A stretch of DNA of 64,000 nucleotides, taken from positions 1 to 64,000 of the forward strand of contig NZ_JAPKNI010000012.1 in the NCBI RefSeq assembly GCF_026343955.1, read 5' to 3'. The first letter of the stretch is position 1. Every line of letters starts with the position of its first letter. The notes under the pieces are model-generated. The model saw only the letters and a program-made list of their open reading frames with translations, searched no databases and was not told the DNA's origin. The position numbers were made by a program, and so were the translations under genes. Positions 1 through 64,000 of the stretch are shown here, in pieces. Source of the DNA: Kaistia defluvii (GTDB lineage: Bacteria > Pseudomonadota > Alphaproteobacteria > Rhizobiales > Kaistiaceae).

Positions 1-101
1 AGCGTTTTCGAGCGAAGTGGGTACCGGTTCGCGTGAAGAAAACGCGATCCCACAAGGAGTTAGAGCCTTTCTCCGTTTCAGAGAAACGACGAAAGGCTCT
101 A
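1..101 (+). repeat. Dispersed palindromic repeat, family C copy 1
   Basis: The first 45 bases carry GCGTTTTC and GAAAACGC arms. They are followed at 61-101 by a 19-base imperfect stem (TAGAGCCTTTC arms with inner GTTTC/GAAAC, mismatches at 72-73). The same composite occurs in reverse orientation at 50597-50700. Only the outer bases of the second stem differ, and they differ in a compensatory way, which points to selection on the hairpin rather than the sequence. The element may extend left of the window. Open frames crossing it are similar between copies only because of the repeat. Confidence 0.8.
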
Positions 102-115
102 GATCTATCTACAAG

Positions 116-141
116 AAAGGCCCGGTCACGACCGGGCCTTT
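116..141 (-). terminator. Terminator of the outer-membrane protein gene
   Basis: A perfect 12-base-pair stem (AAAGGCCCGGTC with GACCGGGCCTTT, 2-base loop) lies just downstream of the stop codon of the minus-strand gene ending at 162. On the minus strand it is followed by a short T-rich stretch, consistent with Rho-independent termination. Confidence 0.8.
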
Positions 142-161
142 CACATGGGATCGCGTCGCGA

Positions 162-956
162 TCAGAAGCGGTAGTTCAGGCCCGCGCGCACGATGCTGGC
201 GTCAATTTCGCCGCGGCTCGAAGCGCTGCCGGCGGCGCCGAAATCGAAGTCGAAGGTCTTGGAGCCGAAGTCGGTGTAGAGATATTCTGCCTTGACCGAC
301 CAGTTGCTGTGGGCAATCGCCCATTCCGCGCCGGCGCCGATGGCATAGCCGACCATGGTCTTGGTGTCCGTCTGGGAATATTCCGGACCGGTGAAGCCAC
401 CGGGAACGCCGCCCTGGATGGTGAGGCCGGCCTTGCCCTGGCCGACGGCGAGACCGCCCGTGCCATAGATCAGCACATTGTCGATGGCGTAGCCGACGCG
501 CGCGCGCAGCGTGCCGAACGACTGCAACTCAGCCGAGGTCTGGTAGTAGGGACCCTGCGGCGAACCCAGGAAGCTGTCCGAGCTCTTGATGTCCGCAGCC
601 TGGTAATCGGCTTCCGCGCCGAACACCCAGGTACCAACCTGATAATTGTAGCCGATCTGTGCGCCGCCCAGGATGCCATCGGCGCTGGCCGAGCTGTCGG
701 CGCCAAGGAACGTCGCGGCCGGTGTGAAGTTGCCGGGGCTAAGGCCGACGAGCGGGCCGGTCGTGGTCATAGAGTTCTCGGTCGTGTCGATGTCACCCCA
801 GCCGTAGCCGGCGTTCAGGCCGACATAGAAGCCCGTCCAGGAAAAGGGTGCGGCGACTGCCACAGGGGCCGCGGGCTCATAGGTCAGGTCGGCCGCCAGG
901 GCGGGAGAAGCAATGAGCACGGTCGTGGCAAGCAGGGCAAACTTCGAAGCGGTCAT
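162..956 (-). CDS. Omp25/Omp31-type outer-membrane beta-barrel protein
   Basis: A 264-residue outer-membrane protein of the small eight-stranded barrel family common in Rhizobiales. The start at 956 is preferred over an in-frame ATG four codons upstream because it gives a compact signal peptide: basic start, hydrophobic core, and cleavage after ALA near residue 21. The mature part begins with a short proline/alanine linker. It then shows the family signature FSWTGFYVGLNAGYGWG and alternating barrel strands, ending in the typical aromatic C-terminus (GLNYRF) used for outer-membrane insertion. The family serves structural and surface functions; no specific substrate can be inferred. It is monocistronic with its own terminator. 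Confidence 0.88.
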   Translation of the reverse strand: MTASKFALLATTVLIASPALAADLTYEPAAPVAVAAPFSWTGFYVGLNAGYGWGDIDTTENSMTTTGPLVGLSPGNFTPAATFLGADSSASADGILGGAQIGYNYQVGTWVFGAEADYQAADIKSSDSFLGSPQGPYYQTSAELQSFGTLRARVGYAIDNVLIYGTGGLAVGQGKAGLTIQGGVPGGFTGPEYSQTDTKTMVGYAIGAGAEWAIAHSNWSVKAEYLYTDFGSKTFDFDFGAAGSASSRGEIDASIVRAGLNYRF

Positions 957-1082
957 GATGAGCTCCACCAGCGGGATTGTGAATCCATCGTAGCAAAACT
1001 CGATCGAAATGCTGTTGCACTAAGGCAACGATATTAATCGCGAGACTATATGGTTGACGCAATGTTGCCGCGACGGGTGGTG

Positions 1083-2861
1083 CTACGCCTCGCCCGCGAG
1101 ACTGCGACGCGCCTTGTCGAGCTCTTCCGCGTAGCGCCGGAACAGGTGCGCCTCCGTCAGCAGCCCGATGACATGCCGGCTCGACGCGTCGTCGACGACG
1201 ACCAGTTCTTCGCTCTCCGACTCGTCGAACACCTTGGCCGCGGTCTGGGCGCTCATGCTGGGAAACAGCATCTTCTCGGGCTGGCGGCAGAAGGATTCGA
1301 TTGTCGCCTCCGTTCCTTCGACCGGGTTCGAATGGATCTCCGCGACGAGGATGATGCCCGCATAACGGCCATCGGTGTCGGTGACGACGACGCGCTGGGT
1401 CGAACCGAGCGGAAACAGGCTGCGGAAGGCGTCGACCGGCATGGTGGCGAGCACGCTGCGCACGTCGGTTCGCATCATGCGGCCAACCGTGAGGCCGCGC
1501 AGCCAGCCGACGTCGATCGCGCTGCGGATCGTTTCGCCGCGTAGATGCAAACGCCAGGTCGAGAAGGAATAGCCGAAGAACTCGCGAACCGTGATGGCGG
1601 ACAGGATCGAGGCGGCGAGCACGATGCCGGTGATGGCGAGGTCACCGGTCGCCTCCAGCGCCAGGAATGTCATGGTGAGCGGCCCGCCGACGATGCCGAC
1701 GCCGAGCGCGCTCATGCCGACGATCGCGGCGGCCACCGGGTCGATGCCGGCGGACGGGGCAAGCCAGGTGACGGCGATCGCGAACAGCTTGCCGACGATG
1801 ACGCCGAGAAACAGCGACGCGAAGAACATGCCGCCGCGAAAGCCCGAGCCGAGCGAAATCGAAACGCCGGCGATCTTCAGCAGAAGGATCGTCACGAGCA
1901 GGCCGACCGGCACGACCTCGACCAGGTTCAGATGCAGCGCGCCATGGCCCGCGGCGAGCACCTGCGGGCTATAGAGCGCCAGACCGCCGATGATCGCGCC
2001 GCCGATGGCAGGGCGGATGGCGCGCGGCAGCCGGCTCTTCTGGAAGATCACCTCGACCAGGGTCACCAATCGCATGATGCCGATGGCGGCGAAGCCCGCG
2101 ATGACGCCGAGCAGCAGATAGGGCGGATAGTCGACCGCATGCAGCGCCAGCGCCTTCGGCACCTCGATGGTGTAGGCTGCGGCGCCCAAGCCCTGGGCGA
2201 CGAGGAATCCGGCGATCGCCGCGGTCATCACCGGCGCGATGTTCGCGACCGTATAGACGCCGATGATCAATTCGAAGCCGTAGAAGGCTCCGGTCAATGG
2301 CGCGCTGAAGGCCGCGGCGATGGCGCCGGCGGCGCCGCAGCCGACGACGGTGCGCAGGTCCGTGCGGCGCAGGTGCAGCCGCTGGCCGATGCGCGACGCC
2401 ATGGCGCTGCCGACCTGGGTATAGCCAGCCTCGAGGCCCACCGAAGCGCCCGAACCGTTGGAAATGATCGCCTCGAGGGCGACGCGCAGGCTGTCGCGCA
2501 GCGACATCCGCCCGCCATGCAGCGCGTTGGCCTCGATCGGGTCGACGATCTGGCGGGCCCGGCGGAAGAAGAGAAGGAAAAGCGCGCCGAGCAGCAGGCC
2601 GCCGCCCGCCGTGGCCGCCGCCCGCCAGGGGGGCGAGATCATCGCGGTGGCGCTGAGGAAGCCATCCGGCTCGATCGAGAACAGCACCACGTGCAGCCAT
2701 TGCGCCATCCGGCTCATCACGGTCACGGCGAGGCCGGCGAGACAGCCAATGACAGCCGCGACGATCAGAAGCGAGGGCTCCCGCGTCCGGATCAGGGCGC
2801 GGGCGCGGCTCATGGCGCGTTCGGGGAGGGTGGAAAGTCCCATGTCAGTCGCGATGCCCAT
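1083..2861 (-). CDS. CLC-family chloride channel/transporter with CBS pair
   Basis: A 592-residue inner-membrane protein with the CLC fold over about residues 30-435 and a C-terminal CBS pair (about 460-575) that may bind adenine nucleotides. The first filter motif GSGAS is at 136-140. The usual GREGP motif is replaced by GLEAGYTQ (141-149); the gating-type glutamate is kept as E144, but the arginine and proline are lost. The third motif appears as GSGFRGGMFFASLFLG near 338-353. It may be a Cl-/H+ exchanger or channel, or transport another anion; the altered filter makes the ion uncertain. It lies upstream of the outer-membrane protein gene on the same strand, with a gap of about 125 bases. 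Confidence 0.88.
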   Translation of the reverse strand: MGIATDMGLSTLPERAMSRARALIRTREPSLLIVAAVIGCLAGLAVTVMSRMAQWLHVVLFSIEPDGFLSATAMISPPWRAAATAGGGLLLGALFLLFFRRARQIVDPIEANALHGGRMSLRDSLRVALEAIISNGSGASVGLEAGYTQVGSAMASRIGQRLHLRRTDLRTVVGCGAAGAIAAAFSAPLTGAFYGFELIIGVYTVANIAPVMTAAIAGFLVAQGLGAAAYTIEVPKALALHAVDYPPYLLLGVIAGFAAIGIMRLVTLVEVIFQKSRLPRAIRPAIGGAIIGGLALYSPQVLAAGHGALHLNLVEVVPVGLLVTILLLKIAGVSISLGSGFRGGMFFASLFLGVIVGKLFAIAVTWLAPSAGIDPVAAAIVGMSALGVGIVGGPLTMTFLALEATGDLAITGIVLAASILSAITVREFFGYSFSTWRLHLRGETIRSAIDVGWLRGLTVGRMMRTDVRSVLATMPVDAFRSLFPLGSTQRVVVTDTDGRYAGIILVAEIHSNPVEGTEATIESFCRQPEKMLFPSMSAQTAAKVFDESESEELVVVDDASSRHVIGLLTEAHLFRRYAEELDKARRSLAGEA

Positions 2862-2912
2862 GCTGGCCGTTCAATTGGCGCTCCTGCCGTCAAAAGCGTC
2901 GCGCGTGTTGTC

Positions 2913-5021
2913 TCAGCCGGCGCGCAACAGCTTGATCGCCTCATCGCGGCCGAAAAGATAGAGCAGCAGCTGCAAGGCCTTGCCGCGTGGCGATTGTAGC
3001 GCTGGATCCTTCTCGACGATCAGGCGCGCATCGTCACGGGCGATTTCGAGCAGGTTGGCGTGGTGTTCGAACCGGGCGATCTTGAAACCCGGGGTGCCGG
3101 ACTGGCGGGTGCCGAGCAGTTCGCCCTCGCCGCGCAGGCGAAGATCCTCCTCGGCGATGCGGAAGCCGTCCTCGGTGTCGCGCATGATGGCGAGCCGGTC
3201 ATGCGCCACTTCGCCGAGCGGTCCCTTGTAGAGCAGCAGGCAGGTCGAGGCTCTCGAGCCGCGCCCGACCCGGCCGCGCAACTGGTGCAGCTGGGCGAGG
3301 CCGAAGCGCTCGGCATGCTCGATCACCATGATGGTCGCATCCGGCACGTCGACACCGACCTCGATCACCGTGGTGGCGACGAGGATCCGGGTTTCGCCGC
3401 GCTGGAAACGCTGCATCGCCTCGTCCTTCTCGGCCGCCTTCATGCGGCCGTGGACCAGGCCGACGACCGGACCGAGCGCCTGCTGCAGGTCGACGAAGCG
3501 ATCCTGCGCGGCGGCGGCGTCGACCTCTTCCGATTCTTCCACCAGTGGGCAGACCCAATAGGCCTTGGCCCCCTCTGCGATCGCGGCGCGGATGCGCTCG
3601 ACCACCTGGTCGAGCCGCTCGAGCGGGACCGTCCGGGTCTCGATGGGCTGGCGGCCGGCCGGCTTGTCCGGCAGCTTGGACACGTCCATGTCGCCGAAGG
3701 CGGTCAGGACGAGCGTGCGCGGGATCGGCGTCGCCGTCATGACGAGGATGTCGGTGGCGGCTCCCTTGGCGGAAAGCGCCAGGCGCTGATGCACGCCGAA
3801 ACGGTGCTGTTCATCGACGATGGCCAGTGCCAGGTCGCGGAACTCGACGCCGGCCTGGAACACGGCATGGGTGCCGACGACGAGATCGATGCTGCCATCG
3901 TCCAGCCCGGCCAGGATCTCGGCGCGCTCGCGGCCCTTTTCGCGGCCGGTGAGGATCGCCATGCGGATGCCGGCGGCGTCGGCGAGCGGTTGAAGCGTCT
4001 TGGCGTGCTGGCGGGCGAGCAGTTCGGTCGGCGCCATCAGCGCGGCCTGGCTGCCTGCCTCGATGACGGTTGCCGCCGCCATCAGGCCGACCATGGTCTT
4101 GCCCGAGCCGACATCGCCCTGCAAAAGGCGCAGCATGCGCTCGCCGGAGGCGAGATCCTTCTCGATATCGGCGATCGCGGCCTGCTGGCTGCCGGTGAGC
4201 GTGAAGGGCAGGGCGGCGGTGATGGCGCGGCGCATCCGCCCGTCGCCGATCCGCGCCCGGCCGGTGGCGCGGCGCAGATTGGCGCGCGTCAGCATCAGGG
4301 CAAGCTGGTTGGCGAGGAACTCGTCATAGGCGAGGCGGCTGATGGCCGGCCCCTCGGGCGCGAGTTCGGCCGGCGTCGTGGGGGCGTGCACCGTCTCCAG
4401 CGTCGGCTTGAAGCCGGTCCAGCGCTGGCGCGACATCAGCGTCGGATCCTGCCACTCCGGCAGGTCTGGCAGGCTGTCCAGGGCGCCGCGCATGGCGCGT
4501 CCCAGCGTCTTGCGCGCCAGCCCGGCCGTCATCGGATAGACCGGCTCGACCATCGGCAATTGTTCGAACGCCTCGCGGTCGACAATATGATCGGGATGGA
4601 CCATCTGCGGCCGGCCGTTGAACCACTCGACCTTGCCGCTGACGAAGCGCGTCTCGCCGACCGGCATGGTGCGTTCGAGGAAGGTCTGCTCGGCGCGGAA
4701 AAAGACCAGTGCGATTTCGCCGGTGTCGTCATGCGCCATGACCCGGTAGGGGATTCGCTTGTTGCCGCGCGGCGCCGGCAGATGGCGGTCGATGCGCACC
4801 TCGAGCGTGACGATCGCGCCTTCCGGCGACAGCGCGATGCCCGGCTGGTTGCGGCGATCGATCAGGCCCACGGGGATATGCAGCAGAAGATCGGCCACCC
4901 GCGGCGGTTCCGGTGCGTCGCCACCCAGCAGCAACCGCCCCATGGCCTCGCCGATCTTGGGGCCGACGCCGGTCAGACTCGTGACGGGGCGGAACAGCGG
5001 ATTCAGGATTTCGGGGCGCAT
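2913..5021 (-). CDS. recG: ATP-dependent DNA helicase RecG
   Basis: A 702-residue helicase that remodels stalled replication forks and Holliday junctions. The N-terminal wedge/OB domain covers about residues 1-240. The helicase core has Walker A GDVGSGKT at 302-309, the DEQH box at 403-406 and the motif VI-like LRGRVGRGS further on, followed by the RecG C-terminal domain. The length matches the family. It is transcribed away from the methyltransferase gene at 5123; the roughly 100-base gap must hold divergent promoters. A clear orthologue with nothing unusual. Confidence 0.97.
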   Translation of the reverse strand: MRPEILNPLFRPVTSLTGVGPKIGEAMGRLLLGGDAPEPPRVADLLLHIPVGLIDRRNQPGIALSPEGAIVTLEVRIDRHLPAPRGNKRIPYRVMAHDDTGEIALVFFRAEQTFLERTMPVGETRFVSGKVEWFNGRPQMVHPDHIVDREAFEQLPMVEPVYPMTAGLARKTLGRAMRGALDSLPDLPEWQDPTLMSRQRWTGFKPTLETVHAPTTPAELAPEGPAISRLAYDEFLANQLALMLTRANLRRATGRARIGDGRMRRAITAALPFTLTGSQQAAIADIEKDLASGERMLRLLQGDVGSGKTMVGLMAAATVIEAGSQAALMAPTELLARQHAKTLQPLADAAGIRMAILTGREKGRERAEILAGLDDGSIDLVVGTHAVFQAGVEFRDLALAIVDEQHRFGVHQRLALSAKGAATDILVMTATPIPRTLVLTAFGDMDVSKLPDKPAGRQPIETRTVPLERLDQVVERIRAAIAEGAKAYWVCPLVEESEEVDAAAAQDRFVDLQQALGPVVGLVHGRMKAAEKDEAMQRFQRGETRILVATTVIEVGVDVPDATIMVIEHAERFGLAQLHQLRGRVGRGSRASTCLLLYKGPLGEVAHDRLAIMRDTEDGFRIAEEDLRLRGEGELLGTRQSGTPGFKIARFEHHANLLEIARDDARLIVEKDPALQSPRGKALQLLLYLFGRDEAIKLLRAG

Positions 5022-5122
5022 CGGGGCATGATTCTCCTGGCCGGGAGATTAGAACGTCCCGCCAACCTTTCGCCATGGCGTCGGGCAGGGTAGGAACAGC
5101 ACAAATTGTGCGTGAGAGATCG

Positions 5123-6040
5123 ATGACCCAAGAAGCAACAACCGGCGTCTATGGCAACCCCCCGGCGGAACTGGCGGACGTGCCCCGCGACGCGGTGCAG
5201 TTTTCGCCGCTGCTGCCCGGGAGCCCGGCGCTGGAGCGCCAGCCGGAAGGTTCGCTCGCGGCCATGGTGATGCTGGCGCCGCCCGGCACGATCGAAAGGC
5301 GACACGATATCGCCCAGGCGCTGCGCGCGCTGCGGCCGGGCGGCCAGCTGACGGTGATGGCGCCGAAGGACAAGGGCGGCTCGCGGCTCGCCAAGGAACT
5401 GAAGGCCTTTGGCTGCGAATTCGAGGAAACGGCGCTGCGGCATCACCGCATCTGTGTCTCGACCCGGCCCACGGACCTGTCCGCGCTCCAGGCGCCGATC
5501 GACGACGGCGCGCCGCGACAGGTCGAGGAAACGGGCCTCTGGTCGCAGCCGGGCGTCTTCTCCTGGAACCGCGTCGATCCAGGCAGCGCGCTGCTCTTGA
5601 AGCACCTGCCGCAGCTTTCCGGACGCGGCGCGGATCTCGGCTGCGGCGTCGGCTATCTCGCGCGCGCCGTGCTCGCCATGCCGACCGTCGAGGCGCTGCA
5701 CATGGTCGATATCGACCGGCGCGCCGTCGAGGCCGCCGCGAAGAACATCACCGATCCGCGCGCCAGCATCCATTGGGCGGACGTGCGCAAGGCCGGAACG
5801 ATTCCCGAAGGGCTCGATTTCATCGTGATGAACCCGCCCTTCCATGATGGCGGCGCCGAGGATCGCTCGCTCGGCCAGTCCTTCGTCCGCCGCGCCGCCG
5901 AAAGCCTGCGCAAGGGCGGCCGCCTTTGGCTGACCGCCAACCGGCATTTGCCCTATGAGGATCACCTGAAGGACCTGTTCGCCCGCGCCGTGCTGGTCGT
6001 CGAAGCCGATGGCTTCAAAGTCTATGAGGCGCGCAAATGA
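5123..6040 (+). CDS. RsmC-like class I SAM-dependent methyltransferase
   Basis: A 305-residue protein with the two-domain layout of RsmC/RlmG guanine-N2 rRNA methyltransferases: a degenerate N-terminal methyltransferase-like domain (about 1-135) and a catalytic C-terminal domain. The SAM-binding motif DLGCGVG is at 171-177 and the base-flipping/catalytic motif NPPF at 237-240. By family it should modify a guanine in 16S rRNA, but the exact position is inferred. The start at 5123 is chosen because the region upstream shows no family similarity. Its stop overlaps the next start (ATGA), so it is translationally coupled to the pseudouridine synthase gene. The pair forms an RNA-modification unit. 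Confidence 0.9.
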   Translation: MTQEATTGVYGNPPAELADVPRDAVQFSPLLPGSPALERQPEGSLAAMVMLAPPGTIERRHDIAQALRALRPGGQLTVMAPKDKGGSRLAKELKAFGCEFEETALRHHRICVSTRPTDLSALQAPIDDGAPRQVEETGLWSQPGVFSWNRVDPGSALLLKHLPQLSGRGADLGCGVGYLARAVLAMPTVEALHMVDIDRRAVEAAAKNITDPRASIHWADVRKAGTIPEGLDFIVMNPPFHDGGAEDRSLGQSFVRRAAESLRKGGRLWLTANRHLPYEDHLKDLFARAVLVVEADGFKVYEARK

Positions 6041-6798
6041 GCAAGCCCGGCGGCAAGCAGGCCTTCCCCTCCGCGCGGCTCGACCGGCTGCTCGCCAATC
6101 TCGGCTACGGCTCGCGTCGGGAGGTTCAGGGCCTGATCCAGGGCGGCCGGGTCATCCTCGATGGCGAGGCCGAGACCGATCCGGCGCAGCACATCTACGT
6201 GAAGCCGGATCTGGTCACCCGCATGACCGTCGCGGGCGAGCCGCTGGACCCGGCGCCCGGCATGGCGCTGATGATCCACAAGCCGCTCGGCGTGACCTGC
6301 TCGCACAAGGAGAGCGGCCCGCTGGTCTATTCGCTGCTGCCGGAACGCTGGCGTCGCCGCGATCCCGTCATCTCCACGGTCGGCCGTCTCGACAAGGAGA
6401 CGTCGGGCCTGCTGCTGATGACCGATGACGGCGCGCTGCTCCACCGCATCATCTCGCCGCGCCATCATGTGCCGAAGCGCTACCAGGTGACGCTGGACCG
6501 GCCGCTGAATGGCGACGAGGCCGAGATATTCGCCGCCGGCGGGCTGCTGCTCGAGGGCGACGACAAGCCGCTGCTGCCGGCCGAGATGGAATCCTCGGGC
6601 CCGAAGCAGGCGACGCTGACCCTGCATGAAGGGCGCTATCACCAGGTCCGCCGCATGTTCGCCGCTGTCGGCAACCATGTCGTGGCGCTGCATCGCGACC
6701 GGATCGGCCTGCTCGAGCTGCCTGGCGATCTGGAGGCCGGTTCGTACCGCCTGTTGACTCCCGCTGACATCGACGCGGTGTTCGGAGCCTCAGTGTGA
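6037..6798 (+). CDS. RsuA/RluB-family rRNA pseudouridine synthase
   Basis: A 253-residue pseudouridine synthase. An S4 RNA-binding domain (about 10-70) precedes the catalytic domain. The RsuA-family motif GRLDKETSGLLLMTDDG begins at residue 116, with the catalytic aspartate at D119. RsuA modifies 16S rRNA U516 and RluB/E modify 23S rRNA; the short length fits RsuA best, but the target cannot be proven here. It overlaps the upstream methyltransferase gene (ATGA) and the downstream flavoprotein gene (GTGA), so the three are one transcription unit. Confidence 0.9.
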   Translation: MSKPGGKQAFPSARLDRLLANLGYGSRREVQGLIQGGRVILDGEAETDPAQHIYVKPDLVTRMTVAGEPLDPAPGMALMIHKPLGVTCSHKESGPLVYSLLPERWRRRDPVISTVGRLDKETSGLLLMTDDGALLHRIISPRHHVPKRYQVTLDRPLNGDEAEIFAAGGLLLEGDDKPLLPAEMESSGPKQATLTLHEGRYHQVRRMFAAVGNHVVALHRDRIGLLELPGDLEAGSYRLLTPADIDAVFGASV

Positions 6799-7991
6799 CG
6801 CTTCCCGGATCGAAATTTTACGACGTCGTCGTGCTCGGCGCCGGTGCTGCCGGCATGATGTGCGCCATCGAGGCGGGCAAGCGCGGCCGCTCGGTCGCCA
6901 TCATCGACCATTCGCCCTCGGCCGGCGACAAGATCCGCATTTCCGGCGGCGGCCGCTGCAACTTCACCAACATTCACGCCTCGGCCAAGAACTTCGTGTC
7001 GCGGAACCCGCGCTTCTGCATCTCGGCGCTGTCGCGCTACACGCAGCGCGATTTCATCGCCCTCGTCGAGCGGCATGGCATCGCCTATCACGAGAAGACG
7101 CTGGGCCAGTTGTTCTGCGACGGCTCCGCCAAGCAGATCATCGAAATGCTGGTGTCCGAGATGCTGCGGGCCGGGGTCGAGCTGCGGCTGGGCACCACCA
7201 TCAAGCGGGTGGAGCATCGGGTCGATGGCGGCTACCGGGTGGCGCTCTCCACGGGCGACGTCGTCTGCAAGTCGCTGGTGATCGCGACCGGCGGCAAGTC
7301 GATCCCGAAGATGGGAGCGACCGGCTTCGGCTATGAGATCGCTGGCCAGTTCGGCCTGAAGCTGGTCGAGACGCGTCCGGGTCTGGTGCCGCTGACCTTC
7401 GATCCCGCCACGCTGGCGCGGCTGGAGCCGCTTGCCGGCATCGCCGTCGACGCGGTCGCCCAGCACGGCAAGACGCGGTTCGCCGAGGCAATGCTGTTCA
7501 CGCATCGCGGCCTTTCCGGCCCGGCGATCCTGCAGATCTCGTCCTACTGGCGCGAGGGCGACGAGATCACGCTCTCCATGCTGCCGGAGACAGACGTGTT
7601 CGCGACGCTGAAGGCGGCCAAGGCCGAGCGCGGCAAGCAGGCGCTGCATACGGTGCTGGCGACGCTGCTGCCGAAGCGGCTGGCGCAACTGATCGCCGAG
7701 GACGAGAAGGGGCCAGGCAATCTCGCCGACTTTTCCGACAAGGCATTGCGCCGCGTCGAGGCGGCGATCAATGCCTGGCGCGTCAAGCCGTCGGGTTCAG
7801 AGGGCTATCGCACGGCCGAGGTGACGCTGGGCGGTGTCGACACCAACGAGCTGGATCCGAAGACGATGGAAGCCAGGGAAGTCCCCGGCCTTTATTTCAT
7901 CGGCGAGGTCGTTGATGTCACCGGCTGGCTCGGCGGTTACAATTTCCAGTGGGCCTGGTCATCCGGCTGGGTGGCGGGGCAGGCGGCGTAG
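6795..7991 (+). CDS. BaiN/HI0933-family FAD-dependent oxidoreductase
   Basis: A 398-residue flavoprotein starting with GTG and overlapping the preceding stop by four bases. The N-terminal dinucleotide motif LGAGAAGMMCAIEAGKRG is followed by the family signature GGGRCNFTN near residue 52. The C-terminal block GEVVDVTGWLGGYNFQWAWS is typical of HI0933/YhiN-type proteins. The family is related to BaiN but most bacterial members have no assigned substrate; a role in reducing a conjugated compound or in RNA modification is conjecture. A VOC-family gene follows 11 bases downstream. Confidence 0.9.
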   Translation: MTLPGSKFYDVVVLGAGAAGMMCAIEAGKRGRSVAIIDHSPSAGDKIRISGGGRCNFTNIHASAKNFVSRNPRFCISALSRYTQRDFIALVERHGIAYHEKTLGQLFCDGSAKQIIEMLVSEMLRAGVELRLGTTIKRVEHRVDGGYRVALSTGDVVCKSLVIATGGKSIPKMGATGFGYEIAGQFGLKLVETRPGLVPLTFDPATLARLEPLAGIAVDAVAQHGKTRFAEAMLFTHRGLSGPAILQISSYWREGDEITLSMLPETDVFATLKAAKAERGKQALHTVLATLLPKRLAQLIAEDEKGPGNLADFSDKALRRVEAAINAWRVKPSGSEGYRTAEVTLGGVDTNELDPKTMEAREVPGLYFIGEVVDVTGWLGGYNFQWAWSSGWVAGQAA

Positions 7992-8002
7992 GGAGAGATT
8001 CC

Positions 8003-8353
8003 ATGGCGGTCCGGCGCATCGTGGCAAATATCGCGGCCCAGGATCCGGCAAGTGCTCAGGCCTTTTACGGCGACATTCTCGGCATGGAGATCGTCATGAA
8101 CCATGGCTGGATCGTCAGTTTCGCGAGCGATATCGCCACCACCCCGCAGGTGAGCATCGCCCGCGAAGGCGGATCCGGCACCGCCGTGCCGGATCTCTCC
8201 ATCGAGGTGGACGATCTCGACGCTGTGCTGGCTCGCATTCGCGGCGCCGGCCTCCCGATCGAATATGGCCCTGCGACGGAGCCGTGGGGCGTGCGGCGCT
8301 TCTATGTGCGCGATCCGTTCGGCCGGCTGGTGAACATTCTCAGCCACGCCTGA
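8003..8353 (+). CDS. VOC (glyoxalase/bleomycin resistance) family protein
   Basis: A 116-residue single-domain protein with the vicinal oxygen chelate pattern: a starting beta strand (RRIVANIAAQDPASAQAFY), a central LSIEVDDLDAV segment, and the C-terminal FYVRDPFGRLVNILSH typical of these proteins. The start at 8003 follows a GGGAGAG ribosome-binding site and gives the usual family length. The family binds metal and covers lyases, dioxygenases and antibiotic-binding proteins, so the substrate is unknown. It probably belongs to the same unit as the flavoprotein gene just upstream. Confidence 0.85.
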   Translation: MAVRRIVANIAAQDPASAQAFYGDILGMEIVMNHGWIVSFASDIATTPQVSIAREGGSGTAVPDLSIEVDDLDAVLARIRGAGLPIEYGPATEPWGVRRFYVRDPFGRLVNILSHA

Positions 8354-8369
8354 GATCCTTGGGCAGGCG

Positions 8370-8945
8370 TCATTCGACCAGAACACCGGACTTCTTCGCC
8401 GCGAAGATCGCCAGCGCGTCCATCAGCGGCGGCGAAAGGCAGTCATAGGGCTCCAGGCCAAGCTCGCGGATGCGGGAGCGGATCGCGCCCATGCGGTCCG
8501 GCTTCACGCCGCCCTCGATCAGCGACGAGATAAATGCGCCGAATTGCGGCGCCTGCCAGCCCTCCTCGCGTGACAGCTCCGTGTGCACGAAGGAGAGCCC
8601 CCGGAAGGCGTGATCCTTCTCGACAGGGCCGTGCATGTGCACGCCGCAAACCTGGCATGCATGGCGCAGGATGGTGGCGGCCGGGTTGACCACCGCCAGC
8701 TTGTCGCCATTGGCAGCGACCTTCACATGATCGGTCGGTACCACGCCGACAACCGAGACGATCGCGCCTTCCGGCTTCCAGCACTGCGTGCAGCCGCAGG
8801 CATGGTTATGCGCGACCTGCCCCTGGATCTCGACCTTCACCGGCTTGTCGAGGCAATGGCAGACGAGTGTTCCGCCAGCGAAATCATCGGCGCCCTTGCG
8901 GATGCCGTGATCGATCGTGGGATGGAGAAGGACCGTGGCAGGCAT
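8370..8945 (-). CDS. gfa: Glutathione-dependent formaldehyde-activating enzyme
   Basis: A 191-residue Gfa/CENP-V family protein, the family's normal length. It carries the zinc-binding cysteine groups CHC near residue 37, CGCTQC near 58-63, and [10 protein letters not shown] in the middle. Gfa is reported to speed condensation of formaldehyde with glutathione to S-hydroxymethylglutathione, the substrate of formaldehyde detoxification; some members may only carry glutathione. The start at 8945 matches the conserved N-terminus; longer frames upstream lack similarity. No partner dehydrogenase lies beside it. The formate dehydrogenase operon at 48.6 kb could take the final product. Confidence 0.93.
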
Positions 8946-9078
8946 TTCAGGCTCCCTCGTTCGTTCTTGCCGGAGGATCCGGATCGATCGAAGGTAGCGC
9001 TGACGTAGCGTCAAGGAAACCGCTGCGCGCGTCATGCCCGTCGAATTCGGCGGGATGCGCGTCACGGCCGAAGCGAAA

Positions 9079-9108
9079 ACGGCCATGTCGCCGGAACGAC
9101 ATGGCCGT
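9079..9108 (-). terminator. Rho-independent terminator of argC
   Basis: A perfect 12-base-pair stem (ACGGCCATGTCG/CGACATGGCCGT, 6-base loop) lies 25 bases past the argC stop. On the minus strand it is followed by TTTTC. Confidence 0.85.
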
Positions 9109-9133
9109 CAAAACGGGAGCCCGGAGCGCCCCT

Positions 9134-10084
9134 CTAGTTGAGGCCGCTGGCTTCGTCCAGGCCGAGAACCAGGTTCAGGTTCTGCACGGCGGCGCCCGAC
9201 GCGCCCTTGCCGAGATTATCGAGCAGGGCGACGAGACGGGCCTGCCCGGCGCCTTCTGTGCCGAAGGTGAAGAGCTTCATCCGGTTGGTGCCGTTCAGCC
9301 CCTCGGGATCCAGGCCGGTCATCGCGCCGGACTCCGCTAGGCTCGCCACGGTAACGAAGCGCTCGCCGGCATAGTGGGCCGAGAGGGCGTCGTTCAGCGC
9401 AGCCAGCGACGGCTTGCCCGGGATCGCGTCCAGATGGAGCGGGATCTCGACGATCATGCCCTGCGCATAGCGGCCGACGGCCGGCGCGAAGATCGGACGG
9501 AGGTCGAGCTGGCCGTGCTTCTGGATCTCCGGCACATGCTTGTGCTGCAGCGGCAGCGCGTAGATGCGGAAATTCTCATGGGTATAGTTCGCGGCGTTCG
9601 GATCTTCGAACTCCGCGATCATCGACTTGCCGCCGCCGGAATAGCCGGAGACGGCATTGATCGTCACCGGCCAGGAGCCGGGCAGGAGACCTGCGGACAC
9701 CAGTGGGCGCAGCAGCGCGATCGCGCCGGTCGCATAGCAGCCGGGATTGGAGATCCGCGTCGAGGCGGCGATCCTGGCGCGCTGCGCCTTGTCGAGTTCG
9801 GCGAAGCCATAGGTCCAGTCTGCCGCCGTCCGGTAGGCGGTCGACGCATCGATCACCTTGACGTCGGGGTTGTCGATCAGCCCCACGGCCTCCTTGGCGG
9901 CTGCGTCCGGCAGGCACAAGATGACGGCGTCGGCGCCGTTCAGCAGCTCGGCCCTGGCAGCCGTCTCCTTGCGACGCTCGGGCGCGATCGACAGCAGCTG
10001 GATGTCGTCGCGGCCTTCCAGGCGCTGGCGGATCTGCAGACCCGTCGTGCCGGCTTCGCCGTCGATGAAGACCGTGGATACCAT
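9134..10084 (-). CDS. argC: N-acetyl-gamma-glutamyl-phosphate reductase, type 2
   Basis: A 316-residue enzyme of arginine synthesis that reduces N-acetylglutamyl phosphate to the semialdehyde with NADPH. Length and sequence fit the short type 2 ArgC group. The N-terminal nucleotide-binding start is [16 protein letters not shown], and the catalytic cysteine lies in SNPGCYATG (C116). It sits about 155 bases downstream of the rplM-rpsI operon on the same strand, but the rpsI terminator and a separate terminator after argC suggest it is its own unit. The rpsI-argC order is frequently seen in alphaproteobacteria. Confidence 0.95.
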
Positions 10085-10182
10085 GGGCTCGCCTCCGTTC
10101 GGGCATCAGTAGATGGGGGCATCATCGCCACCCGCAAGGATCTCGCACGGTCGTGAAACCGCAATAAGACAGACGCGCATAG

Positions 10183-10216
10183 AAAAAGGGCGCTGCGGTT
10201 GCCCGAAGCGCCCCTT
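10183..10216 (-). terminator. Terminator of the rplM-rpsI operon
   Basis: A stem pairing AAGGGGCGCT with AGCGCCCTT (one bulged base, loop of about 12) lies just past the rpsI stop. On the minus strand it is followed by a run of five T. Confidence 0.8.
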
Positions 10217-10239
10217 CGAAAACGTCGCGTGGACGCCGA

Positions 10240-10710
10240 TTAGCGCTTCGAGAACTGGAAGCTGCGGCGGGCCTTGGCGTGGCCGTACTTCTTGCGCTCG
10301 ACGACGCGGCTGTCGCGGGTCAGGAAGCCGCCCTTCTTGAGGACGCCGCGCAGCTCGGGCTCGTAATAGGTCAGCGCCTTCGAGATGCCGTGACGGAGCG
10401 CGCCGGCCTGGCCGGAGAGACCGCCGCCAGCAACCGTGGCGTTGATGTCGTACTGGTCGGTGCGCGAAGCGACGCCGATCGGCTGCTGAACGAGCATCTG
10501 CAGAACCGGGCGAGCGAAGTAGCCGCGGTATTCCTTGCCGTTCACGACGATCTTGCCGGTGCCCGGCTTGATCCAGACGCGAGCGATGGCGTTCTTGCGC
10601 TTGCCTGTCGCGTAGGCGCGGCCCTGGGCGTCAAGCTTCTGCACATGGACAGGTGCCGCGTTCTCGGTCGAGATGACGGCGAGGTCCTGGAGGGACTGGA
10701 GATCAGCCAT
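10240..10710 (-). CDS. rpsI: 30S ribosomal protein S9
   Basis: A 156-residue ribosomal protein. After a short alphaproteobacterial N-terminal extension, the S9 core starts at about residue 30 ([14 protein letters not shown]). It ends with the invariant basic tail finishing FQFSKR, which reaches into the P-site tRNA. The ATG at 10710 is two bases after the rplM stop, so the genes are translationally coupled. Expression comes from the promoter upstream of rplM. Confidence 0.98.
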
Positions 10711-10712
10711 GT

Positions 10713-11177
10713 TCAGGCAATCCTCTTGTTCTTGGCATTCAGGGCGCCGACGTCGAGCGTCTCGGGCTGCTGTGCTTCGTGCGGATGCTCTGAACCGCCA
10801 TAGACGCGCAGGTTCTTCAGCTGGCGACGGCCAAGCGGACCCTCGGGGATCATGCGCTCGATGGCCTTCTCCAGAACACGCTCGGGGAACTTGCCCTCGA
10901 TGATCTGGCGCGGGCTGCGCTCCTTGATGCCGCCGATATAGCCGGTGTGCCAGTAGTACCGCTTGTCGGTGTACTTGGCGCCGGTGAAGACGCACTTCTC
11001 GGCGTTGATGATGATGACGTTGTCGCCATCATCGACGTGCGGCGTGAAGCTGGCCTTGTGCTTGCCGCGAAGGCGGTTCGCCACGATGCTGGCGAGGCGG
11101 CCAACGACCAGCCCTTCAGCGTCGATCAGAATCCACTTCTTCACGACGTCCGCCGGCTTGGTGGAAATTGTGCTCAT
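10713..11177 (-). CDS. rplM: 50S ribosomal protein L13
   Basis: A 154-residue ribosomal protein with the conserved N-terminal [18 protein letters not shown] and the central [12 protein letters not shown] block of L13. The start at 11177 fits the family; an upstream in-frame ATG only adds unconserved residues. It is the first gene of the classic rplM-rpsI operon. A strong sigma-70 type promoter lies about 80 bases upstream of the start codon (11256-11284). Confidence 0.98.
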
Positions 11178-11555
11178 TGGTTGAACTCGTTTTCTCGTGC
11201 CCCGTTCGGGCAGGATTAGCGGCAACGGGACACACGGTCCCATCGATCGTGCCGGTGTGTAGCCTGCGCCACAGATTCCGTCAAGCGCGCAGAAAACGAT
11301 GACGCGCGGATTATCATAGCGAAATCAATAGCTTATATATATGGTATTATTATACCTCTAGCGGAACGAGATTTCGGACATCCTCAGGCATGCTTGCAGG
11401 CCGAAGAATCTCACTTTTGGCGGCAAACGTGGGCCGGCGAACCTCCGGCTGGTGGATTGAACCAGGATGGGGGCGGCGGCAGGCACGAAGCATGGTATGG
11501 GAGTCGCATCGGGCCGGATTGGCGGCTTTACGTGGCAATATTGGGGGATTGGACG
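11178..11555. other. Intergenic region between rplM and a small membrane ORF
   Basis: This 378-base gap holds the rplM promoter and leader near the rplM side. It also holds an unusually AT-rich patch at about 11314-11360 containing the perfect inverted repeat GGTAT-TATT-ATACC (11343-11356). No other gene or RNA structure is evident. Confidence 0.6.
11256..11284 (-). promoter_or_regulatory. Promoter of rplM-rpsI
   Basis: Read on the minus strand, TTGACG (11279-11284) and TACACA (11256-11261) are separated by exactly 17 bases, a near-consensus alphaproteobacterial housekeeping promoter. The predicted start of transcription is around 11249, leaving a leader of about 70 bases before the rplM ATG. 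Confidence 0.75.
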
Positions 11556-11648
11556 ATGTGGACGGTTTGGAAGCACCCGCTCGTGAAGTGGGGAATCCTG
11601 GTTGTGCTGCTCTTTGCGACGGGCGCCTTCATCGTGGCGACGAGCTGA
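11556..11648 (+). CDS. Possible small single-span membrane protein
   Basis: A 30-residue frame that starts with WTVWKHPLVKW and continues as one hydrophobic helix (GILVVLLFATGAFIVA). A GGGGGA ribosome-binding site lies eight bases upstream of the ATG. The layout of amphipathic start plus one transmembrane span is typical of bacterial small membrane proteins, but I recognise no family. The frame is open further upstream to 11394, though that part is of poor composition. Coding status is uncertain. Confidence 0.42.
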   Translation: MWTVWKHPLVKWGILVVLLFATGAFIVATS

Positions 11649-11880
11649 AGGCGAGGGCGCCGTCCGGGGCCGCGGCCGTCCGCCGCTGCCTTGGAACTGT
11701 CACGGGGCTGCCGTATCGACAGAGGGGCGGATTGTCGCTCTCCTGCCGGCGGCCCGCGATGGAACGGGCCGGTTTCCGGCCGATTGCGCGCTCCGCCAAG
11801 GGTGGCATGACCGCAACGGCATCTGTACCGCGCCGGGCGATCGGCTATGCTGTCGGCCCAATCGTGACGGGGAAGACAAT

Positions 11881-12330
11881 ATGACGGAAGCAGGCCTCGC
11901 ACCCAGGCTCAGCATTGTGACGCTCGGTGTCGCCAGCGTGCCCAAGGCACGTGCATTCTATGAGTCGCTCGGCTGGCAGGCCTCGGCCGCAAGCCAGGAG
12001 GCGATCACATTTTTCCAGCTCTCCGGCGTCGTGCTGGCCCTGTTCCAGCGCAATGCGCTTGCGGACGACGCGAATGTCGCGCCGGCGGGCGACGGATTTC
12101 GCAGCATCACCCTGGCGCACAACGTCATGAGCGAAGCCGAGGTCGATGCGGCGCTGGCGCATGCCGAGAACTGCGGCGCGCGACTGGTCAAGCCGGCCAC
12201 CAAAGTGTTCTGGGGCGGCTATTCCGGTTATTTCTCTGATCCGGATGGCCATCTCTGGGAGGTGGCCTACAATCCATTCTTCCCGTTCGACGAGGCCGGT
12301 CGCCTCGCACTGCCAGGTCCACAATCATGA
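11881..12330 (+). CDS. VOC family protein
   Basis: A 149-residue vicinal oxygen chelate protein. It begins PRLSIVTLGVASVPKARAFY, with a central segment centred on a histidine (SITLAHNV). It ends with the YFSDPDGHLWEVAYNPFF block common to the glyoxalase-like members with a C-terminal metal ligand glutamate. The substrate is unknown. Its TGA overlaps the ATG of the following secreted protein gene (ATGA), so the two are co-translated. It is not closely similar to the other VOC protein at 8003-8353. Confidence 0.88.
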   Translation: MTEAGLAPRLSIVTLGVASVPKARAFYESLGWQASAASQEAITFFQLSGVVLALFQRNALADDANVAPAGDGFRSITLAHNVMSEAEVDAALAHAENCGARLVKPATKVFWGGYSGYFSDPDGHLWEVAYNPFFPFDEAGRLALPGPQS

Positions 12331-13142
12331 AGAACCTTCTTTGCAGCTCGGCCGCTTGCGCGATGCTGGCTTTCTTCGGATCGACAGCCTTCGCGGCGGA
12401 GGATCCGGCGATCCAGCCGAAGCCCTATGAAGCGCTCGCCGTCACCTATGATACGACCGGCACCGACGACGCCGATCTCAAGGCTCTGATCGAAACGTTG
12501 AAGGTGGCGATTTCGACCGGCGACGTGGCGACGCTGAAGGCGAGCGCGGCACCAGAGGTGAAGATCTATTCGCCGATGATCGGCTTCCCGGACGCGACGC
12601 CGGCCGATGCCTTGCCCGATCCGGAGAAGCGCCCGGGCGACGAGCGGCTGGACAGCGCGGCGACCATGTCGTCCACCGGCGACGTCGATTACAGCCGCGA
12701 GGATCTCGACGGCCTGGTCGTCGACCTGTTCGGCAATGCGCTGGATTCGGGGACCATCGGCCATTCCAAGACGGCGAGGGGCGCGATCTGCTCGCCGGCC
12801 GAGCCGATCTTCGACCGTGACAAGGCGCTGGCCATTGCCGAGGCGGCAGGCGTTCCCGCCGGCAACCTCTGGATCCTGTCCGAGGACACGGAGTTCCACG
12901 AGAAGCCGACCGAGACATCGCCGGTGCTGACGAAGCTCCCTGCCGGCACGATCGTGCCGTTCATCGAGGGTTCGGTCGACGGCGAGGACGGCACCGCCGA
13001 TTGGTACTCGGTGGCGCTTCCCTCCGGCAAGCTCGGATATTCGACCAACGACATCTCGCTCGGCTTCCAGGCGACCAGCGTCTGCTATGGCAAGATCGAG
13101 GGCAAGTGGATGGTCACCGCCGTCATCGTTCCGGGTCTCTGA
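12327..13142 (+). CDS. Secreted SH3-domain protein
   Basis: A 271-residue exported protein. A signal peptide occupies residues 1-24 (hydrophobic core, cleavage after AFA). The middle region is not recognised. A bacterial SH3 (SH3b) fold is suggested near residues 195-245 by the pattern LPAGTIVPFIEG...DWYSVALPSGKLGYS. Such domains bind peptidoglycan or protein partners in the periplasm. It overlaps the VOC gene upstream and is followed four bases later by a CoA-binding protein gene. Its role is unknown. Confidence 0.8.
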   Translation: MKNLLCSSAACAMLAFFGSTAFAAEDPAIQPKPYEALAVTYDTTGTDDADLKALIETLKVAISTGDVATLKASAAPEVKIYSPMIGFPDATPADALPDPEKRPGDERLDSAATMSSTGDVDYSREDLDGLVVDLFGNALDSGTIGHSKTARGAICSPAEPIFDRDKALAIAEAAGVPAGNLWILSEDTEFHEKPTETSPVLTKLPAGTIVPFIEGSVDGEDGTADWYSVALPSGKLGYSTNDISLGFQATSVCYGKIEGKWMVTAVIVPGL

Positions 13143-13146
13143 CCCT

Positions 13147-13575
13147 ATGAACCACGATCATTATGACGATGATTACCTCCGGGGCATCCTGACGGCCACC
13201 CGGACCATCGCGCTGATCGGCGCGAGCCCCAATCCGGCCCGGGCCAGCCATGGCGTGCTGGGCTATCTGACGCGTGCGGGCTACGAGACCTATCCGATCA
13301 ATCCGGGCATCGCCGGACGGGAACTGTTCGGCCGTATGGTCTATCCGCGCCTGGCCGACGTGCCGGTCGCGATCGACATGGTCGACGTCTTCCGCAATTC
13401 CGATGCGATCGCCGGCGTCGTCGACGAGATCCTCGCGCTGCCGGTTCTGCCCAGGGTGATGTGGCTGCAACTCGGCATCCGCAACGATGTCGAGGCGGCC
13501 CGGCTGGAGGCGAGGGGCGTCCAGGTTGTCATGGACCGCTGCCCCGCGATCGAGCGACCACGCCTGATCGGTTGA
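13147..13575 (+). CDS. CoA-binding domain protein (YccU type)
   Basis: A 142-residue single-domain Rossmann-like protein. The motif IALIGASPNPARASHGV (about 18-34) matches the CoA-binding fold of succinyl-CoA synthetase alpha. Further conserved pieces are YPINPG and VMWLQLGI; the protein ends DRCPAIERPRL. These stand-alone proteins bind CoA or acyl-CoA, but their physiological role is unsettled. The start at 13147 lies four bases after the preceding stop, so it is probably co-transcribed with the SH3 protein. A hairpin follows and may end the unit before metY. Confidence 0.9.
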   Translation: MNHDHYDDDYLRGILTATRTIALIGASPNPARASHGVLGYLTRAGYETYPINPGIAGRELFGRMVYPRLADVPVAIDMVDVFRNSDAIAGVVDEILALPVLPRVMWLQLGIRNDVEAARLEARGVQVVMDRCPAIERPRLIG

Positions 13576-13612
13576 GGGATTTTGCGGCCGAAGCCGCCGC
13601 AGCGGATGAATA

Positions 13613-13638
13613 TTCGCCGGGAGGCTGCTCCCGGCGAA
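13613..13638 (+). terminator. Hairpin between the CoA-binding gene and metY
   Basis: A perfect 11-base-pair stem (TTCGCCGGGAG, loop GCTG, CTCCCGGCGAA). A smaller GCGGC-CGAA-GCCGC hairpin lies just before it. No T-run follows, so it could equally be an attenuator in the metY leader. It does not match the SAM-II aptamer as far as I can judge. Confidence 0.5.
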
Positions 13639-13735
13639 ACGTATGGCTGCGATTTGCGGCGCTACCGCGCTATCCGTGTAGGTCCGACGATCGATCCGGC
13701 CATACCCATCAAGAACGAGAGTGGAGGAGACACGA

Positions 13736-15022
13736 ATGTCCGAAGACAGGCTTCCCGGTTTTGCAACGCTGGCCGTCCATGCCGGCGCCCAGCCCGACCC
13801 GACCACGGGCGCGCGCATCACGCCGATCTACCAGACGACCGCATTCGTCTTTGACAATGTGGACCATGCCGCGTCGCTGTTCGGCCTGCAGGCCTTCGGC
13901 AACATCTATACGCGCATCACCAATCCGACGACCGCCGTGCTCGAGGAGCGCGTCGCGGCGCTGGAGGGTGGCACCGCCGCGCTTGCCGTCGCCTCCGGTC
14001 ACGCCGCGCAGCTTCTGGTTTTCCACACCCTGCTGCAGCCCGGCGACGAGTTCATTGCCTCGACCAAGCTCTATGGCGGCTCGATCAACCAGTTCAACCA
14101 CTCGTTCAAGAGCTTCGGCTGGAACGTCGTCTGGGCCGATCCCGACGATATCGCCTCTTTCGAGCGGGCGATCACCCCGAAGACCAAGGCGATCTTCATC
14201 GAGTCGATCGCCAATCCGGGCGGCATCGTCGTCGACATCGCAGCGATTTCCGCGGTCGCCAAGCGCGCCGGCGTCCCGCTGATCGTCGACAACACGCTCG
14301 CGACGCCTTATCTCTGCAAGCCATTCGAGCATGGCGCCGATATCGTCGTGCACTCGCTGACCAAGTTCCTCGGCGGCCACGGCAATTCGATGGGCGGCGT
14401 CATCGTCGACGGCGGTCGCTTCAACTGGACCCGCGAGGCGCGCTATCCCAAGCTGTCGCAGCCGCTGGCCGAATATAATGGCGTCGTGCTGGCCGAGACG
14501 TTCGGCAACTTCGCCTTTGCCATCGCCTGTCGCGTGCTCGGCCTGCGCGATCTGGGGCCCGCGATCTCGCCACAGAACTCTTTCCTGATTCTGACGGGCA
14601 TCGAGACCCTGCCGCTGCGCATGCAGAAGCATTCCGACAATGCCCGCGCCGTCGCCGAATATCTGATCGACCATCCGGCCGTCGCCTGGGTCAGCTATGC
14701 CGGCCTTCCGGGCGACCGCTACCACAACCTTGCGCGCCGCTACGTTCCCAAGGGCGCGGGCGCCGTGCTGACTTTCGGCCTCAAGGGCGGCTATGACGCC
14801 GGCGTCAAGGTTGTCTCGACGGTCAAGCTGTTCTCGCATCTCGCCAATATCGGCGACACGCGCTCGCTGATCATCCACCCGGCCTCGACCACGCATCGCC
14901 AGTTGGACGATGCGCAGAAGACGAAGGCCGGCGCCGGTCCCGATGTCGTCCGCCTGTCGATCGGCATCGAGGACAAGGAAGACATCATCGCCGATCTCGA
15001 GCAGGCGCTCGCCGGCACCTGA
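13736..15022 (+). CDS. metY: O-acetylhomoserine sulfhydrylase
   Basis: A 428-residue PLP enzyme of the Cys/Met metabolism family that converts O-acetylhomoserine and sulfide to homocysteine. The N-terminus [19 protein letters not shown] and the length fit MetY rather than the shorter cystathionine enzymes. The PLP-binding lysine is in [13 protein letters not shown] (K210). The start at 13736 follows a GGAGGAG site about ten bases upstream. It converges with phaC across a repeat-filled gap. The gene hom at 18932 supplies homoserine for the same pathway, but is not adjacent. Confidence 0.93.
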
Positions 15023-15045
15023 TCTGCTTTTTGCGTGGGGTAGAC

Positions 15046-15203
15046 CCTCACCCCAACCCTCTCCCGCGCGGCGGGAGAGGGAGTTCTGCAGACCCGGTCG
15101 ATGCGCTGCGCTCACCTTGATAAGGCAGTCGGAAACGACTCATGCCTGGGGACGCGCACCGGCCGAAAACCCTCGCCCGCTCGCGGGAAAGGGTAGGGTG
15201 AGG
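15046..15203. repeat. REPIN-like palindromic element (family A doublet)
   Basis: The element is bounded by CCTCACCC (15046-15053) and its inverse GGGTGAGG (15196-15203). Each end carries its own hairpin: CCCTCTCCCGC paired with GCGGGAGAGGG, and CCCTCGCCCGC paired with GCGGGAAAGGG. It fills the gap between the convergent metY and phaC genes and could stop transcription from both sides. Related copies lie at 34052-34165 and 63375-63493. Confidence 0.75.
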
Positions 15204-15231
15204 GGCTTTCCTTCGTCAGGAAGCGCCCAGG

Positions 15232-17064
15232 CTAGGCCATGACTTTGACATAACTGCCCGGCGCGTCCTCGATCGCCTTGACCTTGCGGCCGCCGGGGGT
15301 GCGTGCCTTCACGCGGCGGTCGTCCTGCTGCTCGATCCAGGCCTGCCAATGCGGCCACCACGACCCCGGATGTTCCTTGGCATGGCCGAGCCAGTCGTCC
15401 AGCCCGTCGCCCTTCGGCGCGGGGCCGGTCCAGTACTGGTACTTGCCGCGCGAGGGCGGGTTGATGACGCCGGCGATATGGCCGGATCCCGCCAGCACGA
15501 AGGTTACCGGCCCGCCGAAGAAGGACGATCCGTAGAACACCGAGCGCGGCGGCGCGATGTGATCGTCACGGGTGGCGAGATTGTAGATTGGGATGGTCAC
15601 GTCGCCGAGCGACAGCGCCTTGTCGCCGACCGACAGCTCGCCATTCGCCAGCTTGTTGTCGAGATAGCAGTTGCGCAGATAGAAGGAATGGTTCGCCGCC
15701 GGCATGCGCGTGGCGTCGGAATTCCAGTAGAGCAGGTCGAACGGGATCGGTTCCTTGCCGCGGAAATAGTTGTTCACGACATAGGACCAGATCAGGTCAT
15801 TCGAGCGCAGCATGTTGAAGGAGGAGGTCATGTTCTTCCCCTCCAGATAGCCGCGCACGCTCATCTTCTTCTCGACCGCCTCGATCTGCTCCTCGTCGAT
15901 GAAGACCTTGAGGTCGCCGGCATGGGTGAAGTCGACCTGCGTGGCGAACAGCGTCGCCGAGGCGATCCGCGTGTCGCCGGCGCCGGCCATGTAGGCGAGC
16001 GTATACGAGAGCAGCGTGCCGCCGACGCAATAGCCGATGGCGTTGATCTCGCTCTCGCCGGTGATCTTCTGGATCGTATCGACCGATTCGAGGATGCCTT
16101 CGCGCATGTAGTGCTCGAAGCTCTTCTCCGCCTGGCGTTCGTCCGGATTGATCCAGGAGACGACGAACACGGTATGGCCCTGCTCCACCGCCCATTTGAC
16201 GAAGGATTTTTCAGGGTTCAGATCGAGGATGTAGAACTTGTTGATCCAGGGCGGCACGATCAGCAGAGGCCGTTTCAACACCTCGGTTGTCGCCGCCTTG
16301 TACTGGATCAACTGGCAGACCTCGTTCTGCAGGATGACCTTGCCCGGTGAAAGGGCGAGGTTCTTGCCGATGGCGAAGTGGGAATTGTCCGACTGGCGGA
16401 TGATGAGTTCGCCATTGCCCGCCGCGATGTCCTCGGCCAGCATGTCCATGCCGCGCACCAGGTTGTCGGCGCTCGAATCGAGCGTGTCGCGCAGGATTTC
16501 AGGATTGGTGAACAGGAAATTCGACGGCGAGATCGCATTGGCGATCTGCCGGATGTAGAAGCCGGCCTTCAGCCGGACATGCGGGTCGAGGTCGATGGCG
16601 TCGTCGACCATCTGCTCGGCCCAGCGCGTCGTGATCAGGTAGAACTGCTTCACGAAATCGAAGAACTGGTTCTCCGACCATTGTGGGTCCTTGAAGCGGC
16701 GATCGCGCGGATCGGGCTCGACCACCGGCGGCATGGGCACGCCGGACATGCGCTGCATCATGCTCGTCCAAAGCATGAAATATTGGCCGTAAAGCTTTGA
16801 TTGCGCTTGAATGCTGCGGCCAGGCTCGGCCGTCCAGTACTCGATCACCTTGGCCAGCGTGCGAACGATCTCGGCGATCTCGTCGGTGAGATCCGCGGAG
16901 AGCTTGCCGTCTTCGCGCGGCTTCAGGAAGGCGTTCGCGGCCCGGGTCATGCCCTCGATCATCTTGGCGATGTTCTGGGCGAATTTCTCGGGGTCCTTGA
17001 TGATCAGGCTGATCGGCGCACTGCCGGAGCTGGTGCCGTCGCTTCCGATTTTGTCTTTGGCCAT
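15232..17064 (-). CDS. phaC: Class I poly(3-hydroxyalkanoate) synthase
   Basis: A 610-residue PHA synthase that polymerises 3-hydroxyacyl-CoA, mainly 3-hydroxybutyryl-CoA, on storage granules. The N-terminal domain (about 1-230) is followed by an alpha/beta hydrolase core. The lipase-like box is GYCVGGT (344-350), with C346 as the nucleophile; the conserved GSGHIAGVINPP near the end includes the catalytic histidine. The start at 17064 is chosen because GGGGA sits eight bases upstream; further in-frame ATG codons at 17082 and 17145 are possible. Genes phaA, phaB and phaR are not in the window. Confidence 0.96.
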   Translation of the reverse strand: MAKDKIGSDGTSSGSAPISLIIKDPEKFAQNIAKMIEGMTRAANAFLKPREDGKLSADLTDEIAEIVRTLAKVIEYWTAEPGRSIQAQSKLYGQYFMLWTSMMQRMSGVPMPPVVEPDPRDRRFKDPQWSENQFFDFVKQFYLITTRWAEQMVDDAIDLDPHVRLKAGFYIRQIANAISPSNFLFTNPEILRDTLDSSADNLVRGMDMLAEDIAAGNGELIIRQSDNSHFAIGKNLALSPGKVILQNEVCQLIQYKAATTEVLKRPLLIVPPWINKFYILDLNPEKSFVKWAVEQGHTVFVVSWINPDERQAEKSFEHYMREGILESVDTIQKITGESEINAIGYCVGGTLLSYTLAYMAGAGDTRIASATLFATQVDFTHAGDLKVFIDEEQIEAVEKKMSVRGYLEGKNMTSSFNMLRSNDLIWSYVVNNYFRGKEPIPFDLLYWNSDATRMPAANHSFYLRNCYLDNKLANGELSVGDKALSLGDVTIPIYNLATRDDHIAPPRSVFYGSSFFGGPVTFVLAGSGHIAGVINPPSRGKYQYWTGPAPKGDGLDDWLGHAKEHPGSWWPHWQAWIEQQDDRRVKARTPGGRKVKAIEDAPGSYVKVMA

Positions 17065-17191
17065 CGTATCCCCGAATGCCATTCTGCGATCGGGAAGGCG
17101 GCGCTGCTTTCCCCGACGCGCGGAGTGTAATAGCTTCGCGCTCACAGGGATATGATGCGCATGCTATCGACCCGCTTACCACAATGAGTTC

Positions 17192-17596
17192 ATGATGAAT
17201 CCGTCCGGAATCAAGCGGTCCCGTTCCGCGTCGCTCGTCCTCATGCTGGCCCTTGCCGTCTCTCTGGCGGCATGCTCGCAGCAGCTTTCCAAGACGCTGG
17301 ACAATTCGCCCGATCCCGAGCTGGACCGTCCGGGCGTGTTTCCCAACATCAATGTCGCCGGGGGCGAGCCGCCCGGCAAGCTGATGACGCCGGCGGAGTT
17401 GCAGAGCGCCACGGCGAGCCTGAAGGCCAAGGGCGCGCGCAACGACCCGCGCACCGCCGAGGCCGCGCGGCAGCATAGTGCCACCACCAATGCGGCCTTG
17501 GAGAAGGCCGCCGCCACGCATGCCAACAAGACGCTCTCCGAAATTCAGGAGCGATGCGGCGAGCCTGGCGCAGACGCCACGAAATGCCCGCAATAA
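17192..17596 (+). CDS. Small predicted lipoprotein
   Basis: A 134-residue protein with a lipoprotein signal: basic start, hydrophobic stretch SLVLMLALAVSL and lipobox LAAC, with the lipidated cysteine near residue 28. The mature part is polar and alanine-rich and ends with a region holding two cysteines (EIQERCGEPGADATKCPQ). No known domain is recognised. It is divergent from phaC and followed after 90 bases by alaC. The start could also be the ATG at 17195. Confidence 0.75.
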   Translation: MMNPSGIKRSRSASLVLMLALAVSLAACSQQLSKTLDNSPDPELDRPGVFPNINVAGGEPPGKLMTPAELQSATASLKAKGARNDPRTAEAARQHSATTNAALEKAAATHANKTLSEIQERCGEPGADATKCPQ

Positions 17597-17686
17597 GGGT
17601 GCTTTCATAGACGGCGGTTCGGTGTAGAACCGCCCCGCGCCAGGTGAGGCGCATAACGACTATCCAGGAAAGATGGATTCGGAGTC

Positions 17687-18907
17687 ATGAGCGAGTTCCA
17701 CAGCGTGCGGCGTCTGCCGCAATACGTCTTTGAGCAGGTCAACCGGCTTAAGGCGAGCGCTCGAGCCGCGGGCGCCGATATCATCGATCTCGGCATGGGC
17801 AATCCCGACCTTCCGACCCCGGCGCATATTGTCCAGAAGCTCGCCGAAACGGCGGCGCGTCCCGACGTGCACGGCTATTCGGCGTCGCGCGGCATCAACG
17901 GCCTGCGCAAGGCTCAGGCCGCCTATTACGATCGCCGCTTTGGCGTGAAGCTCGACCCGAACACGCAGATCGTCGCCACGATCGGCTCCAAGGAAGGCTT
18001 CGCCAACATGGCGCAGGCGATCACGGCGCCCGGCGACGTGATTCTCGTACCCAACCCGAGCTATCCGATCCATGCCTTCGGCTTCCTGATGGCCGGTGGT
18101 GTGATCCGTTCCGTGCCGGTCGAGCCCGGCCCTGAATTCTTCCACGCGATGGAACGTGCCGTCATGCACTCCATCCCGAAGCCGCTCGCCGTCGTGCTCT
18201 GCTATCCGTCCAATCCGACGGCGCATGTGGCCGATCTCGATTTCTATCGCGATGTCGTCGCCTTCGCCCGCAAGCACGAGCTGTTCGTGCTGTCGGACCT
18301 CGCCTATTCCGAGATCTATTTCGATGACGTTCCGCCGCCCTCGATCCTGCAGGTCCCGGGCGCCATGGACGTCGCCGTCGAGTTCACCTCGATGTCGAAG
18401 ACCTATTCCATGGCCGGCTGGCGCATGGGCTTCGCGGTCGGCAATGAGCGCCTGATCGCCGCGCTGTCGCGGGTGAAATCCTATCTCGACTACGGCGCCT
18501 ACACGCCGATCCAGGTCGCGGCCACCACCGCGCTGAACGGCCCGCAGGATTGCATCGAGGAGATGCGCCAGATCTACAAGCATCGCCGCGACGTGCTGGT
18601 CGACAGCTTCGGCCGCGCCGGATGGCAGATTCCCGCGCCGCGCGCCTCGATGTTTGCCTGGGTGCCAATTCCCGACGCCTTCAAGCCGCTGGGAAGCCTG
18701 GAATTCGCGAAGCTTCTGATCGAGAAGGCCGATGTGGCCGTCGCGCCCGGCGTCGGCTTCGGCGAACATGGCGATGACTATGTTCGCATCGCCCTGGTCG
18801 AAAACGAGCAGCGCATTCGTCAGGCCGCGCGCAATGTCCGTCGCTTCCTTGAAACAGCGGACAAAACGTTGCACAACGTCGTCCCTATCAGCAGCGCCCG
18901 GCGATAA
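17687..18907 (+). CDS. alaC: AlaC-type class I/II aminotransferase
   Basis: A 406-residue PLP-dependent aminotransferase of fold type I. The N-terminal IIDLGMGNPDLPTP and the lysine in SMSKTYSMAGWRMGF (K238) are typical of the AlaC/YfdZ branch, which makes alanine from pyruvate and glutamate. Some databases name this group LL-diaminopimelate aminotransferase; without biochemical data the substrate stays open. It sits 24 bases upstream of hom, and this linkage suggests a role tied to aspartate-family or branched amino acid metabolism. Confidence 0.88.
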   Translation: MSEFHSVRRLPQYVFEQVNRLKASARAAGADIIDLGMGNPDLPTPAHIVQKLAETAARPDVHGYSASRGINGLRKAQAAYYDRRFGVKLDPNTQIVATIGSKEGFANMAQAITAPGDVILVPNPSYPIHAFGFLMAGGVIRSVPVEPGPEFFHAMERAVMHSIPKPLAVVLCYPSNPTAHVADLDFYRDVVAFARKHELFVLSDLAYSEIYFDDVPPPSILQVPGAMDVAVEFTSMSKTYSMAGWRMGFAVGNERLIAALSRVKSYLDYGAYTPIQVAATTALNGPQDCIEEMRQIYKHRRDVLVDSFGRAGWQIPAPRASMFAWVPIPDAFKPLGSLEFAKLLIEKADVAVAPGVGFGEHGDDYVRIALVENEQRIRQAARNVRRFLETADKTLHNVVPISSARR

Positions 18908-18931
18908 GCCGGGCCCCTCTGGGGCGGTTAT

Positions 18932-20257
18932 ATGAATCAAGTACTTCGGCTGGGCGTCGCCGGTCTCGGCACCGTCGGCGCGTCCCTGCTGCGTTTGACG
19001 CAGCGCCATGCCAATGAACTGGCGCTGCGCTGCGGCCGGCCGGTCGTCGTGACTGCCGTGACGGCCCGCGATCGCTTCCGCGATCGCGGCCTCGACCTTT
19101 CCACCGTGACCTGGTTCGACGATCCGATGTCGCTGGCGCAGTCGCCTGACATCGACGTCTTCGTAGAACTGATGGGCGGCGCGGACGGCGCGGCCGCCGA
19201 TTCGGTGCGCGCGGCCCTCGACGCCAAGAAGCATGTCGTCACCGCCAACAAGGCGCTGCTGGCCAAGCACGGCACCGAGCTCGCGCGTCGCGCCGAGAAC
19301 AACGGCGTCTCGCTGAATTTCGAGGCCGCCGCTGCCGGCGGCATTCCGATCATCAAGACCCTGCGGGAGTCGCTTGCCGGCAACCGTGTCAGCCGCGTCT
19401 ATGGCATCCTCAACGGCACCTGCAATTACATCCTGACGCGCATGGAGCGGGAAGGCATCGCCTTCGACGCCTGCCTCGCCGAGGCCCAGCGCCTTGGCTA
19501 TGCCGAGGCCGACCCGACCTTCGACGTCGATGGCTTCGACACCGCCCACAAGCTGGCGCTGCTGACGGCGATCGCCTTCGGCACCGAGATCAATTCCGAT
19601 GCCATCTATGTCGAGGGCATCCGTTCGATCACGACCGCCGATATCGAGGCGGCGGACGAACTCGGCTACCGCATCAAGCTTCTGGGCGTGGCGACGCGCA
19701 CCGACAGCGGCATCGAGCAGCGCGTTCATCCGACCATGGTGCCGAAATCCTCGCCGATCGCGCGTGTCGACGGCGTTACCAATGCGGTGGCGGTGGAAGC
19801 GGATTTCGTCGGCAGGCTGGTGCTCTCCGGTCCCGGCGCCGGCGGCGACGCCACGGCCTCGGCCGTGATGAGCGACATCGCCGATCTGGCGCGTGGCGAC
19901 GTGGTCGGCACGTTCGGTCGCCCCGCCCATACGCTGCAGCCCTACCAGCAGGCCGTGATGCGGGCGCATGCGGGCGGCTATTACATCCGCCTTGCCGTCT
20001 ACGACCGGCCCGGCGCGTTCGCTGCCATCGCCAAGCGTATGGCCGAATACAGCATTTCGCTCGAATCGATCGTCCAGCGGCGGCGCGCGCCGAAGGCCGA
20101 TGCGCCGGAGCATCTGCAGCCGCTCGAGCCGCAACCGGTTATGCTCATCACCTATGAGACCACCGAGTCGCAGGTCAAGGAAGCGCTCGATCGGATTACG
20201 GCGGATGGTCATATTGCGGAGCAGCCGCAAATGATACGCATTGAACAACTGGCCTGA
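18932..20257 (+). CDS. hom: Homoserine dehydrogenase
   Basis: A 441-residue enzyme reducing aspartate semialdehyde to homoserine, the branch point to threonine and methionine. NAD(P)-binding motif GVAGLGTVGASLLRL is near residues 8-22. The catalytic-domain signature AEADPTFDVDGFDTAHKLAL lies in the middle. A C-terminal ACT domain (about 350-430, starting YYIRLAVYDRPGAFAAI) gives expected feedback control by threonine. The gene is in an operon-like order with alaC before it and glpX 15 bases after it. Confidence 0.97.
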   Translation: MNQVLRLGVAGLGTVGASLLRLTQRHANELALRCGRPVVVTAVTARDRFRDRGLDLSTVTWFDDPMSLAQSPDIDVFVELMGGADGAAADSVRAALDAKKHVVTANKALLAKHGTELARRAENNGVSLNFEAAAAGGIPIIKTLRESLAGNRVSRVYGILNGTCNYILTRMEREGIAFDACLAEAQRLGYAEADPTFDVDGFDTAHKLALLTAIAFGTEINSDAIYVEGIRSITTADIEAADELGYRIKLLGVATRTDSGIEQRVHPTMVPKSSPIARVDGVTNAVAVEADFVGRLVLSGPGAGGDATASAVMSDIADLARGDVVGTFGRPAHTLQPYQQAVMRAHAGGYYIRLAVYDRPGAFAAIAKRMAEYSISLESIVQRRRAPKADAPEHLQPLEPQPVMLITYETTESQVKEALDRITADGHIAEQPQMIRIEQLA

Positions 20258-20272
20258 GAGCGGAGCAGCACT

Positions 20273-21274
20273 ATGGCGATGACGGGGAATGCGAAGGCAG
20301 CGGGTCTGGACCGGATCCTGACGCTGGAGCTGGTGCGCGTTACCGAGCGCGCGGCCGTTGCGGCGGCGCGTTGGCGGGGCCGCGGCGACGAAATGGCGGC
20401 CGATCAGGCAGCCGTCGACGCCATGCGTCGCGAGCTCAACCGTCTGCCGATCGAAGGCACCGTCGTCATCGGCGAGGGCGAGCGCGACGAGGCGCCGATG
20501 CTCTATATCGGCGAGAAGGTCGGTCGCGGCTCTGGCCCGCGCGTCGACATCGCGCTCGATCCGCTCGAAGGCACGACGATCTGCGCCAAGAACCAGCCCA
20601 ACTCGCTGGCCGTGATCGCGATCGCCGAGGGTGGCAGCCTGCTCTATGCGCCCGACGTCTACATGCAGAAGATCGCCATCGGACCCGGCTATGCGACCGG
20701 CGTGGTCGACCTCGACGCCTCGCCGATGGAAAACATCCAGGCGCTGGCAGCCGCCAAGGGCGTTCCGGTCAACGAGATCACCGCCTGCATCCTGGACCGT
20801 CCGCGCCACGCCAAGCTGATCGAGGACGTGCGCGCCACCGGCGCGGCGCTCCGCCTGATCGGTGACGGCGACGTCGCCGGCGTCATCCACACCACCAATC
20901 CCGACGAGACCGGCATCGACATCTATCTCGGCATCGGCGGCGCGCCCGAGGGCGTGCTGGCCGCGGCGGCGCTTCGCTGCATCGGTGGCCAGATGCAGGG
21001 CCGCCTGGTGACGCAGTCCGACGCCCAGCGCGAGCGCGCGGCGAAGATGGGCGTCAAGGACTTCGATAAGAAGTTCACCCATGACGAGATGGCCCGCGGC
21101 GACGTGCTGTTCGCGGCAACCGGCGTCACGGACGGCAACCTGCTTTCCGGCGTGCGTTTCGCCCGCAATGGCGAGATCACCACCGACACGGTCGTCATGC
21201 GTTCGTCCTCCGGCACGGTTCGCTGGATCAAGGCGACGCATCGCGATCTCGAAAAGTTCGACAACGAGGGCTGA
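20273..21274 (+). CDS. glpX: Class II fructose-1,6-bisphosphatase
   Basis: A 333-residue GlpX-type phosphatase converting fructose 1,6-bisphosphate to fructose 6-phosphate in gluconeogenesis. Family motifs seen include EGTVVIGEGERDEAPMLYIG, the metal-binding DPLEGTT and the VNEITACILDRPRHAKLI block. The start at 20273 is preceded by an AGAGCGGAGCAG stretch serving as a ribosome-binding site. It is in tandem between hom and recJ, the arrangement known from many Rhizobiales. Confidence 0.96.
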   Translation: MAMTGNAKAAGLDRILTLELVRVTERAAVAAARWRGRGDEMAADQAAVDAMRRELNRLPIEGTVVIGEGERDEAPMLYIGEKVGRGSGPRVDIALDPLEGTTICAKNQPNSLAVIAIAEGGSLLYAPDVYMQKIAIGPGYATGVVDLDASPMENIQALAAAKGVPVNEITACILDRPRHAKLIEDVRATGAALRLIGDGDVAGVIHTTNPDETGIDIYLGIGGAPEGVLAAAALRCIGGQMQGRLVTQSDAQRERAAKMGVKDFDKKFTHDEMARGDVLFAATGVTDGNLLSGVRFARNGEITTDTVVMRSSSGTVRWIKATHRDLEKFDNEG

Positions 21275-21284
21275 TCCAGCTCCC

Positions 21285-23099
21285 ATGTCCATGTCATCCA
21301 GCGACGCACGGCGCGCCTTTCTGGGCGTAGAAGGATCCGTGACTGGGCGCCGCTGGACCGAACGGGTCGATGCGGCCTCGAGCCTGGTCGCAACCGCCAT
21401 GGCCCAGCGCCATGAGATCCCCGAGCTCGTCGCCAGGGTGCTGGCCGGGCGGGGCATCGCGCTCGACGATGCCGCGCATTTCCTCGATCCGAGCCTCCGC
21501 CGGCTGATGCCGGACCCTTCGGTCCTGACCGACATGGATGCCGCGGCATCGCGCATTGCCGATGCGGTCGAAGCCGGCGAGCATGTCGCGATCTTCGGCG
21601 ACTATGACGTCGATGGCGCAACGTCGTCGGCGCTGCTGGCCCGCTTCCTGCGCCATCAGGGCGTCGAGACCCGCATCTATATTCCCGACCGCATCTTCGA
21701 GGGCTACGGCCCCAATCCCGACGCCATCCGCACCCTCGTCGAAGAGGGCGCGCAGCTGATCGTGACCGTCGATTGCGGCTCGACGAGCCATGAATCGCTG
21801 GCGGTCGCGCGCGATCTCGGCCGGCTCGCCGTCGTGCTCGACCACCACCAGATGGGCGCGGAGCTGCCGCCGGCGCTCGCCGTGGTCAATCCCAATCGCC
21901 AGGACGATCTCTCCGGCCTTGGCCATCTCGCCGCCGTTGGCGTCACCTTCCTGGCGATCGTCGCCACCAACCGCGAACTCCGCAAGCGCGGCTGGTATGG
22001 CCCAAGCCGGCCGGAGCCGGACCTGCTGCAATGGCTCGATCTCGTGGCGCTCGGCACGGTCTGCGACGTCGTTCCCCTGATCGGCCTCAACCGAGCCTTC
22101 GTCACCAAGGGCCTGCTGGCGGTGCGCCGCCGGGCCAATCCGGGTCTGGCGGCGCTGTCACGGGCCGCACGCATCGACGCGCCGGTTGCGCCCTATCATC
22201 TTGGCTTCCTGCTCGGGCCCCGCATCAACGCCGGCGGCCGGATCGGCGACGCGGCGCTGGGCGCCCGATTGCTGTCGCTCGACGATCCCGCCGAGGCCGA
22301 GCGCATTGCCGTCGAACTGGACGATCTCAACAAGCAGCGCCAAGCCATTGAAACTTCGATGCTGGAAGAGGCGATCGCCGAAGCCGATGCCGAGATCGGC
22401 TCCGGCGAGGGGCCGGCCGTCATCGTCACCGCCAGCGATCGCTGGCATCCCGGGATCGTCGGCCTGATCGCCGCGCGCCTCAAGGAGCGCTTCCGCCGTC
22501 CCGCTTTCGCGATCGCCCTGATGCCGAACGGGCTCGGTACCGGCTCGGGCCGGTCGGTGGCCGGCGTCGATCTCGGCGGGCTGGTTCGCGGCGCCGTCGA
22601 GCAGGGGCTCCTGGTCAAGGGCGGCGGGCACGCCATGGCGGCGGGCCTCACCATCGAACCGTCGAAATTCGCGGAATTCCGCGCCTTTCTCGAGGCCGGG
22701 GCGGCGGAAGCCTCGCGTCGCGCGCGCCAGGCCGACCAGCTTCTGGTCGACGGTGCGCTGACGGCGCGCGCCGCCACGCCCGATTTCATCGACATGGTGG
22801 AGAAGGCGGGGCCGTTCGGCTCGGGACATGCCGAGCCGGTCTTCGCGCTGCCGGCCCATATCGTCGGCTATGCCGATACCGTCGGCAATGGCCATGTGAA
22901 GGTCACGCTTTCCGGTGGCGACCAGAACTTGAAGGCGATCGCTTTCCGCGCCGCCGACAATGATCTTGGCCGCATGCTGCTCGGGTCCCGCGGCCGGCCG
23001 CTGCATGTCGCCGGAACGCTGTCGATCGATCATTGGCAGGGCAGGCGGCAATCGAGCTTCCGCATTCTCGACGTCGCGCAGCCACAGCCGCTGCGTTAA
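21285..23099 (+). CDS. recJ: Single-stranded-DNA-specific exonuclease RecJ
   Basis: A 604-residue 5'-3' exonuclease of DNA repair. The DHH-family motif I FGDYDVDGATSS (DYDVD at 106-110) and motif III LDHHQ (DHH at 186-188) supply the metal ligands. The DHHA1 motif GGGHAMAAG is in the C-terminal half. The start at 21285 is chosen; an ATG at 21291 is also in frame. It lies ten bases after glpX. An inverted repeat overlaps its stop codon. Confidence 0.96.
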   Translation: MSMSSSDARRAFLGVEGSVTGRRWTERVDAASSLVATAMAQRHEIPELVARVLAGRGIALDDAAHFLDPSLRRLMPDPSVLTDMDAAASRIADAVEAGEHVAIFGDYDVDGATSSALLARFLRHQGVETRIYIPDRIFEGYGPNPDAIRTLVEEGAQLIVTVDCGSTSHESLAVARDLGRLAVVLDHHQMGAELPPALAVVNPNRQDDLSGLGHLAAVGVTFLAIVATNRELRKRGWYGPSRPEPDLLQWLDLVALGTVCDVVPLIGLNRAFVTKGLLAVRRRANPGLAALSRAARIDAPVAPYHLGFLLGPRINAGGRIGDAALGARLLSLDDPAEAERIAVELDDLNKQRQAIETSMLEEAIAEADAEIGSGEGPAVIVTASDRWHPGIVGLIAARLKERFRRPAFAIALMPNGLGTGSGRSVAGVDLGGLVRGAVEQGLLVKGGGHAMAAGLTIEPSKFAEFRAFLEAGAAEASRRARQADQLLVDGALTARAATPDFIDMVEKAGPFGSGHAEPVFALPAHIVGYADTVGNGHVKVTLSGGDQNLKAIAFRAADNDLGRMLLGSRGRPLHVAGTLSIDHWQGRRQSSFRILDVAQPQPLR

Positions 23100-23121
23100 C
23101 GGCGCCCTTTCGCGTTAACGC
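23093..23121. terminator. Inverted repeat overlapping the recJ stop
   Basis: GCGTTAACG (23093-23101) and CGTTAACGC (23113-23121) are perfect inverse copies around an 11-base loop, and the recJ TAA lies inside the left arm. No T-run follows, so its role as a terminator is only possible. Confidence 0.35.
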
Positions 23122-23531
23122 CCCGTTAGCCCTGCGTCATCGGGCCGGTCCGTTTTCACCGCCTTGGACAACCCTGCCGCGCGTCTCATCATCATGGTTG
23201 CATTTCTTTCATCAGACTGATGAACTAAATCCGTCCTGATTGAGAGTCGTTCCAATTACACGCATGGATTGTGGCGTTTCTCGACCACCGCTCCCTCGCC
23301 CTGTCGGGCGCCGAGTGTGTGACGCATAGTCGGGCGCCGCCCCTGATCCGTTCGCCGGGAACTGGGGACAGGAATGTACCAGGCATGCCGTTCTGCCGGT
23401 CGATCAAGCGACAGTGCCAAACCGGTCGGCGGAACAAGGCCGTATGACGACGCGGGCGAAGAATCTTGCCTTAAGATTTTAGCTATGGTGAAATAATTGC
23501 AACGCCGTTAGAAGCGGCGGGGAGAACCGGC
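23100..23531. other. Intergenic region upstream of the cupin regulator
   Basis: This 432-base gap follows recJ. No conserved frame, tRNA or riboswitch is visible. The last 70 bases before the regulator are AT-richer than their surroundings (about 23468-23502) and include a small CGCCG/CGGCG hairpin; this is the likely place for the operon promoter and autoregulatory site. No convincing -35/-10 pair could be fixed. Confidence 0.5.
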
Positions 23532-24188
23532 ATGAGCAGCGATCCCTTGAAAGTAGGATTGAAGATCCGAGACGCGCGCAAGCAGCGCCGGCTCACCCTG
23601 CAACGGGTGGCCGAGGCGACGGGTCTTTCGATCGGCTTCCTGAGTCAGGTCGAGCGCGATATCACCACGCCGTCTCTATCCTCGCTGGTCACGATCGCCA
23701 AGGCGCTCGACCTGCCGGTGAGCGCCTTGCTGCATCAGCCGGACCTGCCGAACGCGGTGTCCCGGCGCGAGGGCAGGGTGACATACGGCATCAATCCGGC
23801 CTGGATTTCGTATGAGCGGCTTTCGACGACGTTTCCGGGCCAGATGCTCAACGCCGTCAAGATGAACGTGCCGCCACGCTATCTCTCCGAGACCTCGTCG
23901 CATGAGGGGGAGGAGGTCGTCTATGTGCTGAGCGGTTCGATCCGCTATGTGATCGACGAGACCATCTACGAACTGCATGCAGGCGATACCCTGCATTTCT
24001 CGGCTCATCGTCCGCACCGGGTGCACAACCCCGCGGATCATGTCGCCGAGGTTCTTTCTGTCGGAACGCAGCAACTCTTCTCGGATACACCCCGCCATCG
24101 CGGGCCGTCCCATGCCGGGGCGCCGGATCTCGCCAAGAGCCAGGACAACAGCGCTGCGAACGACATAGCCGAGGGTGAAACGAGGTAA
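23532..24188 (+). CDS. XRE-family regulator with C-terminal cupin
   Basis: A 218-residue regulator. An N-terminal helix-turn-helix (about 9-65, with TLQRVAEATGLSIGFLSQVERDITTPSLSSL) is joined to a cupin sensor domain (about 110-180, with HEGEEVVYVLSGSIRY and HRVHNP). This architecture is that of PuuR/SutR-like proteins, which often control uptake and catabolism of the adjacent operon's substrate. It is immediately upstream of a binding-protein gene and is the probable local regulator; the ligand is unknown. Confidence 0.92.
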   Translation: MSSDPLKVGLKIRDARKQRRLTLQRVAEATGLSIGFLSQVERDITTPSLSSLVTIAKALDLPVSALLHQPDLPNAVSRREGRVTYGINPAWISYERLSTTFPGQMLNAVKMNVPPRYLSETSSHEGEEVVYVLSGSIRYVIDETIYELHAGDTLHFSAHRPHRVHNPADHVAEVLSVGTQQLFSDTPRHRGPSHAGAPDLAKSQDNSAANDIAEGETR

Positions 24189-24192
24189 CAAG

Positions 24193-25791
24193 ATGAAGAT
24201 GTTGCGTGCAACGCTGCTGCTGGCGGCGCTTTCGACGACGGCCCTGAGCACGGCGCCGGCCTTTGCCGAGACGGTCCTTCGCCTCGACGAGGCGCCGGTT
24301 GGCGAGCTCGATCCGGGCAAGGCGTCGGACTATGCCGACTCGATCCTGATGTTCAACGTCTATGACACGCTGGTCGTGCCGACGGCGGGCAAGCCGGGCA
24401 TGCAGCCGCATCTGGCGTCGAGCTGGACGGTCGATGGCAATGTCTACACCTTCACGCTGCGCGACGACGTCACGTTCCATTCGGGCAACAAGCTGACGGC
24501 GGACGACGTCGTCTATTCCTTCGACCGCATGATCGCGCTCGGGCAGGGCTTCTCCAACCTGTTCGTCGAGGATGTCGAGAAGGCCGAGGCCGTCGATGCC
24601 AAGACGGTCAAGTTCACGCTGAAGGGCCCTTACGCGCCTTTCCTGTCGGCGCTCGTCCGCCTGCCGATCCTCGATTCGAAGCTCGCCAGGCAGCATCAGG
24701 CCGCCGGCAAGTACGGCGCATTCGGCGATTATTCGGAAGCCTGGCTGTCGGCGAACGACGCCGGCTCCGGCGCCTATCTCGTCGAGACGCAGAACCCGCA
24801 GTCGGAGACGGCGCTCGCCAAGTTCCCGGGCTACTTCCTCGGCGCGACGCCGAAGTCACCCGACAAGGTCCGCTTCCGCTACGGCCTCGAGGCCTCGACC
24901 GTCCGCGCGCTGCTGTCCAAGGGCGAGCATGACATCGGCTCGCAGTGGCTGCCGCCGGAAGTCGCCAAGGCGCTCGCGGCCGACGACACCATGCAGCTGC
25001 TGACCGAAACCGGCACCAACGTCTTCTACATCAAGCTGAACACGGCCAAGGCGCCGCTCGACGACGTCCATTGCCGCCGCGCGCTTACCTATGCGTTCGA
25101 TTATGCGACCGCTGCCAAGATGGTCGCGGTGAGCGATACCGTCTCTCTCGGCAAGCCGGCGAACGGCCCGATCCCGCATGGCATGCTCGGTTCCTCCAGC
25201 GAGGTTCCGAACTACGCGCAGGACCTGGAGAAGGCCAAGGCCGAACTGGCGCAGTGCAAGTACAAGCCGGAAGAGACGCCGCTGGAGATCTCCTGGATCG
25301 CCGAGGTGCCGCTGGAAGAGCGTTTCGCCCTGCTGATGCAGGCGAATTTCTCCAAGCTCGGCTTCAAGCCGGAAGTGAAGCGGGTGCCCTGGGCGCTGTT
25401 CACCGACATGGTGACCAAGCCCGAGACGACGCCGAACATCTCGCAGATCTTCAACAGCGCGACGACGCCGGATCCGGATTCGTTGCTGTTCAACACCTAC
25501 CATTCCTCGGCCAAGGGCACCTGGCAGTCGCCGGAATACCTGCAGGACGCGGAAGTCGACAAGCTGCTCGAAGCCGGCCGCGCCGAAGTCGATCCGGCCA
25601 AGCGGCAGAAGATCTACGAGGATCTGAGCCAGCGCCTGCGCGACCTCGCCCCGACGATCTATGCCTATGACCAGGTCGCCGTGTTCCCGGCCCGCAAGGC
25701 GGTGACGGTGCCGGCCTTGTCGGATGATGCGCATCGCTATGCGCTGTCGGGCTACTCCTTCTCTTTCCGCGAAATGGAGATGGCGCCGTAA
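24193..25791 (+). CDS. Family-5 ABC transporter periplasmic binding protein
   Basis: A 532-residue solute-binding protein of the peptide/opine/nickel family (SBP_bac_5). The signal peptide ends at AFA near residue 24. Typical family stretches are YDTLV, LASSWTVDGNVYTFTLRDDVTFHSGNKLTADDVVYSFDR and the later DVHCRRALTYAFDY. The start at 24193 leaves four bases after the regulator stop and has an upstream GAGG site. The four transporter genes that follow and the HyuAB enzymes suggest a small peptide-like, amide or lactam compound as ligand. Confidence 0.92.
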   Translation: MKMLRATLLLAALSTTALSTAPAFAETVLRLDEAPVGELDPGKASDYADSILMFNVYDTLVVPTAGKPGMQPHLASSWTVDGNVYTFTLRDDVTFHSGNKLTADDVVYSFDRMIALGQGFSNLFVEDVEKAEAVDAKTVKFTLKGPYAPFLSALVRLPILDSKLARQHQAAGKYGAFGDYSEAWLSANDAGSGAYLVETQNPQSETALAKFPGYFLGATPKSPDKVRFRYGLEASTVRALLSKGEHDIGSQWLPPEVAKALAADDTMQLLTETGTNVFYIKLNTAKAPLDDVHCRRALTYAFDYATAAKMVAVSDTVSLGKPANGPIPHGMLGSSSEVPNYAQDLEKAKAELAQCKYKPEETPLEISWIAEVPLEERFALLMQANFSKLGFKPEVKRVPWALFTDMVTKPETTPNISQIFNSATTPDPDSLLFNTYHSSAKGTWQSPEYLQDAEVDKLLEAGRAEVDPAKRQKIYEDLSQRLRDLAPTIYAYDQVAVFPARKAVTVPALSDDAHRYALSGYSFSFREMEMAP

Positions 25792-25888
25792 GGCGCCGCC
25801 TTCCTCCGATCCGGCTCGCGGGCGCCTTCCTTGGGCGCGCGCCCGCGAGCCTCTTCTTCGGAGCAGGGCATGGGCTGGGCGCGGTGCT

Positions 25889-26017
25889 TTCACCTCTCCC
25901 TGGAGGGAGAGGTCGACGGCCGGAGGCCGGCGGGTGAGGGGTTACGGCCTCACCGGATAGGTTCCTAAACCCTCACCCGGAGCTTCGCTCCGACCTCTCC
26001 CACCAGGGAGAGGTGAA
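25889..26017. repeat. REPIN-like palindromic element (family B doublet)
   Basis: It is bounded by TTCACCTCTCCC (25889-25900) and the inverse GGGAGAGGTGAA (26006-26017). The two halves are inverted copies, each with its own CTCTCCC/GGGAGAG hairpin, and the inner ends carry GGGTGAGG and CCTCACCC. It lies inside the ABC operon, between the binding-protein and permease genes. Confidence 0.75.
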
Positions 26018-26044
26018 GAAAAAGGCCCAGCGAGCGGGTAGACC

Positions 26045-27073
26045 ATGGCGAACATCCTCCGATCCCTTCTGCATCGTCTCGGTGCCGCGCTGATCGTCCT
26101 GATCGGCATCTCGATGCTGATCTTCGCGATCGCCCGCGTCATGCCGGGCGACCCGGCCCGTATCGCGCTCGGACCCAACGCGACCGCCGAGCAGGTCGCC
26201 GCGCTCCGGCTGGAGCGCCATCTCGATGCCTCGCTGCCGGTGCAGTATTTTGAGTTCGTCAAGTCGCTCGCCAGAGGCGATCTCGGCACCTCGCTCTATA
26301 CCAACCGCCCGGTCACGACGGATATCGCGCAGTTCCTGCCGGCGACGCTGGAGCTGGTCCTTGTCTCCGGCATCCTGATGGTGCTGATCGGCCTGCCGCT
26401 CGGCATCCTGTCGGCCCATTTCCGCGGCCGTTTCCCGGATCATGTCGGCCGGCTCATCGCGCTGCTCGGGGTCTGCACGCCGGCCTTCGTCTGGGGCGTC
26501 ATCCTGCAGCTGGTGCTCGGCTATTTCTGGGGCTGGTTCCCGATCGAAGGCCAGCTGGCCCAATCGACCGTGGCGCCGCCGCTGGTGACCGGCTTCATGC
26601 TGATCGACACGCTGCTCGCCGGCGATGGCGCGGCCTTCCTCGACGCGCTGCACCACCTGATCCTGCCATCCCTGGCGCTGGCCATGTCGGGCCTTGGCCA
26701 GACGGCGCGGCTGACGCGCTCCAACATGAACGAGGTCTATGAGCGGCCCTATGTCGAGATGGCGCGCGCCTATGGCTTTCCCGCCCGGCGGATCGCCACC
26801 CGCTATGCCTTCCGGCCGGCGCTGATCCCGACCCTGACCATCCTCGGCCTTGAATTCGCGGCCATGCTCGGCAACGCCTTCCTGGTCGAGAAGGTGTTCG
26901 GCTGGCCCGGCCTGTCGCGCTACGGCGTCGAGGTCATCCTCCGCAAGGATCTCGATGCCATCGTCGGCACGGTGCTGATCATCGCCGCCGCCTTCCTGAT
27001 CGTGAACATCATCGTCGACATCCTGGTGAACGTCATCAATCCGCGCATCCGTCTCGCAGCGGGGAGGGCATAA
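26045..27073 (+). CDS. ABC transporter permease, DppB type
   Basis: A 342-residue inner-membrane permease of the dipeptide/oligopeptide class. It begins with a long transmembrane segment and carries the usual RVMPGDPARIALGPNAT early loop. The C-terminal half has the binding-protein-dependent permease segment (MARAYGFPARRIATRYAFRPA) that contacts the ATPase. The family has six membrane spans. It forms a heterodimer with the product of the next gene one base downstream. A repeat element lies before it. Confidence 0.95.
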   Translation: MANILRSLLHRLGAALIVLIGISMLIFAIARVMPGDPARIALGPNATAEQVAALRLERHLDASLPVQYFEFVKSLARGDLGTSLYTNRPVTTDIAQFLPATLELVLVSGILMVLIGLPLGILSAHFRGRFPDHVGRLIALLGVCTPAFVWGVILQLVLGYFWGWFPIEGQLAQSTVAPPLVTGFMLIDTLLAGDGAAFLDALHHLILPSLALAMSGLGQTARLTRSNMNEVYERPYVEMARAYGFPARRIATRYAFRPALIPTLTILGLEFAAMLGNAFLVEKVFGWPGLSRYGVEVILRKDLDAIVGTVLIIAAAFLIVNIIVDILVNVINPRIRLAAGRA

Positions 27074-27074
27074 G

Positions 27075-27947
27075 ATGTCGGAACCCGGCTCCCCGGTCCT
27101 CGCTTCGCGCACCCGCTCCAAGGCCTGGACCGCCTATAGCGCCGATCCGCTTTCGGTGATCGGCCTCGTCATCGTCGTGGCGATCGTGGGACTTGCGATC
27201 TTCGCCCCCTTTGTCACGCCCTATCCCGACCATGTCGGGCCCACGGGTGATTTCGCCGCGATGAACGCGGCGCCGAGCGCCGATTTCTGGTTCGGCACCG
27301 ATGTGATCGGCCGCGACCTGTTCACCCGCATCATCTACGGCTACCGGCTGTCGCTGATCATGGCGATCGTCGTGCTCGCCATCGCGACGCCGATCGGCGT
27401 CATCGTCGGGCTGGTCGCCGGCTACAAGGGCGGCTGGACCGACTACATCCTGATGCGCATCACCGATGTGTTCCTGGCCGTGCCGCCTCTGGTGCTGGCC
27501 ATGGCGATCATGGGCTTCCTGGAGCCGACGCTGCTGAACGGCATGCTGGCGATCACCGCCATGTGGTGGCCCTGGTATGCGCGGCTGATCTACAACGTCA
27601 CCCGAGCCGAGGCGCAGGAGGGCTATGTGCTGGCCGCCGAGACGGTCGGCGCGTCGACGGCGCATATCCTGTTCCGTGAGATCCTGCCGAATTGCTGGCC
27701 GTCCATCCTGACCAAGATGACGCTCGATATCGGCTTCGTCATCCTGATGGCGTCCTCGCTCTCCTTCCTCGGTCTCGGCGTCCAGCCGCCGACGCCGGAT
27801 CTCGGCTCGATGGTCGCCGATGGCGCCAAATACATGCCCGATGCCTGGTGGCTGACGGTGTTCCCGGCGATCGCGATCCTGCTCGTGGTGCTCGGCTTCA
27901 ACCTGGTCGGCGACGGCCTGCGCGAAGCCTTCGAGGCGGAGAGCTGA
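27075..27947 (+). CDS. ABC transporter permease, DppC type
   Basis: A 290-residue permease, second of the pair. A DppC-type N-terminal span is followed by a periplasmic loop with the FGTDVIGRDLFTRIIYG motif. The transmembrane core holds the EAA-like segment (YVLAAETVGASTAHILFREILPN) for contact with the ATPases. It lies between the DppB gene (one-base gap) and the first ATPase gene (one-base gap), indicating tight coupling. Confidence 0.95.
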   Translation: MSEPGSPVLASRTRSKAWTAYSADPLSVIGLVIVVAIVGLAIFAPFVTPYPDHVGPTGDFAAMNAAPSADFWFGTDVIGRDLFTRIIYGYRLSLIMAIVVLAIATPIGVIVGLVAGYKGGWTDYILMRITDVFLAVPPLVLAMAIMGFLEPTLLNGMLAITAMWWPWYARLIYNVTRAEAQEGYVLAAETVGASTAHILFREILPNCWPSILTKMTLDIGFVILMASSLSFLGLGVQPPTPDLGSMVADGAKYMPDAWWLTVFPAIAILLVVLGFNLVGDGLREAFEAES

Positions 27948-27948
27948 G

Positions 27949-28854
27949 ATGGCCAGCAACACGCTCCAGAAGCCGGTCCTTGCCATCCGCGGCCTGCGCC
28001 TTGCCTTTGGCGACCGCCGTCACCCGACGCCGGTGCTGCACGGCATCTCGATGCATATCCGGCCGGGCGAGAAGGTGGCCCTTGTCGGCGAATCCGGTTC
28101 CGGCAAGTCGGTGACCGCGCGCCTCGCCATGGGCCTGCTGCAGGACCAGAAGCGGGTGCATGTGTCGGGCTCGATCTTCTTCGACGGCATCGATGCCGCC
28201 AAGGGTGGACCGGAAATCGCGCGGCGACGAGGCAACCGCGTCGCCATGATCTTCCAGGATCCGACCTCGGCGCTGAACCCCACCTTCAAGATCCGCGGCC
28301 AGTTCCGCGACGTGCTGCGCTCCGGCGATCGATCGATCTCCAACGACGAAGCCGACCTTCGCGCCGAGGCGGCGCTTGCCGAGGTCTCGATCCCCGATCC
28401 GAAGCGCGCGCTCGACAGCTACGCCTTCCAGCTTTCCGGTGGCATGAACCAGCGCGTGATGATCGCCATGGCGCTCGCCAACCGGCCGCAACTGCTGATC
28501 GCCGACGAGCCGGGCACGGCGCTCGACGTCACGGTGCAGGCGCAGACGCTGAACCTGATGCATGAACTGACCGAGAAGACCGGCACCTCGGTGCTGCTGA
28601 TTTCGCACAATCTCGGCGTCGTCCGCGAATTCGCCGACCGGGTTTATGTCATCTATCGCGGCAGGATCGTCGAGCACGGCACGACGGCCCAGCTCTTCAA
28701 CGATCCGCGCCATCCCTATACGCGGGCGCTGCTCGCCGCGATCCCGAAGATCTCGGGCGGCGGCCTGCCGGACCTGCCGGAGCGCAGCCCGGAATTCGAG
28801 AGCCCACTCATCGTGCATGAGGGCTGCGGCGAGCCGACGGAGGCCTTCGCATGA
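27949..28854 (+). CDS. ABC transporter ATP-binding protein, DppD type
   Basis: A 301-residue ATPase of the peptide importer. Walker A GESGSGKS (about 47-54), signature LSGGMNQRV and Walker B LLIADEPGTALDV are all present. A C-terminal oligopeptide-transporter extension with HPYTRALLAAIP follows. Its last bases overlap the next ATPase gene by four (ATGA). It works with the DppF-type partner as a heterodimer. Confidence 0.96.
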   Translation: MASNTLQKPVLAIRGLRLAFGDRRHPTPVLHGISMHIRPGEKVALVGESGSGKSVTARLAMGLLQDQKRVHVSGSIFFDGIDAAKGGPEIARRRGNRVAMIFQDPTSALNPTFKIRGQFRDVLRSGDRSISNDEADLRAEAALAEVSIPDPKRALDSYAFQLSGGMNQRVMIAMALANRPQLLIADEPGTALDVTVQAQTLNLMHELTEKTGTSVLLISHNLGVVREFADRVYVIYRGRIVEHGTTAQLFNDPRHPYTRALLAAIPKISGGGLPDLPERSPEFESPLIVHEGCGEPTEAFA

Positions 28855-29681
28855 CTGGCAACGCCCCCATTCTCGAACTCGACCGCCTCGGCAAGGTGTT
28901 CTCCGCCGATGGCCACAGCGTCGCGGCGCTGGACGATGTCTCGCTCGCCTTCACGCGCGGCGAGTGCCACGCCATTGTAGGCGAGAGCGGATCCGGCAAG
29001 ACGACGCTCGCCAACCTCGTGCTCGGCCTGATCGGCGCCACCTCGGGCGAAATCCGCTTCGATGGCGCGACCCTTGGGCGAAGCCGGACGCGCGAGCAGA
29101 AGCGCGCGATCCAGCTGGTGCAGCAGAACCCGCTTTCGGCGCTCAATCCGCGCCGCAGCGTCGGCGCTTCCATCCGCCTGCCGCTCGACGTGCATGACCT
29201 CGGCCGCAGAAGCGAGCGCGATGCGCGCGTGGCCTCGCTGCTCCAGGAGGTCGGGCTGGAGCCGGAACATGCCCGCCGTTCGCCGCGCGGTCTTTCCGGC
29301 GGCCAGCGCCAGCGCATCGCCATTGCCCGGGCGCTTGCCTGCGAGCCGGAACTGCTGGTGCTCGACGAGCCGACCTCGGCCCTCGACGTTCTGGTGCAGG
29401 CGCGCGTGCTGCAATTGCTGCAGCGGCTGCGCCAGGAGCGGGGGCTGACCTACCTCTTCATCACGCACGACCTCGCCGTCGTGCGCGCCATCGCCGACCG
29501 GGTGAGCGTGTTCCAGAAGGGACGCCTCGTCGAGACCGGGCCGGTCGAAACCCTCTTCTCCGATCCGAAGAGCGCCTATACGCGCGAATTGATCGGAGCC
29601 ATTCCCGTCGTGACGGAGGCCGAGGCGGCGCTGCGCGCCGCCATCCGTGCCGGGGCGCCAGTTCCGGCCGGGGCCGAATAG
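28851..29681 (+). CDS. ABC transporter ATP-binding protein, DppF type
   Basis: A 276-residue ATPase. Walker A GESGSGKT (about 43-50), signature LSGGQRQRI and Walker B LLVLDEPTSALDV are intact, and the C-terminus carries the peptide-importer tail (SAYTRELIGAIPVV). It starts inside the stop of the DppD gene. It is followed after 12 bases by the GAF protein gene with a GGAAGGA ribosome-binding site. Confidence 0.96.
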   Translation: MTGNAPILELDRLGKVFSADGHSVAALDDVSLAFTRGECHAIVGESGSGKTTLANLVLGLIGATSGEIRFDGATLGRSRTREQKRAIQLVQQNPLSALNPRRSVGASIRLPLDVHDLGRRSERDARVASLLQEVGLEPEHARRSPRGLSGGQRQRIAIARALACEPELLVLDEPTSALDVLVQARVLQLLQRLRQERGLTYLFITHDLAVVRAIADRVSVFQKGRLVETGPVETLFSDPKSAYTRELIGAIPVVTEAEAALRAAIRAGAPVPAGAE

Positions 29682-29693
29682 GAAGGAAACAGC

Positions 29694-30251
29694 ATGAGCA
29701 CCACCGCAGAGCGGAACGCCGCCGATCCCGTGTTGGACCCCAAGGCCTGGGACGCGCTGATCGCGGCGCTGGGCGAGCAGGACCAGCCGACCGCGACGCT
29801 CGCCAAGGTCGAGGAACTCTATCAGCGCGAAGTCGGCGCGATCATCTTCACGGTGATGAGCGCGGATTTCGACACCGGCATGTCGCGCCGGCTCTATTCC
29901 AACCATCCGCAGGAATACCCGACCTCCGGCTACAAGCAGTCGGCCGCCGGCACGTGGAACGATCTCGTCTTCGGCGAGAAGAAGCCCTATGTCGCCAACA
30001 CGATCGAGGAGATCGCCACCGTCTTCCACGATCATGAGCTGATCCAGTCGCTCGGCTGCGGCTCCTGCATCAATGTGCCGGTCGTGTTCGAGGGCAGCGT
30101 GCTTGGCACCATCAACATCCTCGACAAGGCCGGCGCCTACACGCCCGAAAAGGTCGAGCGCGCCATGGCGCTGCGCCCCTTCGCGGCGATCGGCATCCTG
30201 GCCGCCACCGTCACCGAACAGGCGTCGAAGATCCGCGACGAGAAGGCCTGA
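29694..30251 (+). CDS. Stand-alone GAF-domain protein
   Basis: A 185-residue protein that is little more than one GAF domain (about 30-170), with no output domain. Two cysteines lie in LIQSLGCGSCINVPVVFEG. GAF domains bind small molecules or sense redox state. Because it lies one base before hyuA, inside an operon of transport and ATP-dependent amidohydrolase genes, it may be a ligand-sensing accessory or activator of HyuAB, or an uncharacterised enzyme. No function is established from the sequence. Confidence 0.82.
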   Translation: MSTTAERNAADPVLDPKAWDALIAALGEQDQPTATLAKVEELYQREVGAIIFTVMSADFDTGMSRRLYSNHPQEYPTSGYKQSAAGTWNDLVFGEKKPYVANTIEEIATVFHDHELIQSLGCGSCINVPVVFEGSVLGTINILDKAGAYTPEKVERAMALRPFAAIGILAATVTEQASKIRDEKA

Positions 30252-30252
30252 C

Positions 30253-32331
30253 ATGACCGACAAGACGATCCGCGTCGCGACCGACGTCGGCGGCACCTTC
30301 ACCGACCTCGTCTACTTCGAGACGGATACGGCGACCGGCCGCCAGACGGTCCGCACCGCCAAATCCGACACCACGCCGCCGAATTTCGAGCAGGGCGTGC
30401 TCAACGTGCTCGCCAAGGCCGATGTCGGCCCCGCCGACATCGCCTTCTTCGCGCATGGCACCACCGTCGTCATCAACGCGCTGACCGAGCGCAAGGGCGC
30501 CCGCACGGCGCTGATCACGACGGAAGGCTTCCGCGACGTGCTGGAGATCGCACGCGGCAACCGGCCGGACTTCTTCAACCTGCAATATGTGAAGCCCGAA
30601 CCCTTCGTGCCGCGCTACCTCTGCCGCGAAGTGCCGGGCCGCATCGCCTATACCGGCGCGGAGCGCTCGCCGCTCGACCTCTCGGGCCTGCCGGCGATCC
30701 TGGAAGACTTCCGCGCCGAGGGCGTCGAGGCGATCGCGATCTGCCTGCTGCATTCCTATGCCGACCCCCGCCATGAGGAAGCCGTCGCGGCCGAGATCCG
30801 CCGGCTCTGGCCGGAAGTCTCCGTCGTCGCCTCGCACCAGATCACCCGCGAATGGCGCGAATATGAGCGCGCCTCGACGGCCGTGCTGTCGGCCTATGTC
30901 CAGCCCGTCGCCAGCCGCTATCTCGGCCGGCTCGAAGACGGCCTGGCTTCCAAGAATTTCGGCGGCCAGCTCTACGTCATGCAGTCGAATTGCGGCGTCG
31001 ATTCGCTTTCGGCGACGCGCGAGATCCCGATCACCATGGTCGAGAGCGGCCCGGCCTCGGGTTTCTGGGGCGCGGCCGAGCTTGGCCGCATCATCGGCGA
31101 GCCCAACGTGCTGGCGCTCGACATTGGCGGCACGACGGCGAAGTGCTCGCTGATTGAGAACGGCCACGTCAAGATCATGACCGACTACTGGATCGAGCGC
31201 GATCGCACGTCTTCCGGTTATCCGATCATGGTGCCCGTGGTCGATCTCGTAGAGATCGGCAATGGCGGCGGCTCGATCGCCTGGGTCGATGATTTCGGCA
31301 AGCTGCATGTCGGCCCGCAATCGGCCGGCGCCAAGCCGGGTCCCGCCGCCTATGCGCGCGGCGGCACGCAGGCGACGACCACCGACGCCAATCTGGCGCT
31401 CGGCCGCATCGACAAGGACTATTTCTGCGGCGGCACCATCCAGGCCGACATGGCCGCGGTCAACGGCGCCCTCGGCGCCCTGGCTGGGAAGCTCGGGCTG
31501 TCGCCGATCGAAGCAGCGCGCGGCATTGTCCGCATCGCCAACAACAACATGATCAACGCGCTGAAGCTGGTCTCGCTCAACCGCGGCCACGACCCGCGCG
31601 ACTTCACGCTCGTCGCCTTCGGCGGCGGCGGCGCGATGCATGCGGTGGCGCTCGCCACCGAGCTCGGCATGAAAAAGGTCGTGATCCCGCGCGGCGCGTC
31701 GGTATTCTCGGCCTGGGGCATGATGATGTCCGACCTGCGCCGCGATTACTTTGTCACCCGCCTGATCGAGGGTGGCGACGGTCGCACCACGGCGCTGGCG
31801 AATTTGGTCGGCGAGACCCGCGACCGGGCGCTGCGCCAGTTCGAGGCGGAAGGGGTCTTGGCCGACAAGGTCAAGCTCGTGCCCTTCATCAAGTGCCGCT
31901 ACCAGAACCAGGAACACGCCGTCGAGGTCGAGCTGCCGGCGACCTTTGTCGACGATGCGGCGATCCAGTCGATGATCGAGCATTTCCACGCCGCCTATGA
32001 GCGCGAATACACCTATCGCCTCGACGCGCCGGTAGAGATCGTCGGCCTGCATCTCGTGGCTTCCGCCGAGGTCGGCAAGCTGGAAATGATCGCACTGCCG
32101 AAGACCGGCGCGACGATCGAGCAGGCGGTCAAGGGCCGCCGCGACGTCGACTATGCGCTCGAAGGCGTCCACGAGGCCGTGATCTACGACCTCGAGAAGC
32201 TGGGGCCCGGCATGTCGTTTGCCGGCCCCGCCATCCTCGAGGACCCCGGCACCACGGTGGTGATCCATCCGGGCAATCGCGTGTCGATCGACGCCTACGG
32301 CAACACCCACATCGAACTGGGGGCCAAGTGA
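30253..32331 (+). CDS. hyuA: Hydantoinase/oxoprolinase A subunit
   Basis: A 692-residue protein of the HyuA family: N-terminal acetate-kinase-like fold with DVGGTFTDLVYFE near residue 9. The HGTTVVINALTERKGARTAL segment follows, and a second phosphate-binding part is centred on LDIGGTTAK. Family members act with HyuB on hydantoins, 5-oxoproline, N-methylhydantoin or caprolactam, or in acetophenone-type carboxylation, using ATP. The ATG at 30253 lies one base after the GAF gene stop. The substrate is not deducible. Confidence 0.92.
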   Translation: MTDKTIRVATDVGGTFTDLVYFETDTATGRQTVRTAKSDTTPPNFEQGVLNVLAKADVGPADIAFFAHGTTVVINALTERKGARTALITTEGFRDVLEIARGNRPDFFNLQYVKPEPFVPRYLCREVPGRIAYTGAERSPLDLSGLPAILEDFRAEGVEAIAICLLHSYADPRHEEAVAAEIRRLWPEVSVVASHQITREWREYERASTAVLSAYVQPVASRYLGRLEDGLASKNFGGQLYVMQSNCGVDSLSATREIPITMVESGPASGFWGAAELGRIIGEPNVLALDIGGTTAKCSLIENGHVKIMTDYWIERDRTSSGYPIMVPVVDLVEIGNGGGSIAWVDDFGKLHVGPQSAGAKPGPAAYARGGTQATTTDANLALGRIDKDYFCGGTIQADMAAVNGALGALAGKLGLSPIEAARGIVRIANNNMINALKLVSLNRGHDPRDFTLVAFGGGGAMHAVALATELGMKKVVIPRGASVFSAWGMMMSDLRRDYFVTRLIEGGDGRTTALANLVGETRDRALRQFEAEGVLADKVKLVPFIKCRYQNQEHAVEVELPATFVDDAAIQSMIEHFHAAYEREYTYRLDAPVEIVGLHLVASAEVGKLEMIALPKTGATIEQAVKGRRDVDYALEGVHEAVIYDLEKLGPGMSFAGPAILEDPGTTVVIHPGNRVSIDAYGNTHIELGAK

Positions 32332-33992
32332 TGAGCAACCCGACCCACGATCCCGTCACCTTCGACATCATCCAGAACTCGCTGCAGGCAATTTCGGACG
32401 AGATGTTCGCGGCGATGCGCAAGACGGCGATGAGCGCCATCATCTACGAGGTGCTCGACATGGGCACCGGCATTTGTGCCGCCGATGGCGAGATCGCCTC
32501 GTCCGGCGCCGGCATTCCGGCCTTCATCGGTGTGCTCGACAAGGCGGTGAAGGCGGTGCTGCGCAAGCATCCCGTCACCGCGATCTATCCGGGCGACGTC
32601 TTCGCCACCAACGACCCGTTCTATGGCGGCGTCACCCATCTGAACGATATGGTCCTGGTCATGCCGGTCTTCGCCGAGGGCGAGATCGTCGCCTGGACCG
32701 CGAACATCGCGCACTGGAACGACGTCGGCGGCATGGTGCCGGGCTCGATGTCGACCGACGCCAAGGAGATCTTCCAGGAAGGCCTGCGCGTCCCGGCGAT
32801 CAAGCTGATCGAGAAGGGCGTGTCCAACCAGGCGGTGATGGACCTGATGATGGTCAATTCCCGCCTGCCGGCCTATCTCAAGGGCGACATGTGGGCGGCG
32901 ATCGCGGCCGTTCGCATCGGCGACAAGCGCATCCTCGATCTCGTCAACAAATACGGCAAGGACACCTTCGTCGCCGCCATGGACCATTTCATGGACTATG
33001 GCGAGCAGGTGACGCTGAAGGCGCTGAAGGACTTGCCCAAGGGCAAGTTCTCCTTCGCCGAGGAACAGGATAGCGGCCAGATCTACAAGGTGACGGTCGA
33101 GATCACCGACGACGAATTCATCGTCGACCTGATCGACAACCCCGACCAGACGCCGACGCCCAACAATGCCAGCCGCGACGGCGTCATCGTCGCCTGCCAG
33201 ATGGCGATCAAGGCGGTGACCGACGTTTCGGCCCCTGCCAATGGCGGATCGTTCCGTCCGCTCGTCGTCAAGACGCGCCCCGGCTCGATCTTCGACGCGC
33301 AGGAGCCGGCGGCGCACGCCTTCTACTACGAGGTCGAGATCCGGGTGTTCGACCTGATCCTGCGCTGCCTGGCGCAGCATCTGCCGGAAAAGCTCTCGGC
33401 CGGCAGCTTCGCCTCGATCTGCGGCACCGTCGTCGGCGGCCCGCATCCCGATACTGGCCGTCATTACACGATCGTCGAGCCGGAGATCGGCGGTTGGGGC
33501 GCCATGCCCGGCCGCGATGGCAACAATGCGATCTTCTCCGGCTTCCACGGCGAGACGTTCAACTGCCCGGCCGAAATCGCCGAGGCGCGTTACGGCCTGT
33601 TCGTCGACCAGCTGGCGCTGAACCCGGAAGAGGGCGGCGAGGGTCAGTGGCGCGGGGGCAAGGGCATCCGCATGGATTACCGCGTCCGTGCCGACGGCAA
33701 TTTCCTGACCTGCGGCTATACGCGCTCGCGCATCCTGCCCTGGGGCATGGAAGGCGGCCATGACGGCACGGCAAACCATGTCGACGTCATCAAGACCGAC
33801 GGCAGCCGCAAGCGCTACGCGTTTGCGACCGGCGTCGAACTGAACCAGGGCGACATCGTGCGGGTGGTGACCGGCAATGGCGGCGGCTATGGCGACCCGA
33901 AAAAGCGCGACCGTGCGGCGGTGATCGAGGACGTCAAGAACGGCTATCTGAGCGTGGAACGGGCCAGAACGGTCTACGGCGTCGAGGTCTGA
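32331..33992 (+). CDS. hyuB: Hydantoinase/oxoprolinase B subunit
   Basis: A 553-residue HyuB family protein. It starts with DPVTFDIIQNSLQAISDEMFAAMRKTA and carries the conserved NDPFYGGVTHLNDMVLVMPVF block and a C-terminal GGGYGDP motif. Its ATG overlaps the hyuA stop (TGATG); a GTG one codon earlier is an alternative start. HyuA and HyuB probably form the active ATP-dependent enzyme. It ends the operon and converges with the DUF2093 gene across a repeat. Confidence 0.93.
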   Translation: MSNPTHDPVTFDIIQNSLQAISDEMFAAMRKTAMSAIIYEVLDMGTGICAADGEIASSGAGIPAFIGVLDKAVKAVLRKHPVTAIYPGDVFATNDPFYGGVTHLNDMVLVMPVFAEGEIVAWTANIAHWNDVGGMVPGSMSTDAKEIFQEGLRVPAIKLIEKGVSNQAVMDLMMVNSRLPAYLKGDMWAAIAAVRIGDKRILDLVNKYGKDTFVAAMDHFMDYGEQVTLKALKDLPKGKFSFAEEQDSGQIYKVTVEITDDEFIVDLIDNPDQTPTPNNASRDGVIVACQMAIKAVTDVSAPANGGSFRPLVVKTRPGSIFDAQEPAAHAFYYEVEIRVFDLILRCLAQHLPEKLSAGSFASICGTVVGGPHPDTGRHYTIVEPEIGGWGAMPGRDGNNAIFSGFHGETFNCPAEIAEARYGLFVDQLALNPEEGGEGQWRGGKGIRMDYRVRADGNFLTCGYTRSRILPWGMEGGHDGTANHVDVIKTDGSRKRYAFATGVELNQGDIVRVVTGNGGGYGDPKKRDRAAVIEDVKNGYLSVERARTVYGVEV

Positions 33993-34051
33993 TATCGGAG
34001 TGAGCAGGGGCCGGTGGGGTTCGCCGCACCGGTTTTGTCGTTAGGGAAGAT

Positions 34052-34165
34052 CCTCACCCCAGCCCTCTCCCGCGCGCGGGAGAGGGGGCAGGTCGAGCCC
34101 GCTGCTGTAACCGCACGGGCACAAAAAAAAGCCCTCGCCCGCTTGCGGGAGAGGGTTGGGTGAGG
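34052..34165. repeat. REPIN-like palindromic element (family A doublet)
   Basis: It is bounded by CCTCACCC (34052-34059) and GGGTGAGG (34158-34165). The halves carry hairpins of CCCTCTCCCGC/GCGGGAGAGGG type, and an eight-A run lies between them. It sits between the convergent hyuB and DUF2093 genes and may terminate both. Confidence 0.75.
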
Positions 34166-34215
34166 GGCTTGCTTGCCGGCGAAATGGCGCGGGCTCAAAG
34201 GGCCCGCGACGGGTC

Positions 34216-34440
34216 TCAGCGCCAGGTCAGGCCGAGCTGCTTGTGGCGTGCGACGCAGGTGGCCGGGTCGATATAGGCCTCCTGATGCTGGACGTTCCAG
34301 TATTTGAGCTCGTCGATCGGAATAACGCCGCCGGTCACCGCGCAACGCACAAAGGCGCCCGGGGACAGGATCTGGTAGTCGCCATCGAGATAACGAATGC
34401 GCGCTTCGCCGCCGCGCCCGGCTGGATCAATACGGTTCAT
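34216..34440 (-). CDS. DUF2093 family protein
   Basis: A 74-residue protein matching the small alphaproteobacterial DUF2093 family, recognised by the block ARIRYLDGDYQILSPGAFV followed by CAVTGGVIPIDELKYWNV. It is soluble, has two cysteines, and its length is that of the family. The start at 34440 is the first residue consistent with the family. The function is unknown. It lies downstream of mutL on the same strand but separated by 269 bases of repeats. Confidence 0.82.
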   Translation of the reverse strand: MNRIDPAGRGGEARIRYLDGDYQILSPGAFVRCAVTGGVIPIDELKYWNVQHQEAYIDPATCVARHKQLGLTWR

Positions 34441-34542
34441 GAGCGGGAATATCGTGCGGAACGCCGCCATGTGCAACAGCGTGGATCTCGCTTTGCACGA
34501 CCTGTGTCGTTTTTCGGCATGGGCATGTCGGACACAAGCTCT

Positions 34543-34650
34543 GGCGTCATCCCGGCGGAGCCCGGCATCCAGGCGTGCTGGCATAGGGCCAATGGGCTGA
34601 GCCAAGGATTCGTCGGACGGTGTTCATGGGCCCCGGCCTTCGCCGGGGCG
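34543..34650. repeat. GTCATCCCGG-type palindromic repeat (family D)
   Basis: GCGTCATCCCGGCGGAGCCC at 34543-34562 continues into a CATCCAG segment, and a CCCCGGC-CTTC-GCCGGGG hairpin lies at 34631-34648. The type resembles the repeat at 54679-54731 and a repeat class widespread in alphaproteobacteria. It fills most of the gap between mutL and the DUF2093 gene. Confidence 0.55.
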
Positions 34651-34709
34651 ATCGAGGTTCATGCCCAGACGCGATCCTCAGGCGGAGGTGAAGAAAGACA
34701 CGGCGGAGC

Positions 34710-36536
34710 CTACCTTCGCCCGAACAGGCGCTCGATGTCGGCGAGCTTCAGCTCGACATAGGTCGGGCGGCCGTGGTTGCACTGGCCGGAGCCGGGCGTT
34801 GCTTCCATTTCGCGGAGCAGCGCGTCCATCTCCTCGGGGCGCAGGCGTCTGCCGGAGCGGACCGATCCGTGGCAGGCCATGGTTGCGGCGACATGGTCGA
34901 GCTTTTCCTTGAGCCGCGTCGTGTCGTCCCATTCGGCCAGATCGTCGGCGAGGTCGACCAGCAGCGAGCGGGTGTCGAGTTCGCCGAGCAGGGCCGGCGT
35001 CTCGCGCACGGCGACCGCGCCGGGGCCGAAGCTCTCGATGGCGAGGCCGAGTTCGGCCAGTTCGTCGGCGCGCTTCAAAAGCCGCGCCACGTCGTCCTCG
35101 GGCAGGTCGATGACATCGGGGATCAGCAGGATCTGCCGCGCCACGCCGGAGCGGGCGAGCGCTGTCTTCAGCCGCTCATAGACGAGGCGCTCATGCGCGG
35201 CGTGCTGGTCGACGATGACGATGCCGTGGTCGGTCTGGGCGATGATGTAGTTTTCATGCACCTGCGCCCGGGCGGCGCCCAGCGGCCGATCGGTCGGGTC
35301 GTTGGCGGCGACGGCATTGGCGCGCGCATCGGCCGAGGGCTGGCTCACGGCTGCAAAAGCCGGCTGCGCCGCTTCGCTGAACTGGGGCGCGGGCGTGGTG
35401 GCCCAGTCGCGCCAGGACGGCGCGGCGGCGGTGTTGCCGAACGAAGGCATCGGCGCCGAGGGACGCCATGCGGTGGAGGATGACGGTGCGCCGGTACGGA
35501 AGGCGGCGATGGTGGCGCCGCCGCCGGTCGTCGCCGAACGGTGGCCGGCCTGGTGGATGGCGTTGCGCAGCGCGCCGACGATCAGCCCGCGCACCAGGCC
35601 CGGGTCGCGGAAACGCACGTCGGACTTGGCCGGGTGGACGTTGACGTCGACGCCATGCGGCTCGAGGTCGATGCGGAGCGCCGCGACGGGATGGCGGTCC
35701 CTGGACATCACGTCGGCATAGCCCGCGCGCAGCGCCCCCATCAGCAATTTGTCGCGCACCGGTCGGCCATTGACGAACAGGAACTGCTGCAGCCCGTTGG
35801 CGCGGTTGTAGGTTGGCAGGCCGGCATAGCCGGAAAGGCGGACGCCCTCGCGTTCCGCCTCGATGGCCAGCGAATTGTCGACGAAGTCCTGGCTCAGAAT
35901 CTGGCCGAGCCGCTCGACGAAGGGCTCGTCGCCATGGGCCACCGGATAGTCGATCGCGCCCCGGTCGCTGCCGGCGAGCGAGAAGCGCACCTCGGGATGC
36001 GCCATGGCGAGGCGTTTGACGATGTCGGTGATGGCGCTCGATTCGGCCCGTTCGCCCTTGAGGAACTTGAGTCGGGCCGGGGTCGAGAAGAAAAGGTCCG
36101 TGACCTCGACCCGGGTGCCGGAATTGAGGCCGGCCGGGCGCGGCGGATGGACGAGACCGCCCTCGACCACGATCTCCCAGCCATGCGGCTCGCTGGCATG
36201 GCGCGAGGCGATCGACAGCCGCGCCACCGCGCCGATCGAGGCCAGCGCCTCGCCGCGAAAGCCGAGCGTGCGGATATCGAGCAGATCGTCGGTGAGCTTG
36301 GAAGTGCAGTGGCGGTCGATGGCGAGGCCGAGATCGTCATGGGTCATGCCGCCGCCATCGTCGGTGACGCGGATCAGCGACGCACCACCACCGGCCGTGA
36401 CGATCTCGACCCGCTTCGCGCCGGCGTCGATGGCGTTCTCGACCAGTTCCTTGACGACGCTCGCCGGCCGCTCGACCACCTCGCCGGCGGCGATGCGGTT
36501 GATCATGTCTTCGGTCAGGCGGCGAACGGTGGTCAT
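34710..36536 (-). CDS. mutL: DNA mismatch repair protein MutL
   Basis: A 608-residue mismatch repair protein. The GHKL ATPase domain begins [20 protein letters not shown], with the ATP-lid glycines in [16 protein letters not shown] and [14 protein letters not shown] variable proline/alanine-rich linker (about 340-420) precedes the C-terminal dimerisation/endonuclease domain. The endonuclease motif [14 protein letters not shown] is present, and the end [16 protein letters not shown] carries the C-terminal zinc-type motif. It lies downstream of the phnA-like gene after about 180 bases. Confidence 0.97.
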
Positions 36537-36650
36537 GGCGGTCAATCTGGCTGTTGGCCGGCGATCGTGCCGGATTCGCCAAGGCGAGGGAAGCCGACAT
36601 GCGAGGGACGCGGATCGCCTGTGGCGGGCGTCAGGCAAGGCCTTCGCACC

Positions 36651-36677
36651 GACCCTCGCCCGCATGCGGCGAGGGTC
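36651..36677. repeat. Palindromic half-element (family A)
   Basis: GACCCTCGCC and GGCGAGGGTC face each other around CGCATGC. It resembles one half of the family A elements. It lies upstream of mutL, between mutL and the phnA-like gene. Confidence 0.55.
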
Positions 36678-36720
36678 TTGCTGGTCCCGAGGGTCTTGCT
36701 GGTCCGATGTCGAGGCGAAC

Positions 36721-36945
36721 TCAGGCCTTCTTGACGAACTCGGCGCGCAGCACGAGGCCCTTTACCTGCTTGGTGCTGCACTCGAAGGTGTCGGGGTCGT
36801 CGGTCAGGCGGATGTTCTTCACCACCGTACCGCGCTTGATCGTCTCCGACGTGCCCTTGACCTTGAGGTCCTTGATCAGCGAGACGGAATCGCCGTCCTT
36901 GAGCTGTGTTCCGTTGCTGTCGCGCACGATGATCTCGTCCGACAT
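36721..36945 (-). CDS. PhnA/YjdM C-terminal domain protein
   Basis: A 74-residue protein matching the C-terminal domain of PhnA/YjdM ([26 protein letters not shown] and [20 protein letters not shown]). It lacks the N-terminal zinc-ribbon half present in E. coli YjdM, which is about 110 residues; short versions are common in Rhizobiales. Despite the name there is no evidence for a role in phosphonate use. Single gene with a repeat upstream at 36965-37013. Confidence 0.85.
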
Positions 36946-36964
36946 GGGGTATCTCCTTGCTCTG

Positions 36965-37013
36965 TTTCACCTCTCCCAAAGACAGGGGTGGAGCGACGCT
37001 CCGGGTGAGGGGT
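36965..37013. repeat. Palindromic half-element (family B)
   Basis: It contains TTCACCTCTCCC, a GGAGCG-AC-GCTCC hairpin and the end GGGTGAGG, as in each half of the element at 25889-26017. It lies between purD and the phnA-like gene, both on the minus strand. Confidence 0.6.
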
Positions 37014-37061
37014 AGGGAACGGGTCGGGCGGGATCGGGAAACCGTCTCCCGCCGCGAGTGC

Positions 37062-38339
37062 CTAGACGGCGCGCCAGCCGATGTCGCGGCGGGAAAAGCC
37101 GTCCGGCCAGTCGATCGTGTCGACGGCCTGATAGGCGCGCTTCTGCGCTTCGGCGACGCTCGCGCCAAGCGCGGTGACGTTGAGGACGCGGCCGCCATTG
37201 GCGACCAGCCTGCCGTCGACCAGCGCGGTGCCGGCCTGGAACACCTTGGTGCCGGGCAGGGCATCGGCGGCGTCGATGCCGGCGATCGGCGTGCCCTTGG
37301 CATAGTCGCCCGGATAGCCCTTGGCGGCCATGACGACGGTCAGCGCGGCTTCGTCCCGCCACTGCGTCGTGACGCCGTCGAGCCTGCCTTCGGCCGCGGC
37401 GAGCAGCAGTTCGAGCAGGTCGCTCTCCAGCCGCATCATCAGCACCTGGCATTCCGGGTCACCGAAGCGGACATTGTATTCGATCAGTTCGGGGCCCTTG
37501 GCGGTGATCATCAGGCCGGCGAACAGCACGCCCTTGAACGGGGCGCCGCGGGCGGCCATCGCGGCCATGGTCGGGCGGATGATCTCGGCCATGGTGCGCT
37601 CGATCATCGCTTCCGTCATCACCGGGGCGGGCGAATAGGCGCCCATGCCGCCGGTGTTGGGGCCGGTGTCGCCGTCGCCGACGCGCTTGTGGTCCTGGGC
37701 GGTTGCGAGCGGCACGGCGTTCACGCCGTCGCAGATGGCGAAGAAGCTCGCCTCCTCGCCGACCAGGCATTCCTCGACCACGACTTCGGCGCCGGCCGAG
37801 CCGAACGCGCCGTCGAAGCAGGCGTCGATCGCCGCATGCGCTTCGTCCAGCGTTTCCGCCACGACGACGCCCTTGCCGGCGGCGATGCCGTCCGCCTTGA
37901 CGACGATCGGCGCGCCCATCCTGGTCGCATAGTCGCGCGCGGGCGCTGCCTCGGTGAAGCGCTGGTAGGCGGCGGTCGGGATGTTGGCCTCGGCGCAGAG
38001 ATCCTTGGTGTAGCCCTTCGAGCCTTCGAGGCGGGCTGCCTCCTGGCCGGGGCCGAACACCCGGATGTTCGCGCCGTCGAGCGCATCGGCAAGGCCGGCG
38101 ACCAGCGGCGCTTCCGGGCCGACGATGACGAAATCGATCATGTTGTGGCGGCAGAAGTCGATCACCGCGTGATGGTCGAACGGATCGAGCCGCACCAGTT
38201 CCGCGAGCGCGCCGATGCCGGGATTGCCGGGGGCGGCAAAAAGCTGGCCGAGACGAGGCGATTTCCGGAGCGCCCAGGCCAGCGCGTGCTCGCGGCCGCC
38301 CGATCCGATCAGGAGAATGTTGATGCGCGTCTCGGTCAT
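37062..38339 (-). CDS. purD: Phosphoribosylamine-glycine ligase
   Basis: A 425-residue ATP-grasp enzyme of purine synthesis. The N-terminal motif [18 protein letters not shown] is followed by the ATP-grasp domain with [19 protein letters not shown] and the active-site block [28 protein letters not shown]. Length is normal. The start at 38339 fits the family; the open frame upstream shows no similarity. It is divergent from ubiA. Confidence 0.97.
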
Positions 38340-38540
38340 GCCAGCTGCCCGTGGTTGAATTCCTAGCGCGGCGCTTAGCAAGCAGGGGCTCGCTTGTCGA
38401 ATCCGGAAAGCGCTGGCGCGGTGGGTTTTCCTCCCCGTCGCGCGGCGATCCGGCGCGGCGGTAGCGCCGCATGGGCTTGGCGCGGCTTCGCAACTGGCGG
38501 TATGACAGGCCAGGAAATCCGAAATCGCGAGAGAGTCCCG

Positions 38541-39467
38541 ATGAGCCTCAGTCCTGGAACCGTCGCCGACGCCGCCCGGGGCAATTGGGTCGATCGCCAT
38601 GCGCCGGCCTGGCTGCGTCCCTATGCGCGGCTGGCGCGCTGGGACCGGCCGATCGGCTGGTGGCTGCTGCTTCTGCCCTGCTGGTGGTCGTCGGCGCTGG
38701 CCAGCAACGTCGCCGGCGCGACCTGGCCCGATCTGGCGCATCTCGTCCTGTTCTGGATCGGCGCGGTCGCGATGCGCGGCGCCGGCTGCACCTATAACGA
38801 CATCGTCGACCGCGAGTTGGATGCCGGCGTCGCCCGCACGCGGTCGCGGCCGATCCCGAGCGGCCAGGTCAGCGTTCGCGGCGCCAAGATCTTCCTCGTG
38901 CTCCAGGCGCTGGCCGGGCTTGCGGTGCTCCTGTCGTTCAACTGGTTTTCGGTCGTGCTGGCGCTCTGTTCGCTGCTGGTCGTCGCCGCCTATCCGTTCA
39001 TGAAGCGGATCACCGACTGGCCGCAGCTGGTGCTCGGCCTCGCCTTTTCCTGGGGCGCGCTGATGGGCTGGTCGGCCTGGTTCGGCAGCCTGGCGCTGGC
39101 GCCGGTGCTGCTCTATGCCGGCGGCGTGCTGTGGACGATCGGCTATGACACGATCTACGCGCTGCAGGACATCGAGGACGACAAGATCATGGGCGTGCGC
39201 TCGACCGCGCGGCTGTTCGGCGACCGCGCGCCGCAGATCGTCGGCCTGCTCTATGCCGGCGCGGTGCTGCTCTGGGCGGGGGCCTTCTGGGCCGCCGGCA
39301 TCGGCTGGGTCGCCTGGCTCGGGCTGGCGCTCGCCGCCGCCCATCTCGGCTGGCAGGTCGCACGCGTGCGGCTCGACAACGAGGCGCTGGCGCTGCGCCT
39401 GTTCAAGTCCAACCGCGAGGCCGGATTGATCCTGTTCGCCGGCCTGGTGATCAACGGCCTCGTTTGA
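38541..39467 (+). CDS. ubiA: 4-hydroxybenzoate polyprenyltransferase
   Basis: A 308-residue integral membrane prenyltransferase of ubiquinone synthesis that joins a polyprenyl chain to 4-hydroxybenzoate. Two aspartate-rich motifs bind magnesium and diphosphate: NDIVDRELD at 86-94 and [12 protein letters not shown] at 203-214. Several hydrophobic spans follow the usual UbiA pattern. The ATG at 38541 is chosen at the conserved N-terminus. The next gene is another methyltransferase but is not a recognised Ubi methylase. Confidence 0.95.
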
Positions 39468-39600
39468 ACGCCACGCGAGACCGCGCCGCGCCTTCACGAA
39501 CACGTCACTTGAAGATCCAGCGGGGCTGGCGCGCTAATTGCGCGACAGATTGCAGTGCTGGACGGATCTTCAGAACCGATTTGTGTGGGAGGGAATGCGC

Positions 39601-40626
39601 ATGTCCGCAATGCCCGATGCAGCCGTCGCCGATATCAATCCCGCCGCCATCGTCGACGCCATTCTCGGCTTCCACAAGACAGCCGCGCTGAAGGCGGCGA
39701 TCGATCTGGAACTGTTCACGGCGATCGCGGCGGGTGACGATACCAGCGAGCGGATCGCGGCGAAGTCCGGGGCTTCGGAACGCGGCGTCCGCATCCTGTG
39801 CGATTTCCTGACCGCGCATGGCTTCATGAGCAAGACCGGCGCGCACTACCGGCTGACGCCATCCAGCCAGGTTTTCCTCGACCGCAGGTCGCCCGCCTAT
39901 ATGGGCAGCGTCGTCGATTTCCTGAGCGCGCCGGAACAACTCGATCTCTTCCTGGAAGATCCGGTGACCTATGTGCGCCATGGCGGCTCCATGGGTCTCG
40001 CCAACATGGCGCCGGATCATCCGATATGGCTGAAATTTGCCGAGGCGATGATTCCCGTCGTGGTCGCCAGCGCCGGCGGCGTCGCCGCCGAGGTGGCAAG
40101 CTGGCCGGATCGGCCGCGCAAAATCCTCGATATTGCCGCCGGCCACGGCATGTTCGGTATCGAGGTCGCCAAGGCGCTGCCGGATGCGGAGATCACCGCC
40201 GTCGACTGGGCGGCCGTGCTCGAACTCGCCCGGAGCAATGCCGAACGGGCCGGCGTGGCGTCCCGCTACCGGACGGTCGCGGGCAGCGCCTTCGATGTCG
40301 ATTGGGGCAGTGGCTACGATCTCGTGATGCTGCCGAACTTCCTGCACCACTTCGACATCGCGACCTGCGCCAGGCTGATGCAGAAGGTGCGGGCCAGTCT
40401 CGCGCCGGGCGGCCGGGTGCTCGCGGTCGAATTCGTGCCGAACGAGGATCGGGTCTCGCCGCCATTCCCGGCGGCTTTTGCGCTGGTGATGCTGGCGACG
40501 ACGCCGCAGGGGGACGCCTATACGGCGAGCGGACTGGGAGAGATCGCGCGGGCCGCCGGCTTCAGCGGCGTCTCCGTGCGCCCGCTGGCGCATTCGCCCG
40601 CGAGCCTGGTGCTGTTCGAACCGTAG
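39601..40626 (+). CDS. O-methyltransferase with winged-helix domain
   Basis: A 341-residue SAM-dependent methyltransferase of the plant-like O-methyltransferase (family 2) layout. An N-terminal winged-helix dimerisation domain (about 10-110, with LELFTAIAAGDDTSERIAAKSGASERGVRILCDFL) precedes a Rossmann core. The core has the SAM motif ILDIAAGHGMFGIEVAKAL and the downstream HHFDIATCARLMQKV. The start at 39601 follows a GGAGGG site seven bases upstream. The methyl acceptor is unknown; a role in pigment, quinone or antibiotic-like chemistry cannot be decided. Confidence 0.88.
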   Translation: MSAMPDAAVADINPAAIVDAILGFHKTAALKAAIDLELFTAIAAGDDTSERIAAKSGASERGVRILCDFLTAHGFMSKTGAHYRLTPSSQVFLDRRSPAYMGSVVDFLSAPEQLDLFLEDPVTYVRHGGSMGLANMAPDHPIWLKFAEAMIPVVVASAGGVAAEVASWPDRPRKILDIAAGHGMFGIEVAKALPDAEITAVDWAAVLELARSNAERAGVASRYRTVAGSAFDVDWGSGYDLVMLPNFLHHFDIATCARLMQKVRASLAPGGRVLAVEFVPNEDRVSPPFPAAFALVMLATTPQGDAYTASGLGEIARAAGFSGVSVRPLAHSPASLVLFEP

Positions 40627-40633
40627 GGAACGT

Positions 40634-41218
40634 TCAGTCGCGGGCGATGATCTCGCGGCCGTAGAGCGTCTCGACTTCCTTGTAGAAGCCGGTCTTGCGA
40701 CGCTTGAGGAAGCGCGGGCGGCGCCCCTTGAGCGAGGAGGGTGCGCGGCGGGACTTGGGCTGGCCGACCACGAGCGGACCCATCTGGTCGAGCGGCGCGC
40801 GAATCGTGCCGTCCGTGTCGACGATCAGCAGCGGCAGACCGAGCGCGCGACCCCAGGCCTGCCAATCGGCGGCCACGTCCTCGCCATCGCCGAGGTCTTC
40901 GACGACGACCAGCGGCAGCGACATGGCGGGATCGCGGTGCATCAGTTCGACGGTGGTGCGGATCGCCCCGGTCTCGGCATCGCCGGTCATCCGCACGGCG
41001 ACGCCGCGGAAGGCGCTGACCGGGGTGGAGAGGGTGGTCGGGATGCCGCCGAGGCGACGCTTGACGATGGCGAGTTCACGATCGATGTAGACGGCCGGCG
41101 TGGTGGCGGAAGCCGGACCGGCGAGAGTGGCGGAGTAGCGGACCGGCAGCGCGAAGGGGTCGAGGCGCAGGTCGTTGCCACGAGCGCCATGTGCCGCCTG
41201 AACCGTTGCGTTTGCCAT
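40634..41218 (-). CDS. DUF6101 family protein
   Basis: A 194-residue soluble protein resembling a Rhizobiales-restricted family (DUF6101) with basic C-terminus (SLKGRRPRFLKRRKTGFYKEV). The middle holds ELAIVKRRLGGIPTTLSTPVSAFRGVAVRM and a later LPLVVVEDLGDGEDVAADWQAWGRALGLPLLI. No enzyme motif is seen. It is convergent with the methyltransferase and divergent from sdhE. The function is unknown. Confidence 0.75.
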   Translation of the reverse strand: MANATVQAAHGARGNDLRLDPFALPVRYSATLAGPASATTPAVYIDRELAIVKRRLGGIPTTLSTPVSAFRGVAVRMTGDAETGAIRTTVELMHRDPAMSLPLVVVEDLGDGEDVAADWQAWGRALGLPLLIVDTDGTIRAPLDQMGPLVVGQPKSRRAPSSLKGRRPRFLKRRKTGFYKEVETLYGREIIARD

Positions 41219-41711
41219 TGCCTTGCACTCCATCACTGCCTCGCTTCGGTCCGGTTAACGGAACCTTAAAGGGGTTGGCCCGGTTGGCTGGGCCGCTCTT
41301 CGTTGAAGCGACAATGCCATGCGATCCGCCCCCCAGAGCTTAAGAGACATGGTTAACGGCCCGGCGATGACGGGCAGGGTTAGCGTCTGGTGATCGAAGA
41401 CGGTTGACGAAAACTTGCTGAAATAAGGCGCGCGGCGCGGCAATGGCGGTAGCCTGCGGTTTGCGCCGGGAGGCGCTTCCTATGGTCTGGCGGGGGACAA
41501 GGCGAGGGGTGGGGGACGTCTCTCGCGCCGTGCCTGTGGGCAAGGCCGGCTGCCGGTCGGGGAGCGTCAACTTTTGTCGCGGACCCGCCTTCGATGCGTG
41601 AATGCCCGAGGCTCGCGCAGCGGCGTTGATCGGCATCGGGCCTGCGAGGCTGACAACGGGCTGCCGGGGGGCTATATCACGCCGCATCGGACATGAGCGG
41701 CGGAGTGAAGG
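41219..41711. other. Intergenic region between the DUF6101 gene and sdhE
   Basis: This 493-base gap lies between divergent genes. I see no conserved frame, tRNA, riboswitch or palindromic element; it should hold the two promoters. Part of it is G/C-poor near 41398-41450. Confidence 0.5.
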
Positions 41712-41999
41712 ATGAGCGGCACGACATTGTCGAGCGACGGGCTGGACGTTCGCCGCCGGCGTACCCATTTTCGCTGCTGGCATCGCGGCATGCGCGAGAT
41801 GGACCTGATCCTCGGCCGCTTCGCCGATGCCCATATCGCAACGCTTGATGATGGCGAACTCGACCTCCTGGAAAGTCTGATGGAGGAACAGGATCGCGAT
41901 CTGCTGATCTGGCTGACGGGAGAAGCCCCGACGCCGGACGACGTCAATACCGCATTCTTCCAGAAGCTCGCCGCCTTTACCGGCGCCACTCCCCGTTAG
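41712..41999 (+). CDS. sdhE: Succinate dehydrogenase assembly factor 2
   Basis: A 95-residue SdhE (YgfY/Sdh5) family protein that promotes covalent FAD attachment to succinate dehydrogenase. It carries the key motif RRRTHFRCWHRGMREMDLILGRF, with the conserved RGMRE motif, and the later LESLMEEQDRDLLIWLTG. It is directly upstream of mfd (five-base gap), an arrangement frequent in alphaproteobacteria; the pair is probably co-transcribed. Confidence 0.92.
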   Translation: MSGTTLSSDGLDVRRRRTHFRCWHRGMREMDLILGRFADAHIATLDDGELDLLESLMEEQDRDLLIWLTGEAPTPDDVNTAFFQKLAAFTGATPR

Positions 42000-42004
42000 G
42001 CGTA

Positions 42005-45000
42005 ATGGTCACATTCCCGTACATTCTCGGCCGTCCGTCGACGGTGCTTTCGGGCGTTCCCGACGGTTTTGACGGTAAGGTCGTCGCCGATATCGCAGCG
42101 CTCGCCGCACGCGAAGGGCTGCCCTTCGTCCTGGTCGTCGCGCGTGACGGCAACCGCATGGCCGATCTCGAACAGGCGATGCGCTTCTTTTCGCCCGGGA
42201 CCGAGGTCGTGGCGCTGCCGGCCTGGGACTGCATGCCTTATGACCGCGTGTCGCCGAATACGGCTGTCGTGGCGCAACGCATGGCGGCGCTTTCCTATCT
42301 CGCCAATTACCAGCCGGTGAAGGGGCGCGCGCTGGTCGTGCTCACCACCGTCAATGCCGCCGTGCAGCGCCTGCCACGCCGCGACCAGGTCGCGCGCCAG
42401 AGCCTCTCGATCGCCAGCGGCAACCAGATGTCGATGGACCGGCTTGTCGGCTGGCTGGAGGACAACGGCTTCCTGCGTACCTCGACCGTGCGCGAGGCCG
42501 GCGAATATGCCGTGCGCGGCGGCATCATCGATCTGTTCGCCGCCGGTCAGGGCGAGCCGGTCCGCGTCGATTTCTTCGGCGATACCGTTGATTCGATCCG
42601 CTCCTTCGATGTCGAGAGCCAGCGCACCGTGGCGCAGAAGAAGCGCCTCGACCTCGTCCCGATGAGCGAACTGGTGCTCTCGCCCGAGGCGATCGCCCGC
42701 TTCCGCGCGCGCTATGTGGCGATGTTCGGCGCGACCGACCGCGAAGACCTGCTCTACCAGTCCGTCAGCGATGGCCGCCGCTATACCGGCGTCGAGCATT
42801 GGCTGCCGCTGTTCGTCGACGGTCTCGACACGATCTTCGACTACCTGCCCGATGCGCCGCTGGTGCTCGACCATCTGGTCGAGGAAGCGATCGCCGAGCG
42901 TTTCGACGACATCAAGGACCATTACGACGCGCGCAAGAGCGGCATGGGGCAGGCGCAGGGCGGCGTGCCCTACCGGCCGGTGCCGCCGGACCAGCTCTAT
43001 CTGACCCGCGAGGAATGGCAGGACCGCGAGAAGACGGCGCCGCTGCTGCGCATGACGCCGTTCGCCGAGCCCGACGACACCATGGTCGCCGATCTCGGCG
43101 GCCGGCATGGCCGCACCTTCGCGGCCGAACGCACCGCCGGCGACGTCAACGTCTTCGACGCGGTCATCGCCCATATCGGCGGGCTGCGCGAGAAGAAGCG
43201 CGTCATCATCGCTTCCTGGAGCGACGGCGCGCGCGACCGCCTGGCCCAGGTGCTCGACGATCACGGCCTGAAGCGGGTGGAGCGGATCGACGACTGGGCC
43301 TCTGCCGAAAAGCTCGGCAAGGGCGTCGTCGGACTTGGCGTGCTCGGCCTGGAAGCCGGCTTTGAGACGCCGGACATGGTCATCATCGGCGAGCAGGACA
43401 TCCTGGGCGACCGCTTGGTGCGCCCGCGCAAGCGCTCGAAGCGCGCCTCCGACTTCCTCAGCGAAGTGACCGGCCTTTCGGAGGGCGACATCGTCGTCCA
43501 TGTCGACCACGGCATCGGCCGCTTCACCGGGCTGAAGACGATCACGGCCGCCGGCGCGCCGCATGATTGCCTGGAGATCGTCTATCAGGGCGGCGACCGG
43601 CTCTATCTGCCGGTCGAGAACATCGAGCTGCTGTCGCGCTATGGCTCGGAAGATACCGAGGCGACGCTCGACAAGCTCGGCGGCGTCGCCTGGCAGGCGC
43701 GCAAGGCCAAGCTGAAGCAGCGCATCCGCGACATGGCGGGGCAGCTGATTAAGGTCGCCGCGCAGCGTGCCATGCGTCATGCCGAACCCTTGGCGCCGGC
43801 CGATGGCCTCTATGACGAGTTCGCCGCCCGTTTCCCCTATGAGGAGACGGAAGACCAGCTCGCCGCCATCGAGGCGGTCATTTCGGATCTCGGCGCCGGC
43901 ACGCCGATGGACCGTCTGATCTGCGGCGATGTCGGCTTCGGCAAGACGGAAGTGGCGCTGCGCGCGGCCTTCGTCGCGGTGATGAGCGGCAAGCAGGTGG
44001 CGGTGGTCGTGCCGACGACGCTGCTGTCGCGCCAGCATTTCCGCACCTTCCAGGCCCGCTTCGCCGGTTTCCCGATCCGCGTCGAGCAGGCCTCGCGCCT
44101 CGTCTCGGCCAAGGATCTGGCGGAAACCAAGAAGGGCATCAAGGAAGGCCAGGTCGATATCGTCGTCGGCACGCATGCGCTGCTTGGCAAGGGCATCGAG
44201 TTCCGCGACCTCGGCCTGCTGATCATCGACGAGGAGCAGCATTTCGGCGTCAAGCACAAGGAGCGGCTGAAGGAGATCCGCGCCGACGTGCATGTGCTGA
44301 CGCTGTCCGCCACGCCGATCCCGCGCACGCTGCAGCTGGCCCTGACGGGCGTCCGCGAGCTGTCGCTGATCACCACGCCGCCGGTCGACCGCATGGCGGT
44401 CCGGACCTTCATTTCGCCGTTCGACGCGCTGGTGGTTCGCGAGGCGCTGCTGCGCGAGCGCTATCGCGGCGGCCAGAGCTTCTATGTCTGTCCGCGCCTC
44501 TCCGACCTCGCCGACCGCAAGGAATTCCTGGAAAAGTTCGTGCCCGAGGTGAAGGTCGCCATTGCGCATGGCCAGATGCCGCCGACCGAGCTCGAGGACA
44601 TCATGACGGCGTTCTACGAGGGCGCCTATGACGTGCTGCTCTCGACCACGATCGTCGAATCCGGGCTCGATATTCCGACCGCCAATACGCTGATCGTGCA
44701 CCGCGCTGACATGTTTGGCCTGGCGCAGCTCTACCAGCTGCGCGGCCGCGTCGGCCGCTCGAAGACGCGCGCCTATGCGCTGTTCACTGTGCCGGCCGAG
44801 AAGCGCCTGACGGCGATGGCGGATCGCCGGCTCAAGGTGCTGCAGTCGCTCGACACGCTGGGCGCCGGCTTCCAACTGGCGAGCCACGATCTCGACATTC
44901 GCGGCGCCGGCAATCTGCTCGGCGAGGAACAGTCGGGCCATATCAAGGAAGTCGGCTTCGAGCTTTATCAGCAGATGCTGGAGGAGGCCGTGGCGGCGCT

Positions 45001-45508
45001 TCGCGATGGCGGCACGGAGGAGACGGAATCCGATGGCCGCTGGTCGCCGCAGATCACGGTCGGTACGCCGGTCATGCTGCCGGAGACCTATGTGCCGGAC
45101 CTGCAGCTGCGCCTGTCGCTCTATCGCCGCCTTGGCGACCTGGAAGAGCCGGAGCAGATCGACAGCTTCGGCGCGGAGCTGATCGACCGCTTTGGCCCGT
45201 TGCCGGACGAGGTCGAGCACCTGCTCAAGATCGTCTACATCAAGGCGCTGTGCCGCAAGGCGAATGTCGAGAAGGTCGATGCCGGCCCCAAGGGCATCGT
45301 CATCGCCTTCCGCAACTCGACCTTCGCCAATCCGGCCGGTCTGATCCGCTATATCGGCGAGCAGGGCAGCCTGGCCAAGGTTCGCCCGGACCAGAAGATC
45401 GTGCTGATCCGCGACTGGGAAAAGCCGGAGCAGCGCCTCAAGGGCACCGCCGTGATCCTGACCCAGCTCGCCCGCATGGCCGAGGAAGGCCGCAAGAAGG
45501 CAGCTTAG
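42005..45508 (+). CDS. mfd: Transcription-repair coupling factor Mfd
   Basis: A 1167-residue translocase that removes RNA polymerase stalled at DNA damage and recruits UvrA. A UvrB-like N-terminal region is followed by the CarD-like RNA polymerase interaction domain (DIVVHVDHGIGRFTGLK near 491). The helicase core has Walker A GDVGFGKTEVALRA near 641 and the DEEQH box near 741. After the LRGRVGRSKTRAYAL motif, the C-terminal TRCF domain closes the protein. Length is normal. It converges with the YejA-like gene over a repeat. Confidence 0.98.
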   Translation: MVTFPYILGRPSTVLSGVPDGFDGKVVADIAALAAREGLPFVLVVARDGNRMADLEQAMRFFSPGTEVVALPAWDCMPYDRVSPNTAVVAQRMAALSYLANYQPVKGRALVVLTTVNAAVQRLPRRDQVARQSLSIASGNQMSMDRLVGWLEDNGFLRTSTVREAGEYAVRGGIIDLFAAGQGEPVRVDFFGDTVDSIRSFDVESQRTVAQKKRLDLVPMSELVLSPEAIARFRARYVAMFGATDREDLLYQSVSDGRRYTGVEHWLPLFVDGLDTIFDYLPDAPLVLDHLVEEAIAERFDDIKDHYDARKSGMGQAQGGVPYRPVPPDQLYLTREEWQDREKTAPLLRMTPFAEPDDTMVADLGGRHGRTFAAERTAGDVNVFDAVIAHIGGLREKKRVIIASWSDGARDRLAQVLDDHGLKRVERIDDWASAEKLGKGVVGLGVLGLEAGFETPDMVIIGEQDILGDRLVRPRKRSKRASDFLSEVTGLSEGDIVVHVDHGIGRFTGLKTITAAGAPHDCLEIVYQGGDRLYLPVENIELLSRYGSEDTEATLDKLGGVAWQARKAKLKQRIRDMAGQLIKVAAQRAMRHAEPLAPADGLYDEFAARFPYEETEDQLAAIEAVISDLGAGTPMDRLICGDVGFGKTEVALRAAFVAVMSGKQVAVVVPTTLLSRQHFRTFQARFAGFPIRVEQASRLVSAKDLAETKKGIKEGQVDIVVGTHALLGKGIEFRDLGLLIIDEEQHFGVKHKERLKEIRADVHVLTLSATPIPRTLQLALTGVRELSLITTPPVDRMAVRTFISPFDALVVREALLRERYRGGQSFYVCPRLSDLADRKEFLEKFVPEVKVAIAHGQMPPTELEDIMTAFYEGAYDVLLSTTIVESGLDIPTANTLIVHRADMFGLAQLYQLRGRVGRSKTRAYALFTVPAEKRLTAMADRRLKVLQSLDTLGAGFQLASHDLDIRGAGNLLGEEQSGHIKEVGFELYQQMLEEAVAALRDGGTEETESDGRWSPQITVGTPVMLPETYVPDLQLRLSLYRRLGDLEEPEQIDSFGAELIDRFGPLPDEVEHLLKIVYIKALCRKANVEKVDAGPKGIVIAFRNSTFANPAGLIRYIGEQGSLAKVRPDQKIVLIRDWEKPEQRLKGTAVILTQLARMAEEGRKKAA

Positions 45509-45558
45509 GCTTGGCTACAGATAAGCGTGGGACGCACGGCGGGTCCGTACCGGGCACA

Positions 45559-45590
45559 ACCTTCACCTATCCCTCAGGGAGAGGTGAAGG
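45559..45590. repeat. Palindromic half-element (family B)
   Basis: CCTTCACCTATCCC and GGGAGAGGTGAAGG face each other, a compact 13-base imperfect stem with one mismatch. It lies between convergent mfd and the YejA-like gene and may act as a terminator for either. Confidence 0.6.
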
Positions 45591-45647
45591 TCCGGCACTG
45601 ACGATGCCGCCACGTCCGCCCAGGCTGAGAAAGCGTCCAGGCCCGCC

Positions 45648-47480
45648 TCACGGCGCCGTCTGGTACCAGGTCGGGTAGGTGTAGCCGGCGATCGCCTGCT
45701 TTTCGGGGTGGTCGACGCGGGCCCAGCGGGCGACCCACTGCTCCGGCAGGTAATAGAGCGGCACGACATAGTGCTGCGAGATCAGCACGCGATCGAGCGC
45801 GCGGACCGACTCGATGAAATCCTCCCGCTTCTCGGCCGAGAGAATGTCCTTCAGCATCGCGTCGATCGCCGGGCTCTTGGCGCCGACATAATTGTAGGAG
45901 CCGATCACGTCCGCCTGGGTGCTGGACCAGCGGAAGTTCTGCTCGTTGCCGGGCGACAGCGAAGATGGCCAGGACGTCATGATCATGTCGAAGTCGAATT
46001 CCTGCACGCGGCGCTCGTATTGCGCCGAATCGACCGTGCGGATGGTCGCCTTGATTCCGACGCGCGCCAGCGTGCGGGCATAAGCGAGGCCGACGCGCTC
46101 CTGCTCGCGGTCCTTGAGCAGCAGCTCGAAGGCCAGCGGCTGGCCGGTGGCCGTGTTGATCAGCGTATTGCCCTTCAGCTCGTATCCGGCGGATTGCAGC
46201 AGGTCGAGCGCCGAGCGCAGCAGCTTGCGGTCGCCGCCGGTGCCGTCGCTCTTCGCCGGGCGGTAGGTGCCGTCGAGCACGTCGGGCTCCACCGCGCCTG
46301 GGAATTCGGCCAGCAGCGCCTTTTCCTTGTCGGAAGCCGGGATGCCGATCGACGACAGCTCGGAACCTTCGAAATAGCTGGCATTGCGCTGGTAGACGCC
46401 GAAGAACAGGTTCTTGTCGAGCCATTCGAAATCGAGCAGCGAGGCCAGCGCCTTGCGCACGCGCACATCCTCGAAGATCGGCCGGCGAGTGTTCATGGCG
46501 AAGCCGAGCATGCCCTTCGGCACGCCGGTCTCGAAGCTCTCCTTGACCACGCGCCCGTCGGCGACGGCCGGGAAGTCATAGCCGCTGCGCCAGGTGGCCG
46601 GGTCGGCCTCGGCGTTGACGTCGTAAAGGCCCTTCTTGAAAGCCTCGAACATCGAGCTGCGGCTGCGGTAATAGTCGATGCGGATCTCGCCGAAATTGTC
46701 GAAGCCACGCTTGATCGGCAGGTCCTTGCCCCAGTAGTTCGGATCGCGCTTCAGCGTGAAGCGCTCGCCGGGCTTGATGTCGCCCATCAGATAGGGGCCG
46801 CTGCCGATCAGCGGCTTCAGGGTTGAGCGGTCGAAATTCTCGACGTCGGTGGCGTGCTTCGGCAGGATCGGCATCAGGCCGATCAGCAGCGGCAATTCGC
46901 GGTCGGCGCCGTCGCCGAAGGTCATGTGGACGCCATGCTCGCCGACCTTCTCGATCGTCTTCACCTTGGAATACCAGGAGCGGTAGTTCGGGCGCCCCTT
47001 GTCGCGCAGGATCTCGAGCGTGAAGATGACGTCTTCGGGCGTCACCGGCTGGCCATCCGAGAACCGCGCCTTGGGATTGAGGTTGAAGGTGATCGAACTG
47101 CGATCATCCGGGACGTCGACGCTCTCGGCCAGCAGGCCGTAAAGCGTGAAGGCCTCGTCGCGGTTGCGCGTCATCAGCGCCTCGAACACGTTGTTGCCGA
47201 GCGAAACGTCCCAGATGCCGCGCGCCGTCGTCTCCGCGCCCTTCACGATGAACGGGTTGAGGCTGTCATAGCTGCCGACGAAGGCGTAGGTGATTCTGCC
47301 TCCCTTCGGCGCGGCGGGATCGGCATAGGGCAGGTGGTCGAAATCCGCCGGCAGCTTGGGCTCGCCATGCATGGCGAGCCCATGGCGCGGCTCCGCCAGG
47401 GCGGTCCCGACGCACGGCAAGGTAGCAAAAGCTGCGAAAGCAAGGATAGCGGCCTTGGGCCAAAGGGTGCCGATCGGCAT
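45648..47480 (-). CDS. YejA-like ABC transporter binding protein (family 5)
   Basis: A 610-residue periplasmic solute-binding protein. The signal peptide (about 1-29) ends at ALA. The next block GLAMHGEPKLPADFDHLPYADPAAPKGG is typical of YejA-type proteins for peptides such as microcin C-like compounds, as is the long FNLNPKARFSDGQPVTPEDV segment. The start at 47480 has GGAGGAG eight bases upstream. No permease or ATPase genes accompany it here. An orphan gene beside mfd is unremarkable, but its partner transporter must lie elsewhere. Confidence 0.9.
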   Translation of the reverse strand: MPIGTLWPKAAILAFAAFATLPCVGTALAEPRHGLAMHGEPKLPADFDHLPYADPAAPKGGRITYAFVGSYDSLNPFIVKGAETTARGIWDVSLGNNVFEALMTRNRDEAFTLYGLLAESVDVPDDRSSITFNLNPKARFSDGQPVTPEDVIFTLEILRDKGRPNYRSWYSKVKTIEKVGEHGVHMTFGDGADRELPLLIGLMPILPKHATDVENFDRSTLKPLIGSGPYLMGDIKPGERFTLKRDPNYWGKDLPIKRGFDNFGEIRIDYYRSRSSMFEAFKKGLYDVNAEADPATWRSGYDFPAVADGRVVKESFETGVPKGMLGFAMNTRRPIFEDVRVRKALASLLDFEWLDKNLFFGVYQRNASYFEGSELSSIGIPASDKEKALLAEFPGAVEPDVLDGTYRPAKSDGTGGDRKLLRSALDLLQSAGYELKGNTLINTATGQPLAFELLLKDREQERVGLAYARTLARVGIKATIRTVDSAQYERRVQEFDFDMIMTSWPSSLSPGNEQNFRWSSTQADVIGSYNYVGAKSPAIDAMLKDILSAEKREDFIESVRALDRVLISQHYVVPLYYLPEQWVARWARVDHPEKQAIAGYTYPTWYQTAP

Positions 47481-47729
47481 GACAAACTCCTCCCGAAAAG
47501 GCCTCGGGCCTCGAATCGAATGAAAAAAAGCGTAGCACGAGCACTGGGGCAATCTTGTGCCAGCTAGAAATCCAAGCGTGGTCCGGCTATTGATGCGCCG
47601 AAGCTTCTCCGTCACCGTGTCGCCTCAATTGCTGGTCATCCAGCCTCGGCGCATGGCAGCCTGTGACATCAGCAGGAACCGTCGGTCGCCGAAGCGCAGG
47701 GTTTTGAGATAAACGCAAGGACACGCTCG

Positions 47730-48401
47730 ATGTCGCATCGTTGGAATTCTGGCCTGGTTCGGGTGCCGCATCTGGCTGCTGCCGCGCTGATCATGGCGCT
47801 GTCCGCTCCGGTGGCTTTCGCCCAGGACGCTCCCGCCGCCAAGGCGCCCGCCGCTGCTGCCAACGCAGCGCCGCCGGCGTCTCCCTGGGTCAAGGAGTGC
47901 GGCCAGGACCCGCAGTCCAAGAAGAAGCTCTGCATCACCTCGCAGGAACTTCGCGCCGAGACGAACCAGTTCATCGCTTCGCTGCAGATCCGCCAGCTCG
48001 AGGGCGAGCCGAAGATGGCGCTGACCGCCGTCGTGCTCACCGGCCAGCTGATCCAGCCGGGCCTGCGCGTTCAGGTTGACCAGAACAAGCCGGCCGAGCT
48101 GAAATACGTCGTCTGCGAGCCGAGCGTCTGCTACGCCCAGGCCGAGATCGACGCGGCCTTCGTCGCATCGATGAAGAAGGGCGGCAAGGTCACCGCGATC
48201 TCGCTCAACCCGCAGGGCAAGCCGATGGTCTTCCCGTTCTCGCTCGCCGGCTTCACCAAGGTGGTGGATGGCGAGGGCCTCGACCGCGCTGCCGGCAAGG
48301 CGCGCCGCGACGCCCTGCAGGACCAGTTGCAGAAGAACGCCGAAGAGAACCGCAAGAAGCTCATCGAGCAGCAGAACAAGGAACGCGGCTCCGCCAACTG
48401 A
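47730..48401 (+). CDS. IalB family (invasion-associated locus B) protein
   Basis: A 223-residue secreted protein. Signal peptide 1-31 ends at AFA. The IalB-like core (about 50-180) begins SPWVKECGQDPQSKKKLCITSQE and includes the cysteine pair in CEPSVCYAQAEID. The C-terminal tail after 190 is a charged helical stretch. IalB proteins were named for Bartonella erythrocyte invasion but are widespread in free-living Rhizobiales, so a virulence role should not be inferred. It is followed by a terminator. Confidence 0.9.
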   Translation: MSHRWNSGLVRVPHLAAAALIMALSAPVAFAQDAPAAKAPAAAANAAPPASPWVKECGQDPQSKKKLCITSQELRAETNQFIASLQIRQLEGEPKMALTAVVLTGQLIQPGLRVQVDQNKPAELKYVVCEPSVCYAQAEIDAAFVASMKKGGKVTAISLNPQGKPMVFPFSLAGFTKVVDGEGLDRAAGKARRDALQDQLQKNAEENRKKLIEQQNKERGSAN

Positions 48402-48420
48402 GCCGCCGATCCCTCGATCG

Positions 48421-48450
48421 AAAAGGCGCGTCCGCGAGGGCGCGCCTTTT
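48421..48450 (+). terminator. Terminator of the IalB-family gene
   Basis: AAAAGGCGCG and CGCGCCTTTT pair around a ten-base loop and the stem runs into TTTTTTG, 19 bases beyond the stop codon. A standard Rho-independent terminator. Confidence 0.88.
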
Positions 48451-48573
48451 TTGTTTCAGGGCCAACAGGGTACAACCTGGCGTCGCATCGCTTGCCGGAG
48501 CGATCGGACGGTTGATTGCGTCGGGGATTAGCGGCACCTTGCGACGATTCTAATTTGGGAGTGGTCGTTCGTC

Positions 48574-49047
48574 GTGAATTCCCCCGAGCCATGGAGCGCA
48601 GCGCGCGCCGCCGAGATCATCGCAGCCCAATTGGATTGCGAGGGTCCGGCCCTTCCGATCCTCCATGCCATCCAGGCGACGTTCGGCTTCGTGCCGGAAG
48701 CCGTCGAACCGATGATCGCCGAAGCGCTGAACCTGTCGCGCGCCGAGGTGCATGGCGTCGTCACCTTCTATCATGACTTCCGCCGCAAGCCGGCCGGGCG
48801 CCACGTGCTGAAGCTGTGCCGGGCCGAGGCGTGCCAGTCGATGGGCGCCGATGCGCTCGCGACCCGCGCGGAACAGGCGCTCGGCATCCGGTTCGGCGAG
48901 ACCACGCCGGACGGTCGCGTCACCCTGGAGCCGATCTATTGCCTCGGGCTTTGCGCCACCGCGCCCTCCGCCATGCTGGATGGCCGCGTGATCGGCAGGC
49001 TCGACGCGCGGCGGCTGGATCGCCTGGTTTCGGAGACGCAGGCGTGA
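48574..49047 (+). CDS. fdsG: Formate dehydrogenase gamma subunit
   Basis: A 157-residue NuoE-like subunit of the cytosolic NAD-dependent formate dehydrogenase. Four cysteines for one 2Fe-2S cluster are C82 and C87 (CRAEACQSMGAD) and C123 and C127 (CLGLCATAP). The predicted start is GTG at 48574 with GGGAG about 12 bases upstream, a weaker spacing. Its stop overlaps the fdsB start (GTGA), so they are translationally coupled. It passes electrons in the diaphorase part of the enzyme. Confidence 0.93.
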   Translation: MNSPEPWSAARAAEIIAAQLDCEGPALPILHAIQATFGFVPEAVEPMIAEALNLSRAEVHGVVTFYHDFRRKPAGRHVLKLCRAEACQSMGADALATRAEQALGIRFGETTPDGRVTLEPIYCLGLCATAPSAMLDGRVIGRLDARRLDRLVSETQA

Positions 49048-50600
49048 GCGCGCGGTTCTTCATTCCCGGCGATGCCGGTGCGGTCGCGGTCGGCGCGGAC
49101 GAGGTCGCCACGGCGTTCGAGGCGGCGGCGACGGCCAAGGGGCTGACGCTCGACATCGTCCGCAACGGATCGCGCGGCCTGTACTGGCTGGAGCCGATGG
49201 TCGAGGTCGAGACGGCCGCCGGCCGCGTCGCCTATGGCCCGGTCTCGGCCGACGACGTCCCGGCGCTGCTCGAGGCCATGCTAGCCGGTGAGCCGCATGC
49301 GCTTCTGCTCGGGCCAACGGAAGAGATCCCCTGGCTGAAGCGCCAGACGCGCCTGACCTTCGCGCGCTGCGGCATCGTCGATCCCCGTTCGCTGGAGGAC
49401 TATCGCGCCCATGGCGGCTACAAGGGGCTGGAGAACGCGCTCGCCCTTGGCGCGGAAGCGACGATCGAGGCGGTCGTTCAATCCGGCCTGCGCGGTCGCG
49501 GCGGCGCAGGCTTCCCGACCGGAATCAAGTGGCGCACGGTCGCCGCGACCCAAGCCGAGCAGAAATACATCGTCTGCAATGCCGATGAGGGCGACAGCGG
49601 CACCTTCGCCGATCGCATGATCATCGAGGGCGATCCGTTCGTGATGATCGAGGGCATGACGATATCAGGTATCGCCGTCGGCGCGACGCGCGGCTATCTC
49701 TATATCCGCTCGGAATACCCGCATGCCGTCGCGAGGATGGAAGAAGCGATCCGGACTGCCCGCGCGGCGGGCTATCTGGGCCGGGCGGTTGCCGGCTCCG
49801 CCTTCGACTTCGACATGGAAGTGCGGGTCGGTGCAGGGGCCTATGTCTGCGGCGAGGAGACCGCGCTGCTCGAGAGCCTCGAGGGCCGGCGCGGCGTCGT
49901 GCGGGCCAAGCCGCCGCTGCCGGCGCACAAGGGCCTGTTCGGCAAGCCGACCGTCATCAACAACGTCATCTCGCTGGCCACCGTGCCGATCATCCTCGCC
50001 GAGGGCGCTGCGGCCTATCGCGATTTCGGCATGGGCCGCTCGCGCGGGACGATGCCGATCCAGATCGCCGGCAATGTGAAGCATGGCGGCCTCTATGAGG
50101 TCGCCTTCGGCGTCACGCTCGGCGAACTGGTCGACGAGATCGGCGGTGGCACGGCGTCCGGCCGGCCGGTTCGGGCCGTGCAGGTCGGCGGGCCGCTCGG
50201 CGCCTATTTCCCGCGCGCCCTGTTCGATACGCCGTTCGACTACGAAGCCTTCGCGGGCAAGGACGGCCTGATCGGCCATGGCGGCATCGTCGTCTTCGAC
50301 GACACGGTCGACATGGCGAAGCAGGCGCGTTTCGCGATGGAATTCTGCGCGCTCGAATCCTGCGGCAAGTGTACGCCCTGCCGCATCGGTTCGACGCGCG
50401 GGGTCGAGACGGTCGACAGGATCATGCGTGGCGAAGACCGCGAGAAGAACCTCGTCGTGCTCGAAGACCTCTGCCACACGATGAAATTCGGGTCCCTCTG
50501 TGCACTTGGCGGCTTTACGCCCTATCCTGTCATGAGTGCGCTCCACCATTTCCCCGAGGATTTCGGCGCCACGACGCCGGTCCTCGAAGCCGCACGCTAG
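49044..50600 (+). CDS. fdsB: Formate dehydrogenase beta subunit
   Basis: A 518-residue NuoF-like NADH-binding subunit. The N-terminal part (about 1-100) is thioredoxin-like. The NADH/FMN site includes GRGGAGFPTGIKW and the YVCGEETALLESLEG block. The C-terminal 4Fe-4S cluster cysteines lie in ESCGKCTPCRIGSTRG plus one further downstream. A GTG start is used, overlapping fdsG. Its TAG stop is the last bases of the left arm start of a 20-base hairpin belonging to repeat copy 2. Confidence 0.95.
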   Translation: MSARFFIPGDAGAVAVGADEVATAFEAAATAKGLTLDIVRNGSRGLYWLEPMVEVETAAGRVAYGPVSADDVPALLEAMLAGEPHALLLGPTEEIPWLKRQTRLTFARCGIVDPRSLEDYRAHGGYKGLENALALGAEATIEAVVQSGLRGRGGAGFPTGIKWRTVAATQAEQKYIVCNADEGDSGTFADRMIIEGDPFVMIEGMTISGIAVGATRGYLYIRSEYPHAVARMEEAIRTARAAGYLGRAVAGSAFDFDMEVRVGAGAYVCGEETALLESLEGRRGVVRAKPPLPAHKGLFGKPTVINNVISLATVPIILAEGAAAYRDFGMGRSRGTMPIQIAGNVKHGGLYEVAFGVTLGELVDEIGGGTASGRPVRAVQVGGPLGAYFPRALFDTPFDYEAFAGKDGLIGHGGIVVFDDTVDMAKQARFAMEFCALESCGKCTPCRIGSTRGVETVDRIMRGEDREKNLVVLEDLCHTMKFGSLCALGGFTPYPVMSALHHFPEDFGATTPVLEAAR

Positions 50601-50700
50601 ATTATCTCGCCGTTTCGGAGAAACGGCGAGATAATCTAGCTCCTTGCTTTGACGCGTTTTCTTCACGCGAACCGTTACACACTTCGCTTGAAAACGCTTT
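50597..50700 (-). repeat. Dispersed palindromic repeat, family C copy 2
   Basis: The same composite as at 1-101, reversed. A perfect 20-base-pair stem (50597-50616 with 50620-50639, loop GGA) begins at the TAG stop of fdsB. After a short spacer, GCGTTTTC (50654-50661) and GAAAACGC (50690-50697) face each other. It fills the gap between fdsB and fdsA, ending near the fdsA ribosome-binding site. Confidence 0.85.
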
Positions 50701-50712
50701 TAGGAGATCGCC

Positions 50713-53559
50713 ATGTCGCTCATCCACGAGATCGATCACGGCACGCCGCGCTCCAAGTCCGAAACGATGGTGACGCTGACCATCGATGGCGAGACCATGA
50801 CCGTGCCGAAAGGCACCTCGATCATGCGCGCCGCCAGCGAGATGGGCACGGCGATCCCGAAGCTCTGCGCCACCGACATGGTCGAGGCGTTCGGCTCCTG
50901 CCGCCTTTGCCTGGTCGAGATCGAGGGCAGGGCGGGAACGCCCGCCTCCTGCACCACGCCGGTGATGCCAGGCATGGTGGTGAAGACCCAGACGGACCGG
51001 CTGAAGCGGCTGCGCAAGGGCGTGATGGAGCTCTACATCTCCGACCATCCGCTCGACTGCCTGACCTGCGCCGCCAATGGCGATTGCGAACTGCAGGACA
51101 TGGCGGGCGCGGTCGGATTGCGCGACGTTCGCTACGGCCATGAGGGGCACAACCACCCCAATCCGGGCCTCGACGAGTCGAACCCCTATTTCACCTACGA
51201 CCCGTCCAAATGCATCGTGTGCTCGCGCTGCGTGCGCGCCTGCGAGGAGGTGCAGGGCACCTTCGCGCTGACGATTGCCGGGCGCGGCTTTGATTCCGTC
51301 GTTTCTCCCGGCATGGAAGAGAGCTTCCTCGGCTCGGAATGCGTTTCCTGCGGCGCCTGCGTGCAGGCCTGCCCGACCGCGACCCTGACGGAAAAGATGG
51401 TGATCGAGATCGGCCAGCCCGAGCATTCGGTCATCACCACCTGCGCCTATTGCGGCGTCGGCTGCACCTTCAAGGCCGAGATGCGCGGCAACGAGGTCGT
51501 CCGCATGGTGCCCTGGAAGGACGGCAAGGCGAACCGGGGCCATTCCTGCGTCAAGGGACGCTTCGCCTGGGGCTATGCCAGCCACAAGGAGCGCATCCTC
51601 AACCCGATGATCCGCGAAAGCATCGACCAGCCCTGGCGCGAAGTGTCGTGGGAAGAGGCGATCGCCCACACGGCGTCCGAGTTCAAGCGCATCCAGGCCA
51701 AATATGGCCGGCTGTCGATCGGCGGCATTACCTCGTCGCGCTGCACCAACGAGGAGACCTTCCTCGTCCAGAAATTGATCCGCGGCGGCTTCGGCAACAA
51801 CAATGTCGATACCTGCGCCCGGGTCTGCCATTCACCGACCGGCTATGGCCTGAGCCAGACTTATGGCACCTCGGCGGGCACGCAGGATTTCGATTCGGTC
51901 GAGCAGTCCGACGTCATCCTGCTGATCGGCGCCAACCCGACCGACGCGCATCCCGTCTTCGGCTCGCGCATGAAGAAGCGTCTGCGCGAGGGCGCGAAGC
52001 TGATCGTGCTCGATCCGCGCCGCATCGACCTCGTGCGCATGCCGCATGTCGAGGCGTCCTATCACCTGCCGCTGCGCCCTGGCACCAACGTCGCCGTGCT
52101 GACGGCACTCGCCCATGTCATCGTGACCGAGGGGCTGGCCGACGAGGCCTTCGTGCGCGAGCGCTGCGACTGGGACGAGTTCCAGGACTGGGCCAGTTTC
52201 GTCGCCGACCCGCGCCACAGCCCGGAGGCGATCGCCGAGCTTTGCGGCGTTCCGGCCGAGGACATTCGCGCGGCGGCCCGGCTCTACGCCACCGGGGGCA
52301 ATGGCGCGATCTATTACGGCCTCGGCGTCACCGAGCACAGCCAGGGCTCGACCACGGTGATGGCGATCGCCAACCTCGCCATGGCAACCGGCAATATCGG
52401 CCGCCCCGGCGTCGGCGTGAACCCGCTGCGCGGCCAGAACAACGTCCAGGGCGCATGCGACATGGGCTCGTTCCCGCACGAGTTCTCCGGCTATCGCCAT
52501 GTCTCGGGCGACGACACGCGGCAATTGTTCGAATCGCTCTGGGGCGTGGCCTTGGACAGCGAGCCGGGCCTGCGCATCCCCAACATGCTCGACGCAGCCG
52601 TCGACGGCATCTTCAAGGGCCTCTATGTCCAGGGCGAGGACATCCTGCAGTCCGACCCGGACACCCGCCATGTCGCGGCCGGCCTCGCGGCGATGGAATG
52701 CGTCGTCGTGCAGGACCTGTTCCTGAACGAGACGGCCAATTACGCGCATGTTTTCCTGCCGGGCTCGACCTTCCTGGAGAAGGACGGCACCTTCACCAAT
52801 GCCGAGCGGCGCATCCAGCGCGTGCGCAAGGTAATGCCGTCGAAATCCGGCAAGGCGGACTGGGAGATCACGCTCGATATCGCCCAGGCCATGGGCTTCG
52901 ACATGCACTACGCCCATCCGTCCGAGATCATGGACGAGATCGCGGCGCTGACGCCGAGTTTTTCAGGCGTCTCCTACGCCAAGCTCGACGCCGAGGGCTC
53001 GGTGCAGTGGCCCTGCAACGAGAAGGCGCCGCTGGGCACGCCGGTCATGCATATCGATGGCTTCGTGCGCGGCAAGGGCCGCTTCATGGTCACCGAATAT
53101 GTCGCGACCGACGAGCGCACCGGCCCGCGCTTCCCGCTGCTGCTCACCACCGGGCGCATCCTGTCGCAATACAATGTGGGCGCGCAGACGCGGCGGACCG
53201 AGAATGTCGTCTGGCATGGCGAGGACCGGCTGGAGATCCATCCGCACGACGCCGAGCAGCGCGGCATCCAGGCCGGCCAGTGGGTCAAGCTCGCCAGCCG
53301 GTCCGGCGAGACCAGCCTGCGCGCGCTGATCACCGAGCGCGTCGCGCCGGGTGTCGTCTACACGACCTTCCATCACCCCGGCACCCAGGCGAATGTCGTC
53401 ACCACCGACTTCTCCGACTGGGCCACCAATTGCCCGGAATACAAGGTGACGGCGGTACAGGTCATGCCTTCCAACGGTCCGACCGCCTGGCAGGAAGACT
53501 ATGACGAGCAGGCCCGCCAAAGCCGCCGGATCGCGCCGCATGTCGAGGCGGCGGAGTAG
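50713..53559 (+). CDS. fdsA: Formate dehydrogenase alpha subunit
   Basis: A 948-residue molybdenum subunit oxidising formate to CO2. An N-terminal 2Fe-2S ferredoxin domain uses C52, C63, C66 and C80. Further 4Fe-4S cysteine groups are CIVCSRCVRAC near 167 and CVSCGACVQAC near 210. The CAYCGVGC motif near 244 binds another cluster, before the bis-MGD domain. The Mo ligand is C372 with the neighbouring H373 (ARVCHSPT), so it is a cysteine, not selenocysteine, enzyme. The ATG at 50713 has AGGAG eight bases upstream. Confidence 0.97.
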   Translation: MSLIHEIDHGTPRSKSETMVTLTIDGETMTVPKGTSIMRAASEMGTAIPKLCATDMVEAFGSCRLCLVEIEGRAGTPASCTTPVMPGMVVKTQTDRLKRLRKGVMELYISDHPLDCLTCAANGDCELQDMAGAVGLRDVRYGHEGHNHPNPGLDESNPYFTYDPSKCIVCSRCVRACEEVQGTFALTIAGRGFDSVVSPGMEESFLGSECVSCGACVQACPTATLTEKMVIEIGQPEHSVITTCAYCGVGCTFKAEMRGNEVVRMVPWKDGKANRGHSCVKGRFAWGYASHKERILNPMIRESIDQPWREVSWEEAIAHTASEFKRIQAKYGRLSIGGITSSRCTNEETFLVQKLIRGGFGNNNVDTCARVCHSPTGYGLSQTYGTSAGTQDFDSVEQSDVILLIGANPTDAHPVFGSRMKKRLREGAKLIVLDPRRIDLVRMPHVEASYHLPLRPGTNVAVLTALAHVIVTEGLADEAFVRERCDWDEFQDWASFVADPRHSPEAIAELCGVPAEDIRAAARLYATGGNGAIYYGLGVTEHSQGSTTVMAIANLAMATGNIGRPGVGVNPLRGQNNVQGACDMGSFPHEFSGYRHVSGDDTRQLFESLWGVALDSEPGLRIPNMLDAAVDGIFKGLYVQGEDILQSDPDTRHVAAGLAAMECVVVQDLFLNETANYAHVFLPGSTFLEKDGTFTNAERRIQRVRKVMPSKSGKADWEITLDIAQAMGFDMHYAHPSEIMDEIAALTPSFSGVSYAKLDAEGSVQWPCNEKAPLGTPVMHIDGFVRGKGRFMVTEYVATDERTGPRFPLLLTTGRILSQYNVGAQTRRTENVVWHGEDRLEIHPHDAEQRGIQAGQWVKLASRSGETSLRALITERVAPGVVYTTFHHPGTQANVVTTDFSDWATNCPEYKVTAVQVMPSNGPTAWQEDYDEQARQSRRIAPHVEAAE

Positions 53560-53562
53560 GGG

Positions 53563-54378
53563 ATGCAACCGCCCTTTCTCCGCGTGCCGAGAACGCTCTG
53601 GCGCGCCGAGGGCGCGTCGGCCGGCGAGCGCGCGATTCCCGAGGAGGTCGCCGTCGCGCTGACCTATGACGGCAGCACCCAGGCCGTGATGATGGCGACG
53701 CCGTCGGATTTGGAGGATTTCGCCGTCGGCTTCAGCCTGTCGGAGGGGATCATTCAGCATCCCTCCGAGATCGAGCGCTTCGAGATCGTGGAGCAGGCGA
53801 TCGGCGTCGAATTGCGCATGTGGCTCGCAGCCTCGCGCGGCCAGGCGCTGGCGAGCCGCCGGCGCTACATGGCCGGGCCTACCGGCTGCGGCCTCTGCGG
53901 CATCGACAGCCTCAGCGAGGCGATGCGCCCTCTGCCTGTCCTTGGCGAGGCGATGCGTGTGAGTGCTTCGGAAATCCGGGCCGCCCTGGCCGCGCTGGGG
54001 CCGCTCCAGCGCTTCAACCGCGAGACCCGCGCGATGCATGCCGCCGCCTTTGTGCGGGCCGGCGAAGGCGTCGTGGCGCTGCGCGAGGATGTCGGCCGCC
54101 ACAATGCGCTCGACAAGCTCTGCGGCGCGCTGGCGCGCGGCGGCTTCGACGCGTCCTCGGGCATGGTGCTTTTGACCAGCCGCGTCTCGGTCGAGATGGT
54201 GCAGAAGACCGCGATGATCGGCGCGCCGCTGATTGTCGCCGTCTCCGCGCCGACCGCGCTTGCCGTCCGCACGGCCGATGCCGCCGGCATCACGCTTGTC
54301 GCCATCGCACGGGGCGACGGCTTTGAAGTTTTCACCCACCCCGACCGCATTGCCGAGGAAGCCGCCGCCCATGTCTGA
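53563..54378 (+). CDS. fdhD: Formate dehydrogenase sulfurtransferase FdhD
   Basis: A 271-residue chaperone that passes sulfur from a cysteine desulfurase to the molybdenum cofactor of FdsA. The conserved CxxC is TGCGLCG (C109, C112). The segment VGRHNALDKLCGA and the C-terminal LTSRVSVEMVQKTAMIGAP are family hallmarks. It lies three bases after fdsA and overlaps fdsD by eight bases, so it is co-translated with the enzyme it matures. Confidence 0.95.
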   Translation: MQPPFLRVPRTLWRAEGASAGERAIPEEVAVALTYDGSTQAVMMATPSDLEDFAVGFSLSEGIIQHPSEIERFEIVEQAIGVELRMWLAASRGQALASRRRYMAGPTGCGLCGIDSLSEAMRPLPVLGEAMRVSASEIRAALAALGPLQRFNRETRAMHAAAFVRAGEGVVALREDVGRHNALDKLCGALARGGFDASSGMVLLTSRVSVEMVQKTAMIGAPLIVAVSAPTALAVRTADAAGITLVAIARGDGFEVFTHPDRIAEEAAAHV

Positions 54379-54604
54379 GCGCTCGTCCGAAAAGCTCGTC
54401 CACATGGCGAACCAGATTGGAACGTTCTTCGCCAGCCAGGGCGCGGAGCAGGCGCCGGCCGCGATCGCCGATCATCTGCGCAAGTTCTGGGACCCCAGGA
54501 TGCGGGCCGGAATCCTGGCCCATCTGGAAGCCGGCGGCGCCGACCTGGACCCGCTGGTGCGCCAGGCGGTCGAGCGGCTGCGGACGATGACGGCGGCCCG
54601 GTGA
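54371..54604 (+). CDS. fdsD: Formate dehydrogenase delta subunit
   Basis: A 77-residue FdsD protein, the small accessory subunit. It begins ERSSEKLVHMANQIGTFFASQG and contains the FWDPRMRAGILAHL segment typical of the family. It is needed for activity and cofactor insertion in known FDS enzymes. Its start is inside the end of fdhD. It closes the fdsG-B-A-fdhD-D operon; no fdsC is seen here. Confidence 0.9.
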   Translation: MSERSSEKLVHMANQIGTFFASQGAEQAPAAIADHLRKFWDPRMRAGILAHLEAGGADLDPLVRQAVERLRTMTAAR

Positions 54605-54678
54605 CGCGGTCACGGCGCCAGGGCTGAGTGAGGCGAGTTGCGTTAGGGAGTGGTCCAGTCCGATCCCACGCGCTCCGT

Positions 54679-54731
54679 CGTCATCCCGCACGCCGGGAAG
54701 TAGGGATCCCGGGGCTTCGCCCGGGATGACG
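54679..54731. repeat. GTCATCCCG-type palindromic repeat (family D)
   Basis: CGTCATCCCG (54679-54688) and CGGGATGACG (54722-54731) are perfect inverse arms; an inner TCCCGGG-GCTTCG-CCCGGGA hairpin lies at 54707-54726. Related to the element at 34543-34650. It lies about 75 bases past the fdsD stop and may end the fds transcript. Confidence 0.7.
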
Positions 54732-54928
54732 CCAGTGGATTGGGAACGGGGAGCCAAACCGCGACCGGCCGGCGCGGCTCTTCGAGAATCTGCCATGAAC
54801 CGTCCGTGTGAAATTCAACGGCTCGCACCCTGTAGCCCCGCCCGAGTTATCCCCACGCCAAACCGGCAGGAACGCTACGTTTTCGGGCGTTCGGCCGCCC
54901 TGGCGCGGAAAACATGCGTTTTAGGACT

Positions 54929-54956
54929 TTGCAAGCCGACACAGGCTTTGCTATAG
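54929..54956 (+). promoter_or_regulatory. Promoter of the tRNA-Asn pair
   Basis: TTGCAA at 54929-54934 and CTATAG at 54951-54956 (16-base spacing, or TATAGC at 17) precede the first tRNA by about 28 bases. Placement and spacing fit a housekeeping promoter. Confidence 0.6.
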
Positions 54957-54983
54957 CCTCGCTCACAGCAGCGGCGACGCTGT

Positions 54984-55059
54984 TCCGCGATAGCTCAGTT
55001 GGTAGAGCAGGTGACTGTTAATCACCGGGTCGTTGGTTCGAGTCCAACTCGCGGAGCCA
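54984..55059 (+). tRNA. tRNA-Asn(GTT), copy 1
   Basis: A complete 76-base tRNA with encoded CCA. The acceptor stem TCCGCGA pairs with TCGCGGA. The anticodon loop CTGTTAA gives anticodon GTT, the asparagine isoacceptor. The D-arm (AGCTCAGTTGGTAGAGC) and T-arm (GTTCGAGTCC) are canonical. Its own terminator follows. Confidence 0.97.
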
Positions 55060-55065
55060 AATTTG

Positions 55066-55103
55066 ATCAAGGGGTTAGATGGATCGCCATCTAGCCCCTT
55101 GAT
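55066..55103 (+). terminator. Terminator of tRNA-Asn copy 1
   Basis: A 17-base-pair stem (ATCAAGGGGTTAGATGG against CCATCTAGCCCCTTGAT, one G-T pair, loop ATCG) lies seven bases past the tRNA and is followed by TGTTT. Confidence 0.8.
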
Positions 55104-55154
55104 TGTTTCCATGCCTCGGCGCCGAGGCTTTGGGGCAGGGGCCGCAAACGCTGT

Positions 55155-55230
55155 TCCGCGATAGCTCAGTTGGTAGAGCAGGTGACTGTTAATCACCGGG
55201 TCGTTGGTTCGAGTCCAACTCGCGGAGCCA
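55155..55230 (+). tRNA. tRNA-Asn(GTT), copy 2
   Basis: Identical in all 76 bases to the first copy, with the same anticodon GTT and encoded CCA. The repeat period is 171 bases; the duplication includes the leader GCTGTTCCGCGATAGC region and the terminator, but the spacer has diverged. Confidence 0.97.
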
Positions 55231-55236
55231 GTTTTG

Positions 55237-55274
55237 ATCAAGGGGTCGGATGGGTTGCCATCCGGCCCCTTGAT
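55237..55274 (+). terminator. Terminator of tRNA-Asn copy 2
   Basis: A perfect 17-base-pair stem except for one G-T pair (ATCAAGGGGTCGGATGG against CCATCCGGCCCCTTGAT, loop GTTG) followed by TGTTTT. Compared with copy 1, paired bases changed on both arms while the stem was kept. Confidence 0.8.
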
Positions 55275-55478
55275 TGTTTTCAACTGCTGAAATCGGGGCG
55301 GTGGAAGTCCTGCCGGGCACGGCGTCCCGGTCGTGTCCCTTGGGGCGGATTCGAATCCCGCACCGGACGCCTGGGGCCGCGACGCATCGATCGGTGCGCG
55401 GCCGGCCCAGATCCCGCCACTTTTTCCACGGCTACGCTGCATTGCAGTACAAATTTCCGCAGTGCACAGTATCGGAAA

Positions 55479-55501
55479 AACTGTCTATTTCTTAGACAGT
55501 T
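55479..55501. promoter_or_regulatory. Inverted repeat upstream of tctC
   Basis: AACTGTCTA and TAGACAGTT are perfect 9-base inverse arms around a 5-base spacer, about 70 bases before the predicted -35. It could be an activator site for the tct operon. No T-run, so not a typical terminator. Confidence 0.4.
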
Positions 55502-55570
55502 CAGCGCGCGTATCCCCTGCGGCGCGGCAAGATAGATTGTGTCTTGCCGTTCCGTAATACGATGTTTGCG

Positions 55571-55599
55571 TTGACAGACAACCGCATGGACTGAATAGT
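55571..55599 (+). promoter_or_regulatory. Predicted promoter of tctCBA
   Basis: A consensus TTGACA (55571-55576), 17-base spacer and AATAGT (55594-55599). It leaves about 95 bases of leader before the tctC ATG. Confidence 0.5.
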
Positions 55600-55698
55600 T
55601 TGATCATACATTCCGGACGATCGATCGGGTTTTCCGGCGACTCGGGCAGGCGGCTCGATCGCGATGGTTCGGTATTGTCAGCATTCTGGGAGGATACC

Positions 55699-56676
55699 AT
55701 GCTGCGACGTACACTTCTTTGCACCGCGCTCGCCTTTGCGTCGGTCGCTGTCACTGCCCCTGCGATGGCACAGTCGTCTTATCCCGACCGGCCGATCCAG
55801 ATGCTCGTGCCGTGGGGCGCCGGCGGTGGCACCGACGCCGTGGCGCGCATTCTCGGCACGCTTCTGCAGCAGGAACTCGGCGTTCCGGTCAATGTCGTCA
55901 ACCGCACCGGCGGATCGGGCGTCGTCGGCCATAGCGCCATCGCCAAGGCCAAGCCGGATGGCTACACCATCGGCGTCGTGACGATCGAGATCGACATGAT
56001 GCATTGGCAGGGCCTGACGGACCTGACCTACAAGGACTTCGACTTCCTCGCCATGGTCAATGCCGATCCCGGCAGCGTCATGGTGTCGGTGGATTCGCCG
56101 TTCAAGACGCTTCCCGAGTTGCTGGCCGCCATCAAGGAGAAGCCGGCTGGCACCTTCAAGGCCTCCGGCACCGGCCAGGGTGGCATCTGGCATCTCGGCC
56201 TTGCCGGCTGGATGATGTCGCACGGCCTGAAGCCGGACCAGGTCACCTGGGTGCCGAGCCAGGGCGCAGCTCCCGGGATCACCGACATGGTGGCCGGCGG
56301 CGTCGACCTCGTACCCGCCGCGCTTGCGGAAGGCCGTTCGATGATCGACGCCAAGCGCGTCGTGGGTCTCGGCTCGATGTCGGCCGAGCGCCAGGAACTT
56401 TTCCCGGACGTGCCGACGCTGAAGGAAGCGGTCGATTCCGACTGGACGCTGGCCGTCTGGCGTACCGTCGCGGCACCTGCCGGCTTGCCGGATGACGTCA
56501 AGGCCAAGCTCGAAGCGGCGCTGGAGAAGGCCTATAACAGCCCAGAATACAAGAAGTTCATGACCGAGCGCGGCTTCGGCATGCGCTGGGCTGACGGCAA
56601 GGAAGCGACCCGTATCGTCGCCGAAGACGACGCGACCCTCGGCAACATCATGAAGGAAGCCGGTCTCGCCAAATAG
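55699..56676 (+). CDS. tctC: Tripartite tricarboxylate transporter binding protein
   Basis: A 325-residue periplasmic TctC/Bug protein. The signal peptide (about 1-24) ends at AMA. The mature start YPDRPIQMLVPWGAGGGTDAVARIL and the GYTIGVVT segment are diagnostic. It binds a carboxylate, citrate or another acid. The ATG at 55699 has GGGAGGA five to eleven bases upstream. It is followed by the two membrane genes; the regulator pair tctDE is not present here. Confidence 0.94.
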   Translation: MLRRTLLCTALAFASVAVTAPAMAQSSYPDRPIQMLVPWGAGGGTDAVARILGTLLQQELGVPVNVVNRTGGSGVVGHSAIAKAKPDGYTIGVVTIEIDMMHWQGLTDLTYKDFDFLAMVNADPGSVMVSVDSPFKTLPELLAAIKEKPAGTFKASGTGQGGIWHLGLAGWMMSHGLKPDQVTWVPSQGAAPGITDMVAGGVDLVPAALAEGRSMIDAKRVVGLGSMSAERQELFPDVPTLKEAVDSDWTLAVWRTVAAPAGLPDDVKAKLEAALEKAYNSPEYKKFMTERGFGMRWADGKEATRIVAEDDATLGNIMKEAGLAK

Positions 56677-56781
56677 GCGGCCTCGGTTCTTCGATCTCCA
56701 TGCTTGCGGCGCGGCGAGGGCAGATAGCCCTTGTCGCGCCGCTTCCCCGGTTTCGACCGGAAAACTTTGCACGGAACGGCC

Positions 56782-57258
56782 ATGATCAAGCTCAGTGAAC
56801 TTCATCTGGGATTTTTGACCGCTCTTGGCGGCATGATCCTGCTTTTTGCGTCGGCGAATTTCGGCGCCCTTCCCGGACAGGATTATGGCGCCGGCACCAT
56901 GCCGAGGCTGATCGGCTGGTGCGCCATTCTGCTCGGTTGCTTCATGGTGGCGACGAGCCTGAAGAACCTGCCGGAGATGCTGAGGCCGCATTTGGCCGAC
57001 TGGGTGCGCAAGCCGCGTCTAGCGATCGCAGCGCTTGGCTGCATTGCGGTCATCGCCTGCTACATCCTGTTTGCCGAGACGGTCGGTTTCATTCCGATGA
57101 GTTTCATAAGCCTGCTGGCGCTGATGCTGTTGCTGCGGACAAGCCTTGTGACAGCGGTTCTGGCCAGCCTGGCGACGACGCTTGTTGTCTATTACGGCTT
57201 TTCCCGCCTTTTGATGGTGCCGCTTCCGCGCACCGAATTTCTCTCCTTTCTCGGGTGA
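56782..57258 (+). CDS. tctB: Tripartite tricarboxylate transporter small membrane subunit
   Basis: A 158-residue TctB protein with four predicted transmembrane segments. The motif GQDYGAGTMPRLIG is typical of the family's first loop, and VGFIPMSFISLLALMLLLRTS forms a later span. TctB and TctA make the membrane part; the ligand comes from TctC. The start at 56782 matches the conserved N-terminus. TctA begins three bases after its stop. Confidence 0.9.
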   Translation: MIKLSELHLGFLTALGGMILLFASANFGALPGQDYGAGTMPRLIGWCAILLGCFMVATSLKNLPEMLRPHLADWVRKPRLAIAALGCIAVIACYILFAETVGFIPMSFISLLALMLLLRTSLVTAVLASLATTLVVYYGFSRLLMVPLPRTEFLSFLG

Positions 57259-57261
57259 CGC

Positions 57262-58761
57262 ATGCTGATACTTGAACAGGCTGCGGCCCTCGTCTTTCAA
57301 CCCTATGTGCTCGGCGTCATCCTGGCATCGGCCGTATTCGGCATGCTGGTTGGCGCCATTCCCGGTCTGACAGCGACCATGGCGACGGCGCTGCTCGTTC
57401 CGATGACCTTCTTCATGGAGCCGGTGCCAGCCATCGCCGCGATCGTGACCGCGACGGCCATGGCGATTTTCGCCGGCGACATTCCCGCGGCGCTCCTCCG
57501 CATGCCCGGCACCCCGGCCAATGCCGCCTATGTCGAGGACGCCTACAAGATGACGCAATCCGGGCGGGGCGAAGAAGCCCTCGGCGCGGCGCTCGTCTTC
57601 TCGGTCATCGGCGGATTGTTCGGCTCGATCGTCCTGATGACGGTCTCGCCGACGCTCGCCGAGGTCGCGCTGAAGTTCAGCTCGGAAGAGTATTTCTGGC
57701 TGGTGCTGCTGGGCTTGTCCTGCGCCGTCTTCGTCAATCCCGGTTCGCCGACCCGCGGCCTGATCTCGCTGTTGATTGGCCTGTTCGTCGCCACGATTGG
57801 CATGGAAAATCCTTCGGGAGAGCCGCGCTTTTCCTTCGGCAACATCGAACTGATGGCCGGCATCCAGTTTATCCCGGCCATGATCGGCCTGTTCGCGGTC
57901 TCGGAAGTGCTTCGTACCGTGACGGCCACCTCTCCGCGCCAGAAGATCCCGCGCGCCGACGGTCATGGCGTCTTCAAGACGCAGTGGAAGAACCTCAAGA
58001 AATATCCCGTCCAGACGGCTCGGGGCAGCATTACCGGAACCGCGCTTGGCATTCTGCCCGGGGCCGGCGCCGATATCGCCGCCTGGATTTCCTATGCGAT
58101 CTCGAAGCGTTTCTCGAAGCAGAAGGAAAAGTTCGGTACCGGCCATGTCGAGGGTCTGGTCGAGGCGGGAGCCTCGAACAACTCAGCGGTCAGCGGTGCC
58201 TGGATCCCGGCGCTCGTCTTCGGCATTCCGGGCGATTCGATCACCGCGATCGTCATCGGCGTGCTCTACATCAAGGGCATCAATCCCGGACCGACCATCT
58301 TCATCAACGATCCGCAGACGGTCTATGCGATCTTCATGGTCTTCATATTGGCCAATCTGATCATGCTGCCGCTGGGGTGGCTAGCCATTCGCGGCGCGCG
58401 GCCGATCCTCTCGATCCCGCCCTCGACGTTGATGCCGATGATCCTCATCTTCTGCATCGTCGGATCGTTTGCCATCGCCAATTCGACGGCTGGCATCGTC
58501 ATGATGATGGTATTCGGAATTATCGGGTTCTTCATGGAGGAGAACGGGATTCCGATCGCGCCCGCGATCCTGGGCATGGTGCTGGGGCCGATGCTGGAGC
58601 AGAACTTCATCACCTCCATGATCAAGGCCGATGGCGATGTCCTCCGCTTCTTCGAGCGGCCGATCGCTGCTGGGCTTGGGACCTTGACCATTCTGGTCTG
58701 GCTGTTCCCGCTGGTGATGCTTCTGCTGCGCCGGCACAAGGCTGCACGTTTCGCGACGTAG
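57262..58761 (+). CDS. tctA: Tripartite tricarboxylate transporter large membrane subunit
   Basis: A 499-residue TctA protein, a secondary transporter with about 11-12 spans driven by an ion gradient. Characteristic blocks are GMLVGAIPGLTATMATALLVPMTF, the RGSITGTALGILPGAGADIAAWISYAISKR region, and NNSAVSGAWIPALVFGIPGD. Start and length match the family. It ends the tct operon and has a strong terminator 33 bases later. Confidence 0.95.
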   Translation: MLILEQAAALVFQPYVLGVILASAVFGMLVGAIPGLTATMATALLVPMTFFMEPVPAIAAIVTATAMAIFAGDIPAALLRMPGTPANAAYVEDAYKMTQSGRGEEALGAALVFSVIGGLFGSIVLMTVSPTLAEVALKFSSEEYFWLVLLGLSCAVFVNPGSPTRGLISLLIGLFVATIGMENPSGEPRFSFGNIELMAGIQFIPAMIGLFAVSEVLRTVTATSPRQKIPRADGHGVFKTQWKNLKKYPVQTARGSITGTALGILPGAGADIAAWISYAISKRFSKQKEKFGTGHVEGLVEAGASNNSAVSGAWIPALVFGIPGDSITAIVIGVLYIKGINPGPTIFINDPQTVYAIFMVFILANLIMLPLGWLAIRGARPILSIPPSTLMPMILIFCIVGSFAIANSTAGIVMMMVFGIIGFFMEENGIPIAPAILGMVLGPMLEQNFITSMIKADGDVLRFFERPIAAGLGTLTILVWLFPLVMLLLRRHKAARFAT

Positions 58762-58793
58762 TCGGACGGCTGTTTCGCACGAATCAACGCTTT

Positions 58794-58821
58794 GCCCGGC
58801 GCGGAGAAATCCGCGCCGGGC
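58794..58821 (+). terminator. Terminator of the tct operon
   Basis: A perfect 12-base-pair stem (GCCCGGCGCGGA, loop GAAA, TCCGCGCCGGGC) followed by TTTT. A canonical Rho-independent terminator. Confidence 0.92.
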
Positions 58822-58969
58822 TTTTCATTGGGCGCCCGTGACGGTTCGATGCAGGCAGGAGCCGTTGCAATCCGGTGGTTCTCTTCCACATAAGAAGGAG
58901 CGTCCGAACTGCACGACACGGCGCAGAATCGGGCTGATGCCCGGTTGCCTCACGGAGAGAACCAGCCGC

Positions 58970-59227
58970 ATGCCATCCATCCGCTTCGGCAAAAAGGCAC
59001 TTCCGCTTCCCAAGAGCCGGACGGCCCGCGTGGCGATCGGAAGCGGCTTCCTGCTGGGGGGAGCGCTGGGTTTCCTGCCGATCCTCGGGTTCTGGATGGT
59101 GCCGGTCGGGCTGGTCGTGCTGTCGCATGACTCGGCGCGTGTCCGTCGCATTCGCCGCCGGTCGGAGGTGGCGTTGTTCCGCCGCTGGGCGCGATTCCGC
59201 GGCAACGGCGCGCCTGCCGCCAAATGA
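58970..59227 (+). CDS. Small conserved membrane protein, unknown function
   Basis: An 85-residue protein with a basic start, one or two hydrophobic segments (GSGFLLGGALGFLPILGFWMVPVGLVVL) and a strongly basic C-terminal half (RVRRIRRRSEVALFRRWARFRG). The layout suggests a small inner-membrane protein with its tail in the cytoplasm. No family is recognised. The ATG at 58970 has GGAGAG about seven bases upstream; the longer frame from 58838 is unlikely. It is not part of the cobalamin operon, since the riboswitch follows it. Confidence 0.6.
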   Translation: MPSIRFGKKALPLPKSRTARVAIGSGFLLGGALGFLPILGFWMVPVGLVVLSHDSARVRRIRRRSEVALFRRWARFRGNGAPAAK

Positions 59228-59271
59228 GGCGCGGCTTGCGCCAGCGCGGCAATCCCTCTAGCGTGACTCTG

Positions 59272-59458
59272 CGACGGTTCCCCCGATAGGCCTCAGGCTT
59301 TGGGGGATGAAATGGGAATTCGGTGCGGAAGGACCCCTTGCGGGATTCCAAGTCCGAAGCTGCCCCCGCAACTGTAAGCGGCGAGCGACCTCGCGATGGC
59401 CACTGGGAAACCGGGAAGGCGTCGAGGAAGCAGCGACCCGCGAGCCAGGAGACCAGCC
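59272..59458 (+). promoter_or_regulatory. Cobalamin (adenosylcobalamin) riboswitch
   Basis: A typical aptamer with the B12 box GCTGCCCCCGCAACTGTAAG at 59359-59378. The GCCACTGG element follows at 59399-59406, and GAGCCAGGAGACC is at 59443-59455. The helix closing bases TTCCCCC/GGGGGAT lie at the 5' end. It precedes cbtB by about 50 bases and should switch off translation or transcription when cobalamin is abundant. It likely controls the cbtB-cbtA-cobP-cobW-cobN unit. Confidence 0.93.
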
Positions 59459-59505
59459 AGCGCCTCATACCAGCCAGCCGTCGGTGGGACGGTGAAGGAG
59501 ACGCT

Positions 59506-59712
59506 ATGACCAATTTCTCGAAGACCGCGACGAGACCCGCCTCGATTGCTGCAGATGGCGCCCGGAGCGACGCCGCATCGCGCATCGTGCCGGCGCTGCT
59601 CGCCATCGCCTTCGGCCTGTTGCTTTTCGTCGGCACCGGCTTCGCCGCGCCGAGCCTGATCCACAACGCGACGCATGACACCCGGCATTCGCTCGGTCTG
59701 CCCTGCCACTGA
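59506..59712 (+). CDS. cbtB: Cobalt transporter subunit CbtB
   Basis: A 68-residue protein with one membrane span (VPALLAIAFGLLLFVGTGFA) and a histidine-rich C-terminus (HNATHDTRHSLGLPCH) that can bind cobalt. It is the usual partner of CbtA in B12-regulated operons. The start at 59506 has GAAGGAG five to twelve bases upstream and lies right after the riboswitch. CbtA starts 17 bases downstream. Confidence 0.88.
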   Translation: MTNFSKTATRPASIAADGARSDAASRIVPALLAIAFGLLLFVGTGFAAPSLIHNATHDTRHSLGLPCH

Positions 59713-59728
59713 CGCCTGAGGATCCATC

Positions 59729-60457
59729 ATGTTCAAGACGATCATCCTGAGCGCCTTCGGCGCCGGGCTTGCCGTGGGCATTGCGCTTTCCGTGGTGCAG
59801 GCCGTCACCACCGAGCCGCTCATCCTGCACGCCGAGACCTTCGAGAGCGCCGAGCCGGCCCCGGCCGCCGCGGCGCCGCATGAGCATGCGACGGCCGAGG
59901 CCCATGCCCATGAGGCCGCCGCGCCGGCGCATGAGCATGACGCAGACGCCTGGTCGCCGGCCGACGGCTTCGAGCGCTCCGCCTATACGCTGATCGCCAA
60001 CCTGCTGATGGGGGTTGGCGTCTCCGCCGTCCTGCTCGGCCTGATGTCGATCCGCGGCGGCCGGATCGACGCCAGCACCGGCGTGCTCTGGGGCGTTGCC
60101 GGCTTCTTCGCCGCCTCGCTGCTGCCCTCGCTCGGCCTGTCGCCGGAGCTTCCCGGCACGGCGGCTGCCGAGATCACCTCGCGCCAGATCTGGTGGCTTT
60201 CGACTGCCGCCGCCTCGGCGATCGGCCTCGCGCTGATCGTCTTCAGCGGATCGTGGCTGCTGAAGATCGCGGGCCTCGTCATCGGCGTCATGCCGCATGT
60301 CATCGGCGCCCCGGTGCCGCCGTCGCTGGAGGCTTCCTATCCGGCTGGCCTCGGTGGCGAGTTCGTCGCTGCCTCGCTGGTGGTCAGCGCGCTGCTCTGG
60401 GCGCTGTCGGGCCTCTGTTCCGGCTGGCTCTATCAACGCCTGTCGCGGTCGGCCTGA
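59729..60457 (+). CDS. cbtA: Cobalt transporter subunit CbtA
   Basis: A 242-residue membrane protein with about six spans. The first span (FKTIILSAFGAGLAVGIALSVVQ) is followed by a loop rich in histidine and alanine (about 46-74, with HEHATAEAHAH and HEHD) that probably binds cobalt. CbtAB is predicted to import cobalt for cobalamin synthesis. The cobP gene begins four bases after the stop, consistent with one operon. Confidence 0.9.
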   Translation: MFKTIILSAFGAGLAVGIALSVVQAVTTEPLILHAETFESAEPAPAAAAPHEHATAEAHAHEAAAPAHEHDADAWSPADGFERSAYTLIANLLMGVGVSAVLLGLMSIRGGRIDASTGVLWGVAGFFAASLLPSLGLSPELPGTAAAEITSRQIWWLSTAAASAIGLALIVFSGSWLLKIAGLVIGVMPHVIGAPVPPSLEASYPAGLGGEFVAASLVVSALLWALSGLCSGWLYQRLSRSA

Positions 60458-60461
60458 GGCC

Positions 60462-61010
60462 GTGCCATCCCTCGCGCCGCGCACGGCGCTGATCCTCGGC
60501 GGTGCCCGCTCCGGCAAGAGCCGCTTCGCCGAGGATATCGTGGCCCGGACCGCACTGCCGGCTGTCTATCTGGCTACGGCCGAGATCCGCGATGCCGAAA
60601 TGCAGGCGCGGATTTCGGCGCATCGCGACCGGCGCGGGCTGGACTGGACGACGGTCGAGGAGCCGCTCGATCTGGCGGGCCGCCTCGCGACCTTGGCCGA
60701 TCCGGGCCGTGTCATCCTCGTCGATTGCCTGACGCTCTGGCTTTCCAACCTGATGGAGGCTGAGCGCGACGTGGCCGCCGAGGGCGACGCGCTGGCCCGT
60801 ATGCTCTCCGAGGCTAGGGGACCGGTCGTGCTCGTTTCCAACGAGGTCGGCTCCGGCATCGTGCCGATGAACGCGCTCGCCCGCCGCTTCGCCGACGAGC
60901 AGGGCCGCCTCAACCAGAAGATCGCGGGCGCCGTGCAGACCGTTTTTCTCGTGGCCGCCGGCCTGCCGGTGCGCCTGAAACCCAATCCGAACCCGGAGTT
61001 CGTCCTTTGA
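60462..61010 (+). CDS. cobP: Adenosylcobinamide kinase/guanylyltransferase
   Basis: A 182-residue CobP/CobU enzyme that phosphorylates adenosylcobinamide and then links GMP. Walker A LGGARSGKSRFAE begins near residue 11. Conserved pieces include VYLATAEIRDAEMQARISAHRDRR, ILVDCLTLWLSNLM and VSNEVGSGIVP. A GTG at 60462 is the likely start. Its stop overlaps the cobW start (TTGA). Confidence 0.93.
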   Translation: MPSLAPRTALILGGARSGKSRFAEDIVARTALPAVYLATAEIRDAEMQARISAHRDRRGLDWTTVEEPLDLAGRLATLADPGRVILVDCLTLWLSNLMEAERDVAAEGDALARMLSEARGPVVLVSNEVGSGIVPMNALARRFADEQGRLNQKIAGAVQTVFLVAAGLPVRLKPNPNPEFVL

Positions 61011-62023
61011 CCGCCCGTATCCCCGCCACCATCGTCACCGGATTCCTGGGTGCCGGAAAGACCACGCTGATCCGCAACCTGATCGCCGGCGCCGAAGGCC
61101 GCCGCATCGCGCTGATCGTCAACGAATTCGGCGACATGGGCTTTGACGGCTCGCTGCTGTCGGATTGCGGCGTCGATGATTGCAAGCCGGATACGGTGAT
61201 CGAACTCACCAATGGCTGCATCTGCTGCACGGTTGCCGATGATTTCCTGCCGACGATCGAGACGCTGCTGGCGCGCGGCAACCCGCCCGATCACATCGTC
61301 ATCGAGACCTCCGGCCTGGCGCTGCCGCAGCCGCTCGTGCGGGCCTTCACCTGGCCGACCGTGCGCCACCGCGTCACCATCGACGGCGTCATCACCGTGG
61401 TGGATGCCGAAGCGGTCGCCGCCGGCCGCTTCGCGCATGACGAGGAGGCCGTCGCCGCCCAGCGCGCCGAGGACCCCTCGCTCGACCACGAGGATCCGAT
61501 CGAGGAACTGTTCGAGGACCAGCTTTCCTGCGCCGATCTGATCGTCTTCTCGAAGACGGATCTGGTTGACGAGAAGCAGCTGGAAGAGGTGGCCGAGATC
61601 GTCGCCCGCGACGCCCGCAAGGAAGCGCGCATCGTCCATGCGACGGCATCGGGCCTGCCGGCCTCGGTGCTGCTCGGCGTCGGCGCGGCGGCGGAGAACG
61701 ACGCCTTCGAGCGCAAGAGCCATCATGACCTCGAAGGAGAGGAGCACGACCACGACGATTTCGACACCTTCATCGTCGATGTCGCGGAACTCGCTTCCAT
61801 CGAAACACTGGCGACCCGCGTCCGCGCCGCCATGGCGGAGAAGGGCGTGTTGCGCATCAAGGGTCGCGCGGCGATCGCCGGCAAGGCGGCACCGGCCGTG
61901 GTCCAGGCGGTCGGTCCTCGCGTCGACACCTATTTCGCGCCCGGCGACAAGGCCGGCCGTCTCGTGGTGATCGGCGAGCGCGGCCTCGACACGGCCGCCA
62001 TCTCAGCGCATTTCAGGGCCTGA
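61007..62023 (+). CDS. cobW: CobW family GTPase
   Basis: A 338-residue G3E GTPase. Walker A is GFLGAGKTT near residue 12. The metal-binding motif CICCTV (within NGCICCTVADDFLP) is near residue 67, and a histidine/aspartate-rich loop HHDLEGEEHDHDD is further on. It is a probable cobalt-delivery chaperone for cobaltochelatase CobNST. The start is a TTG inside the cobP stop. Only three bases separate it from cobN, and the order cobP-cobW-cobN is conserved in alphaproteobacteria. Confidence 0.94.
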   Translation: MTARIPATIVTGFLGAGKTTLIRNLIAGAEGRRIALIVNEFGDMGFDGSLLSDCGVDDCKPDTVIELTNGCICCTVADDFLPTIETLLARGNPPDHIVIETSGLALPQPLVRAFTWPTVRHRVTIDGVITVVDAEAVAAGRFAHDEEAVAAQRAEDPSLDHEDPIEELFEDQLSCADLIVFSKTDLVDEKQLEEVAEIVARDARKEARIVHATASGLPASVLLGVGAAAENDAFERKSHHDLEGEEHDHDDFDTFIVDVAELASIETLATRVRAAMAEKGVLRIKGRAAIAGKAAPAVVQAVGPRVDTYFAPGDKAGRLVVIGERGLDTAAISAHFRA

Positions 62024-62026
62024 GCC

Positions 62027-64000
62027 ATGCATCTCGTCGCCGGCGAAATGGAGCGGATCGACGATGGCGGCAGCGCCGTCGATCTCGACCAGTCGCCCGG
62101 CGACATCGTCATCCTGTCGGCCGCCGACACGGAGCTCGCCGCCTTTGCGTCGGCCTTCGCATCCGCCCCGGAAGGGCCGTCGCTGCGCCTCGCCAACCTG
62201 ATGCAGCTGACGCATCCCTATTCGGTCGATCTCTATCTGGAAAAGACGATCGCGCAGGCGAAGTTCGTCTTCATCCGCATGATGGGCGGCGTCGGCTACT
62301 GGCCCTACGGGCTGGAGGCGCTGCGGGCGCTCTCGCGCGCCGGCGGGCCGCAGATTGCGGTCGTGCCGGGCGAGGATCGCTGGGACGCGGCGCTGGAGGC
62401 GTATACGACGGTCGCACCGGAGATCGCGCAAAAGCTCTGGCGCTATTGCGCCGAGGGCGGCGCGGTCAATATTGGTCGCGCGCTCGGCTATCTCCGGCAC
62501 GTCATCGGCGCGAACGATGCGCCCCCCGAGCCGCAGGTGCTGCCGGAAGTCGGCTTCTACCGTCCTGGCCGAGGCGTGGTGGCCGAGGCCTTGCTTCCCC
62601 GCGATGCCGGCCGCCCGGTGGCGTTTCTCACCTTCTATCGCTCGGTCATTCCCGGCGGCTCGACCGAGCCCGTCGATGCGCTGATCGAGGCGCTGGACCG
62701 GGAGGGAATTGCCACCGCCGCGATCTTCGCCTCCAGCCTGAAGAACGAGGCGGCGGCGGCGTTCATCGAGCAGGCGTTCGACGCGCTGAAGCCGGCCATC
62801 GTGCTCAACGCCACGGCCTTCGCGATTTCGCGGCCCGGCCGGGCGCATGAACCGACCGTGCTCGACCGCGCCGGCCGTCCGGTGCTGCAGATCGTCTTCG
62901 CAGGCACCAGCCGCGAGGCCTGGCTCGAATCCAGCCGCGGTCTCGGCCCGCGCGACCTCATCATGAATGTCGTGCTGCCGGAGGTCGATGGACGCATCCT
63001 GACCCGGGCCGTCTCGTTCAAGGAAGAGGTCGAGAGCGATGGCCGGACCGACAGCCGCATCGTCGTCTATCGCGCCGACCGCGAGCGCATCGCCTTTGTC
63101 GCGGCGCAGGCGGCGCGCTGGATCCGGCTCGGCGCGACGGCTCCGGCCGATCGCCGGATCGCGCTCGTGCTCTCCAACTATCCCGACCGCGACGGCCGCC
63201 TCGCCAATGGCGTCGGCCTCGATACGCCGGAGAGTGCCGCGCGGATCGCGTTGGCGATGAAATCGGCTGGCTACGCGCTGGAGGGCTTCCCGGAGACGGG
63301 CAGGGCGCTGATGGACCTGCTGCTCGCCGGCCCGACCAACGCGCTGGCAAAGCGGGCGGCATTGCGGGAAGAACCCTCACCCAACCCTCTCCCGCAAGCG
63401 GGCGAGGGCTTTTCCGCTGCATGTGTCGCGGAGGACGGCTCCCTTCCTTCACCTCTCCCTGAGGGAGAGGTCGGCCCGCATGGCCGGGTGAGGTTTTACG
63501 GGCTATCCGGAGAGGGCATCTCTCTCTCCCTCGCCGACTACCGTGCCTTCCATGATGGTCTGCCCGACTCCGTGCGGTTCAGCCTGGCCAAACGCTGGGG
63601 CGATCCCGAGGCCGATCCGTTCTTCGACGAAGGCGCTTTCCGTCTCGCCATCCATCGCTTCGGCAATGTCGTGGTCGGCATCCAGCCGGCGCGCGGCTAT
63701 GGCATCGATCCGAAATCGACCTATCACGATCCCGACCTCGTTCCGCCGCATCACTATCTGGCGTTCCACGCCTGGCTGCGGAAAAGCTTCGATGTCGATG
63801 CGATCGTCCATGTCGGCAAGCACGGCAATCTCGAATGGCTTCCCGGCAAGGCGCTGGGGCTTTCCAATGCCTGCTGGTCGGAGGTCGTGCTGGGGCCGAC
63901 GCCGTTGATCTACCCGTTCATCGTCAACGATCCCGGCGAGGGCGCACAGGCCAAGCGCCGCGCCTCGGCCGTTGTCGTCGACCATCTGATGCCGGCGCTG
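62027..64000 (+). CDS. cobN: Cobaltochelatase subunit CobN (3' end cut), with in-frame repeat insert
   Basis: The first 658 codons of the large subunit that inserts cobalt into hydrogenobyrinic a,c-diamide with CobS and CobT. Recognised blocks are the N-terminal LMQLTHPYSVDLYLEKTIAQ and, near 580-658, GIQPARGYGIDPKSTYHDPD, IVHVGKHGNLEWLPGKALGL and FIVNDPGEGAQAKRRA. A repeat at 63375-63493 is read through in frame, adding about 40 residues (450-489) between the GPTNAL segment and the LADYRAFHDGLP segment. No stop or frameshift is seen. The gene continues past the window. Confidence 0.95.
   Translation, partial: MHLVAGEMERIDDGGSAVDLDQSPGDIVILSAADTELAAFASAFASAPEGPSLRLANLMQLTHPYSVDLYLEKTIAQAKFVFIRMMGGVGYWPYGLEALRALSRAGGPQIAVVPGEDRWDAALEAYTTVAPEIAQKLWRYCAEGGAVNIGRALGYLRHVIGANDAPPEPQVLPEVGFYRPGRGVVAEALLPRDAGRPVAFLTFYRSVIPGGSTEPVDALIEALDREGIATAAIFASSLKNEAAAAFIEQAFDALKPAIVLNATAFAISRPGRAHEPTVLDRAGRPVLQIVFAGTSREAWLESSRGLGPRDLIMNVVLPEVDGRILTRAVSFKEEVESDGRTDSRIVVYRADRERIAFVAAQAARWIRLGATAPADRRIALVLSNYPDRDGRLANGVGLDTPESAARIALAMKSAGYALEGFPETGRALMDLLLAGPTNALAKRAALREEPSPNPLPQAGEGFSAACVAEDGSLPSPLPEGEVGPHGRVRFYGLSGEGISLSLADYRAFHDGLPDSVRFSLAKRWGDPEADPFFDEGAFRLAIHRFGNVVVGIQPARGYGIDPKSTYHDPDLVPPHHYLAFHAWLRKSFDVDAIVHVGKHGNLEWLPGKALGLSNACWSEVVLGPTPLIYPFIVNDPGEGAQAKRRASAVVVDHLMPAL
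63375..63493. repeat. REPIN-like element inside cobN
   Basis: Bounded by CCTCACCC (63375-63382) and GGGTGAGG (63486-63493), with internal CCCTCTCCCGC hairpin (family A half, 63381-63408) and CTCTCCCTGAGGGAGAG hairpin (family B half, about 63453-63469). The architecture matches the intergenic doublets at 15046-15203 and 34052-34165. It is read in frame as part of CobN. Confidence 0.85.

Follow-up and report, generated by a model that had tools for sequence, protein, structure and literature searches.

Palindromic REP-type repeats read in frame within two loops of the cobaltochelatase subunit CobN in Kaistia and other bacteria

In-frame palindromic repeats within genes have, to our knowledge, been described chiefly in Rickettsia and otherwise in isolated genes. 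The Rickettsia palindromic elements (RPE) are described as roughly 105-150 bp long, inserted in frame in conserved genes, and tolerated there (PMC2229807, PMC10969869). Another group of dispersed palindromes, the REPINs, consists of two opposed REPs around a spacer, with many dispersed, extragenic copies that are duplicated by a RAYT (Bertels and Rainey 2011, PMC3116915, PMC8049555). REPs themselves have also been reported within genes: Di Nocera et al. 2013 (PMC3733652) describe GTAG- and CGTC-tagged REPs and their dimers, otherwise mostly intergenic, that lie wholly inside ORFs of free-living bacteria. As set out there, the hosts are conserved proteins, some genes are hit twice, and in two Xanthomonas species recB is hit at roughly the same position by different REPs.

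Here, we analyze a repeat segment inside cobN, the gene for the cobaltochelatase large subunit, of Kaistia defluvii (G000; 4.90 Mb in 21 contigs). "The window" denotes the whole stretch of DNA analyzed, that is, positions 1 to 64,000 of contig NZ_JAPKNI010000012.1; other genomes, contigs and loci are given G, C and L numbers. The best explanation of the segment, and one that we consider likely, is that a mosaic of REPs is carried as a tolerated passenger in a permissive loop of CobN.

The cobN segment and the REPs of the K. defluvii genome

The cobN frame comprises 1286 aa and is open from 62027 to 65887, past the end of the window. Its product gives one Pfam match, CobN-Mg_chel (PF02514), at 1192.6 bits, and the gene lies between a cobW-like gene on one side and further cobalamin genes on the other, as named from the ORFs. 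The repeat stretch, 63374-63493, is read in frame as residues 450-489. Within the K. defluvii genome, at least 60 BLAST matches to this segment were found (40 of 188 candidates were scored), each of which, except for the cobN copy itself, covers one part of the query only, either left or right. The open frame, the Pfam match and the dispersed copies thus bear out the view of an initial annotation that a palindromic repeat is read in frame inside an otherwise standard cobN.

Table 1. Features of the window discussed in the text, in window coordinates
Feature	Position	Strand	Basis
cobN, cobaltochelatase large subunit	62027..64000, on to contig 65887	+	open frame; Pfam PF02514
Loop S1 of CobN, recurrent insertion site	63302..63535, residues 426-503	+	13-species and 93-protein alignments; palindrome map
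Type-A REP, single copy	63374..63409	+	nhmmer match
Spacer between the cobN REPs; shorter in G001 and G004	63410..63448	+	DNA comparison
Type-B REP, left half of a type-B doublet	63449..63493	+	DNA comparison
Approximate junction, type-B right half absent	63509..63517	+	inferred by eye from alignments
Type-A opposed doublet (A+A-), overlaps a predicted gene end	15046..15204	.	
Type-A opposed doublet (A+A-), intergenic by our own gene calls	34052..34166	.	
Type-B opposed doublet (B+B-), intergenic by our own gene calls	25889..26017	.	

The same annotation took the segment for a single 119-base element of the kind found at 15046 and 34052, and this has to be revised. Those two are A+A- doublets, and the cobN copy consists of A+ followed by B+, two different REP types. 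The terminal repeats that it was said to share with them are indeed alike at the ends, CCTCACCC and GGGTGAGG; the rest of the element is not. Nor is the segment one unit in relatives, where each piece is present or absent separately: the type-A REP precedes type B in G000, G001, G004 and G013 and is absent in G006 and G010, and the type-B right half, absent at 63509..63517 in G000, is present in G001, G004, G006, G010 and G013, such that K. defluvii alone among these six species has the left half without the right. Because relatives carry both type-B halves and a separate type-A REP, the 119-bp stretch is a mosaic whose outer ends (11 nt, 91% complementarity) mimic terminal repeats.

Both pieces have close counterparts elsewhere in the genome. 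In an 870-kb sample of it, the 36-bp type-A REP of cobN is 100% identical to four other copies, including one at 34131-34166. The type-B half has a 98% match over 48 bp elsewhere in the genome, at C16:584569-584616; the doublet at 25889..26017 is the complete form of this half. The type-B REP (window 63449-63495) also matches the Rfam family whalefall-1 at 21.3 bits (E 0.0025), below the gathering score of 37. The whalefall-1 RNA family might itself be REP-like.

Repeats are a known source of misassembly, and the segment might on that account be an artefact of assembly or sequencing. However, the type-B half is found in five other Kaistia genomes, with species-specific differences and including the single-contig G010, and the type-A REP in three, which makes an assembly error very unlikely, to the point that we give it practically no weight.

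The 870-kb sample, with genes called by a crude caller of our own, contains 77 REPs in 49 clusters, of which 37 are intergenic, 7 overlap gene ends and 5 lie inside predicted genes. With about 88% of the sample coding, such a distribution means that REPs strongly avoid genes. Only two of the five intragenic clusters, those in cobN and in a 5-oxoprolinase/hydantoinase gene, are by our judgement deep in convincing genes, and both are in frame. It had been proposed that a frame without stops matters for the spread of the repeat; in the strongest form of this idea, the family is built to code and spreads through its open frame. Single type-A REPs (n=47) do have 5.0 of 6 frames open, but they average only 34 bp, and the 19 opposed same-type doublets of the sample have 2.74 of 6 frames open, compared with 2.70 in shuffles and 2.91 in REP-free intergenic DNA. 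This lack of excess and the preponderance of intergenic clusters in mostly coding DNA speak against the proposal, and a family built to code is scarcely credible.

As to what moves the REPs, a Y1_Tnp (RAYT) transposase was considered and rejected: the domain was found in none of the 14 Kaistia genomes, most of them drafts, by a search that was positive in 5 of 14 control genomes. By eye, no target duplication with a clean empty site was seen at cobN S1, at the second CobN loop introduced below (S2), or in the 5-oxoprolinase gene. The REPs could have been moved by a trans-acting transposase or by recombination.

Inserts at two CobN loops in Kaistia and other lineages

Of the 14 Kaistia genomes, K. 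defluvii included, 13 have CobN in one open frame; cobN of G008 lies on two contigs and was excluded. Repeat inserts occupy loop S1 in nine of these 13 proteins (G000, G001, G002, G003, G004, G006, G007, G010 and G013), and four (G005, G009, G011 and G012) have none, so that alignment with relatives does not reveal a segment common to all CobN homologues. Another loop, S2, at about residue 840 of the window's CobN and thus beyond the window, holds repeat inserts in six of the 13 (G001, G002, G003, G006, G007 and G010). We distinguish four insert types in Kaistia, A to D, among which type C is CTCCCTCCCCC-like and type D starts with CGTC; in several loops, two types lie next to each other. Type C gave no BLAST match in the 870-kb sample of the K. 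defluvii genome; in other Kaistia species, it is present in several genes and at several sites.

Structure prediction places these inserts in regions that would tolerate them. In an AlphaFold2 model of residues 1-658 of the window's CobN (42 sequences, pTM 0.83), for which the best solved-structure match is the cobaltochelatase subunit 7c6o, the S1 insert at residues 446-495 has pLDDT below 50 and lies between the helix 440-446 and the strand 498-501. The S2 insert of K. adipata (fragment residues 241-278) is also unconfident and lies between two helices, in a weaker fragment model (mean pLDDT 74.8) that is likewise unconfident at residues 1-62 and 324-347. Given the low pLDDT of both inserts, S1 and S2 are predicted to be disordered. 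The earlier suggestion that the repeat is tolerated as a loop agrees with this model, in which residues 446-495 would form a loop between confident elements, compatible with the fold.

The same pattern is observed in another Kaistia gene. A complete type-A doublet (G000:C1:200910-201063) lies in frame in the gene C1:199173-203024 (L239/L240), a 5-oxoprolinase/hydantoinase according to Pfam. Across the 14 Kaistia genomes, this enzyme carries in-frame REP inserts at two loops, at about residues 231 and 558: the former has a REP insert in G001 and G003 and a similar-sized insert in G005, the latter is occupied in G000 and G004, with a different insert in G007, and the remaining Kaistia 5-oxoprolinases lack loop inserts.

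Two further genes came to our attention. A small protein, 143 aa in G000, has a type-B doublet at approximately the same internal place in L069 (G000), L063 (G004), L064 (G013) and L286 (G007); it has no Pfam match, and the one match of L069 in PHROGs (E 0.22) was taken as chance. A gene resembling that of penicillin-binding protein 1C, as judged by eye (L065 in G013, L283 in G010), has a type-B doublet located between the putative start and the membrane segment; this doublet may lie upstream of the true start.

For the comparison beyond Kaistia, we assembled 162 CobN genes, some of them partial, from Kaistia, 80 loci and further chosen genomes. Pseudomonas is represented by the best 30 loci and 8 chosen genomes, out of 56 genomes with CobN, and the search of the order by 29 loci besides our own and 12 chosen genomes (three overlapping), out of 69 genomes with a match. 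Rows taken as duplicates (L071, L072, L073, L075, L151 and L152) were left out, as were L189, L196 and L197, for which longer stretches were used, and L219, which did not pass the filter and where the gene is in three pieces. Some genomes were picked for unusually long CobN frames, and therefore the 14 of 162 genes with S1 inserts and the 32 of 162 with S2 inserts, counted by loop length, are not prevalences. In this unevenly drawn set, the S1 loop is shorter than 45 residues in 148 of the 162 proteins.

Inserts at one or both loops are found in several lineages and derive from unlike repeats. A metagenome-assembled genome (MAG) of Bauldia litoralis has inserts of repeats unlike those of Kaistia at S1 and S2, and its S2 insert has at least 36 matches in the MAG itself (counting both strands). 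G088, another genus of the same family, has an S1 insert with another palindrome, and G107 (S1 and S2) and G144 (S2), from the same order, have palindromic inserts at the same loops; for these, and for the inserts in G136, G141, L104 and G096, the palindrome or the peptide served as the criterion. Pseudomonas sp. BMS12 and P. insulae carry S2 inserts, and the BMS12 insert used as query has at least 24 matches in its own genome and at least 41 in that of P. insulae (both strands counted in each case). A clade of 14 Pseudomonas members that group together in the tree also has S2 inserts, and the insert of one of them has at least 73-119 matches per genome in 10 Pseudomonas genomes, 9 carriers and 1 non-carrier (both strands counted, 40 candidates scored per genome).

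Other insert positions were noticed as well. The CobN of L211 (G107:C3), in a 1456-aa frame, has three palindromic inserts with the peptide APDKPGHD in common; one is close to the N-terminus and the other two occupy S1 and S2. The CobN proteins of Rhizobium sp. SG_E_25_P2 (L104) and of G096 (L215) share a further insert site around columns 560-570 of the alignment, where the peptides resemble PISPLxGEMSGRTEGG.

A palindrome scan of the 162 CobN genes placed 36 of 49 palindromes in S1 and S2, which make up 5.2% of the bases; codon shuffles lead one to expect 3.6 palindromes over all 162 genes. The scan uses ungapped arms, and the window's own copy (L001), a halved mosaic, falls below its threshold. 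Because Kaistia had defined the two loops, the count was repeated without this genus, and 21 of the 30 stronger palindromes were again in S1 and S2. When lineages were merged, 8 of 16 palindromes fell in these loops, against 4.9% of residues (P about 3e-7, a value that depends on the merging scheme and refers to sites chosen after seeing Kaistia). The other eight are in different parts of cobN, and Rhizobium sp. SG_E_25_P2 accounts for two of these. The tree requires at least 4 changes of the S1 state and at least 12 of the S2 state, with states assigned by loop length and a few of the long S2 loops free of a palindrome.

The course of events that we consider likely is as follows. Two REP-type repeats would have entered loop S1 in ancestors of the present Kaistia species and survived because they were in frame and in a loop where additional residues are largely harmless. 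The type-B doublet was probably halved later in K. defluvii; change in the opposite direction, by growth, is the less likely course. S1 and S2 would then be permissive harbours for unlike repeat families in several lineages, and insertions elsewhere or out of frame were presumably mostly lost by selection, so that those that remain cluster at these loops.

Peptide and DNA change within the inserts

The inserts evolve differently as peptide and as DNA. Among six Kaistia species, pooled dN/dS is 0.87 for the insert and 0.13 for the rest of the gene or flanks, the former from 26-74 codons per pair in 15 non-independent pairs with ratios of 0.40 to 1.67. Pooled pS is 0.143 in the insert vs 0.351 in the flanks, although the alignable insert columns lean to the conserved arms, which may lower the insert value. 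The REP segments are 92-100% identical between species, compared with 67-79% at flanking third codon positions. Amino-acid constraint is thus loose and DNA conservation strong: with a dN/dS of about 0.87 and high REP DNA identity, the palindrome is preserved as the peptide drifts. As judged from these comparisons, the element persists as DNA, not as peptide.

This bears on the idea that CobN benefits from the peptide as such, for example as a flexible tether, and that selection keeps it as protein. The peptide is kept in frame across several Kaistia species and the Pseudomonas clade, in keeping with such selection. Nevertheless, the pooled dN/dS is close to that of a freely changing sequence, length and content vary by species, and unlike peptides occupy the same site in other lineages, so we regard a useful peptide as highly improbable. 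Tolerance, for its part, does not account for everything: neutral tolerance alone leaves the slower change of REP DNA than of the flanks unexplained.

The main rival is that the REPs are kept for a nucleic-acid function, either as a hairpin in cobN mRNA (in ribosome pausing between domains or RNA processing) or as a DNA site, and that the loop is merely a harmless place to encode the hairpin, which is compatible with tolerance. The low silent divergence of the Kaistia insert is in keeping with this idea, and so is the strong fold of the window copy, which as RNA is more stably folded than any of 200 shuffles (z -5.1). Further support comes from the Pseudomonas clade, where in 12 of the 14 species the S2 arms vary in concert despite being coding sequence (L217 and L218, with a different insert, were left out; the alignment, A3, comprises L156, L157, L159, L161, L164, L165, L167, L168, L174, L180, L221 and L223). 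In these arms, 95.8% of cells are paired, 98.7% in the main helix, and 22 cells have both-sided changes, with a covariation score of 0.205; cells paired, both-sided cells and score were each matched by 0 of 500 shuffles, and no both-sided cells appeared when the pairing was slid.

Other aspects of the data weigh against a function of this kind. Two covariation measures for the S2 arms do not stand out from shuffles: 7 pairs show a both-sided change, a number equalled or exceeded in 29 of 500 shuffles, and there are 10 further pair types, equalled or exceeded in 497 of 500. The pairing structure was, moreover, derived from the very alignment on which it was tested. Furthermore, 4 of 13 Kaistia CobN proteins do without the S1 insert, K. 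defluvii has only half of the type-B doublet, and rewriting of copies from the genomic pool, or their re-insertion, should produce such co-variation as well. On this balance, we consider it unlikely that the REPs are kept for a nucleic-acid function.

Homogenisation from other copies, re-insertion, arm-to-arm repair or hairpin selection would each keep the palindrome. An informal comparison in Pseudomonas leans towards the first two: the best other copy in the genome of G035 is 90% identical to its cobN insert, and the cobN copies of G027, G032 and G048 are 84-90% identical to it. If the REPs are tolerated passengers, the uniformity of their DNA could stem from exchange with other genomic copies or from self-templated repair of the palindrome. 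In a more ambitious form of this reading, which is possible but on balance doubtful, S1 and S2 are recurrent sites of both landing and survival, and the REPs are active nucleic-acid elements inside a coding gene, having entered Kaistia, Bauldia and Pseudomonas independently and been kept in step with the genomic pool, or repaired arm against arm, through the lifetimes of species groups while the protein evolved around them. On this reading, the hairpin may additionally serve some function in the cobN message.

Relation to known repeat systems

The separate genera in which one enzyme has taken up repeats at the same two loops provide replicated natural experiments on insertion tolerance and on the change of repeats within genes. 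That slowly changing DNA encodes an unconstrained peptide (dN/dS near 1) also raises a testable question, namely whether REPs are kept uniform by copying between loci, arm-to-arm repair or hairpin selection. On the practical side, a peptide like PSPNPLPQAGEG in a predicted protein can be a sign of REP DNA and not of a domain. In the open-licence PMC literature, we found no paper on cobN together with "repetitive extragenic palindromic", none on the tested insert peptides and, among the matches listed, none on Kaistia repeats.

The resemblance to the Rickettsia elements noted in the initial annotation is supported, in that a dispersed palindromic repeat lies in frame in a conserved protein, here in free-living Hyphomicrobiales, and is absent from some relatives. 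As in the published descriptions of RPE, an in-frame palindromic repeat is tolerated by the protein; this likeness is one of description. In contrast to RPE proper as described, with their characteristic long open frame, the Kaistia REP family has no excess of open frames, its 19 doublets having no more of them than shuffles, and the window copy combines two types in a mosaic.

The REPINs, as characterized in the papers cited above, are approached from another side. The REPs of K. defluvii have many dispersed copies, mostly extragenic (37 of 49 clusters in 870 kb), and the S2 inserts of Pseudomonas CobN have the REPIN form of opposed REPs around a spacer. Unlike REPINs, the window copy is A+ followed by B+ and not an opposed same-type doublet, and none of the 14 Kaistia genomes encodes a Y1_Tnp domain that could represent a cognate RAYT.

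A close precedent is the work on intragenic REPs (PMC3733652), the main text of which does not mention CobN, cobalt, chelatase or oxoprolinase. By eye, the Kaistia type D, which is not part of the window's cobN, begins with CGTC like the second superfamily described there, and CGTC is also seen at the outer ends of the S1 insert of G007 and of the S1 and S2 inserts of Bauldia. Types A to C, unlike the tagged REPs of that study, have neither a GTAG nor a CGTC tag at the ends inspected. Since intragenic REPs and in-frame RPE have already been published, the cobN case is a further example of a known phenomenon. What it adds, and what the text of PMC3733652 as available to us does not describe, is the repeated occupation of the same loops, in separate genera, by dissimilar repeat families and the slow change, or upkeep, of repeat DNA inside a coding gene.
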